Made by a program: the position numbers and the translations under genes. Under the pieces are notes generated by a model. The model was not told where the DNA came from. It did not search any database and worked only from the letters and a program-made list of their open reading frames with translations. A stretch of DNA of 64,000 bases from Limnohabitans sp. Hippo3. GTDB taxonomy: Bacteria > Pseudomonadota > Gammaproteobacteria > Burkholderiales > Burkholderiaceae_C. Shown here piece by piece: positions 1 to 64,000 of this stretch (position 1 is the first letter of the stretch; each line of letters starts with the position of its first letter). Where the stretch lies: NCBI RefSeq assembly GCF_003063665.1, contig NZ_NESF01000001.1, positions 868,001-932,000 on the forward strand, read 5' to 3'.

Positions 1-1430
<1,430 letters not shown>

Positions 1431-1447
1431 AAGCGCAGGAACACCCC

Positions 1448-3071
1448 ATGCAACTGACGCTCTGGACTTACGAAGGACCGCCCCATGTGGGCGCGATGCG
1501 CGTGGCCACCGCCATGACGGACGTGCACTACGTGTTGCACGCCCCACAAGGTGACACTTACGCCGACCTGCTGTTCACCATGATCGAGCGCCTGCCGCGC
1601 CGCCCCCCCGTCACCTACACCACCTTCCAGGCGCGCGATTTGGGCGGCGACACCGCCGAACTGTTCAAGGACGCCGCACGCCAAGCCATGGCGCGCTTCA
1701 AGCCTGCCGCCATGTTGGTGGGCTCGTCCTGCACGGCGGAGTTGATTCAAGACGACCCGGGCGGTTTGGCCCAGGCCCTGCAACTGCCCATCCCCGTGGT
1801 GGCGCTGGAGTTGCCTTCGTACCAGCGCAAAGAAAACTGGGGCGCGAGCGAAACCTTTTACCAACTGTGCCGCCACCTGGTGCACAAACCCGCCGCCGAC
1901 AAACCCGCCAAGGCGCGGCCCACTTGCAACATCCTGGGCCCCAGCGCCCTGGGCTTTCGCCACCGCGACGACGTCAAGGAAATCACGCAACTGCTGAACC
2001 AACTCGGTGTCGATGTTGCCGTGGTCGCGCCCTTGAGCGCCAGCGTGGCCGATGTGCAAAAACTGGCCGAGGCCGACTTCAACGTGGTGCTCTACCCCGA
2101 AATTGGCCTGGCCGCCGCGCAGTGGTTGCAGCGCCAGTTCGACCAGCCTTACACCAAGACCGTGCCCCTGGGCAGCCACGCCACGCGCGACTTCATCGCC
2201 GAAGTCTGCACGCTCACTGACCTGCCCCAGCCCGCACAAGACCCAAACAACGCACACGCCCACTGGTACGCCAAGTCGGTCGACTCGACCTACCTGACCG
2301 GCAAGCGCGTCTACATTTTTGGCGACGCCACGCACGTGGTGGCCGCCGCCCGCATCGCCAGCCAGGAGATGGGTTTTGAGGTGGTGGGCCTGGGCACTTA
2401 CAGCCGCGAATTTGCCCGTGAAGTGCGCGACTGTGCCAAACGCTACGGCGTCGAAGCCCTGATCACCGACGACTATTTGGAAGTCGAAACCCAGATCAAC
2501 GCGCTGCAGCCCGAGCTGATTTTGGGCACTCAAATGGAGCGCCACATCGCCAAGCGCCAGGGCATTCCCTGCGCGGTGATTTCGGCCCCGGTGCATGTGC
2601 AAGACTTCCCCGCCCGCTACGCGCCGCAAATGGGTTTTGAAGGCGCGAACGTGCTGTTCGACACCTGGGTGCACCCGCTGATGATGGGCCTGGAAGAACA
2701 CCTGATCGGCATGTTCCGCGAAGACTTCGAGTTCCATGCCGGGGCTGCGCCCTCGCATTTGGGCAGCACGCGGCCTGCGACCGAAAACGTGGCACCCGTC
2801 AGGACTGAACCTGCAGCCCCAGCGCCGGTAGCCCTTACCCCCACACCATCACTGTCCACCAACGGCATCCAAGCCAATGGCTTGACAAGCGACGGGGTCA
2901 AAGCCGTCGCGCAGCCCGCCCAAGCCGCATCCAACCAGGCCACCTGGAGCCCCGAAGCCGAAAAGGAGCTGGGCAAGATCCCGTTCTTTGTGCGGGGCAA
3001 AGCCCGCCGCAACACCGAGCGTTTTGCCCAAGACCTGGGCGTGGCGACCATCACCGTGGAGACGCTCTACG

Positions 3072-3097
<26 letters not shown>
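1448..3097 (+). CDS. bchB: Light-independent protochlorophyllide reductase subunit B
   Basis: Catalytic partner of BchN in DPOR, 549 residues. The start at 1448 has an AGGA ribosome site and gives the N-terminus '[18 protein letters not shown]'. Asp36 (HAPQGD) sits where the unusual aspartate cluster ligand is known in BchB. After the reductase domain comes a Pro/Ala/Thr-rich linker at about residues 435-500, then the conserved C-terminal segment around '[20 protein letters not shown]', the usual BchB architecture. The end overlaps the bchH start. Confidence 0.95.
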
Positions 3098-7810
<4,713 letters not shown>

Positions 7811-7831
7811 AACCCAGCCAGAAAGCACCCC

Positions 7832-8539
7832 ATGAACACCACCGCCTACGAACAACGCCGCAGCCAGATCGAGCACTACTTTGACCGCACCGCGGCCGAT
7901 GCCTGGGCACGCTTGACCTCGAACGAGCCGGTGGGCCGCATCCGTGCCACCGTGCGCGCAGGGCGCGACACCATGCGCGAGACCCTGCTGTCGTGGCTGC
8001 CGCAAGACCTGCGCGGCCTGCGCGTGCTGGACGCTGGTTGTGGCACCGGTGCATTGGCCCTGCAAGCGGCACTGCGCGGTGCGGATGTCATGGCGATTGA
8101 CCTGTCGCCCACACTGGTCAAGCTCGCCGCCGAACGCATGGCCGCCGAGCACCCCACATTGCCCGGCTCGGTGGAGTTTTTGTCGGGCGACATGCTCAGC
8201 CCCGACTTGGGTCACTTTGACCATGTGGTCTGCATGGACTCGCTGATCCACTACGACAGCGACCAGATCGCCGAAGCGCTGGCCAGTTTGGCCCAGCGCA
8301 CACGCGGCTCCATGGCCTTCACCTTTGCGCCGCGCACACCGCTCTTGGCACTCATGCACAGCGCGGGCCGCCTGTTCCCGCGCAGCGACCGCTCACCGTC
8401 TTTGTCGCCCGTGGCGCACGCCGACTTGCTGCAACGCATGCAAAACCACCCTGATTTGCAGGGCTGGCAAGGCGCGCGCATGCAGCGCGTGGCCAGCGGC
8501 TTTTACACCTCTCAAGCCTGGGAGTGGACCCGCTCATGA
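7832..8539 (+). CDS. bchM: Magnesium-protoporphyrin IX methyltransferase
   Basis: SAM-dependent O-methyltransferase of 235 residues that methylates the C13 propionate of Mg-protoporphyrin IX. The SAM-binding motif 'VLDAGCGTGALALQAA' lies at about residues 66-81. The N-terminus 'RRSQIEHYFDRTAADAW' is typical for BchM/ChlM. It starts 21 bases after bchL and shares ATGA with lhaA downstream. The product is the substrate of AcsF, encoded 3.4 kb further on. Confidence 0.95.
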   Translation: MNTTAYEQRRSQIEHYFDRTAADAWARLTSNEPVGRIRATVRAGRDTMRETLLSWLPQDLRGLRVLDAGCGTGALALQAALRGADVMAIDLSPTLVKLAAERMAAEHPTLPGSVEFLSGDMLSPDLGHFDHVVCMDSLIHYDSDQIAEALASLAQRTRGSMAFTFAPRTPLLALMHSAGRLFPRSDRSPSLSPVAHADLLQRMQNHPDLQGWQGARMQRVASGFYTSQAWEWTRS

Positions 8540-9987
8540 AACTGCGTATCCCGGTCCCCCGCTGGCTGACGGCTTACGGCACACGCTTCATGCCGTTTGC
8601 CGACGCGGCCTCGCCCGAGCTGCCGATGGCGCGCTTGCTGCGCCTGTCGCTGTTCCAGGTGGTGATCGGCATGGTGACGGCACTCCTGGTGGGCACGCTC
8701 AACCGGGTCATGATTGTGGAGTTGCAGGTGCCCGCCTGGTGGGTCGCTTTAGCGGTCGCCATCCCCATGGTGTTCGCACCGCTGCGCACCCTGATCGGCT
8801 ACCGCAGCGACACCCACCCCTCGGCGCTGGGTCTGCGCCGCATCCCGTATTTGTGGACCGGCACCTTGCTGCTGTTTGGCGGCCTGTCCATCATGCCGTT
8901 TGCCTTGTTGCTGCTGTCCGAGCCCGAGGCCGCCAACCTATGGGTGGGCCAGCTGGGCGCATGCCTGGCCTTTGTGCTGGTGGGCGCGGGCATCCAGGTC
9001 ACACAAACCGCGGGCATGGCGCTGGCGCACGATTTAGCCAGCGACGACAAACGCCCCCGCGTCGTGGCCCTGCTCTACAGCATGTTGCTGGTGGGCATGA
9101 TCGCCAGCAGCGCGGTGTTTGGCCTGGTGCTGAGCGACTTCAGCCCCCAAAAACTCATCCAACTGGTGCAAGGCAGTGCGGTCATGGTGGCGGTGATGAA
9201 CTTGGCCTCGCTGTGGAAGCAGGAAGCCCGAAGCGCCAAGCGCGGCCGCCGCGAAGCCGGGGGTTTTGCCCACAGCTGGCGTGACGTCATGGCCCAGCAG
9301 CAGATGCGCCGCTTTTTGTGGACCCTGGGCATCGGCACCTTCGCCTTCAACATGCAAGACATCGTGCTCGAGCCTTACGCGGCCGAGATTTTGAAACTCG
9401 ACGTGGGCGCCACCAGCGCCCTCACGGCCTTAAGTGCCGGTGGCGCTTTGCTGGCCTTTCTCTTGTCAGCCCGCTGGTTGTCCGGCGGCATGCACGCCTG
9501 TCGCCTCGCCAGCCTGGGTGTGCTGCTGGGCTTGCCCGCGTTTGCGATGGTGATTTTTTCGGGCCCGCTCGAAGCGGCCTGGATGTTCCGCATCGGCGTG
9601 GGCCTGATCGGTTTCAGCGGCGGTTTGTTTTCGGTGGGCATGCTGGTCACGGCCATGGGCATGGCGGCGGACGGCAGCCCGCTCGGCCACCTGGGTGGCC
9701 TGGTCATCGGCACCTGGGGCGCGGTGCAAGCCACTAGCGCGGGGGCGGCGATGGCGCTGGGCGGGGCTTTGCGCGACGGCGTGTCGGTGCTGGCCATGTC
9801 GGGCGCTTTGGGCGAGGTGCTGGTCACCCCCATCACCGCCTACAGCTTCGTTTACCACCTGGAAATGTATTTGTTGTTTGTCGTGCTGGTGGCCCTGGGG
9901 CCTATGTTGCGTGCGAGCCGCCTGGCCGCGCGGGCAGCCAGCACACCATCCACCCAACCCTTTGGCCTGGCGCAACTGCCGGGCTGA
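8536..9987 (+). CDS. lhaA: LhaA, light-harvesting 1 assembly protein (PucC/BCD family transporter-like)
   Basis: 483-residue polytopic membrane protein (about 12 hydrophobic segments) of the BCD/PucC branch of the major facilitator superfamily. Family members help deliver bacteriochlorophyll to antenna apoproteins. Conserved N-terminal text 'GTRFMPFADAASPELPMARL' is shared with pucC at 26165-27562, so the genome has two paralogues. The position between bchM and puhA is the classical place of lhaA, hence LH1 assembly. Start chosen by the ATGA overlap with bchM. Confidence 0.93.
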   Translation: MKLRIPVPRWLTAYGTRFMPFADAASPELPMARLLRLSLFQVVIGMVTALLVGTLNRVMIVELQVPAWWVALAVAIPMVFAPLRTLIGYRSDTHPSALGLRRIPYLWTGTLLLFGGLSIMPFALLLLSEPEAANLWVGQLGACLAFVLVGAGIQVTQTAGMALAHDLASDDKRPRVVALLYSMLLVGMIASSAVFGLVLSDFSPQKLIQLVQGSAVMVAVMNLASLWKQEARSAKRGRREAGGFAHSWRDVMAQQQMRRFLWTLGIGTFAFNMQDIVLEPYAAEILKLDVGATSALTALSAGGALLAFLLSARWLSGGMHACRLASLGVLLGLPAFAMVIFSGPLEAAWMFRIGVGLIGFSGGLFSVGMLVTAMGMAADGSPLGHLGGLVIGTWGAVQATSAGAAMALGGALRDGVSVLAMSGALGEVLVTPITAYSFVYHLEMYLLFVVLVALGPMLRASRLAARAASTPSTQPFGLAQLPG

Positions 9988-10014
9988 TACACCGATTTTT
10001 TGAAGGAGACAGCC

Positions 10015-10779
10015 ATGGAAACAGGCGCAATCACCCAGTACGTCGATGTGGCCCAAATCGTTTTGTACATGTTTTGGGCATTCTTCGCGGGACTGATTTA
10101 TTACCTCTTGCGTGAAAACCACCGCGAGGGTTACCCCATGGATTCGGGCCGCGAGAACGGCCCGAAGATCGAAGGCTGGCCACCCGTGCCCGAGCCCAAG
10201 GCCTTCAAGACCCAGGACGGCCACACCTACCTCTCGCCCGATCTGGCCCGACCTGATGGCGAGTACAGCGCCCAACCCACCCATGGCTGGAACGGCGCGC
10301 CGCTGGAGCCCTTGGGCGACCCGCTGCTGGCAGGCGTGGGCCCGGGCGCCTGGGCCATGCGCGCCGACATCCCCGATGCGGACCCGCACGGTCACCCCAA
10401 AATCGTACCCCTGCGCGTCGCCACCGATCACTCAGTGGCCAAACAGGATGTGGACCCGCGAGGCTTGCCCGTCTGGGGTGCTGACAAAGTGGTCGCAGGC
10501 ACCGTGGTGGACCTGTGGGTCGACCGCATGGAAATGATGTTCCGCTACGCCGAAGTGCAATTGGCCAACTCGGACAAGCGGGTACTGCTGCCCATGACGT
10601 TCGCACGCATCAAGAAAGACGGCACGCATGTGCAGGCCATTTTGGGCCACCAGTTTGTGAACGTGCCACAAACCAAATCGAACCAGCAGATCACCTTGCT
10701 CGAAGAGGAAAAGATCACCGCCTATTACGGTGCGGGCACCCTGTACGCCACACCTGAGCGCCAGGAACCGATCATATGA
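10015..10779 (+). CDS. puhA: Photosynthetic reaction centre H subunit
   Basis: 254-residue single-pass subunit capping the cytoplasmic face of the reaction centre. N-terminal periplasmic stretch and membrane helix 'VAQIVLYMFWAFFAGLIYYL' at about residues 11-30, followed by the conserved 'REDHREGYP'-like segment (here RENHREGYPMDSG). The rest is the cytoplasmic beta-barrel domain with 'DPRGLPVWGADKVVAGTVVD'. Start at the ATG 6-7 bases after GAAGGAG. The stop overlaps puhB (ATGA). Confidence 0.97.
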   Translation: METGAITQYVDVAQIVLYMFWAFFAGLIYYLLRENHREGYPMDSGRENGPKIEGWPPVPEPKAFKTQDGHTYLSPDLARPDGEYSAQPTHGWNGAPLEPLGDPLLAGVGPGAWAMRADIPDADPHGHPKIVPLRVATDHSVAKQDVDPRGLPVWGADKVVAGTVVDLWVDRMEMMFRYAEVQLANSDKRVLLPMTFARIKKDGTHVQAILGHQFVNVPQTKSNQQITLLEEEKITAYYGAGTLYATPERQEPII

Positions 10780-11429
10780 AAGCCACCCACGAACACGAAT
10801 GGGAAGCCGCCCCCGGCCTGCCCAGCGCCCTGCCCAAGGGTGAGCGTGTGGTCTGGCAAGGCGCACCCGACTGGAAACGCCTGGCCATCCATGCCTTCCA
10901 TGCGCGCAAGATCGCGCTGTACTTCGCACTCATGCTCGCGGTGCAGGCCATCAACCTGACGGCCCCCGAAGGCAAGGTCGACTGGAAACCTCTGGTGGTG
11001 GCCGCCAGCCTCTATGCCCTGGCCCTGGCGCTGCTCTTGGGCACCGCCTGGATGTCGGCGCGCAGCACGCTCTACACCCTCACCAACAAGCGCGTGGTCA
11101 TGCGCATCGGCATCGTGCTCACACTGACCTTCAACCTGCCCTTCAAACGCATCGCGGGTGCATCACTCAAGACCCAAGGTGCGGGCACGGGCGACATCGC
11201 GCTGGCCTTGCACCCCGAAGACCGCATCGGCTGGGCCCACCTGTGGCCGCACCAGCGCGCCTGGCATGTGACCCAACCGCAGCCCACCCTGCGCTGCGTG
11301 CCCGAGAGCGCAAAAGTGGGTGAATTGCTGCTGAACCTGTGGCGCGCCGAACGTGCAGGTCAAAGCTTGCAGCTGGGCGATGCCCCTGTGAGCAGCCAAG
11401 CCACACCACCCCAAGGCATGCTGGCATGA
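10776..11429 (+). CDS. puhB: Photosynthetic complex assembly protein PuhB
   Basis: 217-residue membrane protein with a PH-like (YdbT-type) domain. Features: N-terminal 'LPKGERVVWQGAPDWKRLA', two hydrophobic segments at about residues 45-62 and 72-90, then 'LYTLTNKRVVMRIGIVLTL'. PuhB assists reaction centre assembly in Rhodobacter. Overlaps puhA and puhC by ATGA at both ends, so the three are probably translated as a coupled unit. Confidence 0.93.
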   Translation: MKATHEHEWEAAPGLPSALPKGERVVWQGAPDWKRLAIHAFHARKIALYFALMLAVQAINLTAPEGKVDWKPLVVAASLYALALALLLGTAWMSARSTLYTLTNKRVVMRIGIVLTLTFNLPFKRIAGASLKTQGAGTGDIALALHPEDRIGWAHLWPHQRAWHVTQPQPTLRCVPESAKVGELLLNLWRAERAGQSLQLGDAPVSSQATPPQGMLA

Positions 11430-11947
11430 ACACCCTGCCCCCACATGACTGGCAGCACAACCGCCAAGCCCCCCAGAGCCAAGGCCTGAACCGGCCCATG
11501 GCCTGGATCGGCGTGATGCTGCTGGCCATGCTGGTGGCCGTGGGCCTGGCACGCTGGTCGGGCCTGGACCCGCGCACCCCCGATGCCGCCGTGCAGTGGC
11601 AACGCGACCTGCAGTTTCGCGACCTGCCCAGCGGCGACATCGCCGTGGTGGACCACCGCAGCGGCCAGCAAGTGGCCCAGTTTTCGGGTGAGCAAGGTTT
11701 TCTGCGCAGCACCTTGCGTGCCCTGGCCCGTGAGCGCCAGCGCGAGAGCCTGGGGAAAGAAGCCCCCTTTTTGTTGATCGGCCGCACCGACGGTCGTCTG
11801 ACCTTGCAAGACCCCAGCACCGGCCAGCGCATTGACCTGGAGTCCTTTGGTCCCAGCAACGCCGCCGTATTCGCGGGCCTAAGACTGGCAGGGCAAGACA
11901 CCACGCCTGTGAACACCCCCCACCGCGAACCCGTTAAACCCGATTGA
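11426..11947 (+). CDS. puhC: Photosynthetic complex assembly protein PuhC
   Basis: 173 residues with one N-terminal membrane helix ('[18 protein letters not shown]', about residues 27-44) and a periplasmic domain containing '[18 protein letters not shown]' and 'RERQRESLG', as in PuhC. It is needed for efficient LH1/reaction centre formation in Rhodobacter. The frame is open further upstream, but the ATG at 11426 overlaps the puhB stop and follows the operon's coupling pattern. Confidence 0.9.
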
Positions 11948-11966
11948 ACCCGCACCGGAGAACCCC

Positions 11967-13049
11967 ATGAACGCCACCGCTGTCCACACCATCGAAACCG
12001 CTGAAGACGCTAACAAAAAGGCGGTGCACAGCGACATGATCAGCCCGCGTTTTTACACCACCGACTTCGATGCCATGGACCGCATCAACATCGAGCCGGT
12101 GCGCGCCGAGTGGGACAAGATGATGGCCGAGTACGAGGGCGACAACAACCACGACCACTTCCAACGCGACGAAGCCTTTGCGGGCGAAGTAGCCGCCGGC
12201 ATGGCCACGCTCTCGCCTGAGATGCGCCAGGAGTTCATGGACTTTCTGGTCAGCTCCCTCACGTCGGAGTTTTCGGGCTGCGTGCTCTACAACGAGATCC
12301 GCAAGAACGTCAGCAACCCCGACATCAAACAGCTGATGACCTACCTGGCGCGCGACGAATCGCGCCACGCTGGCTTCATCAACCTGTCGCTGCGCGACTT
12401 CAACCTGGGCATCGATTTGGGCAACTTGAAGCGCACCAAGAAGTACACCTTCTTCAAGCCCAAATACATTTACTACGCGACCTACCTGTCCGAGAAGATC
12501 GGCTACGCGCGCTACATCACCATCTTCCGCCAGCTCGAAAAGCACCCCGAGAAACGCTTTCACCCCATCTTTCGCTGGTTCGAGTTGTGGTGCAACGACG
12601 AGTTCCGCCATGGCGAGTCGTTCGCCCTGATCATGCGCGCCAACCCCAAGTTGCTGAGCGGCGGCAACAAGCTGTGGATTCGCTTTTTCTTGCTGGCCGT
12701 GTACGCCACCATGTACGTGCGCGACCACACCCGCCCCATGCTGCACGAAGCCATGGGCCTGGATTCGAGCGAGTACGACTACCAGGTGTTTCGCATCACC
12801 ACCGAGATCACCAAACAGGTGTTCCCGCTGGCGCTTGACACCGATCACCCCGACTTCCGCCGGGGTCTGGAGCGCCTGTTTGCCCTGTCGCGAGCCATGA
12901 CCAAAGCCAAGACCCGCGGCGGCGTGGTGGGCAAGCTGCAGCAAGGCGTGTGCGCCGTGAAAGCCGCTGCCACCTTTGCGCGGCTGTACTTCATGCCCGT
13001 CATTGCCCAAGACCTGTCGCCCCAGGTTCGCATGGAACCGGCATGGTGA
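11967..13049 (+). CDS. acsF: Aerobic Mg-protoporphyrin IX monomethyl ester oxidative cyclase
   Basis: Diiron oxygenase that closes the isocyclic ring E of bacteriochlorophyll with O2. 360 residues, normal length. Two metal-ligand motifs are visible: '[10 protein letters not shown]' near residue 130 and '[13 protein letters not shown]' near residue 212. GGAG ribosome site before the ATG. Presence of AcsF, with no bchE in the window, points to pigment synthesis under oxygen. The last codons overlap puhE. Confidence 0.96.
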
Positions 13050-13828
13050 CTGAAGTCGTTTGGGCCTGCGTGTTCACGGCCCTGTGCTGGTGGCTCGGCA
13101 CGGGTGTGATCCTCTGGCTCGACCGGCTGCCTGCGCGCAGCTTCCGTTTCAGCCTCACCGGCTGGACGGTGCTCTTGGCTTTGAGTTTTTGGGGCGTGGC
13201 CCACAGCATGCAGGCCGTGAGCGTGTTCAACGCCTACCTCGCCTTTGGCAGCGTGATCGTGATGTGGGGCTGGCACGAGCTGGCCTTTTTGACCGGCTGG
13301 ATCACCGGCCCGCGCAAAACCCCATTAGACCCCGGCCTGACAGGTTGGCCACGCTTTGTGCAATCGGTGCAGGTCATGCTGTACCACGAGCTGGCTTTGC
13401 TGGCCAACTTTGCCGTGCTGTGGTGGATGCAAGAGGGGCAATCCAGCCATGTGGCCATTTGCACCTTTGCGCTGCTGTGGTGCATGCGCCTGTCGGCTAA
13501 ACTGAATTTGTTTTTTGGCGTGCCACAAAACGGCGCGCAATACCTGCCCGATCACCTCAAGTACCTGGCCAGTTATTTCCGCACCTCCAGCGGCGTGTCT
13601 CTGTGGTTCGTACTTTCGATGGGCGTGGCCATGGGCACTTGGTTCTGGCTGGTCTGGCTCGCCCAGCAAGGAGCAGTGGCCATCACCACCGGCTGGGTCA
13701 TGCTGGCCACTTTGCTGGGCCTCGCGATTGTTGAACACGTCATCATGATTTTTCCTTGGCCACTGGAGCGGCTGTGGGGTTGGGCCATGGGCCAGACCCG
13801 CAAACCTGCTTTGACCACACCCCCTTGA
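13043..13828 (+). CDS. puhE: Photosynthetic complex assembly protein PuhE
   Basis: 261-residue polytopic membrane protein (about seven hydrophobic segments) of the PuhE/DUF3623 family. Typical segments include '[19 protein letters not shown]', '[20 protein letters not shown]' and '[20 protein letters not shown]'. PuhE modulates bacteriochlorophyll supply for complex assembly in Rhodobacter; its biochemical activity is not settled. The ATG at 13043 overlaps the last seven bases of acsF. Confidence 0.9.
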
Positions 13829-13838
13829 AGGCCCCACC

Positions 13839-15410
13839 ATGAACACGATCACACACACTTACCGCTCTGAGGGTTTCGGCATTCCAGCCGCCCCCACGGG
13901 CACGGATCTGGGCACTCCCGCCACGATGCGCCATCGCCCGGTGGCGGTGGTCATTGGCAGCGGCTTTGGCGGGCTGGCCGCGGCGATTCGCCTGAGCGTC
14001 AAAGGCTACGAGGTCAAGGTGTTTGAAAAACTCGATGCCCCCGGCGGCCGTGCCTGTGTGCACCGCCAGGACGGCTTCACCTTTGACGCGGGACCGACGA
14101 TCATCACCGCGCCATTTTTGCTCGAAGAGCTGTGGGCTCTGTGCGGCAAAAGCTTTGCGGACGAGGTGAAGCTGGTGGCCATGGACCCGTTCTACCGCGT
14201 GCGATTTGCCGATGGCACCTGGTTCGACTACAACGGCGACCCCGAGCACATGCGCGCCGAAGTGGCCCGCTTTGAGCCCGATGACCTGCCCGGCTATGAA
14301 CGCTTTTTGGAGGAAGCCGAGCGCTGCAAAACCCTGGGTTTTGAAGGCATGGGCGACATGGCTTTTGACAAGGTCAGCGACCTGATGGCCGCCATCCCCG
14401 ACTTCTTGCGCATGGGCGCGTGGCGCAGCCTCTACAGCCTGGTGGCCAAACACATGCGCAACGACAAGCTGCGCATCGTGATGAGCTTTCACCCGCTGCT
14501 GATCGGCGGCAACCCCTTTGCCGTGACCTGCGCTTATGCGCTCATCAATTCGCTCGAGCGCACCTGGGGCGTGCACTCAGCCATGGGCGGCACCGGGGCG
14601 ATTGTGAAAGGCCTGGTTGGCCTGCTGCAAGAACGCGGCGTCCCGCTGCGCTGCAACGCGCCCGTGACGCAAATTCGCATCGAAAACGGCCGCGCCTGTG
14701 GTGTCGAATTGCAAAGCGGCGAGTTCGTACCCGCCGACATCGTGGTGAGCAACGGCGACACCGCCTGGACCTACAAAAACCTGGTGGCGCCGCAGCACCG
14801 TCGCGTGTGGACCGACCGCAAAATCGCGAATGGCAAATACTCCATGGGCCTGTTCGTCTGGTACTTCGGCACCTCCAAACAATACAAGGATGTGCCGCAC
14901 CACATGATGGTGCTGGGCCCGCGCTACCAAGGTCTGCTGCAAGACATCTTCAACCAACACAAACTGGCCGAAGACTTCAGCCTGTATCTGCACCGCCCCA
15001 CCGCCACCGACCCCTCGCTGGCCCCCGAGGGCTGCGACACCTTTTACGTGCTCTCGCCCGTCCCGCACCTGGACAGCGGCACCGACTGGCCCGCCTTTGC
15101 CGAGACCTACCGCGCCGCCATTGCCGAGAGCCTGGAGGCCAGTGTGTTGCCCGGCTTGCGCGATTGCATCGTGACCAGCAAGGTCAGCACACCGCAGGAT
15201 TTTCACGACAACTTGTGGTCTTACAAAGGCGCGGGCTTTGGCCTGGAGCCGCTGCTGCTGCAAAGCGCGTGGTTCCGTCCGCACAATCGCAGCGAAGATG
15301 TGCCAGGCCTGTTTGTGGTGGGTGCCAGCACCCACCCGGGCGCGGGTGTGCCCGGTGTGCTGATGTCGGCCAAAGCCTTGGAGACGGTGGTGCCCCATGT
15401 CAAGGTCTGA
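13839..15410 (+). CDS. crtI: Phytoene desaturase
   Basis: FAD-dependent desaturase of 523 residues converting phytoene to neurosporene/lycopene. Dinucleotide-binding motif 'VVIGSGFGGLAAAIRL' at about residues 36-51 after a longer than usual N-terminal lead, then 'LDAPGGRACVHRQDGFTFDA'. The C-terminal FAD signature is 'LFVVGASTHPGAGVPGVLMS'. It overlaps crtB by 14 bases. Here crtI-crtB sit at the end of the bch-puh operon, away from the other crt genes. Confidence 0.95.
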   Translation: MNTITHTYRSEGFGIPAAPTGTDLGTPATMRHRPVAVVIGSGFGGLAAAIRLSVKGYEVKVFEKLDAPGGRACVHRQDGFTFDAGPTIITAPFLLEELWALCGKSFADEVKLVAMDPFYRVRFADGTWFDYNGDPEHMRAEVARFEPDDLPGYERFLEEAERCKTLGFEGMGDMAFDKVSDLMAAIPDFLRMGAWRSLYSLVAKHMRNDKLRIVMSFHPLLIGGNPFAVTCAYALINSLERTWGVHSAMGGTGAIVKGLVGLLQERGVPLRCNAPVTQIRIENGRACGVELQSGEFVPADIVVSNGDTAWTYKNLVAPQHRRVWTDRKIANGKYSMGLFVWYFGTSKQYKDVPHHMMVLGPRYQGLLQDIFNQHKLAEDFSLYLHRPTATDPSLAPEGCDTFYVLSPVPHLDSGTDWPAFAETYRAAIAESLEASVLPGLRDCIVTSKVSTPQDFHDNLWSYKGAGFGLEPLLLQSAWFRPHNRSEDVPGLFVVGASTHPGAGVPGVLMSAKALETVVPHVKV

Positions 15411-16491
15411 CCTCAATCCCAACACTGTGAACCTGCCCGAGCTCGATTTCGACTCGCAAGACCTGCAGGCCTGCGTGGCCATGATGCAGGGCGGCTCCAA
15501 AACCTTTTTTGCAGCCAGCCGCTTGCTGCCCCTGCGCGTGCGCACAGCGGCCATCGCGCTGTATGCCTTTTGCCGCGTGGCCGACGACCTGGTGGACGAA
15601 GCCGCTGCGGGCGACACGCCGCTGGCCGTACTGCAAGAGCGCCTGGACGCCATCTATGCCAGCACCCCGCACGACCATGTCGAAGACCACGCGCTCAGCC
15701 TGGTGGTGCAGCAGTACAAACTGCCGCGCCATTTGCTGGACGCGCTGATCGAAGGCTTTGCCTGGGACGCCGGGGGCCGCACTTACGACAGCATTGAAGA
15801 CCTGCACGCCTATGGTGCCCGCGTGGCGGGCAGTGTGGGCGCGATGATGAGCTGGATCATGGGCCCGCAAAGCATGGACACCCTGGCGCGCGCCTGCGAG
15901 CTGGGCGTGGCCATGCAGCTGACCAACATTGCCCGAGACGTGGGGCACGACGCCAGCATCGGCCGCCTGTATTTACCGCGCCGCTGGCTGGTCGAGGCCG
16001 GCATCGACCCCGAAGCCTGGATGGCCCAGCCCACTTTCACCCCCGCCATCGCCAGTGTGGTGGCACGTTTGCTGGACGAAGCCGACCGCCTGTACAAGCA
16101 AGCGCACTCGGGCATTGCCGCCCTGCCGCCCGACTGCCGCGCCGCCATTTGCGCGGCCAGCATGATCTACGCCGAGATCGGCCACCAGCTGCGCCGCGAA
16201 GGCCTGGACTCGGTCAACAAACGCACGGTGGTCAGCACCACGCGCAAGCTCATGCTGCTGGCCAGCGCCTGGACCCAGGTGCACTGGATTCGGGTGGCCG
16301 ACCACAGCCCTGCGCCGCTGGCGGCCATTTTGGACCTGGTGCAAGGCTGCCAAGCGGCGACCCAACAAACCGGCAACAAGGCCTATTTTCCCAACCGGGC
16401 CATGCCCCAGCGCGTGGCCTGGATGCTCAACCTGTTCGAGCGCCGCGAGACCGAGCGCCTGGACCGCAACGCGGTGCACCCCACACCATGA
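15397..16491 (+). CDS. crtB: Phytoene synthase
   Basis: 364-residue squalene/phytoene synthase joining two GGPP molecules. Aspartate-rich motifs 'CRVADDLVDEAA' (about residues 57-68) and 'NIARDVGHDASIGRLYLP' (about 176-193) are intact. The ATG lies inside the crtI end, so translation is probably coupled. It takes GGPP from CrtE, encoded at 41461. Confidence 0.96.
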   Translation: MSRSDLNPNTVNLPELDFDSQDLQACVAMMQGGSKTFFAASRLLPLRVRTAAIALYAFCRVADDLVDEAAAGDTPLAVLQERLDAIYASTPHDHVEDHALSLVVQQYKLPRHLLDALIEGFAWDAGGRTYDSIEDLHAYGARVAGSVGAMMSWIMGPQSMDTLARACELGVAMQLTNIARDVGHDASIGRLYLPRRWLVEAGIDPEAWMAQPTFTPAIASVVARLLDEADRLYKQAHSGIAALPPDCRAAICAASMIYAEIGHQLRREGLDSVNKRTVVSTTRKLMLLASAWTQVHWIRVADHSPAPLAAILDLVQGCQAATQQTGNKAYFPNRAMPQRVAWMLNLFERRETERLDRNAVHPTP

Positions 16492-16501
16492 GCCCCACAC
16501 C

Positions 16502-16945
16502 ATGAGAGTGCCCAGCCACAGCATCACCGTGCGCCTGCTGTACGTGAGCCGCGCCGTTGGTCCACAAACCACCACGATGACCACGAGCATCCTGGCGCAA
16601 GCGCAAGCCCACAACGCCGCGCAAGGCATCACAGGTGTGCTGTGCCAAGGGCAAGGCTTTTTCTTTCAGGTGATCGAAGGCGAGCGCAGCAAGGTCAACG
16701 CGCTGTACCGCCGCATCAGCGCCGACACCCGCCACCAGGATCTGGAGATCCTGCACTACGAAGAAATCCACGAACGCCGCTATGGCCAGTGGTCCATGGC
16801 GCTGGTGCACCTGTCGGTGGACGACCCCATGGTCCGACTGCACCACCCCGACTTTGACCCCTACTCGGCCACTGGCGCCCAGGTCATGCAGCAGGTGATG
16901 GATTTGCTGGAGGCCGGACAGCCCATTCAAATGCCGGTGACCTGA
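16502..16945 (+). CDS. BLUF-domain blue-light photoreceptor
   Basis: 147-residue stand-alone BLUF (sensor of blue light using FAD) protein. The flavin-switch residues are present: Tyr14 (LLYVSRA), Asn38 (AHNAAQGITGVLC), Gln56 (FFFQVIEGE), and Trp97/Met99 (YGQWSMAL); 'DTRHQDLEIL' is also typical. The short C-terminal tail has no recognisable output domain, so it should act through a partner, as other short BLUF proteins do. It starts 10 bases after crtB and is the last gene of the bch-puh-crt run, suggesting co-expression with the photosynthesis genes. Partner and output are unknown; an AppA-like link to PpsR is speculation. Confidence 0.9.
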   Translation: MRVPSHSITVRLLYVSRAVGPQTTTMTTSILAQAQAHNAAQGITGVLCQGQGFFFQVIEGERSKVNALYRRISADTRHQDLEILHYEEIHERRYGQWSMALVHLSVDDPMVRLHHPDFDPYSATGAQVMQQVMDLLEAGQPIQMPVT

Positions 16946-17204
16946 GCCTCAGGCCCCGCAGCGATCAGACCCCGACCGCCCATGACCCCTCCGCGCAGGA
17001 GATGCAGCGGTCATGCTGGGGCACATGGCCGAGAGTTCACCCCCCTGGACCCATGTCACCCCCTGTGCACCGGTGAACATAGGAGACGATCCATTAGGGT
17101 AAGTGGGTATAAGGAATTGGCCCAAGAATGTGATACTGAATGTCAATTTGAATCATGCGCAGTTGCAGTTCAGATTCAGATTCGTTCAAACAGGAAAGCT
17201 TTCA
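16946..17204. other. Intergenic region between the photosynthesis operon and the ABC transporter
   Basis: No convincing gene. The right half is clearly more AT-rich than its surroundings and probably carries the transporter promoter. A small tandem stretch CAGTT-G-CAGTT-CAGATT-CAGATT lies at 17160-17182. A purine-rich ribosome site (AGGAAAG) precedes the ATG at 17205. No clear terminator for the upstream operon was seen. Confidence 0.5.
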
Positions 17205-18278
17205 ATGGCCAGTGTATCGATCCGATCTGTCAAAAAGAATTTTGGGGATGTTCCGATTCTGCATGGTGTGGACATTGAAATCCAAGACGGTTCTTTCACC
17301 GTGCTTGTCGGTCCGTCAGGTTGCGGCAAGTCCACGTTATTGCGCATGATTGCTGGCCTCGAAGAAACCAGCGGTGGCGAAATCCACATCGGCGCACGTC
17401 AAGTCAACGACCTCCCCCCCAAAGAGCGGGACATCGCCATGGTTTTCCAAAACTATGCGCTCTACCCGCACATGACGGTTGGCCAGAACATGGCCTTCTC
17501 GCTCACCCTGGCCAAAAAACCCCAAGATGAAATCGATGCCAAAGTGGCCCGTGCAGCTGACATTTTGGCGCTCGGCTCTTTGCTCGACCGCTACCCCAGG
17601 CAACTGTCCGGCGGCCAACGCCAGCGGGTGGCCATGGGCCGTGCCATCGTTCGCGACCCGCAAGTCTTTTTATTCGACGAACCGCTTTCGAACCTGGACG
17701 CCAAGCTGCGCGTGGCCATGCGAAGCGAGATCAAAGAGCTGCACCAACGCCTGAAAACCACCTCCATTTACGTCACGCACGACCAAATTGAAGCCATGAC
17801 CATGGGCGATCAAATTGTGGTCATGCGCGACGGCCGCATCGAGCAAACCGGCTCTCCGCTGGATCTGTACGACATGCCGGCCAATCAGTTTGTTGCAGGC
17901 TTCATTGGCTCTCCGGCCATGAATTTTTTGCCCGGCAAACTGGTGGTGGACGGCCAACAGTGCCAAGTCGAATTGCAGGACGGTCTGCGGCTGCCCCTGC
18001 CAAGACCTCTGGCAGGCCAAAACGGACAGCCCGTCATTTTTGGAACACGCCCCGAACACCTGACGCTGGTGGACAGCGGCGGCATCACGGCCCGGGTGGC
18101 TGTTCTGGAACCCACGGGGATGGACACCTTTGTCGCTTGCCGACACGAAGGCGTTGAATTTTCTGCGGTTTTCCGCGAACGACACGAATTTGCCTTGGGC
18201 AGCACCATCCACCTCCAGCCCGACATGTCACGGGCTCACGTCTTCGACGCAGCGACCGGCAATAGGCTTGCTGCCTGA
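17205..18278 (+). CDS. Sugar/polyol-type ABC transporter ATP-binding protein (UgpC/MsmK family)
   Basis: 357 residues. Walker A 'GPSGCGKST' at residues 36-44, signature 'LSGGQRQRVAMGRA', Walker B 'FLFDEPLSNLDAK', H-loop 'VTHDQIEAM', then a C-terminal TOBE-like regulatory domain ('GFIGSPAMNFLPG', 'FGTRPEHLTLV'). This is the form that energises carbohydrate importers. It heads a four-gene operon with a binding protein and two permeases. The frame runs open upstream, but the ATG at 17205 has a good ribosome site and gives the conserved N-terminus. The substrate cannot be read from the sequence. Confidence 0.93.
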   Translation: MASVSIRSVKKNFGDVPILHGVDIEIQDGSFTVLVGPSGCGKSTLLRMIAGLEETSGGEIHIGARQVNDLPPKERDIAMVFQNYALYPHMTVGQNMAFSLTLAKKPQDEIDAKVARAADILALGSLLDRYPRQLSGGQRQRVAMGRAIVRDPQVFLFDEPLSNLDAKLRVAMRSEIKELHQRLKTTSIYVTHDQIEAMTMGDQIVVMRDGRIEQTGSPLDLYDMPANQFVAGFIGSPAMNFLPGKLVVDGQQCQVELQDGLRLPLPRPLAGQNGQPVIFGTRPEHLTLVDSGGITARVAVLEPTGMDTFVACRHEGVEFSAVFRERHEFALGSTIHLQPDMSRAHVFDAATGNRLAA

Positions 18279-18336
18279 TCGCTGATTTCCCCATCCGTTT
18301 TCTCGCCGCCAACCCACTCAAAACAGGAGACATTTC

Positions 18337-19668
18337 ATGACCAAACTGAATCGACGTGACTTCCTCGAAAGCTCTGCCAGAGTTGCAGCCGCTTCCACCA
18401 CCTTCGGCTTGGGTGCCATGGCCTACGCCCCTGCGGTGCATGCGCAAAACCTCAGCTTCAAACCTGAAAAGGGCGCCAAACTTCGCGTGCTGCGCTGGAG
18501 CCGATTTGTGCAAGGTGACATCGATGCCTACATGGCCAACGTGAAAAAGTTCACTGAACTCACAGGCGTTGAAGTGCGGGTCGACAACGAAGGCTGGGAA
18601 GATGTGCGCCCCAAGGCCGCTGTTGCCGCCAACACGGGTGCGGGTCCTGACATCATTTTGTCGACCAACGACGATGCCAACCTGTATCCTGAAAAACTGC
18701 TGGACGTCACAGACCTGTGCGAGTACCTGGGCAAAAAATACGGCGGCTTCTTCCCCGCTTGCCATGCCTACCTGAAACCAGACGGTAAAAAATGGATTGG
18801 CGTGCCCCTGGGTGCGGCCGGCGCCATGCTGGTCTATCGCCAAAGTCAAGTCAAAGCAGCGGGCTTTGACACTTTCCCCAAAGACACCGACAACTTCCTC
18901 AAGTTGCTGAAAGCACTCAAGGAAAAAGGCACGCCTGCGGGCTTTGCACTGGGCAATGCCACGGGTGACGGCCTGTGGTGCAACTGGCTGGTGTGGGCGT
19001 TTGGTGGCAAATTGGTCGATGCCAACAACAGGGTCGTCATCGACAGCCCCGAGACCATCAAGGCGCTGGAGTACGCCAAAGAGATGTACGCTACCTTCAT
19101 TCCCGGCACCTTGTCCTGGCTCGACCCCAACAACAACAAGGCATTCCTGGATGGCCAGATCAGCCTGACCAACAACGGCATCTCCATCTACTACGCGACC
19201 AAAACATCGCCCGACGAAAAGGTGCGAGCGCTGAATGCCGACGTGCACCATGCCCCTTACCCCGTGGGCCCTGTGGGCACCCCCACAGAGTCACATTTGT
19301 TCTTCAATCAAATGGTGATGAAGTACACCAAATTCCCGAACGCAGCCAAGGAATTCCTGCGCTTCATGATGGAAAAGGAGCAGTTCGATCCTTGGCTCAC
19401 AGCGGCAGGTGGCTACATCGCACCCCCACTGGACTTCTACACCAAGTCGGCCATCTGGACCTCCGACCCCAAGCACACCGCCTACCGCGACCCCGTGAAA
19501 AACATGCGCCCTGCGGGCTACGCAGGCAAGCTGGGCTACGCCTCGGCTGGTGCTGGTGCTGACTTCATCATCGTCAACATGGTCGCAGAAGCAGCCAGTG
19601 GCTCCAGGACGCCCAAAGAAGCCGCAGAGCGCGCCCAAAAACGTGCTGAGCGTTACTACAAGGTCTGA
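18337..19668 (+). CDS. Extracellular carbohydrate-type substrate-binding protein (family 1), Tat signal
   Basis: 443 residues. The N-terminus has a twin-arginine signal 'NRRDFLESSARVAAASTTFG' with likely cleavage after 'VHAQ' near residue 37. The mature protein looks like a family 1 solute-binding protein ('VDNEGWEDVRPKAAVAANTG', 'PKEAAERAQKRAERYYKV' at the end). AGGAG ribosome site at 18327. It delivers substrate to the permeases encoded directly downstream. Sugar, polyol or glycerol-phosphate are all possible. Confidence 0.9.
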   Translation: MTKLNRRDFLESSARVAAASTTFGLGAMAYAPAVHAQNLSFKPEKGAKLRVLRWSRFVQGDIDAYMANVKKFTELTGVEVRVDNEGWEDVRPKAAVAANTGAGPDIILSTNDDANLYPEKLLDVTDLCEYLGKKYGGFFPACHAYLKPDGKKWIGVPLGAAGAMLVYRQSQVKAAGFDTFPKDTDNFLKLLKALKEKGTPAGFALGNATGDGLWCNWLVWAFGGKLVDANNRVVIDSPETIKALEYAKEMYATFIPGTLSWLDPNNNKAFLDGQISLTNNGISIYYATKTSPDEKVRALNADVHHAPYPVGPVGTPTESHLFFNQMVMKYTKFPNAAKEFLRFMMEKEQFDPWLTAAGGYIAPPLDFYTKSAIWTSDPKHTAYRDPVKNMRPAGYAGKLGYASAGAGADFIIVNMVAEAASGSRTPKEAAERAQKRAERYYKV

Positions 19669-19693
19669 TCGTTTTCAAAACTGAAAAGAACCC

Positions 19694-20605
19694 ATGACAC
19701 CCTTGCTCGAGAGAATTCAAAACAGCCGCAATGTGCTGGGCTTGATCTTCATGATGCCTGCAGCACTCCTGTTGCTGCTGTTTTTGACATACCCTCTCGG
19801 CTTGGGTGTTTGGTTGGGTTTCACCGACACCAAAATTGGCCGTGGTGGTCAATGGATTGGTCTTGAAAACTACATCTTCTTGTTGTCGGACAGCGTCACC
19901 CAGTTGGCCTTGTTCAACACCATGTTCTACACCACCGTGGCCAGCGTGCTCAAGTTCTTCCTGGGGCTTTGGCTGGCTTTGTTGCTGAACAAAAACATTC
20001 GCTTCAAATCGTTCTTCCGGGCTGTCATTTTGCTGCCCTACATCGTCCCGACGGCCTTGTCGGCGATTGCTTTTTGGTGGATTTTCGATTCGCAGTTCTC
20101 GATCATCAGCTGGGTTCTGGTCAAGATGGGCTGGATCGACGCCTACATCGACTTCCTGGGCTCGCCCTGGAATGCGCGCCTTTCCACCCTGGCCGCCAAT
20201 GTCTGGCGCGGCGTGCCTTTTGTCGCCATCACGCTGCTGGCAGGTCTGCAAACCATCTCGCCGTCTTACTACGAGGCTTCGGCCATTGATGGCGCCACGC
20301 CCTGGCAGCAATTCTGGCATGTCACCTTGCCACTGCTGACCCCCATCATTGCAGTCACCATGACTTTCTCGGTGCTGTTCACCTTCACCGACTTCCAGCT
20401 GATTTATGTGCTCACACGGGGTGGTCCTCTCAATGCCACACACCTCATGGCCACCCTGTCGTTCCAGCGTGCCATACCCGGGGGCGCTCTGGGTGAAGGT
20501 GCGGCCATCGCCATCGCCATGGTGCCCTTCTTGCTCGCCGCCATTCTGTTCAGTTATTTCGGACTTCAACGCCGTACATGGCAACAAGGCGGTAGTGACA
20601 AATGA
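19694..20605 (+). CDS. Carbohydrate ABC transporter permease (MalF/UgpA type)
   Basis: 303-residue inner-membrane permease with about six helices. The cytoplasmic EAA loop that docks on the ATPase is 'YYEASAIDGATPWQQFWHVT' (about residues 194-213). Typical N-terminal helix 'GLIFMMPAALLLLLFLTYPL'. It starts 25 bases after the binding protein and overlaps the next permease by four bases (ATGA). Confidence 0.93.
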   Translation: MTPLLERIQNSRNVLGLIFMMPAALLLLLFLTYPLGLGVWLGFTDTKIGRGGQWIGLENYIFLLSDSVTQLALFNTMFYTTVASVLKFFLGLWLALLLNKNIRFKSFFRAVILLPYIVPTALSAIAFWWIFDSQFSIISWVLVKMGWIDAYIDFLGSPWNARLSTLAANVWRGVPFVAITLLAGLQTISPSYYEASAIDGATPWQQFWHVTLPLLTPIIAVTMTFSVLFTFTDFQLIYVLTRGGPLNATHLMATLSFQRAIPGGALGEGAAIAIAMVPFLLAAILFSYFGLQRRTWQQGGSDK

Positions 20606-21474
20606 GCAAAGACACACACGACAGCGTAGGCATGTCCTACCTGGACACCAACGCCACCAAGGTTTTCAAAACCTATCTGCCCCTGTTGGTGTTTCTTTTC
20701 GTTTTGCTCTTTCCGTTTTACTGGATGGGCATCACGGCTTTCAAACCCGACAACGAACTGCTGTCGCGTGACGGCAACCCTTTCTGGATCATCGCCCCCA
20801 CACTCGCACACATTGAAAAGCTGCTGTTTCGCACCGCTTACCCACAGTGGATGTGGAACACCGTGGTGGTCTCGGTGACGGCCACTTTCTTCTCCTTGTT
20901 TGCTTCGGTGCTGGCAGCCTACGCGATTGAGCGTTTGCGTTTCAAGGGTGCGAAACACACCGGATTGGCCATTTTCCTGGCCTACCTGGTGCCACCGTCC
21001 ATTTTGTTCATTCCTTTGGCATCGGTGGTGTTTGAGCTGGGCCTGTTTGACACACGCTTGGCGCTCATCCTGACCTACCCCACTTTTTTGATTCCTTTTT
21101 GCACCTGGCTGCTGATGGGTTACTTCCGTTCGATTCCTTTTGAACTGGAAGAGTGCGCCATGATTGACGGTGCCAACCGCTGGGAAATCCTGGTCAAAAT
21201 CATCCTGCCTTTGTCGGTTCCGGGTCTGATCTCGGCAGGCATCTTCGCATTCACCTTGTCATGGAACGAGTTCATCTACGCGCTCACCTTCGTATCGTCC
21301 AGTGAGGTGAAAACCGTGCCGGTGGGGGTGGTCACGGAACTGGTGGAAGGTGACGTTTACCACTGGGGTGCACTCATGGCTGGGGCGCTCTTTGGCTCTT
21401 TGCCCGTGGCCTTCATCTACTCTTTCTTTGTGGAGTATTACGTCTCCGGGATGACGGGATCCGTCAAAGAATAA
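20602..21474 (+). CDS. Carbohydrate ABC transporter permease (MalG/UgpE type)
   Basis: 290-residue second permease of the importer. The EAA loop is 'FELEECAMIDGANRWEILVK'; helices include 'LPLLVFLFVLLFPFYWMGIT' and 'GLAIFLAYLVPPSILFIPLA'. It ends the four-gene transporter operon. A possible imperfect stem-loop follows at about 21488-21515, without a clear T run. Confidence 0.93.
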   Translation: MSKDTHDSVGMSYLDTNATKVFKTYLPLLVFLFVLLFPFYWMGITAFKPDNELLSRDGNPFWIIAPTLAHIEKLLFRTAYPQWMWNTVVVSVTATFFSLFASVLAAYAIERLRFKGAKHTGLAIFLAYLVPPSILFIPLASVVFELGLFDTRLALILTYPTFLIPFCTWLLMGYFRSIPFELEECAMIDGANRWEILVKIILPLSVPGLISAGIFAFTLSWNEFIYALTFVSSSEVKTVPVGVVTELVEGDVYHWGALMAGALFGSLPVAFIYSFFVEYYVSGMTGSVKE

Positions 21475-21576
21475 TTTCACCCATGGCCTGGGTGGCTGGC
21501 ACAGCCCACCACCCACACAGGCACCGGCCATGCAGATGGCGCTGTCGCCTGTACACGCCTGTGTGGCTAGAGCCCT

Positions 21577-22218
21577 TCAGATCTGATCAATGGCTGTATG
21601 GACCGGCGGGGCTTCACCTGCTTTGTCCGACAGTGAAAATCGGTCTTCGGTACGGGTGTAGAAGCTCGCACCGAAGCGAGCGACCGGTTTGTAGTCGCGC
21701 AGGTTGACACGCCAGACTTCGGTGTCGATCAATCCCTCGCGGGCAGCCAACCATTGGATGCGGCCAATAAAGACATAACGGCTGGGGGTTTCCAGTTTTT
21801 CGTGCAGCACGCACTCAAAAGCGATCGGCGCTTCCTGGATGCGCGGTGGAGCCACCGTGTGCGAAGGCACAGGTGTCAAGCCCACGGCGGTCAGCTCGCT
21901 CACGTCAGAGGGCAGCGATTCGCCACAGTCGTGCATCTTTTGCGCCATGGGTTCATCGGACATGTGCACCACAAACTCGCCGCTGTGCAGGATGTTGGCG
22001 GCCGTGTCCTTGAGCCGGCCGTCTTGCAGGCGGTTGATGCTGATCATCAAAATGGGCGGATCTTCGCCGATCATGTTGAACATGGAAAACGGCGCGGCAT
22101 TGACCACCCCGTTGGCCCCGAGCGTGGTCACCAAGGCAATGGGTCGGGGCACGATCAGACTGGCCATGAGCTTGTAGCGCTGGTAGCTGTTGATCTGGTC
22201 AAAGTCGACTTCGGTCAT
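21577..22218 (-). CDS. Flavin reductase-like (FMN-binding split-barrel) domain protein
   Basis: 213 residues of the flavin reductase-like split-barrel family. Typical segments are 'LIVPRPIALVTTLGANGVVN', 'APFSMFNMIGEDPPILMISI' and 'NILHSGEFVVHMSDEPMAQK'. Members bind FMN and often reduce flavin for a partner oxygenase, or have unknown roles. It faces the ABC transporter convergently. No oxygenase gene is adjacent, so the partner is unknown. Confidence 0.85.
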   Translation of the reverse strand: MTEVDFDQINSYQRYKLMASLIVPRPIALVTTLGANGVVNAAPFSMFNMIGEDPPILMISINRLQDGRLKDTAANILHSGEFVVHMSDEPMAQKMHDCGESLPSDVSELTAVGLTPVPSHTVAPPRIQEAPIAFECVLHEKLETPSRYVFIGRIQWLAAREGLIDTEVWRVNLRDYKPVARFGASFYTRTEDRFSLSDKAGEAPPVHTAIDQI

Positions 22219-22328
22219 GAAGAAATTCCACAGGGTGGTTGATGAGGCACCAAAAACAAGGGCAGCTTGCAGTTTAGTGCGTGACGGAAGCTGCCGCCTG
22301 TTGATGGCGCGAAAGCCTTGGCTGGCGC

Positions 22329-23309
22329 TCAGGCGATCACTTCGACCTTGGCGCGCTTGGCCACCGCACTCCAGCTGCTGATTTGCGACTGGATGAGCTT
22401 GACGAAATCATCGCCCACCACAGGTGTTTTGCGCGGCAGGGTTTGCACTTCTTCTAGCCGCGCCATCACGTCAGGTTTGGCCAGGATCTCGGGGATCAGT
22501 GCGGTCAGGCGCTGGGCAATCGGCGCGGGCAGGTTCTTGGGCGCAGACAGACCGAGCCACTGCGAGCCGGTCAGCGAGCCATAGCCCAACTCGGCAAAAG
22601 TCGGGATGTTCGGGAAGGCTGCCATGCGCGTGGGCGTAGAGACCGCCAAAGCACGCAGCGAGCCAGCCTTGAGCTGGTTGACGTTGGTGGTGACCGGGTC
22701 AAACACACTGTCGATCTGACCACCCAGCAGGTCCTGCATGGCTGGAGCACTGCCTTGGTAAGGCACATGGTCGTGTTCGGTGGCTTGACCTTCGATTTTG
22801 AGCAGCTCACCATACAGGTGGTTGGCCGAGCCAATGCCCGAGGTGCCAAAGCGCACGGGCTTGGATTTGGCGGCGTTCACATACTGCGCCAGCGTTTGGT
22901 AAGGGGACTGGGCACGAACCAGCAGCAACATGGGCGCTTCAACCAACATGCCCAAGTGGGTGAAATCGTTGACGGGATCAAAGGGCATGGTACGCCGCGT
23001 GGCGGTGGCATAGATGTGCACCGAAGCATGGCTGACCAAGAGGTTGTAGCCATCGGCAGCCTGACGGGATGCGAATTCGGTGCCGATCAAACCGCCTGCA
23101 CCCGCACGGTTATCGACCACCACGGTTTGCGACAAGGCGCTCGACAGGTGCGGTGCCATCAGGCGTGCCACCGTGTCCACCAAGCCACCGGGCGGGTACT
23201 GACAAATCAAACGAATGGGGCCTTTGCTGGGCCAGGCAGAATACTGGGCGTGTACCCAAGGGGCAGCCAAAGTGGCGACACCCGCTGCCAATACATCACG
23301 ACGTTTCAT
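22329..23309 (-). CDS. Bug/TctC-family periplasmic substrate-binding protein
   Basis: 326 residues with a Tat-like signal 'MKRRDVLAAGVATLAAPWVH' cleaved near residue 22. Bug family features: 'PIRLICQYPPGGLVDTVARL', 'VVVDNRAGAGGLIGTEF' and 'IPTFAELGYGSLTGSQW'. These proteins bind carboxylates or amino acids and are very numerous in Burkholderiales. No TctA/TctB membrane genes are adjacent, so it is an orphan here. Start at 23309 has a GGAG site; the frame is open further upstream but loses the signal peptide. Confidence 0.9.
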   Translation of the reverse strand: MKRRDVLAAGVATLAAPWVHAQYSAWPSKGPIRLICQYPPGGLVDTVARLMAPHLSSALSQTVVVDNRAGAGGLIGTEFASRQAADGYNLLVSHASVHIYATATRRTMPFDPVNDFTHLGMLVEAPMLLLVRAQSPYQTLAQYVNAAKSKPVRFGTSGIGSANHLYGELLKIEGQATEHDHVPYQGSAPAMQDLLGGQIDSVFDPVTTNVNQLKAGSLRALAVSTPTRMAAFPNIPTFAELGYGSLTGSQWLGLSAPKNLPAPIAQRLTALIPEILAKPDVMARLEEVQTLPRKTPVVGDDFVKLIQSQISSWSAVAKRAKVEVIA

Positions 23310-23566
23310 GGAGACTCCTAGAGCAAGCAAGGTTGAAAAAATGGCTTGGCCATCAGCCAGCGCTGTCTCTATGCAGGAGGTGTGCCAACCCGGCACGATG
23401 GATGCTTTCAGGCGCAGGGCAAGCACCACATCCACAAACCTTGCACTGGCCTGGCCTCTGGGCCACACCAAAACAGGGCCTCTTGCACAAGGCCGCCCTG
23501 TTTTGAGTCAGGCACTTGCACTGGTTTGGGGCCGAAGTCGCATGCACGAAAAATGGAACTCGACTC
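23310..23566. other. Divergent intergenic region with a strong stem-loop
   Basis: Separates the minus-strand TctC gene from the plus-strand racemase-like gene. It should hold both promoters. The only clear structure is the stem-loop at 23470-23504, described separately. No credible short gene was found. Confidence 0.5.
23470..23504 (+). terminator. Terminator-like or attenuator stem-loop upstream of the racemase-like gene
   Basis: Arms AAAACAGGGC (23470-23479) and GCCCTGTTTT (23495-23504) pair perfectly over 10 bp and end in a T run on either strand. The inner part contains CTTG-CA-CAAG. It lies between two divergent genes, where no transcript from a neighbour needs ending, so it may attenuate the leader of the downstream gene or be a leftover of a lost gene. 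A very similar core (AACAGGGC/GCCCTGTT) terminates yjdM at 45001. Confidence 0.6.
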
Positions 23567-24325
23567 ATGGACACCACAACACCACGCCGCTATTTGCTGA
23601 TCAATCCGAACACCAACCCCTTGACCACCCAGCGCCTGCAAGATGTCTTGCAACCCCTGGTGCCACCAGGTGTACGGCTGGACGTGGCGACTGCCCGATT
23701 TGGCGCGCCCTACATCGCCTGCGAAGCCAGCCACGCGGTGGCGGCGCACGCCTGCCTCGACGCATGGGCGGCTCAGCGCAGCCTGCCTTCGCCTGCACTG
23801 CACGGTGTGTTGATTGGCTGTTTTGGCGACCCGGGTTTGTTCGCACTGCGCGAAGTCAGCGGCTGCCCGGTGACAGGGCTGGCCGAGGCCTCGTTCATTC
23901 AGGCGGCTGCGCATGGACCGTTTGCCATCGTGACCGGTGGCGAGCGCTGGAAGCCCATGCTGCAGCGCCTGGTCAACAGCTTGGGTTATGGCGCGCAGCT
24001 GCGCCACATCGAAACCGTGACCCCCACTGGGGCAGCGCTGCAGGCCGACCCGGAGATGGCCCTGCGCAGCTTGGGACAAGCCTGCGAGAACGCCGCCCGA
24101 GCGGGTGTGGCCTGCATCATCTTGGGCGGTGCCGGTCTGGCTGGTTACGCTCAGCGGCTGCAAAACCACTGCGCCCTGCCCTTGATCGACAGCGCACAAG
24201 CCGGCTGGGAAGTCTTGCTGCAGCAGCAAGCACCTGCCGCATCAACTGCGCGTGACGGTTTCTTTTCACCCTGGCATGGCATGCCCCATGCCTTCATGGG
24301 TTTGCCAACGCGAGTGGCTACATGA
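23567..24325 (+). CDS. Asp/Glu/hydantoin racemase-family protein
   Basis: 252 residues. The N-terminal 'YLLINPNTNPLTTQRLQDVL' is the hallmark of the hydantoin racemase branch of the Asp/Glu racemase superfamily. Candidate catalytic cysteines lie in 'LIGCFGDPGLFALRE' (first half) and 'GVACIILGGAGLAGYA' (second half). The substrate is not predictable. The ATG at 23567 was chosen because the conserved domain starts nine residues later. The TctC gene beside it could supply the substrate, but this is only context. Confidence 0.85.
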   Translation: MDTTTPRRYLLINPNTNPLTTQRLQDVLQPLVPPGVRLDVATARFGAPYIACEASHAVAAHACLDAWAAQRSLPSPALHGVLIGCFGDPGLFALREVSGCPVTGLAEASFIQAAAHGPFAIVTGGERWKPMLQRLVNSLGYGAQLRHIETVTPTGAALQADPEMALRSLGQACENAARAGVACIILGGAGLAGYAQRLQNHCALPLIDSAQAGWEVLLQQQAPAASTARDGFFSPWHGMPHAFMGLPTRVAT

Positions 24326-24333
24326 CCCCGGCT

Positions 24334-25227
24334 TCAAGCGATCAAACTGCCCTGCGCGGCCTTGAGCACCGCACGGCTCAGGCCATCGAGCAAGGCGGAT
24401 GCGGCGCGGGTTTCCTGCCAATACAAGGGCACATCGAGCGGTGTGCCCGGCACCAGTTCCAGCAAGGCACCACTTCGCAAGTGGGGGGCAATCAGCGTGA
24501 GGGGGTGCAAACCCCAGCCCATGCTGGCCAGTGAGGCCTGCACAAAAGCCTGGGTCGATGGCAAGGTGTGCCGGGGGAGCTCCACGTGCCGATGGCACAG
24601 ACGCCGCACCCAGCGGGCCTGCAGCTCGTCCTGTGTGTTGAACACCAGACTGGGCGCCTGGGCCAGGGTCCCGGCTGTCACGCCGGACGCCAAGTGGCGC
24701 TGTACAAAAGCGGGACTGGCCGCCGCCACATAGCGCATGGCCCCCAGGGCGCGGCTGTTGCAACCGGTGGCAGGGCGTGCCATGGCCGTCACAGCGGCCA
24801 GCACCGCGCCGCTGCGCAACCACTCGGTGGTGTGGTCCTCGTTGTCGACCGACACCGCCATCAAGACGGGTGCCCCGGCTGCAAAAGCGGTCAGGGCCGG
24901 GGCAAACCAGGTGGCCAGGCTGTCAGCGTTCACCGCGATGGGCAGCGTGACACGTGCCACGCCTTCCGGGGCCAGCCCCGGCAAACTGCCTTGCAATTCC
25001 TGCTCGAGCAGACGCACACGGTCCAAGTGCTGGCACAAGCGTCGACCGGTCTCGGTGGCCTGGCAGGGCTGGCCCCGCACCACCAGCGCGCAGCCCACCC
25101 GCTCTTCCAGCAAGCGAATGCGTTGCGACACGGCGGACGGCGTGACGTGCAAAGCGCGTGCTGCACGTTCAAAACTGCCCTCACGAACCACAGCCGCCAA
25201 GGCTGCCAAAGAGAAATAGTCGAGCAT
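24334..25227 (-). CDS. LysR-family transcriptional regulator, ArgP/IciA-like
   Basis: 297 residues. N-terminal winged helix 'AVVREGSFERAARALHVTPS' then 'AVSQRIRLLEERVGCALVV', with the effector domain following. Divergently transcribed from a LysE/ArgO exporter with a 75-base gap, the same arrangement as argP-type regulators that switch on basic amino acid export (LysG/LysE in Corynebacterium). By that analogy it probably senses lysine or arginine. A perfect inverted repeat at 25258-25272 is a candidate operator. Confidence 0.9.
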   Translation of the reverse strand: MLDYFSLAALAAVVREGSFERAARALHVTPSAVSQRIRLLEERVGCALVVRGQPCQATETGRRLCQHLDRVRLLEQELQGSLPGLAPEGVARVTLPIAVNADSLATWFAPALTAFAAGAPVLMAVSVDNEDHTTEWLRSGAVLAAVTAMARPATGCNSRALGAMRYVAAASPAFVQRHLASGVTAGTLAQAPSLVFNTQDELQARWVRRLCHRHVELPRHTLPSTQAFVQASLASMGWGLHPLTLIAPHLRSGALLELVPGTPLDVPLYWQETRAASALLDGLSRAVLKAAQGSLIA

Positions 25228-25257
25228 GAAATTAGTTTTTCTAAAGCTGATGAAGCA

Positions 25258-25272
25258 AAGACAGTTTGTCTT
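25258..25272. promoter_or_regulatory. Candidate LysR operator between lysR and lysE
   Basis: AAGACA-GTT-TGTCTT, a perfect 6-bp inverted repeat in the 75-base divergent gap. It sits 31 bases from the lysR start and 31 from the lysE start. LysR regulators bind such dyads; function is inferred from position only. Confidence 0.45.
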
Positions 25273-25302
25273 AATCTTGAAAGACTGACAAGCTCATGCC
25301 CC

Positions 25303-25950
25303 ATGAACTTACATGACACCCTTTTGTTGGCCTGGCCCGTTTTTGTCCAAGGCCTGTTTCTCAGCCTGGGCCTGATCGTGGCGATCGGGGCGCAAAACGC
25401 ATTTGTATTGCGCCAGGGTTTGCGCCGCGAACATGTGGTCAGCGTGGTGGCCTTTTGCGCGGCGGCCGATGCGCTGTTGATCACGGCCGGCGTGTTGGGC
25501 ATGGCGCAGGCGCTGGGCGAGCGACCTGCACTGGCGCAGGCTTTGGCCTTGGCCGGGGCGGTTTTTTTAACCGTCTATGGCTGGCGGGCCCTGCAGCGGG
25601 CGCGCCAGGCCAGCACGCTGGATGTGACAAGCCTGGGCCAAGGCATGAGCCGTGGGGCGGCGCTGGTGCAAGCGGCGGCTTTCACCTTGCTCAACCCGCA
25701 TGTGTACCTGGACACGGTGCTGCTGGTGGGCAGCATCGGCGCGCAGCAGCCCGCGCCCTTGCAGGGCTGGTTTGCGGCCGGGGCCAGCACGGCCAGTGTG
25801 CTGTGGTTCAGCGCTTTGGGCTTTGGGGCGCGTTGGCTGGCCCCCTGGTTTGCGCGGCCACGTGCCTGGCAAATTCTGGACGCTTTGATCGGGGCGACCA
25901 TGTGGGTGCTCTCGGGCCTGCTGGTGCGCCATGTCTGGCGCACGCTGTGA
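25303..25950 (+). CDS. LysE/ArgO-family amino acid exporter
   Basis: 215-residue membrane protein with about six hydrophobic segments. The family signature is 'GLIVAIGAQNAFVLRQGLRR' near residues 22-41, followed by 'AAAFTLLNPHVYLDTVLLVG'. Exports lysine/arginine-type amino acids when internal levels rise. Start at 25303 (MNLHD); upstream in-frame sequence belongs to the divergent gap. A bidirectional terminator follows. Confidence 0.92.
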   Translation: MNLHDTLLLAWPVFVQGLFLSLGLIVAIGAQNAFVLRQGLRREHVVSVVAFCAAADALLITAGVLGMAQALGERPALAQALALAGAVFLTVYGWRALQRARQASTLDVTSLGQGMSRGAALVQAAAFTLLNPHVYLDTVLLVGSIGAQQPAPLQGWFAAGASTASVLWFSALGFGARWLAPWFARPRAWQILDALIGATMWVLSGLLVRHVWRTL

Positions 25951-25976
25951 AACAACAGGGCTGGTCACCGGCACAA

Positions 25977-25999
25977 AAAAACCGCCTCGCAGCGGTTTT
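25977..25999. terminator. Bidirectional terminator between lysE and the pucC-end microprotein gene
   Basis: AAAACCGC (25978-25985), loop CTCGCA, GCGGTTTT (25992-25999). On the minus strand the stem is followed by a run of seven T, a strong intrinsic terminator for the puc operon. On the plus strand TTTT then G follows, weaker, for lysE. Confidence 0.8.
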
Positions 26000-26021
26000 G
26001 GGGGATGGGCGCAGTCAGGCC

Positions 26022-26117
26022 TCACTTGCGTGGGCCTTTGGGACGGTTGAACCAGTTGGCCAGCATGAACAGGCCAAAAACCACGAACATGATGATGAGG
26101 ATGTGTTTGATTTCCAT
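26022..26117 (-). CDS. 31-residue single-pass membrane microprotein downstream of pucC
   Basis: Not recognised. ATG at 26117 with an AAGGAAAA ribosome site, 31 codons, stop at 26022-26024. The peptide starts 'MEIKHILIIMFVVFGLFMLA', one hydrophobic helix, and ends in a short basic tail (NWFNRPKGPRK). It is 47 bases after pucC on the same strand and directly before the terminator, so it is probably the last gene of the puc operon. A role in antenna assembly or stability would fit the context, but nothing in the sequence proves it. Confidence 0.65.
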   Translation of the reverse strand: MEIKHILIIMFVVFGLFMLANWFNRPKGPRK

Positions 26118-26164
26118 GGCTTTTCCTTGAGTTGAGGGTGAAGGGTCCAAACGGTTGGGAGACA

Positions 26165-27562
26165 TTATGCAGAGTTGAGCGGTGACCGTACAGACGCACC
26201 CGTTGGCCGTATCAAAGGCGCCATGGCCCAAAGGGTCAAGGCCAGCAGGAGGATTTCGAGGCCATAAACCACCGAGTAAGCCATGACCGAGCTGCTGCCG
26301 AGTGCCACGCCGTCGCGCACCATGCCGCCCAGCGCCATACCCAGACCCGCGGCCGTAGCCTGCACCGCGCCCCAAGCCCCCATGGCCAGGCCGGTTTGCT
26401 CGGGCGGCGCCATTTGCATGGTGGCAGTCAGGGTGCCATGGGCAAACAAACCGCCGCCCAGGCCGATCAGAAAAATACCCAGAGCGAACAAAGGCGCAGA
26501 AGCCAGCGGGCCGGAAGCGATCACGGCCACAAAGGCGGGCACGCCCACCCAGGCGCCCCAGCTGGCCATGCGGTAGGCGTCAGCACCGCGGCTGAGCACA
26601 CGCGAAGCCCAGGCAAAACCGATCAGACCACCCAAGGCCAGATTGGCCGTGAGCAAGGTGGTGGTGGAAACGCTCAGGCTGAGGATCTCGCCGCCATACG
26701 GCTCCAGCAACACGTCTTCCATGGTGAAGGCCATGGTGCCCAGGCCCACCGCCAGCAAACGCCGCAGGGTGTTCGGGCCTTGACAAAAGAGTTGCCAGGC
26801 TTGTGCGAAAGTGTGTTCGATGGGCGTACCCGGTTTGCGCAGACGGCTGCGCGGCTCTTGTTTCCACAGGGCGATCACGTTGAGCACCAAGGTCATCACC
26901 GCCACAGCCTGAACCACGCGAATCAGCTGACCAGGGCTGTAGTCACGCAACAAATGGCCCAACATCAAAGCGCTGCCGATCATGCCAACCAATTGCATCA
27001 CATACATGAGGCCGACCACCTGCGGCTGACGCTCGGGTGGTGCCAGGTCGGTGGCCAGCGCGAGACCCGCGGTTTGCACGGTGTGCATGCCGATGCCCAC
27101 CAGCATGAAGGCGCCTGCGGCCCCCACCATGCCAACCCAGGCCGGAGCCTGACTAGACTGTCCGGCACCGGCGAGCACCAGCAGCGCAAAAGGCATGATG
27201 GAAAAGCCGCCGAACTGCAGCAAGCTGCCCATCCAGATGTAGGGCACGCGCCGCCAGCCCAACTGCGAGCGGTGGTTGTCCGAGCGAAAACCAATGAGCG
27301 CCCGAAACGGCGCAACCAGCAAAGGCAGGGCCACCATCAGCGACACCAGCGCGGCGGGCACTTGCAACTCGACAATCATCACGCGGTTGAGGGTGCCCAC
27401 CAGCATGACCATGGCCATGCCGACAGAAATTTGAAACAAGGACAGACGCAGCAAACGCGACAGCGGCAAATCATCGCTGGCGGCATCCGCAAAAGGCAAA
27501 AAACGCGGGCCCATGCTGGCCAGCACATGCGCCACAGAAGATCGTGATTTTGTTTTGGTCAT
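26165..27562 (-). CDS. pucC: PucC, LH2 assembly protein (BCD/PucC family)
   Basis: 465-residue, about 12-helix membrane protein needed for normal LH2 levels in Rhodobacter; the family is thought to channel bacteriochlorophyll to antenna peptides. Shares 'FLPFADAASDDLPLSRLLRL' and 'VGTLNRVMIVELQVPA' with lhaA at 8536. Lies downstream of pucB-pucA. Only a weak ribosome site precedes the ATG, and a tight hairpin ends 11 bases before it (27573-27592), so its translation is probably low relative to pucBA. Confidence 0.93.
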   Translation of the reverse strand: MTKTKSRSSVAHVLASMGPRFLPFADAASDDLPLSRLLRLSLFQISVGMAMVMLVGTLNRVMIVELQVPAALVSLMVALPLLVAPFRALIGFRSDNHRSQLGWRRVPYIWMGSLLQFGGFSIMPFALLVLAGAGQSSQAPAWVGMVGAAGAFMLVGIGMHTVQTAGLALATDLAPPERQPQVVGLMYVMQLVGMIGSALMLGHLLRDYSPGQLIRVVQAVAVMTLVLNVIALWKQEPRSRLRKPGTPIEHTFAQAWQLFCQGPNTLRRLLAVGLGTMAFTMEDVLLEPYGGEILSLSVSTTTLLTANLALGGLIGFAWASRVLSRGADAYRMASWGAWVGVPAFVAVIASGPLASAPLFALGIFLIGLGGGLFAHGTLTATMQMAPPEQTGLAMGAWGAVQATAAGLGMALGGMVRDGVALGSSSVMAYSVVYGLEILLLALTLWAMAPLIRPTGASVRSPLNSA

Positions 27563-27572
27563 AAATGAATGA

Positions 27573-27592
27573 CCAGACGCTTGCGCGTCTGG
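27573..27592 (-). other. Stem-loop between pucA and pucC with GNRA tetraloop
   Basis: Read on the minus strand: CCAGACGC-GCAA-GCGTCTGG, a perfect 8-bp stem closed by a GCAA tetraloop, with no T run after it. Likely protects or stops part of the pucBA message so that antenna peptides are made in excess over PucC, as known for puc and puf messages in Rhodobacter. Confidence 0.65.
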
Positions 27593-27611
27593 CCGTTCGG
27601 GCTTGTGTCCC

Positions 27612-27809
27612 TTACTTCTTCACTGCAGCATCCGCAGCAGCAGGCGCTGCCATGGCGACTTTGGTGCCGCCGTTGAGGTAATTTTTCACCCAGGTGGTGT
27701 TCATGGTCAGGGCCAGGTGCACGCTGAAGGACGAAATCGCCACAGCCGCAATGAACACTGGAATACCGACTGAAGGTTTCACCACGCACCACATTTTGGA
27801 ATAGATCAT
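27612..27809 (-). CDS. pucA: Light-harvesting 2 (LH2) alpha polypeptide
   Basis: 65 residues. Aligns without gaps from Met1 to Gly48 with known LH2 alpha chains: 'MWCVVKPSVGIP', His31 as bacteriochlorophyll ligand (FSVHLALTMNTTW) and an Ala-rich tail. Position 44 is Tyr as usual, but position 45 is Leu instead of an aromatic, a change in the residues that hydrogen-bond the B850 pigments. Follows pucB by 12 bases. Confidence 0.93.
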   Translation of the reverse strand: MIYSKMWCVVKPSVGIPVFIAAVAISSFSVHLALTMNTTWVKNYLNGGTKVAMAAPAAADAAVKK

Positions 27810-27821
27810 GATGTTGCTCCT

Positions 27822-27974
27822 TTATTTGAGCCAGGGTGAATAGATGTAAGCCAGCAGGTGGGCAAACGCGGCGATCATGCCGAAGATTTGCGTGCCCTGA
27901 ATGAGATTGCGGTGAATCTCTTCTGACTCGCCCTCGGTCAGTCCGGTTGGCCAGACTTTGTCTGAATTAGACAT
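27822..27974 (-). CDS. pucB: Light-harvesting 2 (LH2) beta polypeptide
   Basis: 50 residues beginning 'MSNSDKVWPTGLTEGESEEI'. His21 and His39 (AAFAHLLAYIYSPW) are the two conserved histidines; His39 with Ala35 is the B850 ligand motif. In 'LIQGTQIFG' a Gln replaces the Arg (GTR) common in LH2 beta near the B800 pigment. The ATG at 27974 has a good site (CAAGGAGAAAACC); an upstream in-frame ATG at 28010 is less likely. Confidence 0.94.
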   Translation of the reverse strand: MSNSDKVWPTGLTEGESEEIHRNLIQGTQIFGMIAAFAHLLAYIYSPWLK

Positions 27975-28050
27975 GGTTTTCTCCTTGAGGAAGACGTGCA
28001 CGGCCCGCACGAGGGCTATTCATGACCACCACGGCCAGGAATGGGGTTGC

Positions 28051-28067
28051 CTTGAAAACAGTTCAAG
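28051..28067. promoter_or_regulatory. Inverted repeat upstream of pucB
   Basis: CTTGAA-AACAG-TTCAAG, perfect 6-bp arms, in the 103-base gap between crtC and pucB that must contain any separate puc promoter. Could be a regulator site or a weak hairpin after crtC. No TGT-N12-ACA site was found in this gap. Confidence 0.35.
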
Positions 28068-28077
28068 GGTGTTCATC

Positions 28078-28941
28078 TCAAGCCCGCCGTGGCATGCGCC
28101 AGGGCAGCATGGCTTGAACCACCGGTGACACCAAACGCGGCACCGACAGGGTTTCGTGAAAGGCAAGCAAAGGCTCACCGGCGTAATCAAATTGCAGCAA
28201 GGCACGCTGGTAAAACGGCGTGTCTTCGAGTTGTTCGTGCACCCGCACGGCTTGGGTGCTGCGCATACGGCGATCAATGCGCCAAGCTGTCTTAGGCAGG
28301 CGCTGCACCGGCGGCGTGGCCAGCGCCTCGACCGTGCCTTTGGGCGTGAAGCGCAGCGACAGCACACGGTCATCGGCGGCGGGCGCTTGCATGTCGTAAA
28401 ACACCACGGTGCTGCCGTCGCGCGTGCGGGCACGCGACCAGTCCCAGGTGTGAAAGCCCCGGTCCACCGGCTCGTCGCCCTCGTTGGAATCCAGATAGGC
28501 GTGGCCTTGCCATTTCAGGTCGGGGGCGCTCAGATCGACCTCGATGCGCGAGGCGGGCGCCAGTGGCCCCCAACGGTGGCGGCCTGCGGCGTCCAGGGGC
28601 GTGGAATAGCCAAACAGCTGCTGCGGCCAAAGTTTGATGCGGCCGCGCACACGGCGCGGCACCGGCACACACACTTCGTCGATGTCGATGCTCAGGCAGT
28701 CGCCGTCCCAGCTCAGCTGGCTCGGGCCGATGGTGAACTGGCGTTCGCTGCGCTGGCAGTGGCGCTGGCCGCGCTCGGTCATGGCCCAGCGGCTCTGGCC
28801 TTTGCTGTAAATGGCCACGTTCAGAGCGCAATGGTTGTCTGGATGGGCGCTGCCGCTGCGGCGCGCCCAAGCGTAGTAAGGCGAGAACACACTGCCCACA
28901 AAAGCAATGAGGGTGATGCCGTGTTGGCCGTCGTCACTCAT
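28078..28941 (-). CDS. crtC: Hydroxyneurosporene synthase (carotenoid 1,2-hydratase)
   Basis: Adds water to the end group of neurosporene/lycopene. Recognised from 'ITLIAFVGSVFSPYYAWARR', 'NHCALNVAIYSKG' and 'FHTWDWSRARTRDGSTVVFY'. The ATG given here (28941) overlaps the crtD stop as ATGA, the coupling pattern of this cluster, and gives 287 residues. However the same frame upstream, back to about 28992, still reads 'FDQPVPDGGYLWWYVDA', which resembles the conserved CrtC N-terminus. The next in-frame ATG is at 29139, deep in crtD; no GTG or TTG lies between. The true start is therefore uncertain. Confidence 0.9.
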   Translation of the reverse strand: MSDDGQHGITLIAFVGSVFSPYYAWARRSGSAHPDNHCALNVAIYSKGQSRWAMTERGQRHCQRSERQFTIGPSQLSWDGDCLSIDIDEVCVPVPRRVRGRIKLWPQQLFGYSTPLDAAGRHRWGPLAPASRIEVDLSAPDLKWQGHAYLDSNEGDEPVDRGFHTWDWSRARTRDGSTVVFYDMQAPAADDRVLSLRFTPKGTVEALATPPVQRLPKTAWRIDRRMRSTQAVRVHEQLEDTPFYQRALLQFDYAGEPLLAFHETLSVPRLVSPVVQAMLPWRMPRRA

Positions 28942-30470
28942 GGCGTCGACATACCACCACAGGTAGCCCCCGTCTGGAACCGGTTGGTCGAAGCGAGGCC
29001 CGCCATCAGCGCCTCGGCCGCCCGCTGCCCGGACAGCGCCGCCATCGGCACGCCCGGCCCCGGGTGCACGCTGCCCCCCGCCAGATACAGGCCCTGCAGG
29101 GGTGTGGTGGAGCCAGGTCTTTGGAAGATGCTCGTCCATCCGTGCGTCGCCTGCCCGTACAGCGCTCCGCCGCTGGCCGGAAAGCGCCGATGGAAATCCT
29201 GTGGGGTCGTGCGCAGGCTGTTGGCCCTTGTAGGCGTCAGTGACAGCCCCAGTTGGCGCAGATGCTGAAAGGTGTGCGTTTGGCATTGTTCTAAAGCCTC
29301 CTCGGTGACCGCATTGCCATCACCGTTGGCGGGGGCGTTGACCAAACAAAAAAGGCGCTCGGCCTCGCCTGGCGCAAGCTGCGCAGGCCGGTCTTGCGCG
29401 CAGACATACACCGTCGGTTGCTGTGGCAGCTGCTGGTGCTCGAAGATGTCTTCGAACTCGCTGGCGTAGGTGCTTTGAAAAAACACGTTGTGCCGGTCCA
29501 GCGCCACGCCCTCGGTGGGGGTGTGCATGGACCAAGTCAGCGCCGACAGCGAGCGCGGCGGTGCGGCCTGCGGCACAGCCCGGCGCACACCGTCGCCCAA
29601 CAGGCCTTGGCGCAAGGCGGCGGCATCGCCATTGAAGATCACGCGGTCGGCGGGCAAGAACTCGCCCGACTGCAGGTGCACACCGCACACCCGTCCTTGG
29701 CGCTGTTCGATGCGCTGGCAAGTGCTGTGGTAGCGGAACACCGCGCCACGGCGGCGGGCCACACGGGCCAGCGCCTGGGCCATACCGACCATGCCGCCTT
29801 CAACCGACCAGACCCCGTCCATCTCGACCTGCGCAATCAGCATGAGCGTGGCGGGCGACTGCCAAGGCGAAGAGCCGCAATAGGTGGCGTAGCGTGCAAA
29901 CAATTGGCGCAAACGCGGATCGGAAAACTGCTGGCCCAGTTGCTGCCACAGGCTGCGCATGGGGCCCAGTTGGGCCAACACGCCCAAGCCTTTGAACCCC
30001 AAGTCGCCCATGAAGCCGCCCATGCTGGGGCGCTGGGCGCGGATCATCGGGCCTTCGAGCGTGGCGTAAAGTTGGCGCGTGGTTTTACAAAAATCCCTGA
30101 ATCGCCGCGCCTCATCGCCACTGGACCAAGCGGCAAGGGCCGCCTCGCTCTCGCGCGCATCGGCCGACAAATCGAGTTGGCTGCCATCGGGCCAGAAGTG
30201 GCGGGCGAGCACCTGCAGCGGCGTGATGCGCATCTCGGCTTCCACGCTGGTGCCCACGCTGCGCAGCAAGTCGTCGAACACCCAGCGCATGGTGAACACG
30301 GTGGGGCCGCTGTCGATGTGGGCACCGTTCACTTCGCGGCTGTGCACCTTGCCGCCGGGCTCGCCCGAGGCTTCGACCACGGTGACATCCAGCCCCTGGT
30401 GGGCGAGCGTAATGGCGCTGCACAAGCCGCCCATGCCTGCGCCGACGATGACGACACGTGGCTCAGACAT
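28938..30470 (-). CDS. crtD: 1-hydroxycarotenoid 3,4-desaturase (methoxyneurosporene dehydrogenase)
   Basis: 510-residue FAD-dependent desaturase of the CrtI family. FAD motif 'VVIVGAGMGGLCSAITLA' at residues 5-22, 'SGEPGGKVHS', and C-terminal signature 'LYLAGGSVHPGPGVPMAALS'. The last 16 or so residues (from about 'TNRFQTG') look like an extension read through the start of crtC. It overlaps crtA by eight bases. Confidence 0.93.
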   Translation of the reverse strand: MSEPRVVIVGAGMGGLCSAITLAHQGLDVTVVEASGEPGGKVHSREVNGAHIDSGPTVFTMRWVFDDLLRSVGTSVEAEMRITPLQVLARHFWPDGSQLDLSADARESEAALAAWSSGDEARRFRDFCKTTRQLYATLEGPMIRAQRPSMGGFMGDLGFKGLGVLAQLGPMRSLWQQLGQQFSDPRLRQLFARYATYCGSSPWQSPATLMLIAQVEMDGVWSVEGGMVGMAQALARVARRRGAVFRYHSTCQRIEQRQGRVCGVHLQSGEFLPADRVIFNGDAAALRQGLLGDGVRRAVPQAAPPRSLSALTWSMHTPTEGVALDRHNVFFQSTYASEFEDIFEHQQLPQQPTVYVCAQDRPAQLAPGEAERLFCLVNAPANGDGNAVTEEALEQCQTHTFQHLRQLGLSLTPTRANSLRTTPQDFHRRFPASGGALYGQATHGWTSIFQRPGSTTPLQGLYLAGGSVHPGPGVPMAALSGQRAAEALMAGLASTNRFQTGATCGGMSTP

Positions 30471-31290
30471 GGCTGAGCTCCAGACGGGGCGTATCCACAA
30501 CGGGTGCAGTGTCCAGCGCCGCGGCAGCGCCAAGAGGCGAAGCGTTGTCAAACTGAAAAGGCTGACCTTTCCAGACCCCGGCCATCTGCAGCACCTGCAT
30601 GCGCACGAACAGCGACTCGGAAAAAAACTGGTGTTTGTAGGCCGCTGCACTGGCGACCTGGTGCGCACCCTGGTGGGCGTAGTTCAGCATCGATGCCGTG
30701 TCTTGCCACAAACTGAAGGTGCATTGGCGCACCAAGGGCGCCTCGCCCAGGCCCATGGCCAACAGGCAACCGGGGGATTGGTCGAGGTCAGCCTGCGCTG
30801 CCGGGGCGTAACGCCAGAAGGCCATGGCCTTGGTGGGCACGATGCTGGCGCGTGTGAGCACAGCGAAGGGGCCTGGCGCTTGCGCACCATCTTGACCTGG
30901 CTCTCCCAGTGATTGGGCGCTGCTGGCCTGCCAGGCTTGCTTGTCCCAGTGGCCGCGCGCCGATTGCACCGCCATCACGCCGCTCCAGCATTCACGCGCA
31001 CGGCTGCGGTAAGCCTGCACCGCCGGGCTGTCCAGAAACTGCAGGGCCAGATCGAGATGGGTGAACGTGCAGATCAGGCCCTGGTGCGTGGCACTGGGGC
31101 GCAGGCTAAAACCCCCGCCGTGGCCACTGCCCATGACCTTGACCATGGTCAGGCCCGGCACCTCCTTGTAGGGCGTGGCTCCGGCCACCAGCCGCAGCCA
31201 GCCCCAACCCTGGTGCTGTCGCAAGAAGTCGGCCAGCAACACCACCACCACGCCAGACAGCGGGTCATGAAGGTTGGCGATGGCTTCCAT
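30463..31290 (-). CDS. crtA: Spheroidene monooxygenase
   Basis: 275 residues of the CrtA family. Conserved parts: 'PGLTMVKVMGSGHGGGFSLR', 'AVLTRASIVPTKAMAFWRYA', and 'GLGEAPLVRQCTFSLWQDTA'. With oxygen it converts spheroidene to spheroidenone, so the carotenoid is probably keto under air. Located between pufC and crtD on the same strand. Confidence 0.9.
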   Translation of the reverse strand: MEAIANLHDPLSGVVVVLLADFLRQHQGWGWLRLVAGATPYKEVPGLTMVKVMGSGHGGGFSLRPSATHQGLICTFTHLDLALQFLDSPAVQAYRSRARECWSGVMAVQSARGHWDKQAWQASSAQSLGEPGQDGAQAPGPFAVLTRASIVPTKAMAFWRYAPAAQADLDQSPGCLLAMGLGEAPLVRQCTFSLWQDTASMLNYAHQGAHQVASAAAYKHQFFSESLFVRMQVLQMAGVWKGQPFQFDNASPLGAAAALDTAPVVDTPRLELSHV

Positions 31291-31325
31291 AACGGGCGTC
31301 CGGCAAAGGTGCGAGGGCCAGCGGA

Positions 31326-32387
31326 CTACTTGGCCGCGACTTTGGACGCAGCCAAAGCGGGTTTGAGCAACTCGGGGAAGTCCTTGGCCATGGGCGCACC
31401 GTTCAGAGGCTTGTACGCACCCTGGTGGCAGGTGGCGCAGTTGAGCTTGGCCACGTCACCCAACGGGCCCTTGCGGTGCGCCGGGAAGACTTCGGTCAAA
31501 GGCTCCATGTAGGTCAGGTTCAGGTCCCGCGCCATGCGGATGCCGTGCCAGGCCGTCACGCGTTGCGGTGGGCTGTTCTCCCAGTTCTGGAAGGACTGGG
31601 TGTTGTGGCAGTAGGTGCAGTTCACGCCCAACGAGGTCGACATGTGCGTCATCAAGCCATAGGTCCACTCGGCCTGCTTGATCGACTGGCGGTTGCCCGA
31701 TGGCAAGGCCGTGGGACCATTCACGCGGATGTTCTGCTTGTCCAGCAGGAAGGGGGTGAACGGGTCGTTGGGCAGCGAGGACAAATTGACCACCGGCGAA
31801 GGGGTGTTCTGTCCGGCCTTGTCACCGATGAAGTTCGAGCCTTGCGGCTGAGGATCAGACTTGAACCAGATGGCGTTGGGCACCGGCTCACCCCGGTGGC
31901 AGGTGTAGCAGGTCACGCCGGTCTGCGCGACGTGCGGCTGCCAGTCGGCGTTGATGTGCTGCGTCATCTCGACCATGCGCCGCGCCACCACCTTGGTGTA
32001 TTTGCTGTCGTCCTCAAAATTGGGCAAGGCATGGCAATAGCCGCAGCCTTCTTGCGGGGCCACCCAGCTGGTCATCGAGACCATCAGGCGGTTGAACTCG
32101 CCCACACTCAGATGGCCCAGCACTTTGACGTTCTTGTAGGCCTGCGCGGCCTTGGGGCCGTCCGAGCCCGGTGAAGGAATCGCCACGGGCGGTTGGTTCT
32201 TTTCGGTTTTGACTTCGAGCAGACGGGCGTTGTAGACCTGCGCCATGCCGGTGCCGCGGTAGCCGCTTTGCACCGTCTCTGGAATCGGGCGCTCGCAACC
32301 GGCGAGCACCAGGCCCACCAGTGCAAAGCCCAAACCTTGGGCCAGGCGTCTTGTCCAATGCGTTTTGTGGAGGGTGTGGGTGTTCAT
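31326..32387 (-). CDS. pufC: Reaction centre tetraheme cytochrome c subunit (lipoprotein)
   Basis: 353 residues. Lipoprotein signal ending 'LVGLVLAGC' anchors it to the periplasmic face. Four CxxCH heme sites are present: CGYCH, CYTCH, CTYCH and CATCH. It reduces the photo-oxidised special pair. The start at 32387 overlaps pufM (ATGA); the longer open frame upstream is pufM in another frame. Confidence 0.96.
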
Positions 32388-33361
32388 GGCTTGGCTCCTG
32401 TGCTCAGCGCGGGGTCCACCACCGCTGGAAAGATTTCGGGGTACGGTGGCGCCACGCCATGCTTGATGGCCCAGAGGTACCAGTTGTCCACCACGGTGCC
32501 AGTCAGCAAGATGCCGATGCCGCCGGTGATGGGGCACAGCACAGCGAACCACCAGGCCCAGCGGTGAATCGATTCCATGGTGGCGTTGAAGCCCATGGTC
32601 CAGCGCCAGAACAAGGCCGCACGTTCCGAGGCCGTACCCCGGTCAGTGATCTGCTCGATCTCGCGTTCACCACCGAAGCGGGTCACGGCCAGAATGGTCG
32701 CGCCGTGCATGGCAAACAGCAGCGCCGAGCCGTACAGGAACACGATGGACAGCGCGTGGAAGGGGTTGTAAAACAGGTTGCCGTAGCGCAACGAGAAAGC
32801 CGCCGTCCAGTCCAGGTGGGAGAAGATGCCGTAAGGCACCGCCTCACCCCAAGAACCCATCAGGATGGGGCGGAACAAACCCAGCACCAGGAACAACCAG
32901 ATGGCTGCAGCAAAAGCCCAGGCGATGTGTGTGCCCATGCCCAGCTCGACCGCGCGGCGGTAGGTGCGGGCCCACCAGAACATGACCGATGCGGTGAGGA
33001 ACAGGCCCACGATGAGGAACCAGCCACCTTGGTTGAGCGGCGGCATGCTCAGGCCGTAGCTGGGCGGTGGCGGCTCAAGCGAGAGCCAGAACAGCTGGCG
33101 CACAAACTGGATCGGGTCGTAGTTGACCGAGGCCAGCATGTTCATGCCGATCAGGGTGAAGGCGATCATGCCGAACACGAGCGAAGCCAGACCCAGACCA
33201 CCCAGGTAAATCGGGCCGAGTTGGGCATTGCCCAACTTGCCGATCCAGTAGTTAATCAGAGGCTGCCCCGTGCGCGGGCTGTTGCCGTGTCCGAGTTCCA
33301 CCCCGTGGTGGACTGGACCCACGGCTTGCACCGTGGTGAACAGGTTTTGATAGTCGGCCAT
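32384..33361 (-). CDS. pufM: Photosynthetic reaction centre M subunit
   Basis: 325 residues, five membrane helices. Opening '[20 protein letters not shown]'; pigment and iron ligand regions include '[20 protein letters not shown]' and '[18 protein letters not shown]'. Forms the core heterodimer with PufL and binds half of the special pair and QA. The gene order pufL-pufM-pufC is as in other betaproteobacterial phototrophs. Confidence 0.97.
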
Positions 33362-33408
33362 TTGCGGTACTCCTCAATTCTTGGGGTTCGGGCTGCGTGC
33401 AGTCCGAA

Positions 33409-34245
33409 TCAGAGTGGCCACTGGGACCAGATCGGCATGTTCAGCCACCAGCTCCACCACTCAGGCCAACCACGGCTCCAGAAGGGGCCGCTGAGCACGA
33501 TACACAGGGCGCTGAACAACACAGCCGCCAGCGCCAGGAACAGGCCCAGGCGGTGGATGCCCAAGGTGCCGATCGAGTAGCCGATGATGTCGCGGAAGAA
33601 CGTGTCCTCGTGCTCGGGGGTCTTGACCACGGTGCCCGGTGCGGGATTGGTGGATGACAAGATCAAACCGCCGTGCAGCGACAAGGCAAACACGCTGGCG
33701 AAGAAGAAACTCACGGCGATCATGTGCGCCGGGTTGTAGTGAAAGTGCAGGTACTGGTAGCCCACGTTGGACACCCAGTCGAGGTGGCTGTAGATGCCGT
33801 ACGGAAAGCCGTGGCCCCAGGCGCCCATGAGCACCGGCCGCACGACCACCAAAGTGACATAAGCCGAGATGGCCACACCGAAGGCCACGGGCACATGAAA
33901 GCCCATGCCCAGCTTGCGGCAGATTTCGACCTCGCGCATCATCCACGAGCCGAATGCTCCGATGGCGCACACCGTGATGAGCTGCCACAGGCCGCCTTCC
34001 ATCAGGGGCGCAAAGCGCAAGCCATACGACAAGTCAGGCGGTGCGATGCTGATCTGCCAAAGGTTCCAGGTGGGCCCTTGTGAGGCACCCCACAAGATGA
34101 GGGCCGTGCCCAGGAACGAAAAGAACAGGGTTGTGACGCCGAAGAAACCGACGTAAAACGGTCCGACCCAGAAATCGAACAAATCACCACCCAGCAGGGT
34201 ACCACCGCGAACACGGTACTTTTTCTCAAAATTCAGCATGGCCAT
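33409..34245 (-). CDS. pufL: Photosynthetic reaction centre L subunit
   Basis: 278 residues, five helices. Starts '[20 protein letters not shown]', typical for PufL. Ligand helices include '[18 protein letters not shown]' and '[19 protein letters not shown]'. The ATG at 34245 follows AGGAGG by 8 bases; an in-frame ATG at 34263 lies before this ribosome site and is rejected. Confidence 0.97.
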
Positions 34246-34279
34246 GGTTGGGTCCTCCTGCATCAGTGGATCAACAGAC

Positions 34280-34307
34280 GCCGCCTTGACACGAGGTCAA
34301 TGACGGC
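34280..34307 (-). other. Intercistronic hairpin between pufA and pufL
   Basis: Imperfect stem built from GCCG...CGGC outer arms and TTGAC/GTCAA inner arms (34286-34300). In Rhodobacter a hairpin at this place protects the pufBA message from 3' decay and raises LH1 over reaction centre. No T run, so a processing or stabilising element is more likely than a terminator. Confidence 0.6.
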
Positions 34308-34328
34308 TTCTGAACGGCAAGTCCTGGA

Positions 34329-34538
34329 TCAGGACTTGGGTGCGGCGAGCGAAGCCACCGCAGTCGGCAGCGGCGAGTTTTGCGCCGATGCAGCGACGGG
34401 TTTTTTCGCACCGTCGAGCCAGTTGAATTTGTTGGTGCTGAGCAAGATGAGGTGAATCATCGCGGCCAGGCCAAACAAGAAAATGCCCTGCAGTACCATG
34501 GCACGCAATGGGTCGTAAAGTCGCCAAATTCTCCACAT
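34329..34538 (-). CDS. pufA: Light-harvesting 1 (LH1) alpha polypeptide
   Basis: 69 residues. '[20 protein letters not shown]' then the ligand helix with Ala25 and His29 ([18 protein letters not shown]); Trp40 is the usual hydrogen-bond donor to the pigment. Longer C-terminal Ala/Pro-rich tail than in Rhodobacter. AGGAGA ribosome site. Separated from pufB by an extra gene, which is unusual. Confidence 0.95.
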
Positions 34539-34548
34539 GGTGAATCTC

Positions 34549-34773
34549 CTAAATGATGTGGGACATGAAGGTGTACACCGCAGCTTTCACACCCTGACTC
34601 ATGCTCTTGGCATCTTCTGCACCGGGCAGCAGATCCCGCCAGTGAACGCCGACCAGTTTGGCCAGTACGACGACCACGAACAGACATCCGAATCCGATGA
34701 GGAAAATGGACCAGTAAGCGGGAGACTCATCCGCACGCGAATGGGCCTCGTTGAGGTGGGTTGTGTTTTGCAT
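34549..34773 (-). CDS. Unrecognised 74-residue single-pass membrane protein between pufB and pufA
   Basis: Hydrophilic start, one strong helix (residues about 20-40: '[20 protein letters not shown]'), then '[18 protein letters not shown]' and a C-terminal part ending '[10 protein letters not shown]'. ACGGAG ribosome site before the ATG; 44 bases after pufB and 10 before pufA, so it is certainly within the puf message. The His lacks the Ala-x3-His setting of bacteriochlorophyll-binding antenna peptides. PufQ and PufX are similar in size and location, but no motif ties it to either. A role in building or gating the LH1-reaction centre core is inference from position. Confidence 0.75.
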
Positions 34774-34817
34774 GACAGTGACTCCGTCAATCTATGGATG
34801 AAAAAACAGGCTCTGAA

Positions 34818-34961
34818 TCAGAACCAGGGACGCCACGCCCAGACCAGGATGTGTGCCAGCACAGCAACTGCTGTAAAGCCCACGGTGCCCTGCATCCAGT
34901 AGTGGTGGAACTCCTGGGCTTCCTCATCGGTGAGTCCGGAAATTGATGTCTTGGTGGACAT
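34818..34961 (-). CDS. pufB: Light-harvesting 1 (LH1) beta polypeptide
   Basis: 47 residues, too short for a usual length cut-off but unmistakable. '[17 protein letters not shown]' is the LH1 beta N-terminal signature; Ala33-x3-His37 in '[16 protein letters not shown]' is the pigment ligand motif, and the WxWRPW end is typical. ATG at 34961 after AGGAGCAAAAC. First gene of the puf set, 140 bases after bchZ. Confidence 0.95.
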
Positions 34962-35101
34962 GTTTTGCTCCTTTTAAAGAGGCCTTGCGACCCGGGTTGC
35001 GCACAGCCCGCGCAGATGGGCATCCGCAGCCAAAGGCCACGACATGGGGTGAAAGGCACTGCCAGGGGCAGCACCCGTGTTGGTTTGAAAGGCTGGTGCG
35101 C

Positions 35102-36628
35102 TCATGCCGTCACCCCCAGACCCAGTTCGCGGCTGGCCGCGTTCACATGGGCTTCGGTCACCTCGCTGTGGCCTTGGGCCTGCGAGAGTTGTTCGGCCTG
35201 GTCGCGCAAGCGCTTGGCCGCTGAAATCTGCACCAGCACCGGCTGGCTTTGCACCACATCGCGCAAGCGCTGCTGGGCCTGGTCTTGCCAGCTGGCGTTG
35301 GGGGCGACCACGCCACGCGCTTGCGTGGCTTCGACTTTATCCATCTCGGTACCCAGCGGCAGGATGTGGAACAGCGCATCGAACAGCGCGTTGCACACCT
35401 CCTGGATCAGGTAGCTTGCGCCGCTGTAGCCCATGAAAGGCGTGCCGGTGTGGCGGCGGATGATCGCGCCGGGAAAGGACGCGGGAATGAAGGCCGCACG
35501 CATGGGGCTGCCGCCCGAGATTTCGCTCAGGTACATGCGCTCGTTGTAGCTGCCAAACATGATCAGCGGCGTTTGCGTTTTGACCAGTTCGCGCACGGCG
35601 GCGTTGTCCGTCTTGGTGCCCGCGGTGCGCGACACGCTGAAGCGACAGGGCAAGCCCATTTCGTTTTGGAGGAAGTTTTTCAGCCCCCGCGAATAGGTCT
35701 CGCCCGCCACCACGGCAAAACTGGCGGTGGCAAAAAAGTCTTGCGTGACCGAGCGCCACAGGTCCCACATGGGCTTGAGCGTCGTGTGCTTTTCGCGCTC
35801 GATGAAAGGCTCGGGGTCCAGGTGCAGCAACTCACCCAATTTGCGCAAAAAGTTGGTGGTGCTGTGCAGGCCAATCGGCGCTTGTAAATAAGGGCGCTCC
35901 AGCGCCTCGCACAACATGCGGCCAAACTCGCGGTACATGCAGATGTTCACATCGGCCTCGACCAGGCGCGACACATCGGCCAAGTGGCTGCCCAGCGGAA
36001 AGACCATGTTGACCTCGGCACCGATGCCTTGCACCAGGCGGCGGATCTCGGCCAGGTCGCTGGCGCTGTTGAAAGTGCCGTAGCAAGGCCCAATGATGTT
36101 GACGCGCGGCTTTTCGCCCGCCGGACGGTCTTCAAAAGGCTTGCGGGCAGGCACTTTGCGCAGACCATACTCGCTCCACAGCCAGTACATCGCGCGGTTG
36201 GCGCACTGCCACTGGTCTTCGTCGATGGTGCGTGGCAAAAAGCGGGCGATGTTGGTGCCTTCGGGCGTGACGCCGCCACCGATCATCTCGGCAATCGAGC
36301 CGGTCACCACCACCGCGGGCAACTCAGGGTCGAGTGTGGCATGAGCGCGCTTCATTGCGCCTTCGGTACCCTCACGGCCCAGTTGCTCTTCGGCCAGACC
36401 GGTCACCACAATCGGCAACTCGTGGGGCGGCAAAGCGTCGGTGTAATGCAGCACCGAGGTGACAGGCAGGTTTTCGCAGCCGACGGGGCCATCGATCACC
36501 ACCTGCAAACCCTTGATGGCGGTGAACACATACACCGCGCCCCAGTACCCGCCTGCGCGGTCATGGTCGAGGATCAGTGGCGATTTGGGCTTGGCCACGG
36601 TGCTGGGAGGAGGTGTGACCTGGTTCAT
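35102..36628 (-). CDS. bchZ: Chlorophyllide reductase subunit Z
   Basis: 508 residues, nitrogenase-like catalytic subunit that works with BchY and BchX to reduce ring B of chlorophyllide a. '[20 protein letters not shown]' and '[20 protein letters not shown]' carry the cluster-ligand region. Start overlaps the bchY stop (ATGA). In the crtEF-bchCXYZ-puf order typical of the cluster. Confidence 0.96.
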
Positions 36629-38178
36629 GAACCCATCTCCTCGGCTTTGCGCTTTTTCAAGAGCTTTTCAATCTGGCGGCGGGTTTCGGCCTTGAACTCG
36701 GGCCGGTCTTTGGGCACCGACTCCCACACGCCTGCGGCGTGGCCTGCGCCCACATCGCCAAAGAAATCCTTCATGGCGTCAAAGCGGGCCTGGTTGCCCA
36801 TGGCCGCTTGCACCACTTGCACCAAAGACCCGGCACCGGCCACGCCCATCAAGGGACGAGCCGAAATCAGGTTGGTGAAGTAGAGCGATGGCACGCTGTT
36901 TTGCTTGGCGATCTGCACTACCGGCGTGGTGCCGATGGCCAACTGCGGCCGGTATTCGTACATGGCGTTGAGGTCTTGCTCCAGCGAGGCGCGCATTTGC
37001 ACCTGCACGCCCTTGGCCTGCAGCCAGGCGATGTCTTGGGCGTTCCACTCGGTGGCGGGGCAGGCCGAGCCCACGTAGCGCAGATCGGCACCACACTCGA
37101 CGAGCAAACGGCCCACCAACAACTCGGAGCCTTCGTAGCCGCTCAGAGTGATGCGTCCCTTGATCGGTTTTTGCATCAAAAGCCCACGCATTTGGGCCAA
37201 CGACTGGTTGCGCGCCACATCGATTTGCGCCTGCGCAATGCCTGCAGACTGACCAATGTTTTGCAACCAGTCTTGTGTGCCTTCCAAACCCACCGGGGCG
37301 GAGCCCACGATGGGGCGACCGGCGGCTTTGAATTCGCGCACGCTGGCGGTGTAAAACGGGTGGATGGCCGCGGCCACCGAGCAGTCGAGCGCGGCATACA
37401 GCTCGCGCCACTCGCGGGTGGGCACCACCGGGCCAGCGGCCAGGCCCATGGGCGCGAGCATCTGGCCGATGATGACCGGATCGGCCGGGAACATCTCGCC
37501 GAGCAAGGCCACCGTGGGCTTGTCACCGCGACCGGCGCGGGGCGCGGCCACCGGGCCGCTCATGATTTCTTCGCGGGCGTATTTCAGCATCGCTCCGGCC
37601 AACACGTCTTTGGCTTCGGCGTGCGTGGGCACGCCAAAACCGGGCACATCGATGCCGATGATGCGCACGCCGTTGATCTCTTTGGGCAGCAGCTGCAGCG
37701 GCACGCCACTGGCCGTGGGCACGCACAGGTTGATGATGATGACGGTGTCGACCTGCTTCGGGTCGGCCTCGGCGTGCACCGCTTCGCGGATGTCTTCAAA
37801 CAGCTTACCCGTGACCAGCGACTCGGAGTTGAACGGCACATAGCCCACGCTGCGGCGGGCGCCGTAAAAATGCGAGGTGAAGGTCAGGCCATAGACGCAG
37901 CAGGCCGAGCCCGACAAGATGGTCGCGGTGCGCTTCATGCGCAAGCCAACACGCAGCGAGCCAAAGGCCGGGCACATGCTTTGCGGCTGGTCGTGCGGAC
38001 CGGCATCGGGCTGGCGCGGGTAATCGCGGGCGTATTGGTCGAGCACCTCGGACTTGCCCGCCTCTTTGGCCGCAGCCACCATGGCCTCGGTGCCGGCGTG
38101 GCAACCCATGCCGTCGCCTTGCAAAGCGGCGGGCTTGGCAGCGTCGGCGCTGGGGTGAATCGGTATGGTGCGTGTCAT
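36625..38178 (-). CDS. bchY: Chlorophyllide reductase subunit Y
   Basis: 517 residues, partner of BchZ. Cysteines likely to hold the 4Fe-4S cluster occur in '[20 protein letters not shown]' and '[20 protein letters not shown]'. Start at 38178 has an AGGAACAGG site; the frame is open further upstream because it overlaps bchX in another frame. Confidence 0.95.
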
Positions 38179-38209
38179 GGCCTGTTCCTGTGGGTGTGTC
38201 TTGAGCGGT

Positions 38210-39226
38210 TCAGGCCGCGTCGTAGACGACTTCCAGCGAGGGTTTGATGTCTTCGTGTTTACCCACCATGTCGAACACGGTGGCGGGCTCCAGCACCACA
38301 TTGCGGCCCACCACGTCGGCGCTGAACAGGCCCAGCAACTGGTCCTGGGTCTGGGGTTTCGGGCGCATCGGAGGCGCTTCGGCCACGTTCTTGGCCAGCT
38401 CGGCAAACAGCGGGCCCCACTCGCCGTCAGGCCGGCCGATGATCTCGTAGCTCGCGCTCTTGCGGCGGATGTCTTCGTTGGCCGGAATGGCGGCCAACAC
38501 CGGGATACCGGCGTTGTTGGCAAAGGCTTGGGCTTCGCCCGTGCCGTCGTCTTTGTTGATGACCATGCCGGCCACGCCCACGTTGCCGCCGAGCTTGCGG
38601 AAATACTCCACCGCACTGCACACGTTGTTGGCGACGTACAGCGATTGCAGGTCGTTGCTGGCGACCACGATCACTTTTTGGCACATGTCGCGGGCTATGG
38701 GCAGACCAAAGCCGCCGCAGACCACGTCGCCCAAAAAGTCGAGCAGCACATAGTCAAAACCCCAGTCGTGGAAACCGAGTTTTTCGAGCGTCTCAAAGCC
38801 GTGGATGATGCCCCGGCCGCCGCAACCGCGACCGACCTCGGGACCACCGAGTTCCATGGCGAACACGCCATCGCGCTTGAAGCAGACGTCACCAATGCTC
38901 ACGGCCTGACCGGAGAGTTTGAGGCGCGAGGAGGTCTCGATGATGGTGGGGCAGGCTTTACCGCCGAACAGCAAACTGGTGGTGTCGCTTTTCGGGTCGC
39001 AGCCGATCAGCAGCACTTTTTTGCCTTGCTGGGCCATCATGTAAGACAGGTTGGCCAGCGTGAAGCTTTTGCCAATGCCGCCTTTGCCGTAGATGGCAAT
39101 GATTTGTGTCTCTTTGGTCACCTCGGTGGTGCTCACGGCGTCGGGCTCGACGTCGGCCTCACGGCGCAGCACTTCGACAAATTTGATGGGCTGTGAGGGG
39201 GTGGCGGCGTCAGTTGAGGTATTCAT
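38210..39226 (-). CDS. bchX: Chlorophyllide reductase iron protein subunit X
   Basis: 338 residues, NifH-like ATPase delivering electrons to BchYZ. P-loop '[18 protein letters not shown]' near residue 45; cluster cysteines in 'GRGCGGRGI' and 'DVVCGGFGLPI'. The ATG at 39226 overlaps the bchC stop (ATGA). Confidence 0.96.
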   Translation of the reverse strand: MNTSTDAATPSQPIKFVEVLRREADVEPDAVSTTEVTKETQIIAIYGKGGIGKSFTLANLSYMMAQQGKKVLLIGCDPKSDTTSLLFGGKACPTIIETSSRLKLSGQAVSIGDVCFKRDGVFAMELGGPEVGRGCGGRGIIHGFETLEKLGFHDWGFDYVLLDFLGDVVCGGFGLPIARDMCQKVIVVASNDLQSLYVANNVCSAVEYFRKLGGNVGVAGMVINKDDGTGEAQAFANNAGIPVLAAIPANEDIRRKSASYEIIGRPDGEWGPLFAELAKNVAEAPPMRPKPQTQDQLLGLFSADVVGRNVVLEPATVFDMVGKHEDIKPSLEVVYDAA

Positions 39227-40176
39227 GCGGAAGCACTCCAATCCAGAATCATCTTGAGACAGCTCGCATCTCCGAAGGCAGTCTCGTAAGCAGAACCAGC
39301 ATGCGTCGATGGCTGGGTGTGGGTGATCAAGCCGTCGAGCGACAAACGGCCGGTGTTCACCAGCTCGTTGACGGCCAACAAGTCCGGGCGTTTCCACTCG
39401 GCGGCGATGCGCATGCGCGCTTCGCGCATGAAGGCCGGTGCGTAGGCAAATGAGAGGTCTTGTTTGTAAAAACCGGCCAGCACCAACTCGCCACCGGGGC
39501 GCAGGCGCTGGATCAGACCGTTGAGCAGGCTGCCGTCGCCGCTCACGTCGTAAATGGTTCGGTAGTCGCGGCGTGGGTCGTCTTGCGGCTGCACCACGGT
39601 GTAGCCCTCAGCCCCGACAAATCGCTCGGCCTGTGTTTCCCACACCGTGGGGGCGGGCAAGCCGGCGGCCACGGTCAAACGGGCCAATAAGCGGCCCATG
39701 ACACCATGACCCACGATGAGTTCGGGCGGTGCGAACGGGTCTTGCTGACCACCACCCGACACCGCGTGGTAGGCCGTGGCAGCCAGCGCCAGCAGCACCG
39801 ATTGCGCGCCCAGGTGTTCGGCCACGGGCACGACTTTTTGCGCAGTGACCACCAGTCGCGAAGCCGCGCCACCAAACAGGCTTTTGACCCCGGTGAAGCA
39901 ATTGGCGCCCGGCACAAACACACGTTGCCCGGCTCGCACGCCGGTGTCCGAGGCGGCGCGAACCACGCGGCCCACCGTCTCGTAACCGGGCACCAGCGGG
40001 TAGCCCATGCCCGGGAAGGGCGGCATGCTGCCGTCCCAGAGCATGCGCTCGGTGCCGGTGCTGATGCCGCTGTATTCGACCGCCACGTCCAGCTGACCGG
40101 CCTGCAATTCGGGCAAGTCCAGCGCCTGCAAGCTCAGTTGCTTGGGGCTGTTGAAGACGACGGCTTGAGATCTCAT
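39223..40176 (-). CDS. bchC: Bacteriochlorophyllide a dehydrogenase
   Basis: 317 residues of the zinc-type medium-chain dehydrogenase superfamily, oxidising the 3-hydroxyethyl group to acetyl. Typical: 'YSGISTGTERMLWDGSMPPF', 'GYPLVPGYETVGRV', 'VFVPGANCF'. First gene of bchCXYZ. A perfect PpsR/CrtJ-type palindrome lies 30-47 bases upstream of its ATG. Confidence 0.95.
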   Translation of the reverse strand: MRSQAVVFNSPKQLSLQALDLPELQAGQLDVAVEYSGISTGTERMLWDGSMPPFPGMGYPLVPGYETVGRVVRAASDTGVRAGQRVFVPGANCFTGVKSLFGGAASRLVVTAQKVVPVAEHLGAQSVLLALAATAYHAVSGGGQQDPFAPPELIVGHGVMGRLLARLTVAAGLPAPTVWETQAERFVGAEGYTVVQPQDDPRRDYRTIYDVSGDGSLLNGLIQRLRPGGELVLAGFYKQDLSFAYAPAFMREARMRIAAEWKRPDLLAVNELVNTGRLSLDGLITHTQPSTHAGSAYETAFGDASCLKMILDWSASA

Positions 40177-40205
40177 GCTTGTATTCTTTGCTTTACATTG
40201 CTATA

Positions 40206-40223
40206 TGTCAAAGTTAATTGACA
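40206..40223. promoter_or_regulatory. PpsR/CrtJ-type operator upstream of bchC
   Basis: TGTCAAAGTTAATTGACA matches the TGT-N12-ACA consensus exactly, with extended TGTCAA/TTGACA arms. It overlaps the stop codon of crtF and lies 30 bases before the bchC start, as in Rhodobacter where CrtJ/PpsR represses bchC. It implies a separate, oxygen- or light-regulated bchC promoter inside the crtEF-bchCXYZ run. Confidence 0.85.
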
Positions 40224-41428
40224 CTATTCTCAGAAACCAAGGGTAAACACTTAGATTTGCGCCCCAAAAGGATGCGGGCGTGGATGGGCATGGCGTTGGG
40301 CACCTGCTCCACATGGGTAAAGCCCGCCTCTTGCATCATGGTTTGCAGCTCCTGTGGCGTGCGCAGCCGCCCTGCCCCCATGGCCAGCAGGTAAAAATGG
40401 AAGTAGGCATCGACCGAGGCTTCGGGTTGACCGGCTTCTTCGTCGGGCTGGGCCATGGGCTCGGCCAGCAGCAAGACGCCGCCGACCGGCAAGGCGGCAT
40501 GGGCTTTTTGAAGAATCTGCCGCACCACCGCATCGGGGTGGTCGTGTGCCACGCGCACCAGGGTGATCAGGTCAGCCCCTTCGGGCAGCGGGTCGTCCAG
40601 AAAGCTACCCGGGTGCAGGCTCACACGCTGCGTCAAACCCTTGGCCTGCAAGCCTTCGCGGGCCAGCTCGAGGACCGGCGGAAGATCGAACATCTTGAAC
40701 TGCAGGTGCGGTGCGTGTGCAGCCAGTTCACTGACAAAACGGCCTTTGCCCGCACCCACATCAAGCACACATCGGTGCTCGTCAAAAAAGTAGGACGACA
40801 AAATTTCCTGCACCACAAAGCCTTGCGAGGCGGCCATGAGCTGCGAGTAACGGGTGAACTTGTCCACCTGCTCTGCGGGCATGGGGACAGCGGGTTTTTC
40901 GTGGGCATAGGGCCAATACTCGGCCATGCCGCCGCTCCAGGCGTTGTTCAGGAACTGGACCGGGTCCTGCATGTCCTGGTAGAGCAGGTGGTTGTGCTCG
41001 ATCATCTGGGCAATGCCTTCGTGCTGCGCCAGCGGCACGCCCAGCGGCCCCAGGCCAAAACGGCCTTGGCTGCGGTGCTCCAGCAGGCCCAGCGCCACGG
41101 CGGACAACAACAAACGCTGCAACACAGCCGGGGCCAGCCCTGTACGGCGCGACAAATCCGTCAGATTGGCAGGTGCTTGGTGGAGTGCGCGAAACAGGTC
41201 CAGCCGCACACAGCCGAGCAGCACCTGGCTGTGCACGAACCCGGCCATGAGATCAAACAACTTGCGGGTGCGGCGGCGCGTGAGCCAGCGCGTGAGCGGA
41301 TTGCGCAGCGACCAGCGGTACAGACCGGGGTGCGCGTACCAACGCTCCAAGCGAGCTTGCCAAGCGTCCTTGAAAGAAGTGGGGGCGGTGTGGGCCTGCA
41401 TGGCGGCCAAATCCAGAGGTTGGGACAT
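40214..41428 (-). CDS. crtF: Demethylspheroidene/hydroxyneurosporene O-methyltransferase
   Basis: 404 residues. N-terminal dimerisation part, then a SAM-binding core with 'RCVLDVGAGKGRFVSELAAH' (about residue 235) and 'LITLVRVAHDHPDAVVRQIL'. Methylates the 1-hydroxy group of the carotenoid. ATG at 41428 chosen after comparison with the usual start; the frame is open further into the crtE end. The end carries the PpsR box of bchC. Confidence 0.92.
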   Translation of the reverse strand: MSQPLDLAAMQAHTAPTSFKDAWQARLERWYAHPGLYRWSLRNPLTRWLTRRRTRKLFDLMAGFVHSQVLLGCVRLDLFRALHQAPANLTDLSRRTGLAPAVLQRLLLSAVALGLLEHRSQGRFGLGPLGVPLAQHEGIAQMIEHNHLLYQDMQDPVQFLNNAWSGGMAEYWPYAHEKPAVPMPAEQVDKFTRYSQLMAASQGFVVQEILSSYFFDEHRCVLDVGAGKGRFVSELAAHAPHLQFKMFDLPPVLELAREGLQAKGLTQRVSLHPGSFLDDPLPEGADLITLVRVAHDHPDAVVRQILQKAHAALPVGGVLLLAEPMAQPDEEAGQPEASVDAYFHFYLLAMGAGRLRTPQELQTMMQEAGFTHVEQVPNAMPIHARILLGRKSKCLPLVSENSVN

Positions 41429-41460
41429 GCGGCTTCCTTGGTGTCTTGCGTGCTCAGCGC

Positions 41461-42375
41461 TCAATGCGGCGCACGGATGCGGGCCGGGGCGACGGCCGGG
41501 TGGGTCTTGAAGTAGCCTTCGCACAAGGCCTTGGGCACCAGGCGCTCGGCTTCGAGCTGGACCAGTTGGCGCAACATGTCGCGGCACGAGCAGGCCGGGA
41601 TCGACGAGGCGGCCTGCGCGATCAGGTGGTCAAAGTGGGCAATGGCCCCGTCGAGGCCCAGTGCCTGGGCCGAGCTAGGGCGGGCGTGCAGGGCGTCCTG
41701 GCCAGCTGGTTTACCCAAGGTGGCGGCGTCGGCGATCACGTCGCGGATGTCGTCGGCCACTTGGTACGCCTCACCCAGGAAGGCACCCAATGGTGCCCAG
41801 GGCTCGGGCTCGTAGCCGCAGCTGAGTGCACCCGCGCAAGTGGCCGAAACGAACAAGGCACCGGTTTTGGCGCGCTGGTATTGGCCCAGATCGGCGCTGG
41901 TCTCGCACTCCCAGGCTTGACCGGCCACGATGCCGTTGGGCAGGCCCACGCCCGTGGTCATGTTGTCCATCAGGGCGATCAGACGGTCGGGCCGCTGCGC
42001 ACCGGCTTGCAACAACACGCGATAAGCCATGACGATCAGGCCGTCACCGGCCAGCAGCGCCAGCGGTTCGCTGAAGGCCTTGTGCACCGTGGGGCGACCG
42101 CGCCGGGTGTCGGCGTTGTCAAAGGCAGGCATGTCGTCATGCACCAAAGAGGCGCAATGCATCAACTCGAGGGCCACAGCGGCGGCATTGGTCAACTGAG
42201 GGGCGTCGTCGCCACAGGCGGTGGCCACCGCCATGCACAGCTGTGGTCGGATGCGGGCCCCACCAGAGAACACCGCATGCCGCATGGCCGCCACCAGCCG
42301 AGAGGGGGCGCCCACACCTGCGGCTTGGTCAAAATGCGTGTTCAGGGCTTGCTCGGCGCGTGTCAACAGACTCAT
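41461..42375 (-). CDS. crtE: Geranylgeranyl diphosphate synthase
   Basis: 304-residue polyprenyl synthase. Both aspartate-rich motifs are present: 'LVHDDMPAFDNADTRRGRP' and 'YQVADDIRDVIAD'. Supplies GGPP for phytoene and for the bacteriochlorophyll tail. Divergent from the 57-aa gene at 42492; the shared gap holds PpsR-type sites. Confidence 0.94.
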   Translation of the reverse strand: MSLLTRAEQALNTHFDQAAGVGAPSRLVAAMRHAVFSGGARIRPQLCMAVATACGDDAPQLTNAAAVALELMHCASLVHDDMPAFDNADTRRGRPTVHKAFSEPLALLAGDGLIVMAYRVLLQAGAQRPDRLIALMDNMTTGVGLPNGIVAGQAWECETSADLGQYQRAKTGALFVSATCAGALSCGYEPEPWAPLGAFLGEAYQVADDIRDVIADAATLGKPAGQDALHARPSSAQALGLDGAIAHFDHLIAQAASSIPACSCRDMLRQLVQLEAERLVPKALCEGYFKTHPAVAPARIRAPH

Positions 42376-42423
42376 GGGACCTCCGAAAGGGAAGGCCCGT
42401 CAACCCAAGCTGACAGGCTTAAC

Positions 42424-42441
42424 TGTCAATATAACCTGATA
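42424..42441. promoter_or_regulatory. Imperfect PpsR-type half site upstream of crtE
   Basis: TGT-N12-ATA, one base off the consensus at the second half. It repeats the ACTGTCAAT sequence of the perfect site 26 bases away. A further inverted repeat TGACAG-N6-CTGTCA covers 42412-42429. Together they look like a tandem site, as CrtJ/PpsR prefers. Confidence 0.5.
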
Positions 42442-42449
42442 ATTCATAC

Positions 42450-42467
42450 TGTCAATCTTTATTGACA
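42450..42467. promoter_or_regulatory. PpsR/CrtJ-type operator between crtE and the 57-aa gene
   Basis: TGTCAATCTTTATTGACA is an exact TGT-N12-ACA palindrome with TGTCAA/TTGACA arms, the same arms as the bchC site. It is 75 bases before crtE and 25 bases before the divergent small gene, so it may control both. Confidence 0.85.
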
Positions 42468-42491
42468 CATCGACACCCGAAAGGTCAAGCC

Positions 42492-42665
42492 ATGGGAATT
42501 TGGTTGGAGTTGGGCATTTTTGGTCTGGTGTTCGTGTTTGCCTTTTGGCAGATGCACGACGTGCGCAAGGCGCAAGAACAAACGCGCCAGCAGCGGGCGC
42601 GAGAGAAAGCCGCACAAGAAGCCGCCGATCAGGCGACCGAAAAAGCCGACGACAAGCCGACTTGA
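42492..42665 (+). CDS. 57-residue single-pass membrane protein, divergent from crtE
   Basis: Not recognised. 'MGIWLELGIFGLVFVFAFW' forms one helix, followed by a charged, probably helical tail rich in Arg, Lys, Glu and Ala. An AAAGGTC ribosome site precedes the ATG. It shares the 116-base gap with crtE and its PpsR-type boxes. The function is open; small membrane scaffold or assembly factor is possible. Confidence 0.7.
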   Translation: MGIWLELGIFGLVFVFAFWQMHDVRKAQEQTRQQRAREKAAQEAADQATEKADDKPT

Positions 42666-42726
42666 GCCACACCCCTTGCGCTGGGCATGGCCTATGGGCT
42701 CAAGAACGGGCGGCTTGCGCGTGGGA

Positions 42727-42742
42727 GCGCACCCCCGTGCGC
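42727..42742. other. Short perfect hairpin after the 57-aa gene
   Basis: GCGCAC-CCCC-GTGCGC, 6-bp stem with a 4-base loop, in the gap between the small gene and the convergent ABC exporter. It has no T run, so a terminator role is weak. Confidence 0.3.
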
Positions 42743-42780
42743 GAAGGTTGTGAGGGGGTCAGCCTTGGGCGAAGCCGTGT

Positions 42781-44541
42781 TCAGCTGCTTTGCGCCGCAT
42801 TGAACTGCAGCGCCGCCAGGCTGGCGTACAAACCGCCTTTGGCCTGCAGCTCGGCGTGTGTGCCCTGCTCCATCAGGCGACCACGCTCCAGCACCCAGAT
42901 CACGTCGGCGCGTTGCACCGTGGCCAAGCGGTGCGCAATGACCAGGGTGGTGCGGCCGACCATGGCTTTGTCCAGCGCGGCCTGCACCATTTTTTCGCTT
43001 TGGGCGTCCAGCGCGCTGGTGGCTTCGTCCAGCAGCAAGAGCGGGGGGTTCTTCAAAATGGCCCGTGCGATGGCGATGCGCTGGCGCTGCCCGCCTGACA
43101 AACGCACGCCCCGATCGCCCAGATAGGTGTCAAAGCCCTCGGGCAGCTCGCGGATGAACTCTTGGGCATAGGCAGCTTCTGCGGCGGCATGCACTTCGTC
43201 CAGACTGGCGTCGGGTCGGCCATAACGGATGTTCTCGATCACCGTGCCCGAAAAAATCACCGGCTCCTGCGGCACGATGGCCATGCGCTCGCGCAGGTCG
43301 TGCAGGCCCATCTGGTCGATAGGCAAGCCATCGAGCACGATGCGGCCCGACTGCGGATCATGGAAACGCATCAGCAAATCGAACAAGGTGGTTTTGCCTG
43401 CGCCGCTCGGGCCCACCACCGCCACCGTCTGGCCGGGGTGGATCTGGCCGGTCAATTGATCCAGTGCCCAGGTGTCGGGGCGAGAGGGGTAATGAAAGCG
43501 CACCGATTCCAGCTGCAAGGACGAGCCGCCTTGCGGCCAGGGCGCTTGTTTCGGCTGGGCCGCGATCTTCAGGTTCGACTCGGTGTGCAGCAACTCCATC
43601 AGACGCTCGGTCGCGCCCGCTGCGCGCAACATGTCGCCATACACCTCACCCAGCACCGCAAAGGCGCTGGCCAGCAAGATCACATAAAACACCGTCTCGC
43701 CCAACTGGCCTGCGGTGCTGGTGCCCGCGCGCACGGCCAGCGTGCCCATGTACAGACCCCACAGCAACACCGCACTCGACGCCATGATGATGAAGCCCAC
43801 CAGCACCGCGCGCGCCCGGATGCGGCCGAGCGCCGTGCCCAGGGCACGGGCGGTCGAATCGATGAAGCGGCGGGTTTCGCGCCCCTCGGCCGTGTAGCTT
43901 TGCACCACACTGATGGCGTTGAGCACCTCGGAGGCGATGGCGCTGGAGTCGGCCACCCGGTCCTGGCTGGCCCGCGACAGGCGACGCACCCGGCGGCCCA
44001 GATAGACACTGGGAAAAATCACCGCCACCAGCACCGCCACCACCTGCAGCATCAGGATCGGGTTGGTCCACACCAGCATGATCAGCGCCCCAGCCCCCAT
44101 GACCAGGTTGCGCAAGCCCATCGAAAACGACGAACCCACCACCGTCTGCACCAGCGTGGTGTCGTTGGTCAGGCGCGACAGCACTTCGCCCGATTGCGTG
44201 GTTTCAAAAAAGGCGGGGCTTTGCTTGAGCACATGGCCGTAAACCGCGTTACGCAGGTCTCCCGTGATGCGCTCACCCAACCAGCTCACGGTGTAGTAAC
44301 GCCCGGAAGAAAACACCGCCAAAGCCGCTGCCACTCCAAACAGCTGCAGGAAGTTGCCCGACAGCTGTTCGGCCGACGCCCCGGCCGACAGGCCCTGGTC
44401 AATCAACTGGCGCAAGACCCAGGGAAAAGCCAGCGTGGTGCCCGCTGCCAACAGCAAAAACAGGGCCGCCATGCCCATGGCCACGCGGTAAGGCTTCAGA
44501 AAGGGGACGAGGCCCGTGAGCGATTTGGGAGATGCAGCCAT
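42781..44541 (-). CDS. ABC exporter, fused membrane and ATPase domains (MsbA/lipid A exporter-like)
   Basis: 586 residues, half-transporter that should act as a homodimer. Six-helix membrane domain at about residues 10-310, then an ATPase domain with Walker A 'VGPSGAGKTTLFDLL', signature 'LSGGQRQRIAIARAIL' and Walker B 'LLLLDEATSALDAQ'. Close to MsbA-like/multidrug exporters; substrate unknown. ATG at 44541; the upstream open frame overlaps the divergent yjdM. Confidence 0.92.
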   Translation of the reverse strand: MAASPKSLTGLVPFLKPYRVAMGMAALFLLLAAGTTLAFPWVLRQLIDQGLSAGASAEQLSGNFLQLFGVAAALAVFSSGRYYTVSWLGERITGDLRNAVYGHVLKQSPAFFETTQSGEVLSRLTNDTTLVQTVVGSSFSMGLRNLVMGAGALIMLVWTNPILMLQVVAVLVAVIFPSVYLGRRVRRLSRASQDRVADSSAIASEVLNAISVVQSYTAEGRETRRFIDSTARALGTALGRIRARAVLVGFIIMASSAVLLWGLYMGTLAVRAGTSTAGQLGETVFYVILLASAFAVLGEVYGDMLRAAGATERLMELLHTESNLKIAAQPKQAPWPQGGSSLQLESVRFHYPSRPDTWALDQLTGQIHPGQTVAVVGPSGAGKTTLFDLLMRFHDPQSGRIVLDGLPIDQMGLHDLRERMAIVPQEPVIFSGTVIENIRYGRPDASLDEVHAAAEAAYAQEFIRELPEGFDTYLGDRGVRLSGGQRQRIAIARAILKNPPLLLLDEATSALDAQSEKMVQAALDKAMVGRTTLVIAHRLATVQRADVIWVLERGRLMEQGTHAELQAKGGLYASLAALQFNAAQSS

Positions 44542-44649
44542 GTACAAAAAGGGGTCCAAGAACAGTCGCTGCAAGCATAACGTCAAATCCGGACGCCGCA
44601 TTTCAGGGCGTTTGCCGACGACAATCGAACATTTGCGCCACACGCCACC

Positions 44650-44988
44650 ATGAGCACCTTGCCACCCTGCCCCCAATGCCACGAAGAATTCACCTATGAA
44701 GACGGCACGCTTTTGATGTGCCCCAGTTGCGGCCATGAATGGAACCCCAGCGAAGTCGTCGCAGGCGACACCGTCAAAGTCTGGAAAGACGCCAACGGCA
44801 ATGTGCTGCAAGACGGAGACACCGTGACCTTGGTCAAAGACCTGAAGATCAAAGGCTCATCCGCTGTGGTCAAGGTCGGCACTAAAGTCAAGAACATCCG
44901 CTTGATCGAGGGTGATCACGACATCGATTGCAAGATCGAGGGCTTCGGACCGATGCAGCTGAAAACCGCTTTCGTCAAAAAAGTCTGA
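44650..44988 (+). CDS. yjdM: YjdM/PhnA family zinc-ribbon protein
   Basis: 112 residues. N-terminal zinc ribbon with '[19 protein letters not shown]' and 'SCGHEW' (four cysteines), then the conserved '[20 protein letters not shown]' beta domain. The family was once linked to phosphonate use; its real role is unclear. Followed by a strong terminator. Confidence 0.93.
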
Positions 44989-45000
44989 GCCTGCAGCCAG

Positions 45001-45035
45001 AAACAGGGCCAGCCCCTGACGGGCTGCCCTGTTTT
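45001..45035. terminator. Bidirectional terminator between yjdM and the DUF4148 gene
   Basis: AACAGGGCCAGCCC (45002-45015), loop CTGAC, GGGCTGCCCTGTT (45021-45033) with one bulged base, then TT. It serves both convergent genes. Confidence 0.8.
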
Positions 45036-45053
45036 CACCCCACGGTCTTGGGC

Positions 45054-45533
45054 TTACTTCTTGGGATAGAGGTGCGGGTACACGTCCTTGAGCAAGCGGC
45101 CTGATTCGTCGTTGGCAGGCATGTTCCCCGTGCGCTTGGCTTCTTCCAGCTCGGCCTTGACCTGCTCTCGGGTCTTGGAAGACGCCACAGGCTTGGCGGG
45201 GTAAGCGGAAGGGTTGATCTCATTGAGCAGACAACCCTGATCACCAGCGGCCACCATATTGCCTGTGCGTTTGGCCTCCTCCAGCTCGGCCCTGACCTGT
45301 TCGCGGGTCTTGCAAGGCACGACCGGTTTGGGTGGGTAGGCCGAAGGGTTGACCTCGTTGAGCATGCGACCGCTTTCGTCGTTGGCAGGCATGTTGCCCG
45401 TGCGAGCCGCCTCTTGAAGTTCGGCCTGGACTTCTGCACGGGTTTTGGGGCCCGTGTTTTGTGCTGAGGCTTGCCCTATGCAGAGCGACAGCAAGGCCAA
45501 AGTCAGGGCCGAGAGTGGGGTGGACATACGCAT
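45054..45533 (-). CDS. Secreted protein with three DUF4148-type repeats
   Basis: 159 residues. Signal peptide 'LTLALLSLCIGQASA' cleaved near residue 24. Then three similar units of about 45 residues, each with 'T-R-x-Q/E-V-x-A-E-L-x-E-A-x-R-T-G-N-M', ending 'NPSAYP' or 'YPHLYP'. DUF4148 proteins, usually with one unit, are common in Burkholderiales and of unknown function. The third unit has no Cys, while units two and one differ in the linker. Confidence 0.85.
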   Translation of the reverse strand: MRMSTPLSALTLALLSLCIGQASAQNTGPKTRAEVQAELQEAARTGNMPANDESGRMLNEVNPSAYPPKPVVPCKTREQVRAELEEAKRTGNMVAAGDQGCLLNEINPSAYPAKPVASSKTREQVKAELEEAKRTGNMPANDESGRLLKDVYPHLYPKK

Positions 45534-45680
45534 ATCGATTTCCTTTCATGTTGGACAACCCCGCCTGCTTCGAGTCCATCGTCATTGACCGGGCCCGACA
45601 AGGCGGCGTGGGTTTCCATTAAAAAAAAGTTCCCGAGCCCGGGTCTGTGCGTTAATTCACCCCTGATTGCCTTGACACCC

Positions 45681-46022
45681 ATGACCGAAGAATTCCAGAT
45701 CCACATCCCGCCATCATTCATGGCGCTTTATGTTCCCCCCGGAAAAATCAAACCCACCCTGGGCCTGCGCGACATGGCCGCGCGTTACGAGTTGTGCGAA
45801 GACCTGGCCAATTTGCTGACCGAGCAAGCCGCCAACATGCAGTTCACCATGGGCATCACCGAGGAGCTGGTGTTGCAGCAATGCGAGTTGGGCCTGCTCG
45901 CCGAACCTGCCGTGGTCTCGCCTGTCGAAGCGCGCTGGGTGGTCTGCCGCCTGGCCGAACTGTTGAACTGGCCGATGGCCGAGCTCTTGTCAGGGTCCGG
46001 ACCCGAGACACCTGTCACCTAA
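45681..46022 (+). CDS. Hypothetical protein, 113 residues
   Basis: Not recognised. Starts 'MTEEFQIHIPPSFMALYVPP' and is mostly helical and acidic, with no signal peptide or membrane helix. It contains 'DLANLLTEQAANMQFTMGIT' and 'CRLAELLNWPMAELLSG'. 38 bases before the MATE gene on the same strand, perhaps co-transcribed. The longer open frame upstream has no better start. Confidence 0.7.
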   Translation: MTEEFQIHIPPSFMALYVPPGKIKPTLGLRDMAARYELCEDLANLLTEQAANMQFTMGITEELVLQQCELGLLAEPAVVSPVEARWVVCRLAELLNWPMAELLSGSGPETPVT

Positions 46023-46060
46023 GTCACTGCACCCAGACCGCAAACTGCCAAGATGCGTCC

Positions 46061-47416
46061 ATGACCCGACCGCACAACGACTTGCAAACGCTGCTGACCG
46101 CTCCCATCCTGCCCACCTTGCTGCGTCTGGCAGCGCCCAATGTGCTGGCCATGGTCATGACGGTGCTGGTTGGCATGGCCGAGACTTACTACGTGGGCCG
46201 CCTGGGCACCGCCCCACTGGCGGCGATGGCCCTGGTGTTTCCCTTCGCCATGCTCACGCAAATGATGTCAGCCGGGGCCATGGGCGGCGGTGTCTCGGCG
46301 GCTATCAGCCGCGCATTGGGCGCGTCGAACACCGCACGCGCCCAAACCCTGCTGCTGCATGCCTTGGTGATTGGCGTGGGTGCGGGTGTGATCTACAGCG
46401 CGATTTTTCTGACTTTCGGTCCCCGCTTGTACGAACTGCTCGGCGGCCGGGGCGCCGTGCTCGAAGAAGCCGTGCGTTACTCCGGCGTTTTGTTCGCAGG
46501 TGCCCTGCTGGTCTGGCTCATCAACACGCTGGCGTCCGTCTTGCGCGGCACGGGCAACATGCGCACGCCCTCCGTGGCGCTGGTGGCCACCGCCTTGTTG
46601 CAGATCATTTTGGGCGGCATGCTGGCCTTGGGTGCCGGTCCGGTACCCGCCATGGGCATGGTGGGGGTGGCCCTGGGGCACATCATCGCCACTGCGGCGG
46701 GCGTGGCCTATTTCCTTTGGTATTTGATCACTGGCCAGGGCCGTCTGACAATGTCATGCCAACGCTTTGAGATGCAAGGCGGCATGTTTGCCGACATCCT
46801 CAAGGTGGGTGCCGTCGCCTGTTTGTCACCGGTGCAATCGGTGCTGGCGATTTTGATTTTTACCGGGCTGCTGGCCCAACTGGGCACCGAGGCCTTGGCG
46901 GGTTACGGCATCGGCCAACGACTGGAGTTCTTGTTGATCCCCATCGCTTTTGGCATTGGGGTGGCCTCGGTGCCCATGGTGGGCATGGCCATGGGTTCGG
47001 GCAATGTGCAACGCGCGCGGCGCGTGGCCTGGGTGGCTGGCGGCGTGTCGGCTTTCAATCTGGCCCTGATTGGGGGCGTCGTGACCCTGGCGCCCGATGT
47101 GTGGGCCCGGCTGTTCACGCAAGACGAGGCGGTGCTGACTTATGCGCGTCACTATTTGGTGACCGCAGGCCCGGCGTTTCCATTTTTTGGACTGGGCCTG
47201 ACTTTGTACTTTGCCTCACAAGGCGCAGGGCGAGTCATGGGGCCAGTGTTGGCGGGCACGCTGCGTCTGGTTTTGGTGGCCGGCGCAGGCTTGTGGCTGG
47301 CGCAGCACCAAGGCACGTCCGGCCACTTCTACCAACTCGTGGCCTGGGCCATGGTGCTGTATGGCTTGGCGACAGCGGCTGCCGTCAAATTCACCCCCTG
47401 GGGCCGCAAAGTCTGA
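46061..47416 (+). CDS. MATE-family efflux transporter
   Basis: 451 residues with about 12 hydrophobic segments in two homologous halves. Family text: 'GMAETYYVGRLGTAPLAAMA', 'GAMGGGVSAAISRALGA', and in the second half 'GYGIGQRLEFLLIPIAFGIG'. Expected to export cationic or organic compounds with Na+ or H+; substrate unknown. The frame is open upstream through the preceding gene; ATG at 46061 fits the domain start. Confidence 0.92.
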   Translation: MTRPHNDLQTLLTAPILPTLLRLAAPNVLAMVMTVLVGMAETYYVGRLGTAPLAAMALVFPFAMLTQMMSAGAMGGGVSAAISRALGASNTARAQTLLLHALVIGVGAGVIYSAIFLTFGPRLYELLGGRGAVLEEAVRYSGVLFAGALLVWLINTLASVLRGTGNMRTPSVALVATALLQIILGGMLALGAGPVPAMGMVGVALGHIIATAAGVAYFLWYLITGQGRLTMSCQRFEMQGGMFADILKVGAVACLSPVQSVLAILIFTGLLAQLGTEALAGYGIGQRLEFLLIPIAFGIGVASVPMVGMAMGSGNVQRARRVAWVAGGVSAFNLALIGGVVTLAPDVWARLFTQDEAVLTYARHYLVTAGPAFPFFGLGLTLYFASQGAGRVMGPVLAGTLRLVLVAGAGLWLAQHQGTSGHFYQLVAWAMVLYGLATAAAVKFTPWGRKV

Positions 47417-47431
47417 GCCTACAAGCAGGGA

Positions 47432-48304
47432 TCAAGCCGCCTCGTCCAAGCCCAGCAAGCGCAGCGCATTGCCCTTCAAGATGCCGGGCATCACCTCTGG
47501 CTTGAAGCCCGCCACTTCAAAGTCCTGCATCCAGCGCTCAGGCGTGATCAGGGGGTAGTCGCTGCCAAACAAGACCCTGTCCTTGAGCAAGGTGTTGGCG
47601 TACTGAATGAGCGGCTTGGGGAAGTATTTGGGGCTCCAGCCCGACAAATCGATCCAGACATTGGGCTTGTGTGTGGCCAGGCTGAGCGCCTCGTCCTGCC
47701 ACGGAAAGCTCGGGTGCGCCATCACGATCTGGATATCGGGCCAGTCGATGGCCACATCTTCGAGCAACATCGGGTTGCTGTTTTGCAGGCGAAGGCCCCC
47801 GCCGCAGCGCATGCCCGAACCAATGCCGCTGTGCCCAGTGTGAAAAATGGCGGGCAGTTTGTAGTGGTTGATCACCTCGTAAATCGGCCAGGCCATCCGG
47901 TCATAAGGCAAAAAGCCCTGTACGGTGGGGTGAAACTTGAAGCCCTTGATGCCCTCTTCCTTGATCAGGCGCTCGGCTTCGCGCGCGCCCATCTTGCCCT
48001 TGTGCGGGTCGATGCTGGCAAAGGCGATCATCATGTCGCTGTTGTCCCGTGCGGCCTTGGCGATCTCTTCGTTGGGAATGCGGCGACGGCCCAGCTGTGA
48101 CTCGCTGTCCACGGTGAACATGACCAGACCGATCTTCTTCTCGCGGTAATAAGCCACCGTCTCGGCAATCGTTGGGCGACGGTTGGAGCCGAAGTACTTG
48201 TCGGCCGCGCGGTCGTATTCCTCACCGTAGTTGTCAAACGGGTTCCAGCAACTCACTTCGGCATGGGTGTGGATGTCAATCGCGATCAGGTCTTCGTGTT
48301 TCAT
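47432..48304 (-). CDS. Amidohydrolase (ACMSD-like, metal-dependent TIM-barrel)
   Basis: 290 residues. Metal ligands: 'IDIHTHAE' near the N-terminus, 'HTGHSGIG' mid-protein, 'VMAHPSFPWQDEAL', and 'VLFGSDYPLITPERW'. This branch includes decarboxylases and hydratases of aromatic ring-cleavage products. It is divergent from the hydroxycinnamate operon with a 200-base gap, so a role in the same pathway is plausible but not shown. Confidence 0.85.
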   Translation of the reverse strand: MKHEDLIAIDIHTHAEVSCWNPFDNYGEEYDRAADKYFGSNRRPTIAETVAYYREKKIGLVMFTVDSESQLGRRRIPNEEIAKAARDNSDMMIAFASIDPHKGKMGAREAERLIKEEGIKGFKFHPTVQGFLPYDRMAWPIYEVINHYKLPAIFHTGHSGIGSGMRCGGGLRLQNSNPMLLEDVAIDWPDIQIVMAHPSFPWQDEALSLATHKPNVWIDLSGWSPKYFPKPLIQYANTLLKDRVLFGSDYPLITPERWMQDFEVAGFKPEVMPGILKGNALRLLGLDEAA

Positions 48305-48449
48305 GGGTTTCCAGTCTCTCAAGTCTCACAGCTGCACGATAGCCCATCGCCGCCCTCTCCCGCCCGTCTGCGCGCGAGGAAGGGACATTTTCGGCCAAAA
48401 CCTAGGGTAAGCCCCAAGCATGAAAGTGCATTCCGCTGCGCACAATATC

Positions 48450-48464
48450 GTTATTGATAATAAC
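48450..48464. promoter_or_regulatory. Candidate MarR-type operator upstream of the hydroxycinnamate operon
   Basis: GTTATT-GAT-AATAAC, a perfect inverted repeat in an AT-rich patch of the divergent gap 48305-48504, 41 bases before the first gene. MarR regulators such as FerR/HcaR bind AT-rich dyads of this size. The cluster ends with a MarR gene; the link is inference. Confidence 0.5.
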
Positions 48465-48504
48465 CTTCTTGCCCTTTGGGTCAAGTCTTTTGAGGGACAC
48501 CACC

Positions 48505-49314
48505 ATGAGCCATCTGAACCAGCCCATTCTTGACCGTGCAGCAGCTCAAGGCGTTGCTTTGAGCATGCAGGGCGCCGTTGCCGTGGTCCGCCTGTGCCGC
48601 CCAGCCAAGCGCAACGCCTTGAACGACGGCCTGATCGAGGCGCTGCGCGACGTGTTCCAGAACCTGCCTGCCGAAGCAGGTGCGGCCGTGATCCATGGCG
48701 AAGGCGAGCACTTCTGCGCAGGCCTGGACCTGTCCGAACTCAAGGAACGCGATGCCGGTGAAGGCATCCACCACTCACGCAGCTGGCACGTGGCCCTGAA
48801 CGCCATCGAACAAGGCCGCGTGCCTGTGGTCGCCGCATTGCACGGCGCAGTCGTCGGCGGTGGTCTGGAGCTGGCCAGTGCCAGCCACGTGCGCGTGGCC
48901 GACGAGAGCACCTTCTACGCCCTGCCCGAAGGCACACGCGGCATCTTCGTTGGTGGCGGTGGCTCGGTACGTGTGCCCAAACTGATTGGTGCGGCCCGCA
49001 TGACCGACATGATGCTGACCGGCCGCGTGTACAACGCGGTGGATGGTGAGCGCGTGGGCTTTGCCCAGTACCTGGTGCCCACCGGTACGGCGTTAGCCAA
49101 GGCCATCGAGCTGGCCACCCGCATCGCCACCAACGCGCCCCTGACCAACTTTGCCCTGATGCACGCGCTGCCGCGCATCGCCGAGCAGCCCGCTGACCAC
49201 GGTTTCTTCACCGAAGCCCTGATTTCCTCGATAGCCCAGTCTGCGCCCGAGGCCAAAGCCCGTGTCCGCGCCTTCCTGGAAGGTAAAGCCGCCAAAGTGC
49301 AAAAAGCACAATGA
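48505..49314 (+). CDS. Enoyl-CoA hydratase/isomerase (crotonase) family protein
   Basis: 269 residues. Oxyanion-hole motifs 'GEHFCAGLDLSEL' and 'ALHGAVVGGGLELASASHVR' are present. 'YALPEGTRGIFVGGGGSVRV' keeps one candidate catalytic Glu, but the second one usual in hydratases is not apparent, so the exact reaction is uncertain. In context it should hydrate (or cleave) cinnamoyl-CoA thioesters. First gene of the operon. Confidence 0.88.
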   Translation: MSHLNQPILDRAAAQGVALSMQGAVAVVRLCRPAKRNALNDGLIEALRDVFQNLPAEAGAAVIHGEGEHFCAGLDLSELKERDAGEGIHHSRSWHVALNAIEQGRVPVVAALHGAVVGGGLELASASHVRVADESTFYALPEGTRGIFVGGGGSVRVPKLIGAARMTDMMLTGRVYNAVDGERVGFAQYLVPTGTALAKAIELATRIATNAPLTNFALMHALPRIAEQPADHGFFTEALISSIAQSAPEAKARVRAFLEGKAAKVQKAQ

Positions 49315-49367
49315 ATGATCAGCATCATTTCCGCGAAAGTGGAAATTCATGCCCAGGCCAACAACCT

Positions 49368-49393
49368 GGATCCCCGCTTTCGCGGGGATGACA
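49368..49393. repeat. Palindromic intergenic repeat (GATCCCCGC-tttc-GCGGGGATGACA type)
   Basis: CCCCGC (49372-49377), loop TTTC, GCGGGG (49382-49387), within a GGAT...ATGACA frame. This is a variant of the widely dispersed proteobacterial element with a GCGGGAAT core. It lies in the 106-base gap before the CoA ligase gene. Confidence 0.7.
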
Positions 49394-49420
49394 GGCCCTA
49401 CGCATAAAACGGAGACAAAC

Positions 49421-51274
49421 ATGAACGCCCCCAAATTCCGTCCCCTGAAGTTCGGTGTCACCCGCGTGAGTCTGCGCGATGGCGTGCCCGGCACCCATTA
49501 CCTCAAAGCCGACCAGGAACTGCAGGCCTTTCCGGACCGCTTGACCGACCGCCTGCAACACTGGGCGCGCGTCAAACCCCAGCACAGCTTCATGGCGCGC
49601 CGCATGAAGCAAGCCGACGGCACCTTGGGTGACTGGCAGCACATCACTTACGCCCAAGCCTGGCAAACTGCACGCAACATTGCACAAGGCCTGATCGATC
49701 GCGGCCTGAACGCCGAGCGCCCCGTCGTCATCCTGAGTGAGAACAGCCTCGAGCACGCTCTGCTGGCCCTGGGCGCCATGGTGGCCGGTGTGCCCTTTGT
49801 GCCCACCTCGCCACCCTACTCACTGGTGAGCGTGGACTACGACAAGCTCAAGCACGTGCTCAAGACCGTCACGCCGGGCATGGTGTTCGCATCAGACGCG
49901 CGCTATGCCAAAGCCATTGCGGCGACGGTGAGCAACGACATGGAAGTGGTGATGTGCGAGGGCAGTGTGGCTGGCCGTCAAGTGACCTCGTTCGACAGCC
50001 TGTGCGCCACAGCAGCCACCCCTGCGGTAGATGCGGCCATGGCCGCCACCGGCCCCGACACCATCGTCAAGTTCATGTTCACCAGCGGCTCGACCAAGTT
50101 GCCCAAGGCCGTCATCAACACCCAGCGCCTGTGGTGTGCCAACCAGCAGCAAATGGCGCAGTCCATGCCCGTGCTGGCCGAGCAAGACCTGGTGCTGGTC
50201 GACTGGCTGCCCTGGAACCACACCTTCGGGGGCAACCACAACTTCGGCATGGTCGTCTTCCATGGCGGCACGCTGTACATCGACGACGGCAAGCCCACGC
50301 CTGCGCTGATCGGCGAGACCCTGCGCAACCTGCGCGAGATCGCACCGACGGTCTACTTCAATGTGCCCACCGGCTTCGAAGCCATTGCCAACGCCATGAA
50401 AACAGACGACGCGCTGCGCAAGACCCTGCTGTCGCGCGTGCAGATGTTCTTCTACGCTGGCGCCGCCCTGGCCCAACCCGTGTGGGACAGCCTCTACGAA
50501 TCGCAGGAGCGCGAGATCGGCGAGCGCATCGTCATGACCACGGGCCTCGGGATGACCGAGTCCGGCCCGTTCGGCATCTTCGTGACCAACCCCAACGTGC
50601 GCGCGGGCGATCTGGGCGTGCCCACCCCCGGTCTGGAACTCAAGCTGGTGGACATGCAAGGCAAGACCGAGGTGCGCTACCGCGGCCCCAACATCACGCC
50701 CGGCTACTGGCGTGCCCCCAAGGAAACTGCCGAGGCCTTTGACGAGGAAGGCTTCTTTTGCACCGGCGACGCGGTCAAGTGGATCGACGAGACCGATGTG
50801 CACCTGGGCCTGAAATTTGACGGCCGCATTGCCGAAGACTTCAAGCTGGCCACAGGCACCTTTGTGAGCGTGGGTCCGTTGCGCGGCAAGATCATCGCCG
50901 CAGGCGCCCCCTACATCCAGGACGCGGTGCTCACCGGCCTGAACATGAAGGAAGTCGGCGCCATGATTTTCCCGACACCTGCTGTGCGGGCGCTCAGTGG
51001 CCTGGGCGCCGACGCTCCCATGTCGGACGTGCTGGCCTCGGCCCCGGTGCTGGCCAAGTTTCAGGAAATCGTCAACGAACTGGCCAAAACCAGCACCGGC
51101 AGCGCCAACCGCATTGCCCGCCTGTGCTTGCTGAGTGAGCCGCCCACCATCGACAAGGGCGAGATCACCGACAAAGGCTCCATCAACCAACGATCGGTGC
51201 TCACCCACCGCGCCGACACCGTGGCAGCGTTGCATGCCGATACGCTGCACTACATCGTCAAACCCCAAACGTAA
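49421..51274 (+). CDS. fcs: Feruloyl-CoA synthetase-like CoA ligase
   Basis: 617-residue ANL-superfamily enzyme. AMP-binding motif 'KFMFTSGSTKLPKAVINTQR' near residues 225-244, 'MTTGLGMTESGPFGIFV', and 'RYRGPNITPGYWRAPKETAE'. The opening 'FGVTRVSLRDGVPGTHYL' resembles feruloyl-CoA synthases of betaproteobacteria. Activates ferulate, coumarate or related acids. Start at 49421 with a GGAGA site. Confidence 0.88.
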   Translation: MNAPKFRPLKFGVTRVSLRDGVPGTHYLKADQELQAFPDRLTDRLQHWARVKPQHSFMARRMKQADGTLGDWQHITYAQAWQTARNIAQGLIDRGLNAERPVVILSENSLEHALLALGAMVAGVPFVPTSPPYSLVSVDYDKLKHVLKTVTPGMVFASDARYAKAIAATVSNDMEVVMCEGSVAGRQVTSFDSLCATAATPAVDAAMAATGPDTIVKFMFTSGSTKLPKAVINTQRLWCANQQQMAQSMPVLAEQDLVLVDWLPWNHTFGGNHNFGMVVFHGGTLYIDDGKPTPALIGETLRNLREIAPTVYFNVPTGFEAIANAMKTDDALRKTLLSRVQMFFYAGAALAQPVWDSLYESQEREIGERIVMTTGLGMTESGPFGIFVTNPNVRAGDLGVPTPGLELKLVDMQGKTEVRYRGPNITPGYWRAPKETAEAFDEEGFFCTGDAVKWIDETDVHLGLKFDGRIAEDFKLATGTFVSVGPLRGKIIAAGAPYIQDAVLTGLNMKEVGAMIFPTPAVRALSGLGADAPMSDVLASAPVLAKFQEIVNELAKTSTGSANRIARLCLLSEPPTIDKGEITDKGSINQRSVLTHRADTVAALHADTLHYIVKPQT

Positions 51275-51284
51275 ACCACTCACT

Positions 51285-51353
51285 TGTCATACCCGCGAAC
51301 GCGGGAATCCATGCCTTCGATGAACATGGATGCCCGATCAAGTCGGGCATGAC
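51285..51353. repeat. Palindromic intergenic repeat pair
   Basis: First part: CCCGCG-aa-CGCGGG at 51292-51305 in a TGTCATA...AATCC frame. Second part: CCATG...CATGG around 51309-51330 and GCCCGA-tcaag-TCGGGC at 51332-51348 ending ATGAC. Same element as at 53559 and 57521. Confidence 0.7.
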
Positions 51354-51368
51354 AATCCTCAAAGGAAA

Positions 51369-52622
<1,254 letters not shown>

Positions 52623-52629
52623 AACTCCC

Positions 52630-52746
52630 TGTAGGTCGGTGGCTTCAGCCCCGACATGTTCGCGGTCTGCCAGCATTTGTCGGGGCTGAAGCCGCCGACC
52701 TACAAAAATACAAAACCATGTCGGAGCTGAAGCTCCGACCTCCTGT
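52630..52746. repeat. 27-bp inverted repeat plus related hairpin
   Basis: Left arm 52630-52656 (TGTAGGTCGGTGGCTTCAGC...) and right arm 52678-52704 match as inverted repeats at 26 of 27 positions, 21 bases apart. A third, shorter copy forms TCGGAGC-TGAA-GCTCCGA at 52721-52738. A known style of dispersed GTAGGTCGG...CTTCAGC repeat in proteobacteria. Fills the gap between thiolase and SDR genes. Confidence 0.8.
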
Positions 52747-52761
52747 AGAAAAGGCACTGAC

Positions 52762-53526
52762 ATGAACATCCACGGACAAGCAGCACTGGTGACCGGTGGT
52801 GGTTCCGGTTTGGGCGAAGCCACCGCCCGCGAACTGGCCCGTCTGGGCGCCAAGGTCGCCGTGCTCGACCTCAACATGGACAACGCCGAGCGCGTGGCCA
52901 AGGACATCGGCGGCATTGCGGTATCTTGCAACGTGGCCGACGAAGCCAGCATGCAGCATGCCATCGAAACCGCCGCAGCCGCGCATGGCCCGGCTCGCAT
53001 CCTGATGCAAATTGCCGGCATCGGTTCGGCCAAGCGCGTGGTGGGCAAGGACGGCAACGCCGCCCCGCTGGCCGATTTCGCCAGGGTGATCAACGTCAAC
53101 CTGATCGGCACCTACAACGCGGCACGCCTGTTCGCTGCCGCTTGCGCCAAGCTCGAACCCATGGAAGACAATGCCCGTGGCGTGATGGTGTTCACCGCTT
53201 CGGTTGCGGCATTCGACGGACAAGTCGGCCAGCAGGCCTACAGCGCTTCAAAGGCTGGCGTGGCGGGCATGACGCTGCCCATGGCGCGTGACCTGGCGCA
53301 ACATGGCATCCGCGTGTGCACCATTGCACCCGGCCTGTTTGCCACGCCCTTGCTCAAGGAACTGCCCGAGCCAGTGCAGCAGTCGCTGGCAGCCAGCATC
53401 CCCTTCCCCTCGCGCCTGGGAAAACCCAGCGAGTTCGCCGAGCTGGCCTGCCACATCGTGACCAACAACCACCTGAACGGCGAAACCATCCGCCTGGACG
53501 GCGCTTTGCGCATGGCCCCTCGCTAA
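52762..53526 (+). CDS. Short-chain dehydrogenase (3-hydroxyacyl-CoA dehydrogenase type 2-like)
   Basis: 254 residues. NAD-binding 'ALVTGGGSGLGEATAREL' near the N-terminus, catalytic 'YSASKAGVAGMTLPMARDLA' and 'FTASVAAFDGQVGQQA'. 'IAPGLFATPLLKELP' is typical of HSD10/type 2 dehydrogenases. Expected to oxidise the 3-hydroxy aryl-propionyl-CoA before thiolysis. Confidence 0.9.
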   Translation: MNIHGQAALVTGGGSGLGEATARELARLGAKVAVLDLNMDNAERVAKDIGGIAVSCNVADEASMQHAIETAAAAHGPARILMQIAGIGSAKRVVGKDGNAAPLADFARVINVNLIGTYNAARLFAAACAKLEPMEDNARGVMVFTASVAAFDGQVGQQAYSASKAGVAGMTLPMARDLAQHGIRVCTIAPGLFATPLLKELPEPVQQSLAASIPFPSRLGKPSEFAELACHIVTNNHLNGETIRLDGALRMAPR

Positions 53527-53558
53527 CAACACCACAACATGCGTGCACCTCACACATT

Positions 53559-53708
53559 TGTCATACCTGCGCAGGCGGGACTCCATGCCTTCGATGCGCA
53601 TGGATGCCCGATCGAGTCGGGCATGACGGATGGTTGTCATGTCATACCCTCGCAGGCGGGTATCCATACCCTCGCTGCGCATGGATGCCCGATCGAGTCG
53701 GGCATGAC
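53559..53708. repeat. Two tandem copies of the intergenic palindromic element
   Basis: Copies at 53559-53626 and 53637-53708. Each has TGTCATAC.C.CGCAGGCGGG..TCCAT, then GCGCATGGATGCCCGATCG and TCGGGCATGAC. They occupy most of the 218-base gap before the thioesterase gene. Confidence 0.75.
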
Positions 53709-53744
53709 AACTGAAAATTTGTTCACGCCAACCAAGAACCTCCC

Positions 53745-54164
53745 ATGAGTAAAACCGTTGTTTATGAAGTGCAAGTGATGTTCGGTGACTGCGATCCCGC
53801 AGGCATCGTCTTCTTCCCCAACTTTTCCAAATGGATGGACGCCTCGTCCCTGAACTTCTTTGTGAAGTGTGGCGTGCCGCCCTGGCGTGAGCTGGTCAAG
53901 ACGCGCGGCATCATCGGGACGCCACTCTTGGAGATCAACACGAAATTCATCCGCCCCGCCACCTATGGCGAAACCCTGCAGGTGCACACCAGCGTGCAGG
54001 AGTGGCGTGAAAAGGTCATCGTGCACAAGCACGTGGTCATGCGTGGCGATACCGTGTTGTGCGAAGGCACCGAAGTGCGTGCTTTCTGCATCAAGCACCC
54101 CGATGATCCGGACCGCATCAAGGCCATCCCGGTGCCCGAAGACATCAAAGCGCTCTGCAGCTGA
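53745..54164 (+). CDS. 4-hydroxybenzoyl-CoA thioesterase-like hot-dog protein
   Basis: 139 residues. The catalytic Asp loop 'GDCDPAGIVFFPNFSKWMD' (residues 13-31) is the hallmark of the 4HBT family. In this operon it would release the aromatic acid (for example vanillate or 4-hydroxybenzoate) from its CoA ester after thiolysis. Confidence 0.9.
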   Translation: MSKTVVYEVQVMFGDCDPAGIVFFPNFSKWMDASSLNFFVKCGVPPWRELVKTRGIIGTPLLEINTKFIRPATYGETLQVHTSVQEWREKVIVHKHVVMRGDTVLCEGTEVRAFCIKHPDDPDRIKAIPVPEDIKALCS

Positions 54165-54208
54165 CCCCATACCTACGTTTTTTTAACCACCCCCAAGAGG
54201 AGACAAGC

Positions 54209-55210
54209 ATGAGCAACCGACGTGAATTTATCCAATCTGCCATCGGCGCTGCCGTTCTGGGCAGTACGGCTTTCCAGCAGGCCTGGGCGCAAAGTGGCTT
54301 GCCCATTGAGCAAGTCAAGGTTCTGTACGGCTTTCCGCCCGGCAGCTCTGGCGACATCTGCGCCCGCCGCGTGGCCGAGAAATTTGGCGGCACCCCTTAC
54401 AGCAAGAACGCGGGCATCATCGACAGCCGCCCAGGCGCGGGCGGCCAAATTGCGCTGAATTTGCTCAAGAGTGCTCCTGCCGACGGTTCGGTTCTGGCCA
54501 TGACACCGTTCTCGGCCATCTCGCTCTACCCACACATCTTCAAAAATCTGCAGTACAAGCCTTTCGAAGACTTCATCCCCGTTGGCACCGCCTCCATGAT
54601 CCACCATGGCTTTGCCGTCGGCCCTATGGTGCCCGCCAGTGTGAAGAACGTGAAAGACTTCATCGCCTGGGCCAAAGCCAACCCGGCACAAGCCAGCTAC
54701 GGCTCGCCTGCCGCAGGCTCCACGCCCCACTTCATCGGCGCCTTGTTGGGCTTGAACCAGAACTTCGAGTTCAAGCATGTGCCTTACCGTGGCTCGGTGC
54801 CGGGCGTGACCGATGTGGTGGGCGGCCAGATCGCCAGCATGTTCACCCCACACGGTGACTTCATTGCCAACCACAAAGCCGGCAAGATGCGCATCATCGC
54901 CACTTCGGGCAAAACCCGTTCGCCTTTTGTGCCCGATGTGGCCACCTTTGCCGAGCAAGGCTTCCCTGAGTTGACGGTGGAAGAGTGGTTTGGTTTTTAC
55001 GCCCCCGCCAAAACCCCGGCCAACGTGGTGCAAGCAGCCAACGCTGCGATCAATGCCGCCCTCAAAGACAAAGGCGTGCAAGATGCCTTGACCGTGGTGG
55101 GCTTGATTCCGTTTGGTGGCACTGCCGCTGACCAGCTCAAGAGCTCGCAAGTGGAACTCGAGCGCTGGGGTCCCCTGATCAAGCGCATCGGCTTCAGCGT
55201 CGACTCCTGA
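54209..55210 (+). CDS. Bug/TctC-family periplasmic substrate-binding protein
   Basis: 333 residues. Tat-like signal 'MSNRREFIQSAIGAAVLGST' cleaved after 'AWAQ' near residue 28. Family features 'VKVLYGFPPGSSGDICARRV' and 'IIDSRPGAGGQIALNLL'. Start at 54209 with AAGAGGAGA. No TctAB genes here. Because it lies inside the aromatic acid operon it may bind the phenylpropanoid substrate. Confidence 0.9.
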   Translation: MSNRREFIQSAIGAAVLGSTAFQQAWAQSGLPIEQVKVLYGFPPGSSGDICARRVAEKFGGTPYSKNAGIIDSRPGAGGQIALNLLKSAPADGSVLAMTPFSAISLYPHIFKNLQYKPFEDFIPVGTASMIHHGFAVGPMVPASVKNVKDFIAWAKANPAQASYGSPAAGSTPHFIGALLGLNQNFEFKHVPYRGSVPGVTDVVGGQIASMFTPHGDFIANHKAGKMRIIATSGKTRSPFVPDVATFAEQGFPELTVEEWFGFYAPAKTPANVVQAANAAINAALKDKGVQDALTVVGLIPFGGTAADQLKSSQVELERWGPLIKRIGFSVDS

Positions 55211-55280
55211 TCTGTCCCTTGAACCTGGTCCGGCCTGTCCCGTGGGTGGCCCGGACTTTTCTTCATTCGCCATTCGCCCC

Positions 55281-56999
55281 ATGAACGCCTACCAACCCCG
55301 CACCGACGACATGCAGTTTGTGTTGTCACGCGTCCTGAACGCACCCGCCCAACTGCAAGCCCTGCCCGCCTTTACCGAGGTGGACCCGGACTTGATGCAA
55401 CAGGTGCTCGATGAAGCGGGCAAGTTCGTGGGCGAAGTGATCGCCCCGCTGAACCGCGATGGCGACGAAATCGGCGCGCAATGGAAGGACGGCGCGGTCA
55501 CCATGCCGCCTGGCTTCAAGGCCGCTTACCAGTCGTTCTGGCAATCGGGCTGGCCCGCCTTGGCAGCCAGCGCCGAAGACGGCGGCCAAGGCCTGCCCAG
55601 CGTGCTCGAAGCCATGCTGTACGAAATGCTGAGCGCGGCCAACCACGGCTGGACCATGGCCCCCGGCCTGCTGCACGGCGCTTATGAATGCATCAAACAC
55701 CACGCCAGCGACGAGCTCAAAACGCAATATTTAGAGAAAGTGGCCACCGGCGAATGGCTGGCCACCATGTGCCTGACCGAGCCGCATGCAGGCTCTGATT
55801 TGGGCCTGGCCCGTACCAAAGCAGTCCCCTTGCCCGATGGCACATACGCCGTGAGCGGCACCAAGATTTTCATCTCGGGCGGTGAGCACGACCTGACCGA
55901 CAACATTGTTCACTTGGTGCTGGCCCGCCTGCCTGATGCCCCGCCCGGCCCCAAAGGCCTGTCGCTGTTTTTGGTGCCCAAGTTCTACCCGGATGGCTCG
56001 CGCAGCCGCGTGTACTGCGACCGGATCGAAGAAAAAATGGGCCTGCACGGCAGCCCCACCTGCGTGATGCGTTTTGACGAAGCGGTGTGTTCGATCGTGG
56101 GCGAGCCCGGCAAGGGCCTGAACGCGATGTTCGTGATGATGAACGCCGCCCGCCTGCACGTGGCCCTGCAAGGCATTGGCCTGCTGGACGCCGCCTGGCA
56201 AAAAGCCGATGCCTACGCCCAAGAACGCCGACAGATGCGTGCGCCGGGCAAAGGCAAATCGGCTGCAGAAGCGGATTTCATTGCCGAGCACCCCGCCATG
56301 CGCCGCATTCTGGATACGCAACGCGCCTGGGTTGATGCCGGTCGCGTGCTGGCCTACCGCACCGCGCTGGAGCTGGACCTGATCAAGCACAGCCCCGACG
56401 CCAACACCCAAGCCACCGCCCAGCGCTGGTGCGCTCTGGTCACGCCGGTCATGAAATCGGTGTTCACCCACCAGGCCTTTCATGGCGGCAGCGACTGTCT
56501 GCAGGTGTTCGGTGGCCATGGTTATGTGCGCGAATGGGGCATCGAGCAAATCGTGCGCGACGCCCGTGTGGCCATGATCTACGAAGGCACCAACGAAATC
56601 CAGGCGATTGACCTGCTGGTGCGTAAAGTGATGGCCGATGGCGGTCAGGGCATGAACGCCCTGCTCGACACCATCGCCGCTGACTTGTCCAAGTCAGCCA
56701 AAACCAGCACCGCCTCGCAAGCCCGCATTCAAACCCTGCGTGCCGTGACCGAGCAGATCTTGAAAGCGGCGCCGCAAGACGCCGCTTTGCCCTTCCGTGT
56801 GGCCGACGACTACCTGCGTGCCGTGGCCCTGGTGCTGATGGACTGGGCTTGGCTGCGCATCGAAGCCGGCCTGGACGAGCAGACACCCCAGGCCGATACC
56901 CGATGGCGTGCTCCGGCCAAGGCCCTGCGCAGCTGGGTACTGCCCGAATTCCAGATGCGCACTTTCATCATCGTGCAGCAATGCACGGCGGCAGCATGA
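55281..56999 (+). CDS. Acyl-CoA dehydrogenase, long form with C-terminal extension
   Basis: 572 residues. 'MCLTEPHAGSDLGLARTKAV' and 'YAVSGTKIFISGGEHDL' bind substrate and FAD; 'GGHGYVREWGIEQIVRDARV' with 'MIYEGTNEIQAIDLLVRKV' carries the usual catalytic Glu (YEGT). The length and last 120 residues match the AcdA/DmdC-like subgroup. It could desaturate arylpropionyl-CoA (dihydro forms) to the cinnamoyl-CoA used by the other enzymes. ATGA overlap with the MarR gene. Confidence 0.9.
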   Translation: MNAYQPRTDDMQFVLSRVLNAPAQLQALPAFTEVDPDLMQQVLDEAGKFVGEVIAPLNRDGDEIGAQWKDGAVTMPPGFKAAYQSFWQSGWPALAASAEDGGQGLPSVLEAMLYEMLSAANHGWTMAPGLLHGAYECIKHHASDELKTQYLEKVATGEWLATMCLTEPHAGSDLGLARTKAVPLPDGTYAVSGTKIFISGGEHDLTDNIVHLVLARLPDAPPGPKGLSLFLVPKFYPDGSRSRVYCDRIEEKMGLHGSPTCVMRFDEAVCSIVGEPGKGLNAMFVMMNAARLHVALQGIGLLDAAWQKADAYAQERRQMRAPGKGKSAAEADFIAEHPAMRRILDTQRAWVDAGRVLAYRTALELDLIKHSPDANTQATAQRWCALVTPVMKSVFTHQAFHGGSDCLQVFGGHGYVREWGIEQIVRDARVAMIYEGTNEIQAIDLLVRKVMADGGQGMNALLDTIAADLSKSAKTSTASQARIQTLRAVTEQILKAAPQDAALPFRVADDYLRAVALVLMDWAWLRIEAGLDEQTPQADTRWRAPAKALRSWVLPEFQMRTFIIVQQCTAAA

Positions 57000-57496
57000 G
57001 CAAAGCTACCCAGCCCGACCCCAAAAAAGCGCGATCCCCAAAAGCCGATCCCGCTTCGGGATCGGCCGTCGACAAAGTGGACAGCACTTACCTGCAATCC
57101 CTGATGGGCTACAACGCACGGCGTGCGGCGCTCAGCATCATCGGCTTGTTTCTGGAACGGCTGGCCCCTTACGGTCTCAAGCCCGTGGATTTCTCGGTCA
57201 TGTCCATCATCTGCCACAACGCCGGCGTGACCTCGCGCCAGTTGTGCGCCACGCTCGACCTGCTGCCCCCCAACCTGGTGGGCCTGATCCAGTCGCTGGA
57301 GTCACGTGGCCTGATCGAGCGCAAACCGCACCCGCACGATGGGCGCGCCGTCGGACTGCACGCCACCCCCAAAGGCCAGGCGCTGATGGTGCAAGCCGAG
57401 CAGACCGCCACCGAACTCGAAATCGAGAAAACCGCACGGCTCACCCCTGCGCAGCGCACAACACTGCTGACGCTGCTGCAAAAGATTTACCTGTAA
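56996..57496 (+). CDS. MarR-family transcriptional regulator
   Basis: 166 residues. Winged helix-turn-helix: 'AGVTSRQLCATLDLLPPNLV' then 'GLIQSLESRGLIERKPHPHD' and 'GRAVGLHATPKGQALM'. A Lys/Pro-rich N-terminal lead of about 30 residues precedes it. Overlaps the acyl-CoA dehydrogenase stop. By analogy with FerR/HcaR, it probably represses the operon until an aryl-CoA ester binds. Confidence 0.88.
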   Translation: MSKATQPDPKKARSPKADPASGSAVDKVDSTYLQSLMGYNARRAALSIIGLFLERLAPYGLKPVDFSVMSIICHNAGVTSRQLCATLDLLPPNLVGLIQSLESRGLIERKPHPHDGRAVGLHATPKGQALMVQAEQTATELEIEKTARLTPAQRTTLLTLLQKIYL

Positions 57497-57744
57497 CGTT
57501 CTCAGGCTGAGCGCTGAGCAAGCATGGATACCCGATCAAGTCGGGTATGACCATTCATGTGCCACACCCGCGCATGCAGGCATCCTCGGCAACCAAAGGC
57601 ACAAACCTGATCAGATCAGATCAGATCAGGTCGGTCATGACTTCCCACGTGTCATACCCGCGCATGCGGTATCCATGGCAGGCGAAGGCATAGACCTACG
57701 TTCAGTTAGTAAGTGACATAGACCATTACGGCAACAGCCACGCC
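57497..57744. other. Repeat-filled intergenic region
   Basis: No gene seen. It contains parts of the palindromic element (57524-57551 and 57650-57679) and the microsatellite described below. It separates the MarR gene from the convergent OmpA-like gene; no clear terminator beyond the repeats. Confidence 0.6.
57521..57680. repeat. Degenerate copies of the intergenic palindromic element with a (GATCA) microsatellite
   Basis: TACCCGATCAAGTCGGGTA at 57529-57547 and TCATACCCGCGCATGCGG at 57652-57669 are diverged copies of the elements at 51285 and 53559. Between them ATCAG/GATCA is repeated about four times at 57608-57629. Confidence 0.65.
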
Positions 57745-58395
57745 TCAACGTCCTGCAGCACGCTCTGCCAGGAAAATCTCGATGCGGCGATTGCGGGCAC
57801 GGCCTGATTCGGTGTTGTTGTCAGCGATGGGCTCGCGAGAACCGCGCCCATCGATGCTGATGCGGCTGCTGTTCACGCCGCGCGACACCAGGTAATCGCG
57901 GGCACTTTGGGCGCGGTTGACCGACAAGGGGTTGTTGACGGCGTCACTGCCGGTGTTGTCGGTGTGCCCCACGATGCGCACTTCCATGCTGGGCTGCTGG
58001 CTCAAGCCCTGGGCAAACTGGTCCAGGATCGGGCGCAAATTGGGCCGGATTTCGGAACGGCCCGAATCAAATGAAATATCGCTGGGGATGCTGAGCCTGA
58101 GCTGGTTGTCTGCGGTCTGCGTGACCACCGTGCCGGTACCGGCGGTGGCTTGCTCCATGGCCCGCTTCTTGTCCTCCATGCTTTTCGACCAGACATAGCC
58201 GCCCAAAGCACCCAGACCCGCACCAATGACGGTGGATTTGCTGTCACGCCCCAGAATTTGCCCAGCCACGGCACCGATCACCGCACCGGTTCCGGCCCCC
58301 TTTTGTTCGGGTGTGGCCGTTGCACACCCTGTGAGCAAAATGGCCAAAGCACAGGTCAAGGCACCCGCGGATTTGAATGCAGTCATCGTGTTCAT
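57745..58395 (-). CDS. OmpA-family lipoprotein with glycine-zipper domain
   Basis: 216 residues. Lipobox 'LAILLTGCATA' near residue 23. Glycine-zipper region 'GAVIGAVAGQILGRDSKS' at about residues 36-75, then the peptidoglycan-binding OmpA domain with 'FDSGRSEIRPNLRPILDQFA', 'VGHTDNTGSDAVNNPLSVNR' and 'GRARNRRIEIFL'. It should tie the outer membrane to the cell wall (YiaD-like). Start at 58395. Confidence 0.9.
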   Translation of the reverse strand: MNTMTAFKSAGALTCALAILLTGCATATPEQKGAGTGAVIGAVAGQILGRDSKSTVIGAGLGALGGYVWSKSMEDKKRAMEQATAGTGTVVTQTADNQLRLSIPSDISFDSGRSEIRPNLRPILDQFAQGLSQQPSMEVRIVGHTDNTGSDAVNNPLSVNRAQSARDYLVSRGVNSSRISIDGRGSREPIADNNTESGRARNRRIEIFLAERAAGR

Positions 58396-58615
58396 TTGAA
58401 AGCTCCTTTCAACCGAGACACGCCACTCTAAGATCAAAGGCCGGACATTTCGGTGTTGCAGCGCACAAGCTTGTAACGCATTGCATCTGGGCCCCCAACT
58501 GGCCAACACGGCAGGCCCGCGCCAGTCCGGTGCCCAAACCACCCCAGGCCCCTAAGTGACAGCTGGCCGCTGCCCGCTTCTGGCAAGATAGACCGCACCC
58601 ATTTGGACACCCGCA

Positions 58616-59788
58616 ATGAACACCTCCGCCCTGCCCTCACTGTCTGACAACGCCCTCTTGATCGGCCGCATCTGGCAACCGAACACCGGCCCGGTTCTGG
58701 TCGCGGTGACGCCCGACCAGGTGCTGGACCTGTCGCGCCTGGCGCTCACATGCAGCGAGTTGCTCGAACTGGAGCAAGTGGCTCAACGTGTCAGGCAATG
58801 CATCCGCACAGGCCAGGCCTCCCCCCTGGCCCAAACAGCGGCCGTGCTGGCCAACAGCGACGAAGCTGCGCGTGACCCGTCCAAGCCCTGGTTTTTGGCC
58901 CCCTGCGACCTGCAAGCCGTCAAGGCGGCGGGCGTGACCTTTGTAGCCAGCATGCTCGAGCGTGTGATCGAAGAACAAGCCCGTGGCGACGCCAGCCGCG
59001 CCGAAGCCGTGCGCCAGGCGGTGGTGGCGGTCATTGGCGACAACCTGCGCAGCGTGGTGCCCGGCTCGCCCGAATCGGCCAAACTCAAGGAAGTGTTGCT
59101 GGCCCAAGGCATGTGGTCGCAATACCTGGAAGTGGGCATCGGGCCCGACGCCGAAATCTTCACCAAAGCACAACCCATGAGCGCGGTGGGCCCTGGCGCA
59201 AAAATAGGGCTTCACCCGGGCAGCCAGTGGAACAACCCGGAGCCCGAGATCGTGCTGGCCGCCAACTCGCGCGGTGAAGTGGTGGGTGCCACCTTGGGCA
59301 ACGACGTGAACCTGCGCGACTTCGAAGGCCGCAGCGCGCTGCTGCTGGGCAAAGCCAAAGACAACAACGCCAGCTGCGCGATCGGCCCCTTCATCCGCCT
59401 GTTTGACGAGCACTTCGGCATCGACGATGTGCGCCAATGCGAGCTGAGCCTGAAAGTACAAGGCCCCGAAGGTTTTGTGATGCAAGGCAGCAGCGCCTTG
59501 AGCCAGATCAGCCGCGACCCGCTGGACCTGGCGGGCCAGGCCATGGGCAAATACCACCAGTACCCGGACGGCATGATGCTGTTCCTGGGCACCATGTTCG
59601 CCCCCACTCAAGACCGCCACGGCCCTGGCCAGGGCTTCACCCATGTGGTGGGCGATGTGGTGAGCATTTCCACCCCGCAGCTGGGCACCCTGACCAACCA
59701 GGTCACCACCTCGGACCAGGCACCCGCGTGGACCTATGGTGTGGGTGCGCTGATGCGTGACTTGGCCAAACGCCAACAGGCGCGTTGA
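58616..59788 (+). CDS. Fumarylacetoacetate hydrolase (FAH) family protein
   Basis: 390 residues. Metal-site region 'NPEPEIVLAANSRGEVVGAT' and 'LGNDVNLRDFEGRSALLLGK' as in FAH-type hydrolases and dioxopentanoate-type dehydratases; 'HTGPGQ..' style motif is 'DRHGPGQGFTHVVGDVVSIS'. The N-terminal 170 residues are a lead domain. The substrate cannot be named. Divergent from the OmpA-like gene with a 220-base gap in which nothing else was seen. Confidence 0.85.
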   Translation: MNTSALPSLSDNALLIGRIWQPNTGPVLVAVTPDQVLDLSRLALTCSELLELEQVAQRVRQCIRTGQASPLAQTAAVLANSDEAARDPSKPWFLAPCDLQAVKAAGVTFVASMLERVIEEQARGDASRAEAVRQAVVAVIGDNLRSVVPGSPESAKLKEVLLAQGMWSQYLEVGIGPDAEIFTKAQPMSAVGPGAKIGLHPGSQWNNPEPEIVLAANSRGEVVGATLGNDVNLRDFEGRSALLLGKAKDNNASCAIGPFIRLFDEHFGIDDVRQCELSLKVQGPEGFVMQGSSALSQISRDPLDLAGQAMGKYHQYPDGMMLFLGTMFAPTQDRHGPGQGFTHVVGDVVSISTPQLGTLTNQVTTSDQAPAWTYGVGALMRDLAKRQQAR

Positions 59789-59878
59789 TGGAACGCGCGG
59801 GGCTGGCATAATTTTGTGTTTTCCACATCCCGGAAAGCCGACCGATGGCTCCGGACACTGACTGACAGGATCCCCTCC

Positions 59879-60229
59879 ATGAACACCACCCCCTCCGGCC
59901 TGCAATACGAAGACACCGTCGTGGGCGAAGGCGCGATCGCCACCGCTGGCCAGGATGTCACCGTGCACTACACCGGCTGGCTCTACAAGGACGGCCAGCA
60001 AGGCGCCAAGTTCGATTCGAGCCGTGACCGCCGTGACCCCTTTGTGTTCGGTTTGGGTGCAGGCATGGTCATCAAGGGCTGGGACGAAGGCGTGGCCGGC
60101 ATGAAGGTGGGCGGTCAGCGCACCCTGATCATCCCCCCTGAGCTGGGCTATGGTGCCCGCGGCGCGGGTGGCGTGATTCCGCCCAATGCCACCCTGAAAT
60201 TCGATGTGGAACTGCTGGCCCTGGACTGA
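59879..60229 (+). CDS. FKBP-type peptidyl-prolyl cis-trans isomerase
   Basis: 116 residues, a single FKBP domain: 'DVTVHYTGWLYKDGQQGAKF', 'VIKGWDEGVAGMKVGGQRTL', 'IIPPELGYGARGAGGVIPPN'. No signal peptide, so cytoplasmic. Protein folding role. Located just before the heat-shock genes but separated by its own terminator. Confidence 0.93.
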   Translation: MNTTPSGLQYEDTVVGEGAIATAGQDVTVHYTGWLYKDGQQGAKFDSSRDRRDPFVFGLGAGMVIKGWDEGVAGMKVGGQRTLIIPPELGYGARGAGGVIPPNATLKFDVELLALD

Positions 60230-60256
60230 GCCTGCGCCAGACTGGCACCCACCTGA

Positions 60257-60277
60257 CCCGCCGTTCGGCGGGTTTTT
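60257..60277 (+). terminator. Intrinsic terminator after the FKBP gene
   Basis: CCCGCC (60257-60262), loop GTTC, GGCGGG (60267-60272), then TTTTT. A clean rho-independent terminator 28 bases after the stop codon. Confidence 0.9.
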
Positions 60278-60285
60278 CTTGCCCT

Positions 60286-60313
60286 CTTGAAGCCCTGAAC
60301 AACGCCCCTATTT
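60286..60313 (+). promoter_or_regulatory. Sigma-32-like heat-shock promoter for grpE
   Basis: CTTGAA (60286-60291), 13-base spacer, CCCCTATTT (60305-60313). Matches the sigma-32 consensus CTTGAAA/CCCCATNT in sequence and spacing, 33 bases upstream of the grpE ATG. Confidence 0.8.
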
Positions 60314-60346
60314 AAAGGGGGTATTCATTTTTTGCGCAGATTGCTC

Positions 60347-60892
60347 ATGTCAGAAGCCACACAAAACCCCAACCCCAAGCCCCTGAGCGACGAAGAACTG
60401 GCCGCCGCAGCCACCACCGCGGCCGATCCGCTGGCCGATGCCCAGGCCGAGCTGGCGAACCTGAAAGCCCAAAACGCCGATCTGGCCGACCAGTACCTGC
60501 GCGCCCAGGCCGATGTGCAAAACGCCCGCCGCCGTGCCGACGACGAAATCACCAAAGCCCGCAAATTCGCCGTGGAGAGTTTTGCCGACAGCCTGCTGCC
60601 CGTGCTGGACAGCCTGGAAGCGGGTCTGGCCATCCCCAACGTGACGATCGAGCAGATCCGCGAAGGCTCGGAAGCCACCCTGCGCCAGCTCAAAAGCGCG
60701 CTGGAACGCAACAAAGTGGTTGAAATTGCACCCGCAGCGGGCACCAAGTTCGATCCACACCACCACCAAGCCATCAGCGTGGTCCCTGCCGAGCAGGAGC
60801 CCAACACCGTGGTCACGGTGCTGCAAAAGGGCTACCAGATCGCCGACCGGGTGTTGCGCCCAGCTCTGGTCACGGTCACGGCGCCAAAATAA
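60347..60892 (+). CDS. grpE: GrpE nucleotide exchange factor
   Basis: 181 residues. Acidic, poorly ordered N-terminus, long helix ('[20 protein letters not shown]', then '[20 protein letters not shown]'), and beta domain with '[20 protein letters not shown]' and '[20 protein letters not shown]'. Releases ADP from DnaK. ATG at 60347; an in-frame alternative start 15 bases upstream lacks support. Confidence 0.95.
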
Positions 60893-60915
60893 ACCCCGCT
60901 TCCTACCCAAACTGT

Positions 60916-60983
60916 CACCCCGGACTTGATCCGGGGTCCATGACTTCAAACGGATGGATCCCGGCTCGGGGGCCGGGATGACA
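60916..60983. repeat. Palindromic intergenic repeat between grpE and dnaK
   Basis: TGTCACCCCGGACTTGATCC-type unit with CCCCGGA-cttga-TCCGGGG (60925-60943), followed by a second hairpin ATCCCGGC-tcggg-GGCCGGGAT around 60957-60979 ending GACAG. Same dispersed class as the repeats in the hydroxycinnamate operon. Confidence 0.65.
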
Positions 60984-61013
60984 GCCAATATGACCTTTTT
61001 GGGCGTAAGGGGA

Positions 61014-61040
61014 CTTGAAAAGCATTCACCCCGCCCCAAC
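61014..61040 (+). promoter_or_regulatory. Sigma-32-like heat-shock promoter for dnaK
   Basis: CTTGAA (61014-61019), 14-base spacer, CCCCAAC (61034-61040), 41 bases before the dnaK ATG. Slightly weaker -10 than the grpE promoter. Suggests dnaK can be expressed separately from grpE. Confidence 0.7.
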
Positions 61041-61081
61041 TGCAAAACATCTGTACTTTTAACCAATTTCGGAGCATCAAA

Positions 61082-63001
<1,920 letters not shown>

Positions 63002-63023
63002 TGCCCGCATGGAAGCTGTGGGC

Positions 63024-63084
63024 CATCCCGTGGGAGCGAGCCCCTGCTCGCGATTGCAATCGGCCACAGGGGTGGCCTCCCACA
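63024..63084. repeat. REP-like palindrome between dnaK and dnaJ
   Basis: GTGGGAGCGAGCCCCTGCTCGCGA (63030-63053) with GCGAG-cccctg-CTCGC, and a second arm GGCCTCCCAC (63074-63083) that pairs with the first GTGGGA. Resembles the GTGGGAGCGAGC REP elements known in pseudomonads. Confidence 0.6.
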
Positions 63085-63093
63085 AACACCCCC

Positions 63094-63124
63094 AACGTCC
63101 CGGGCAAGTCTCGGGACGTTTTTT
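63094..63124 (+). terminator. Intrinsic terminator after dnaK
   Basis: AACGTCCCG (63094-63102), loop GGCAAGTCT, CGGGACGTT (63112-63120), then TTTT. Nine-bp perfect stem; likely reduces dnaJ relative to dnaK on a shared message, since no heat-shock promoter was seen before dnaJ. Confidence 0.85.
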
Positions 63125-63145
63125 GCATGTAAAGGCCTGAAAGTC

Positions 63146-64000
63146 ATGGCGACAAAACGAGATTTTTACGAAGTGCTGGGCGTTGCCAAAAACGCTTCAG
63201 ACGAAGACATCAAAAAGGCTTATCGCAAGCTGGCGATGAAGTACCACCCCGACCGCAACCAGGGGAATGACGCCAAGGCCAAAGACGCCGAAACCAAATT
63301 CAAAGAGGTCAAAGAGGCCTACGAGATGCTGTCAGACCCGCAAAAACGCGCGGCTTATGACCAGCATGGCCATGCCGGGGTCGATCCCAATATGCGTGGC
63401 GGTGCCGAAGGCTTTGGCGGTTTCGGTGATGCGTTTGGCGACATCTTTGGTGACATTTTTGGTGGCCAGGGCCGCGGTGGGCGCGGCGGCGGGCGTCAAG
63501 TGTTCCGGGGTGCGGACCTCAGCTACGCGATGGAGATCACGCTTGAAGAAGCGGCCAACGGCAAGGACTCGCAGCTGCGCATCCCCAGCTGGGACGAGTG
63601 CGACACCTGCCACGGCACGGGCGCCAAACCCGGCACCAGCGCCAAGACCTGTTCGACCTGTCACGGCCAAGGCCAGGTGCAGATGCGCCAGGGTTTCTTC
63701 AGCGTGCAGCAGACCTGCCCGCACTGCCGGGGCACGGGCAAGATCATCCCCGACCCTTGCGGCACTTGCCACGGGCAAGGCAAGGTCAAGAAACAGAAAA
63801 CACTGGAAGTCAAAATCCCGGCTGGCATCGACGACGGCATGCGCATCCGCAGCGCGGGCAATGGCGAGCCAGGCACCAATGGCGGGCCACCTGGTGATTT
63901 GTTCATCGAGATCCGACTGAAGAAACACGACATCTTCGAGCGCGATGGCGATGACCTGCACTGCGCGGTGCCGATCAGCTTTTCCAAAGCGGCTTTGGGC
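63146..64000 (+). CDS. dnaJ: Chaperone DnaJ, N-terminal part (3' end outside window)
   Basis: 285 codons, open to the window end. J-domain '[20 protein letters not shown]' with '[11 protein letters not shown]' (HPD motif), then the Gly/Phe-rich region at about residues 75-120, and the four zinc repeats [24 protein letters not shown] and CGTCHGQG (about residues 150-215). The C-terminal domain is cut at '[12 protein letters not shown]'. Stimulates DnaK ATPase. Confidence 0.97.

Follow-up and report, generated by a model that had tools for sequence, protein, structure and literature searches.

The puf locus of Limnohabitans sp. Hippo3 raises the question of what is encoded by a small gene, ORF74, that lies between pufB and pufA, the genes for the beta and alpha chains of LH1, and what its product might do there. 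We analysed the locus within a window of 64,000 nucleotides (contig NZ_NESF01000001.1, positions 868,001 to 932,000), where the order on the minus strand is putative bchZ, pufB, ORF74, pufA, pufL, pufM and pufC (Table 1). pufB, pufA and pufL all score above the curated Pfam/NCBIfam cut-offs, and the start of pufC is our choice inside a longer GTG ORF (31326-32552). The original prediction had described a 74-codon gene with a ribosome site of its own, 44 bases behind pufB and 10 bases ahead of pufA, and had suggested that its product could be a betaproteobacterial counterpart of the small core proteins PufX, protein W and protein U. Both the coordinates and the ribosome site agree with this description. 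The observation is thus confirmed and its interpretation supported in part, while the function of ORF74 is what we infer from the comparisons below.

Table 1. Features of the puf locus in the window, and regions of the ORF74 protein
Feature	Position	Strand	Remarks
ORF74	34549..34773	-	ATG, 74 codons + TAG; 74 aa; very probably a pigment-less LH1 beta paralogue
pufB, short LH1 beta (47 aa)	34818..34961	-	NF040862, 83.3 bits; ligand His37
pufA, LH1 alpha (69 aa)	34329..34538	-	NF040861, 63.5 bits
pufL	33409..34263	-	above curated Pfam/NCBIfam cut-offs
pufM	32384..33361	-	ORF, also hit by the pufL family with a second, weaker match
pufC	31326..32387	-	four CxxCH motifs, lipoprotein-type start; read by eye
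ORF taken for bchZ	35102-36628	-	position upstream of pufB
ORF74 ribosome site GGAG	34782..34785	-	8 nt before ATG
pufA ribosome site GGAG	34546..34549	-	overlaps ORF74 TAG stop
Two RNA hairpins, pufA-pufL junction	34255..34345	-	-34.7 kcal/mol, z -3.0, 0/200 shuffles as good
ORF74 protein, membrane helix	within about residues 18-48		AlphaFold2
ORF74 protein, WR..LPGAE	residues 45-53		conserved
ORF74 protein, C-terminal helix	residues 59-73		AlphaFold2 + conservation

Conservation and context of ORF74

With the window protein as query against 5.8 billion proteins we found 89 homologous clusters (84 with a length of 74 aa), and a Rubrivivax homologue used as query gave 687 clusters at E ≤ 1, of which the best 120 of 687 are listed. 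Homologues between pufB and pufA in related phototrophs, on which the original prediction depended, are indeed present: across 80 of 141 confirmed GTDB-genome loci, pufB stands directly before the ORF74 homologue in every case (80/80), and pufA directly after it wherever the contig continues (79/79). By a lenient list of such words, an SD-like word lies at most 20 nt upstream of the homologue in 80/80 loci, and the gap of 10-18 nt to pufA carries one in 79/79. The record titles among these loci include Limnohabitans, Rubrivivax (with Rubrivivax gelatinosus), Piscinibacter, Methylibium, Hylemonella and Curvibacter; Limnohabitans supplies the nearest named records, and two of these (L002 and L003) carry the identical protein. 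Two records titled Akkermansia muciniphila (L010) and Candidatus Fonsibacter lacus (L058) hold Burkholderiales-type puf operons and are most likely mis-binned MAG contigs.

Over 33 close loci the pN/pS of ORF74 is 0.149, which shows purifying selection, and the neighbouring pufB (0.038) and pufA (0.097) are both less variable. The N-terminus is the least constrained region (0.254), followed by the tail (residues 61-74, 0.071), which the original prediction had rightly called conserved-looking, and residues 44-60 (0.044); V66, Y67 and S71 are invariant in 190/190 sequences. Given these homologues, the fixed pufB and pufA neighbours and the low pN/pS, ORF74 is not a chance ORF. Even at three loci with a divergent pufB-pufA pair (pufA 39-48 bits) the gene still lies between the two.

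ORF74 itself matches no Pfam or NCBIfam family, and 29 members of its family searched against Pfam gave no LHC, PufQ or PufX match. Where the source databases name the members at all, they use 'hypothetical protein' or, in the case of JGI, 'light-harvesting complex 1 beta chain'. The genome, 2.99 Mb in 31 contigs, yielded one copy of the gene. The ORF may have been noticed earlier in Rubrivivax.

An ORF74 is named in Roseateles depolymerans, where its locus tag (RD2015_RS05155) falls between those of pufB (RS05150) and pufA (RS05160) (PMC10037100); we liken it to the window gene by this order of tags and by a name that implies 74 codons, not by sequence. It reportedly shares a major 1-kb transcript with pufB and pufA, and according to Table 2 of that paper these three are the loci that change most under carbon starvation, while the cited part of the paper gives it neither a function nor a family (PMC10037100). 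Searching open-licence full texts, we found the gene named in PMC10037100 only, and no explanation of its nature. The same Table 2 lists a further small ORF, ORF77, which by its tag lies between pufM and pufC; in the window there is no room for it, since pufC, from its chosen start, overlaps pufM by 4 nt (32384-32387).

The two hairpins around the pufA-pufL junction, which include the stretch 34264-34328 between the two genes, form the 3' border of the pufB-ORF74-pufA segment, and hairpins of this strength would fit a stable message for these three genes. Within the segment, the overlap of the ORF74 stop with the GGAG of pufA makes translational coupling possible. A separate 7-bp hairpin (34800-34825, minus strand) is centred on the pufB stop and followed by a T run, an attenuator-like arrangement between pufB and ORF74. 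Its 3' arm lies outside the coding sequence, and among loci of the Limnohabitans type the changes there mostly exchange A-U for G-U pairs or the reverse; the hairpin is absent from more distant loci; it could set the ratio of pufB to ORF74-pufA.

Relationship of ORF74 to the LH1 beta chain

ORF74 is very probably a paralogue of the LH1 beta chain that has lost its pigment site. Profile-profile comparisons by hhalign, with E-values that refer to single comparisons, matched the ORF74 family to long-tailed beta chains of Burkholderiales (4 sequences; 99.8%, E 1.7e-27, 72 columns) and to short PufB (95.7%, E 9.3e-9), and found no match to the PufA profile; the ORF74 tail alone matched the tail of the long-tailed beta chains at E 5.9e-19. 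The score of 133.0 for the long-tailed beta compares with at most 31.3 in block-wise column shuffles (60 per pair), and that of 42.3 for short PufB with at most 27.2. Searched against the PDB, the family profile found LH1 and, more weakly, LH2 beta chains, the best being 8z81_B (E 2.9e-15), and all chains of other kinds had an E of at least 0.69. In a tree of 103 sequences the ORF74 family forms one clade (100/96) and falls into one group with all beta chains (99/94), with the PufQ types outside; at 75 columns and with long PufQ branches, the tree leaves the attachment of ORF74 among the beta chains unfixed.

The absence of the Ala-x3-His motif, noted originally, extends through all the homologues examined. 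The position of the beta ligand His is Lys39 in the window protein and K, Q, S, N, T, R, G, E or L in 307/307 distinct homologues (from clusters of 70-80 aa only), with His in none of them, and the second conserved beta His is kept in 2/190 sequences; the ligand His is retained in 16/16 long-tailed beta chains. Tested as a pigment-binding LH1 beta, ORF74 stays below the Pfam LHC and NCBIfam pufB cut-offs, and the loss of the His in 307/307 rules it out as a plain second pufB.

In its architecture ORF74 resembles the long-tailed PufB seen at four loci and in 8z81_B, which likewise has a single TM helix, then W-R..L-P-G, and a C-terminal segment that contains GVKAA, the profile match covering 72 of the 74 residues, but it differs in having no ligand His and no SGLT..EFH N-terminus and in forming its own clade. 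We read ORF74 as a paralogue of beta in which the ligand is lost and the beta-type tail is kept, whereas the neighbouring PufB of the window keeps the ligand and lacks the tail, its C-terminal end being WRPWF. Such a pair could have arisen by tandem duplication of a long-tailed beta gene, in which the upstream copy would have dropped the tail and become today's short pigment-binding PufB, and the downstream copy would have dropped the pigment, kept the tail and become ORF74. The simplest account would be that one ancestral function was split between two copies, and this offers a concrete origin for an ORF74 already in print without a function.

Distribution of ORF74, long-tailed beta chains and PufQ-type proteins

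If pufB followed directly by pufA were the normal arrangement, as had been assumed, ORF74 would be an exception among related phototrophs. We surveyed 399 genomes of Burkholderiales, 398 of the phylum and 369 of the class, which are subsets of larger groups and overlap. Forty-eight of the 399 Burkholderiales genomes have pufL, and 46 of these are assessable, the other two having contigs that end before pufB. Thirty-eight of the 46 carry ORF74, so the direct order is not the rule; in five, PufB bears a PufQ-type tail, ORF74 and PufQ both being absent; and three, all of one genus, have a PufQ-like protein encoded before pufB, with the most divergent tails. None of the 46 has two of the three kinds, and that none has zero of them follows in part from counting long-tailed beta chains as carriers; related species in this survey are not independent of one another. 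Two genomes (G052 and G181) were counted as having ORF74 with the operon split over contigs. The protein of one of them, G052, is a divergent ORF74 with a PufQ-like tail encoded behind pufB (L161 2709-3008, VRKAANSVIPLMFM), possibly an intermediate between ORF74, the tailed beta and the PufQ-type proteins.

The ORF74 profile matches 47/399 Burkholderiales genomes, of which 46 have pufL; in eight of these 46 the matched protein is a tailed PufB or a PufB/PufQ-type protein and not ORF74. The 47th match, which stands outside the 46, is a pufB-ORF74 pair at a contig end where no pufL is seen. Whole-genome profile searches found no further copy away from the puf locus among the candidates scored (for example 116 of 161 in one search and 14 per genome in another), with the exception of a single partial, stop-containing match in one genome that we take for noise; since the number of candidates scored was limited in some genomes, the lack of a further copy is not airtight.

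Within the genomes sampled, ORF74 was found in Burkholderiales only, in keeping with the prediction of a small one-helix puf protein of betaproteobacterial phototrophs. Of 32 loci outside the order none has ORF74 (0/32); PufQ or a PufQ-type protein is encoded at 23 and the remaining nine lack both, so the rule of one carrier per operon is not general. The 23 comprise ten PufQ assigned by sequence and position (two Pfam-confirmed), six PufQ-type proteins found by the ORF74 profile and then used as seeds, six more found by the seed profile and one (L159) picked out by eye. The absence of both at the other nine was likewise judged by visual inspection, which covered ORFs of at least 50 aa within 700 bases before pufB.

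Several purple bacteria encode a protein at the pufQ position, between bchZ and pufB. The tailed beta chains are themselves similar to these PufQ-position proteins (98.6%, E 5.1e-16; tail alone 4.5e-11), above shuffles, and the latter to canonical PufQ (90.5%, E 1.3e-6, above shuffles), where the tail alone gave no significant match.

Possible functions of ORF74

By descent, ORF74 is not the counterpart of PufX, protein W or protein U that had been proposed. Kinship with PufX is plausible by eye, both being small one-helix products of the puf operon with a tail, but hhalign against two Pfam-confirmed PufX sequences gave 2.3% and E 0.021. ORF74 has no Pfam match to PF11511, and a search of its own genome with this family was empty, as were the control genomes. 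PufX genes, at two loci in our set, lie after pufM, whereas ORF74 lies between pufB and pufA and pufM is followed by pufC in the window. Protein W (PufW) has three helices according to the cited part of PMC7806223, and protein U (PufY) two TM segments in a U shape according to that of PMC8564508, as against one long helix in the AlphaFold2 model of ORF74. This model, confident in the membrane helix only (single chain, mean pLDDT 64.7, about 58 in the tail), agrees with the single helix originally read from the sequence. Protein W, protein U and the gamma-like peptides are, like ORF74, small extra proteins, theirs of the LH1-RC. ORF74 might end or gate the ring as PufX or protein W do.

As ORF74 lacks the residue that holds bacteriochlorophyll and its tail is conserved, it probably serves in the structure or assembly of the photosystem and not in absorbing light. 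The conserved parts, WR..LPGAE and the C-terminal helix, are both under purifying selection. We put at about even chances a fuller reading in which ORF74 is a pigment-less twin of beta, arisen by duplication, that serves as a ring-ending or assembly-guiding subunit and docks by its tail. It would be produced together with beta and alpha, inserted, as its homology to beta suggests, in the orientation of beta with a periplasmic C-terminus, and packed against the LH1/RC assembly at a beta site or just outside it. Having neither bacteriochlorophyll nor the beta-type N-terminus, it should be unable to extend a normal alpha-beta unit, and it would act as a chain-ending or assembly-guiding subunit whose tail helix docks on a conserved partner at the periplasmic face. 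Such a beta would be a poor fit within a regular ring; a place at the ring edge, or a role in guiding assembly, seems to us most likely, and ORF74 possibly ends the ring. Amounts like those of the antenna peptides are possible, because the gene lies in the hairpin-bordered antenna segment and is placed for translation just before pufA. Since 9/32 puf loci outside Burkholderiales have neither ORF74 nor a PufQ-type protein, its job is not needed by all. The reading predicts that many betaproteobacterial phototroph cores, including that of the laboratory species Rubrivivax gelatinosus, have or use a pigment-free beta unmatched by the PDB chains searched, none of which scores like ORF74. A word search of a 2023 review of RC-LH1 structures (PMC10214105) found neither 'Rubrivivax' nor 'Betaproteobacteri...' as spelled, and our literature search found no report of ORF74 in purified RC-LH1.

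The main rival, which we consider less likely, is that ORF74 does the job of PufQ: it would then be a non-structural factor in assembly and pigment flow, binding a tetrapyrrole enzyme by the shared C-terminal helix and tying bacteriochlorophyll supply to antenna synthesis. For canonical PufQ a regulatory role is reported, not that of a ring subunit; the enzyme in Rhodobacter is ferrochelatase, and the conserved C-terminus of PufQ is proposed to touch it (cited part of PMC5725709). PufQ (PF05398) and the PufQ-position proteins share with ORF74 a small size, one helix, a conserved C-terminal tail and a place in the puf operon. The ORF74 family matches the PufQ-position proteins (14 sequences) at 98.0% and E 1.6e-13, scoring 68.7 where 60 shuffles reached no more than 20.8, and tail against tail at E 5.9e-6 (23.8, at most 12.3 in shuffles). 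A profile of eight PufQ-position proteins, built without ORF74, finds both ORF74 and the long-tailed beta chains, and the mutual exclusion of ORF74 (38), PufQ-like protein (3, one genus) and PufQ-type tail on beta (5) in the 46 genomes also fits a shared role. On the other hand, both profiles and tree place ORF74 nearer to beta than to the PufQ types, for which reason an origin from a PufQ gene relocated behind pufB is not favoured either, and the match to canonical Rhodobacteraceae PufQ (18.7%, score 21.4, shuffles up to 21.6) is not significant. PufQ and PufQ-position genes lie before pufB, whereas ORF74 is inside the abundant antenna transcript and not at the operon start. The window has no PufQ-position ORF in the stretch from 34961 to the ORF taken for bchZ (35102-36628). 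A search of the genome with PF05398 was empty, as were the control genomes, so that this search and the one with PF11511 carry little weight. A ferrochelatase feature said to mark organisms with PufQ does not separate Burkholderiales with ORF74, PufQ or a tailed beta in a comparison with 27 of 29 sequences aligned, in which the reported Rhodobacter residue was placed by eye and the two missing sequences are from genomes without PufQ or ORF74. Chidgey et al. moreover predict, in the part cited, a cytoplasmic C-terminus for PufQ, opposite to a beta-type tail.

Nor does it seem probable that ORF74 serves as an additional regular subunit of the ring, present many times per LH1 between the alpha-beta pairs like the gamma and gamma-like peptides of Blastochloris and Rhodopila, where it would tune ring stability and quinone pores. 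Its own ribosome site, the overlap of its stop with the pufA site and the 1-kb transcript shared with pufB and pufA in Roseateles would all allow near-equal amounts. Gamma-like peptides, however, run antiparallel to beta (cited part of PMC9640540), whereas the homology of ORF74 to beta favours a parallel orientation, and its tail is conserved. We give very little credence to a mainly cis-acting ORF74, which would be translated as a spacer to fix the pufB:pufA ratio while its peptide hardly matters, a role of the kind proposed for pufK of Rhodobacter in the part of the literature cited. The stop overlapping the pufA ribosome site in the window and the gap of 10-18 nt to pufA throughout the 79 loci would suit such a spacer, but the constraint is on the protein, as the pN/pS of the tail and the invariant V66, Y67 and S71 attest, and the homology to beta would be left unexplained.

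A docking subunit derived from beta may also be part of a wider pattern, although we propose this only tentatively: ORF74 and PufQ could both be pigment-less relatives of beta, members of a recurrent 'dead beta' module, with a single C-terminal helix per operon doing an important docking job in Burkholderiales, carried by a PufQ-type protein, by beta or by ORF74. If this is true, ORF74 would be a third solution, in which duplication split the antenna subunit so that the pigment stayed with one copy and the tail with the other, and an origin would be suggested for PufQ, whose role was called enigmatic before the study of Chidgey et al., according to the part of it cited.

Two further observations concern the antenna genes of the window. 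The only PF00556 matches found in the genome are pufB, pufA and a second antenna pair on the minus strand (27687-27797 and 27828-27929; 27.8 and 31.9 bits), probably LH2 puc genes. The C-terminal region of PufA contains SPLP. This agrees with [A/S]-[P/A]-[L/M/I]-P, a motif to which binding of the cytochrome subunit is ascribed in Rhodopila and other organisms (cited part of PMC9640540), and pufC is present in the window.
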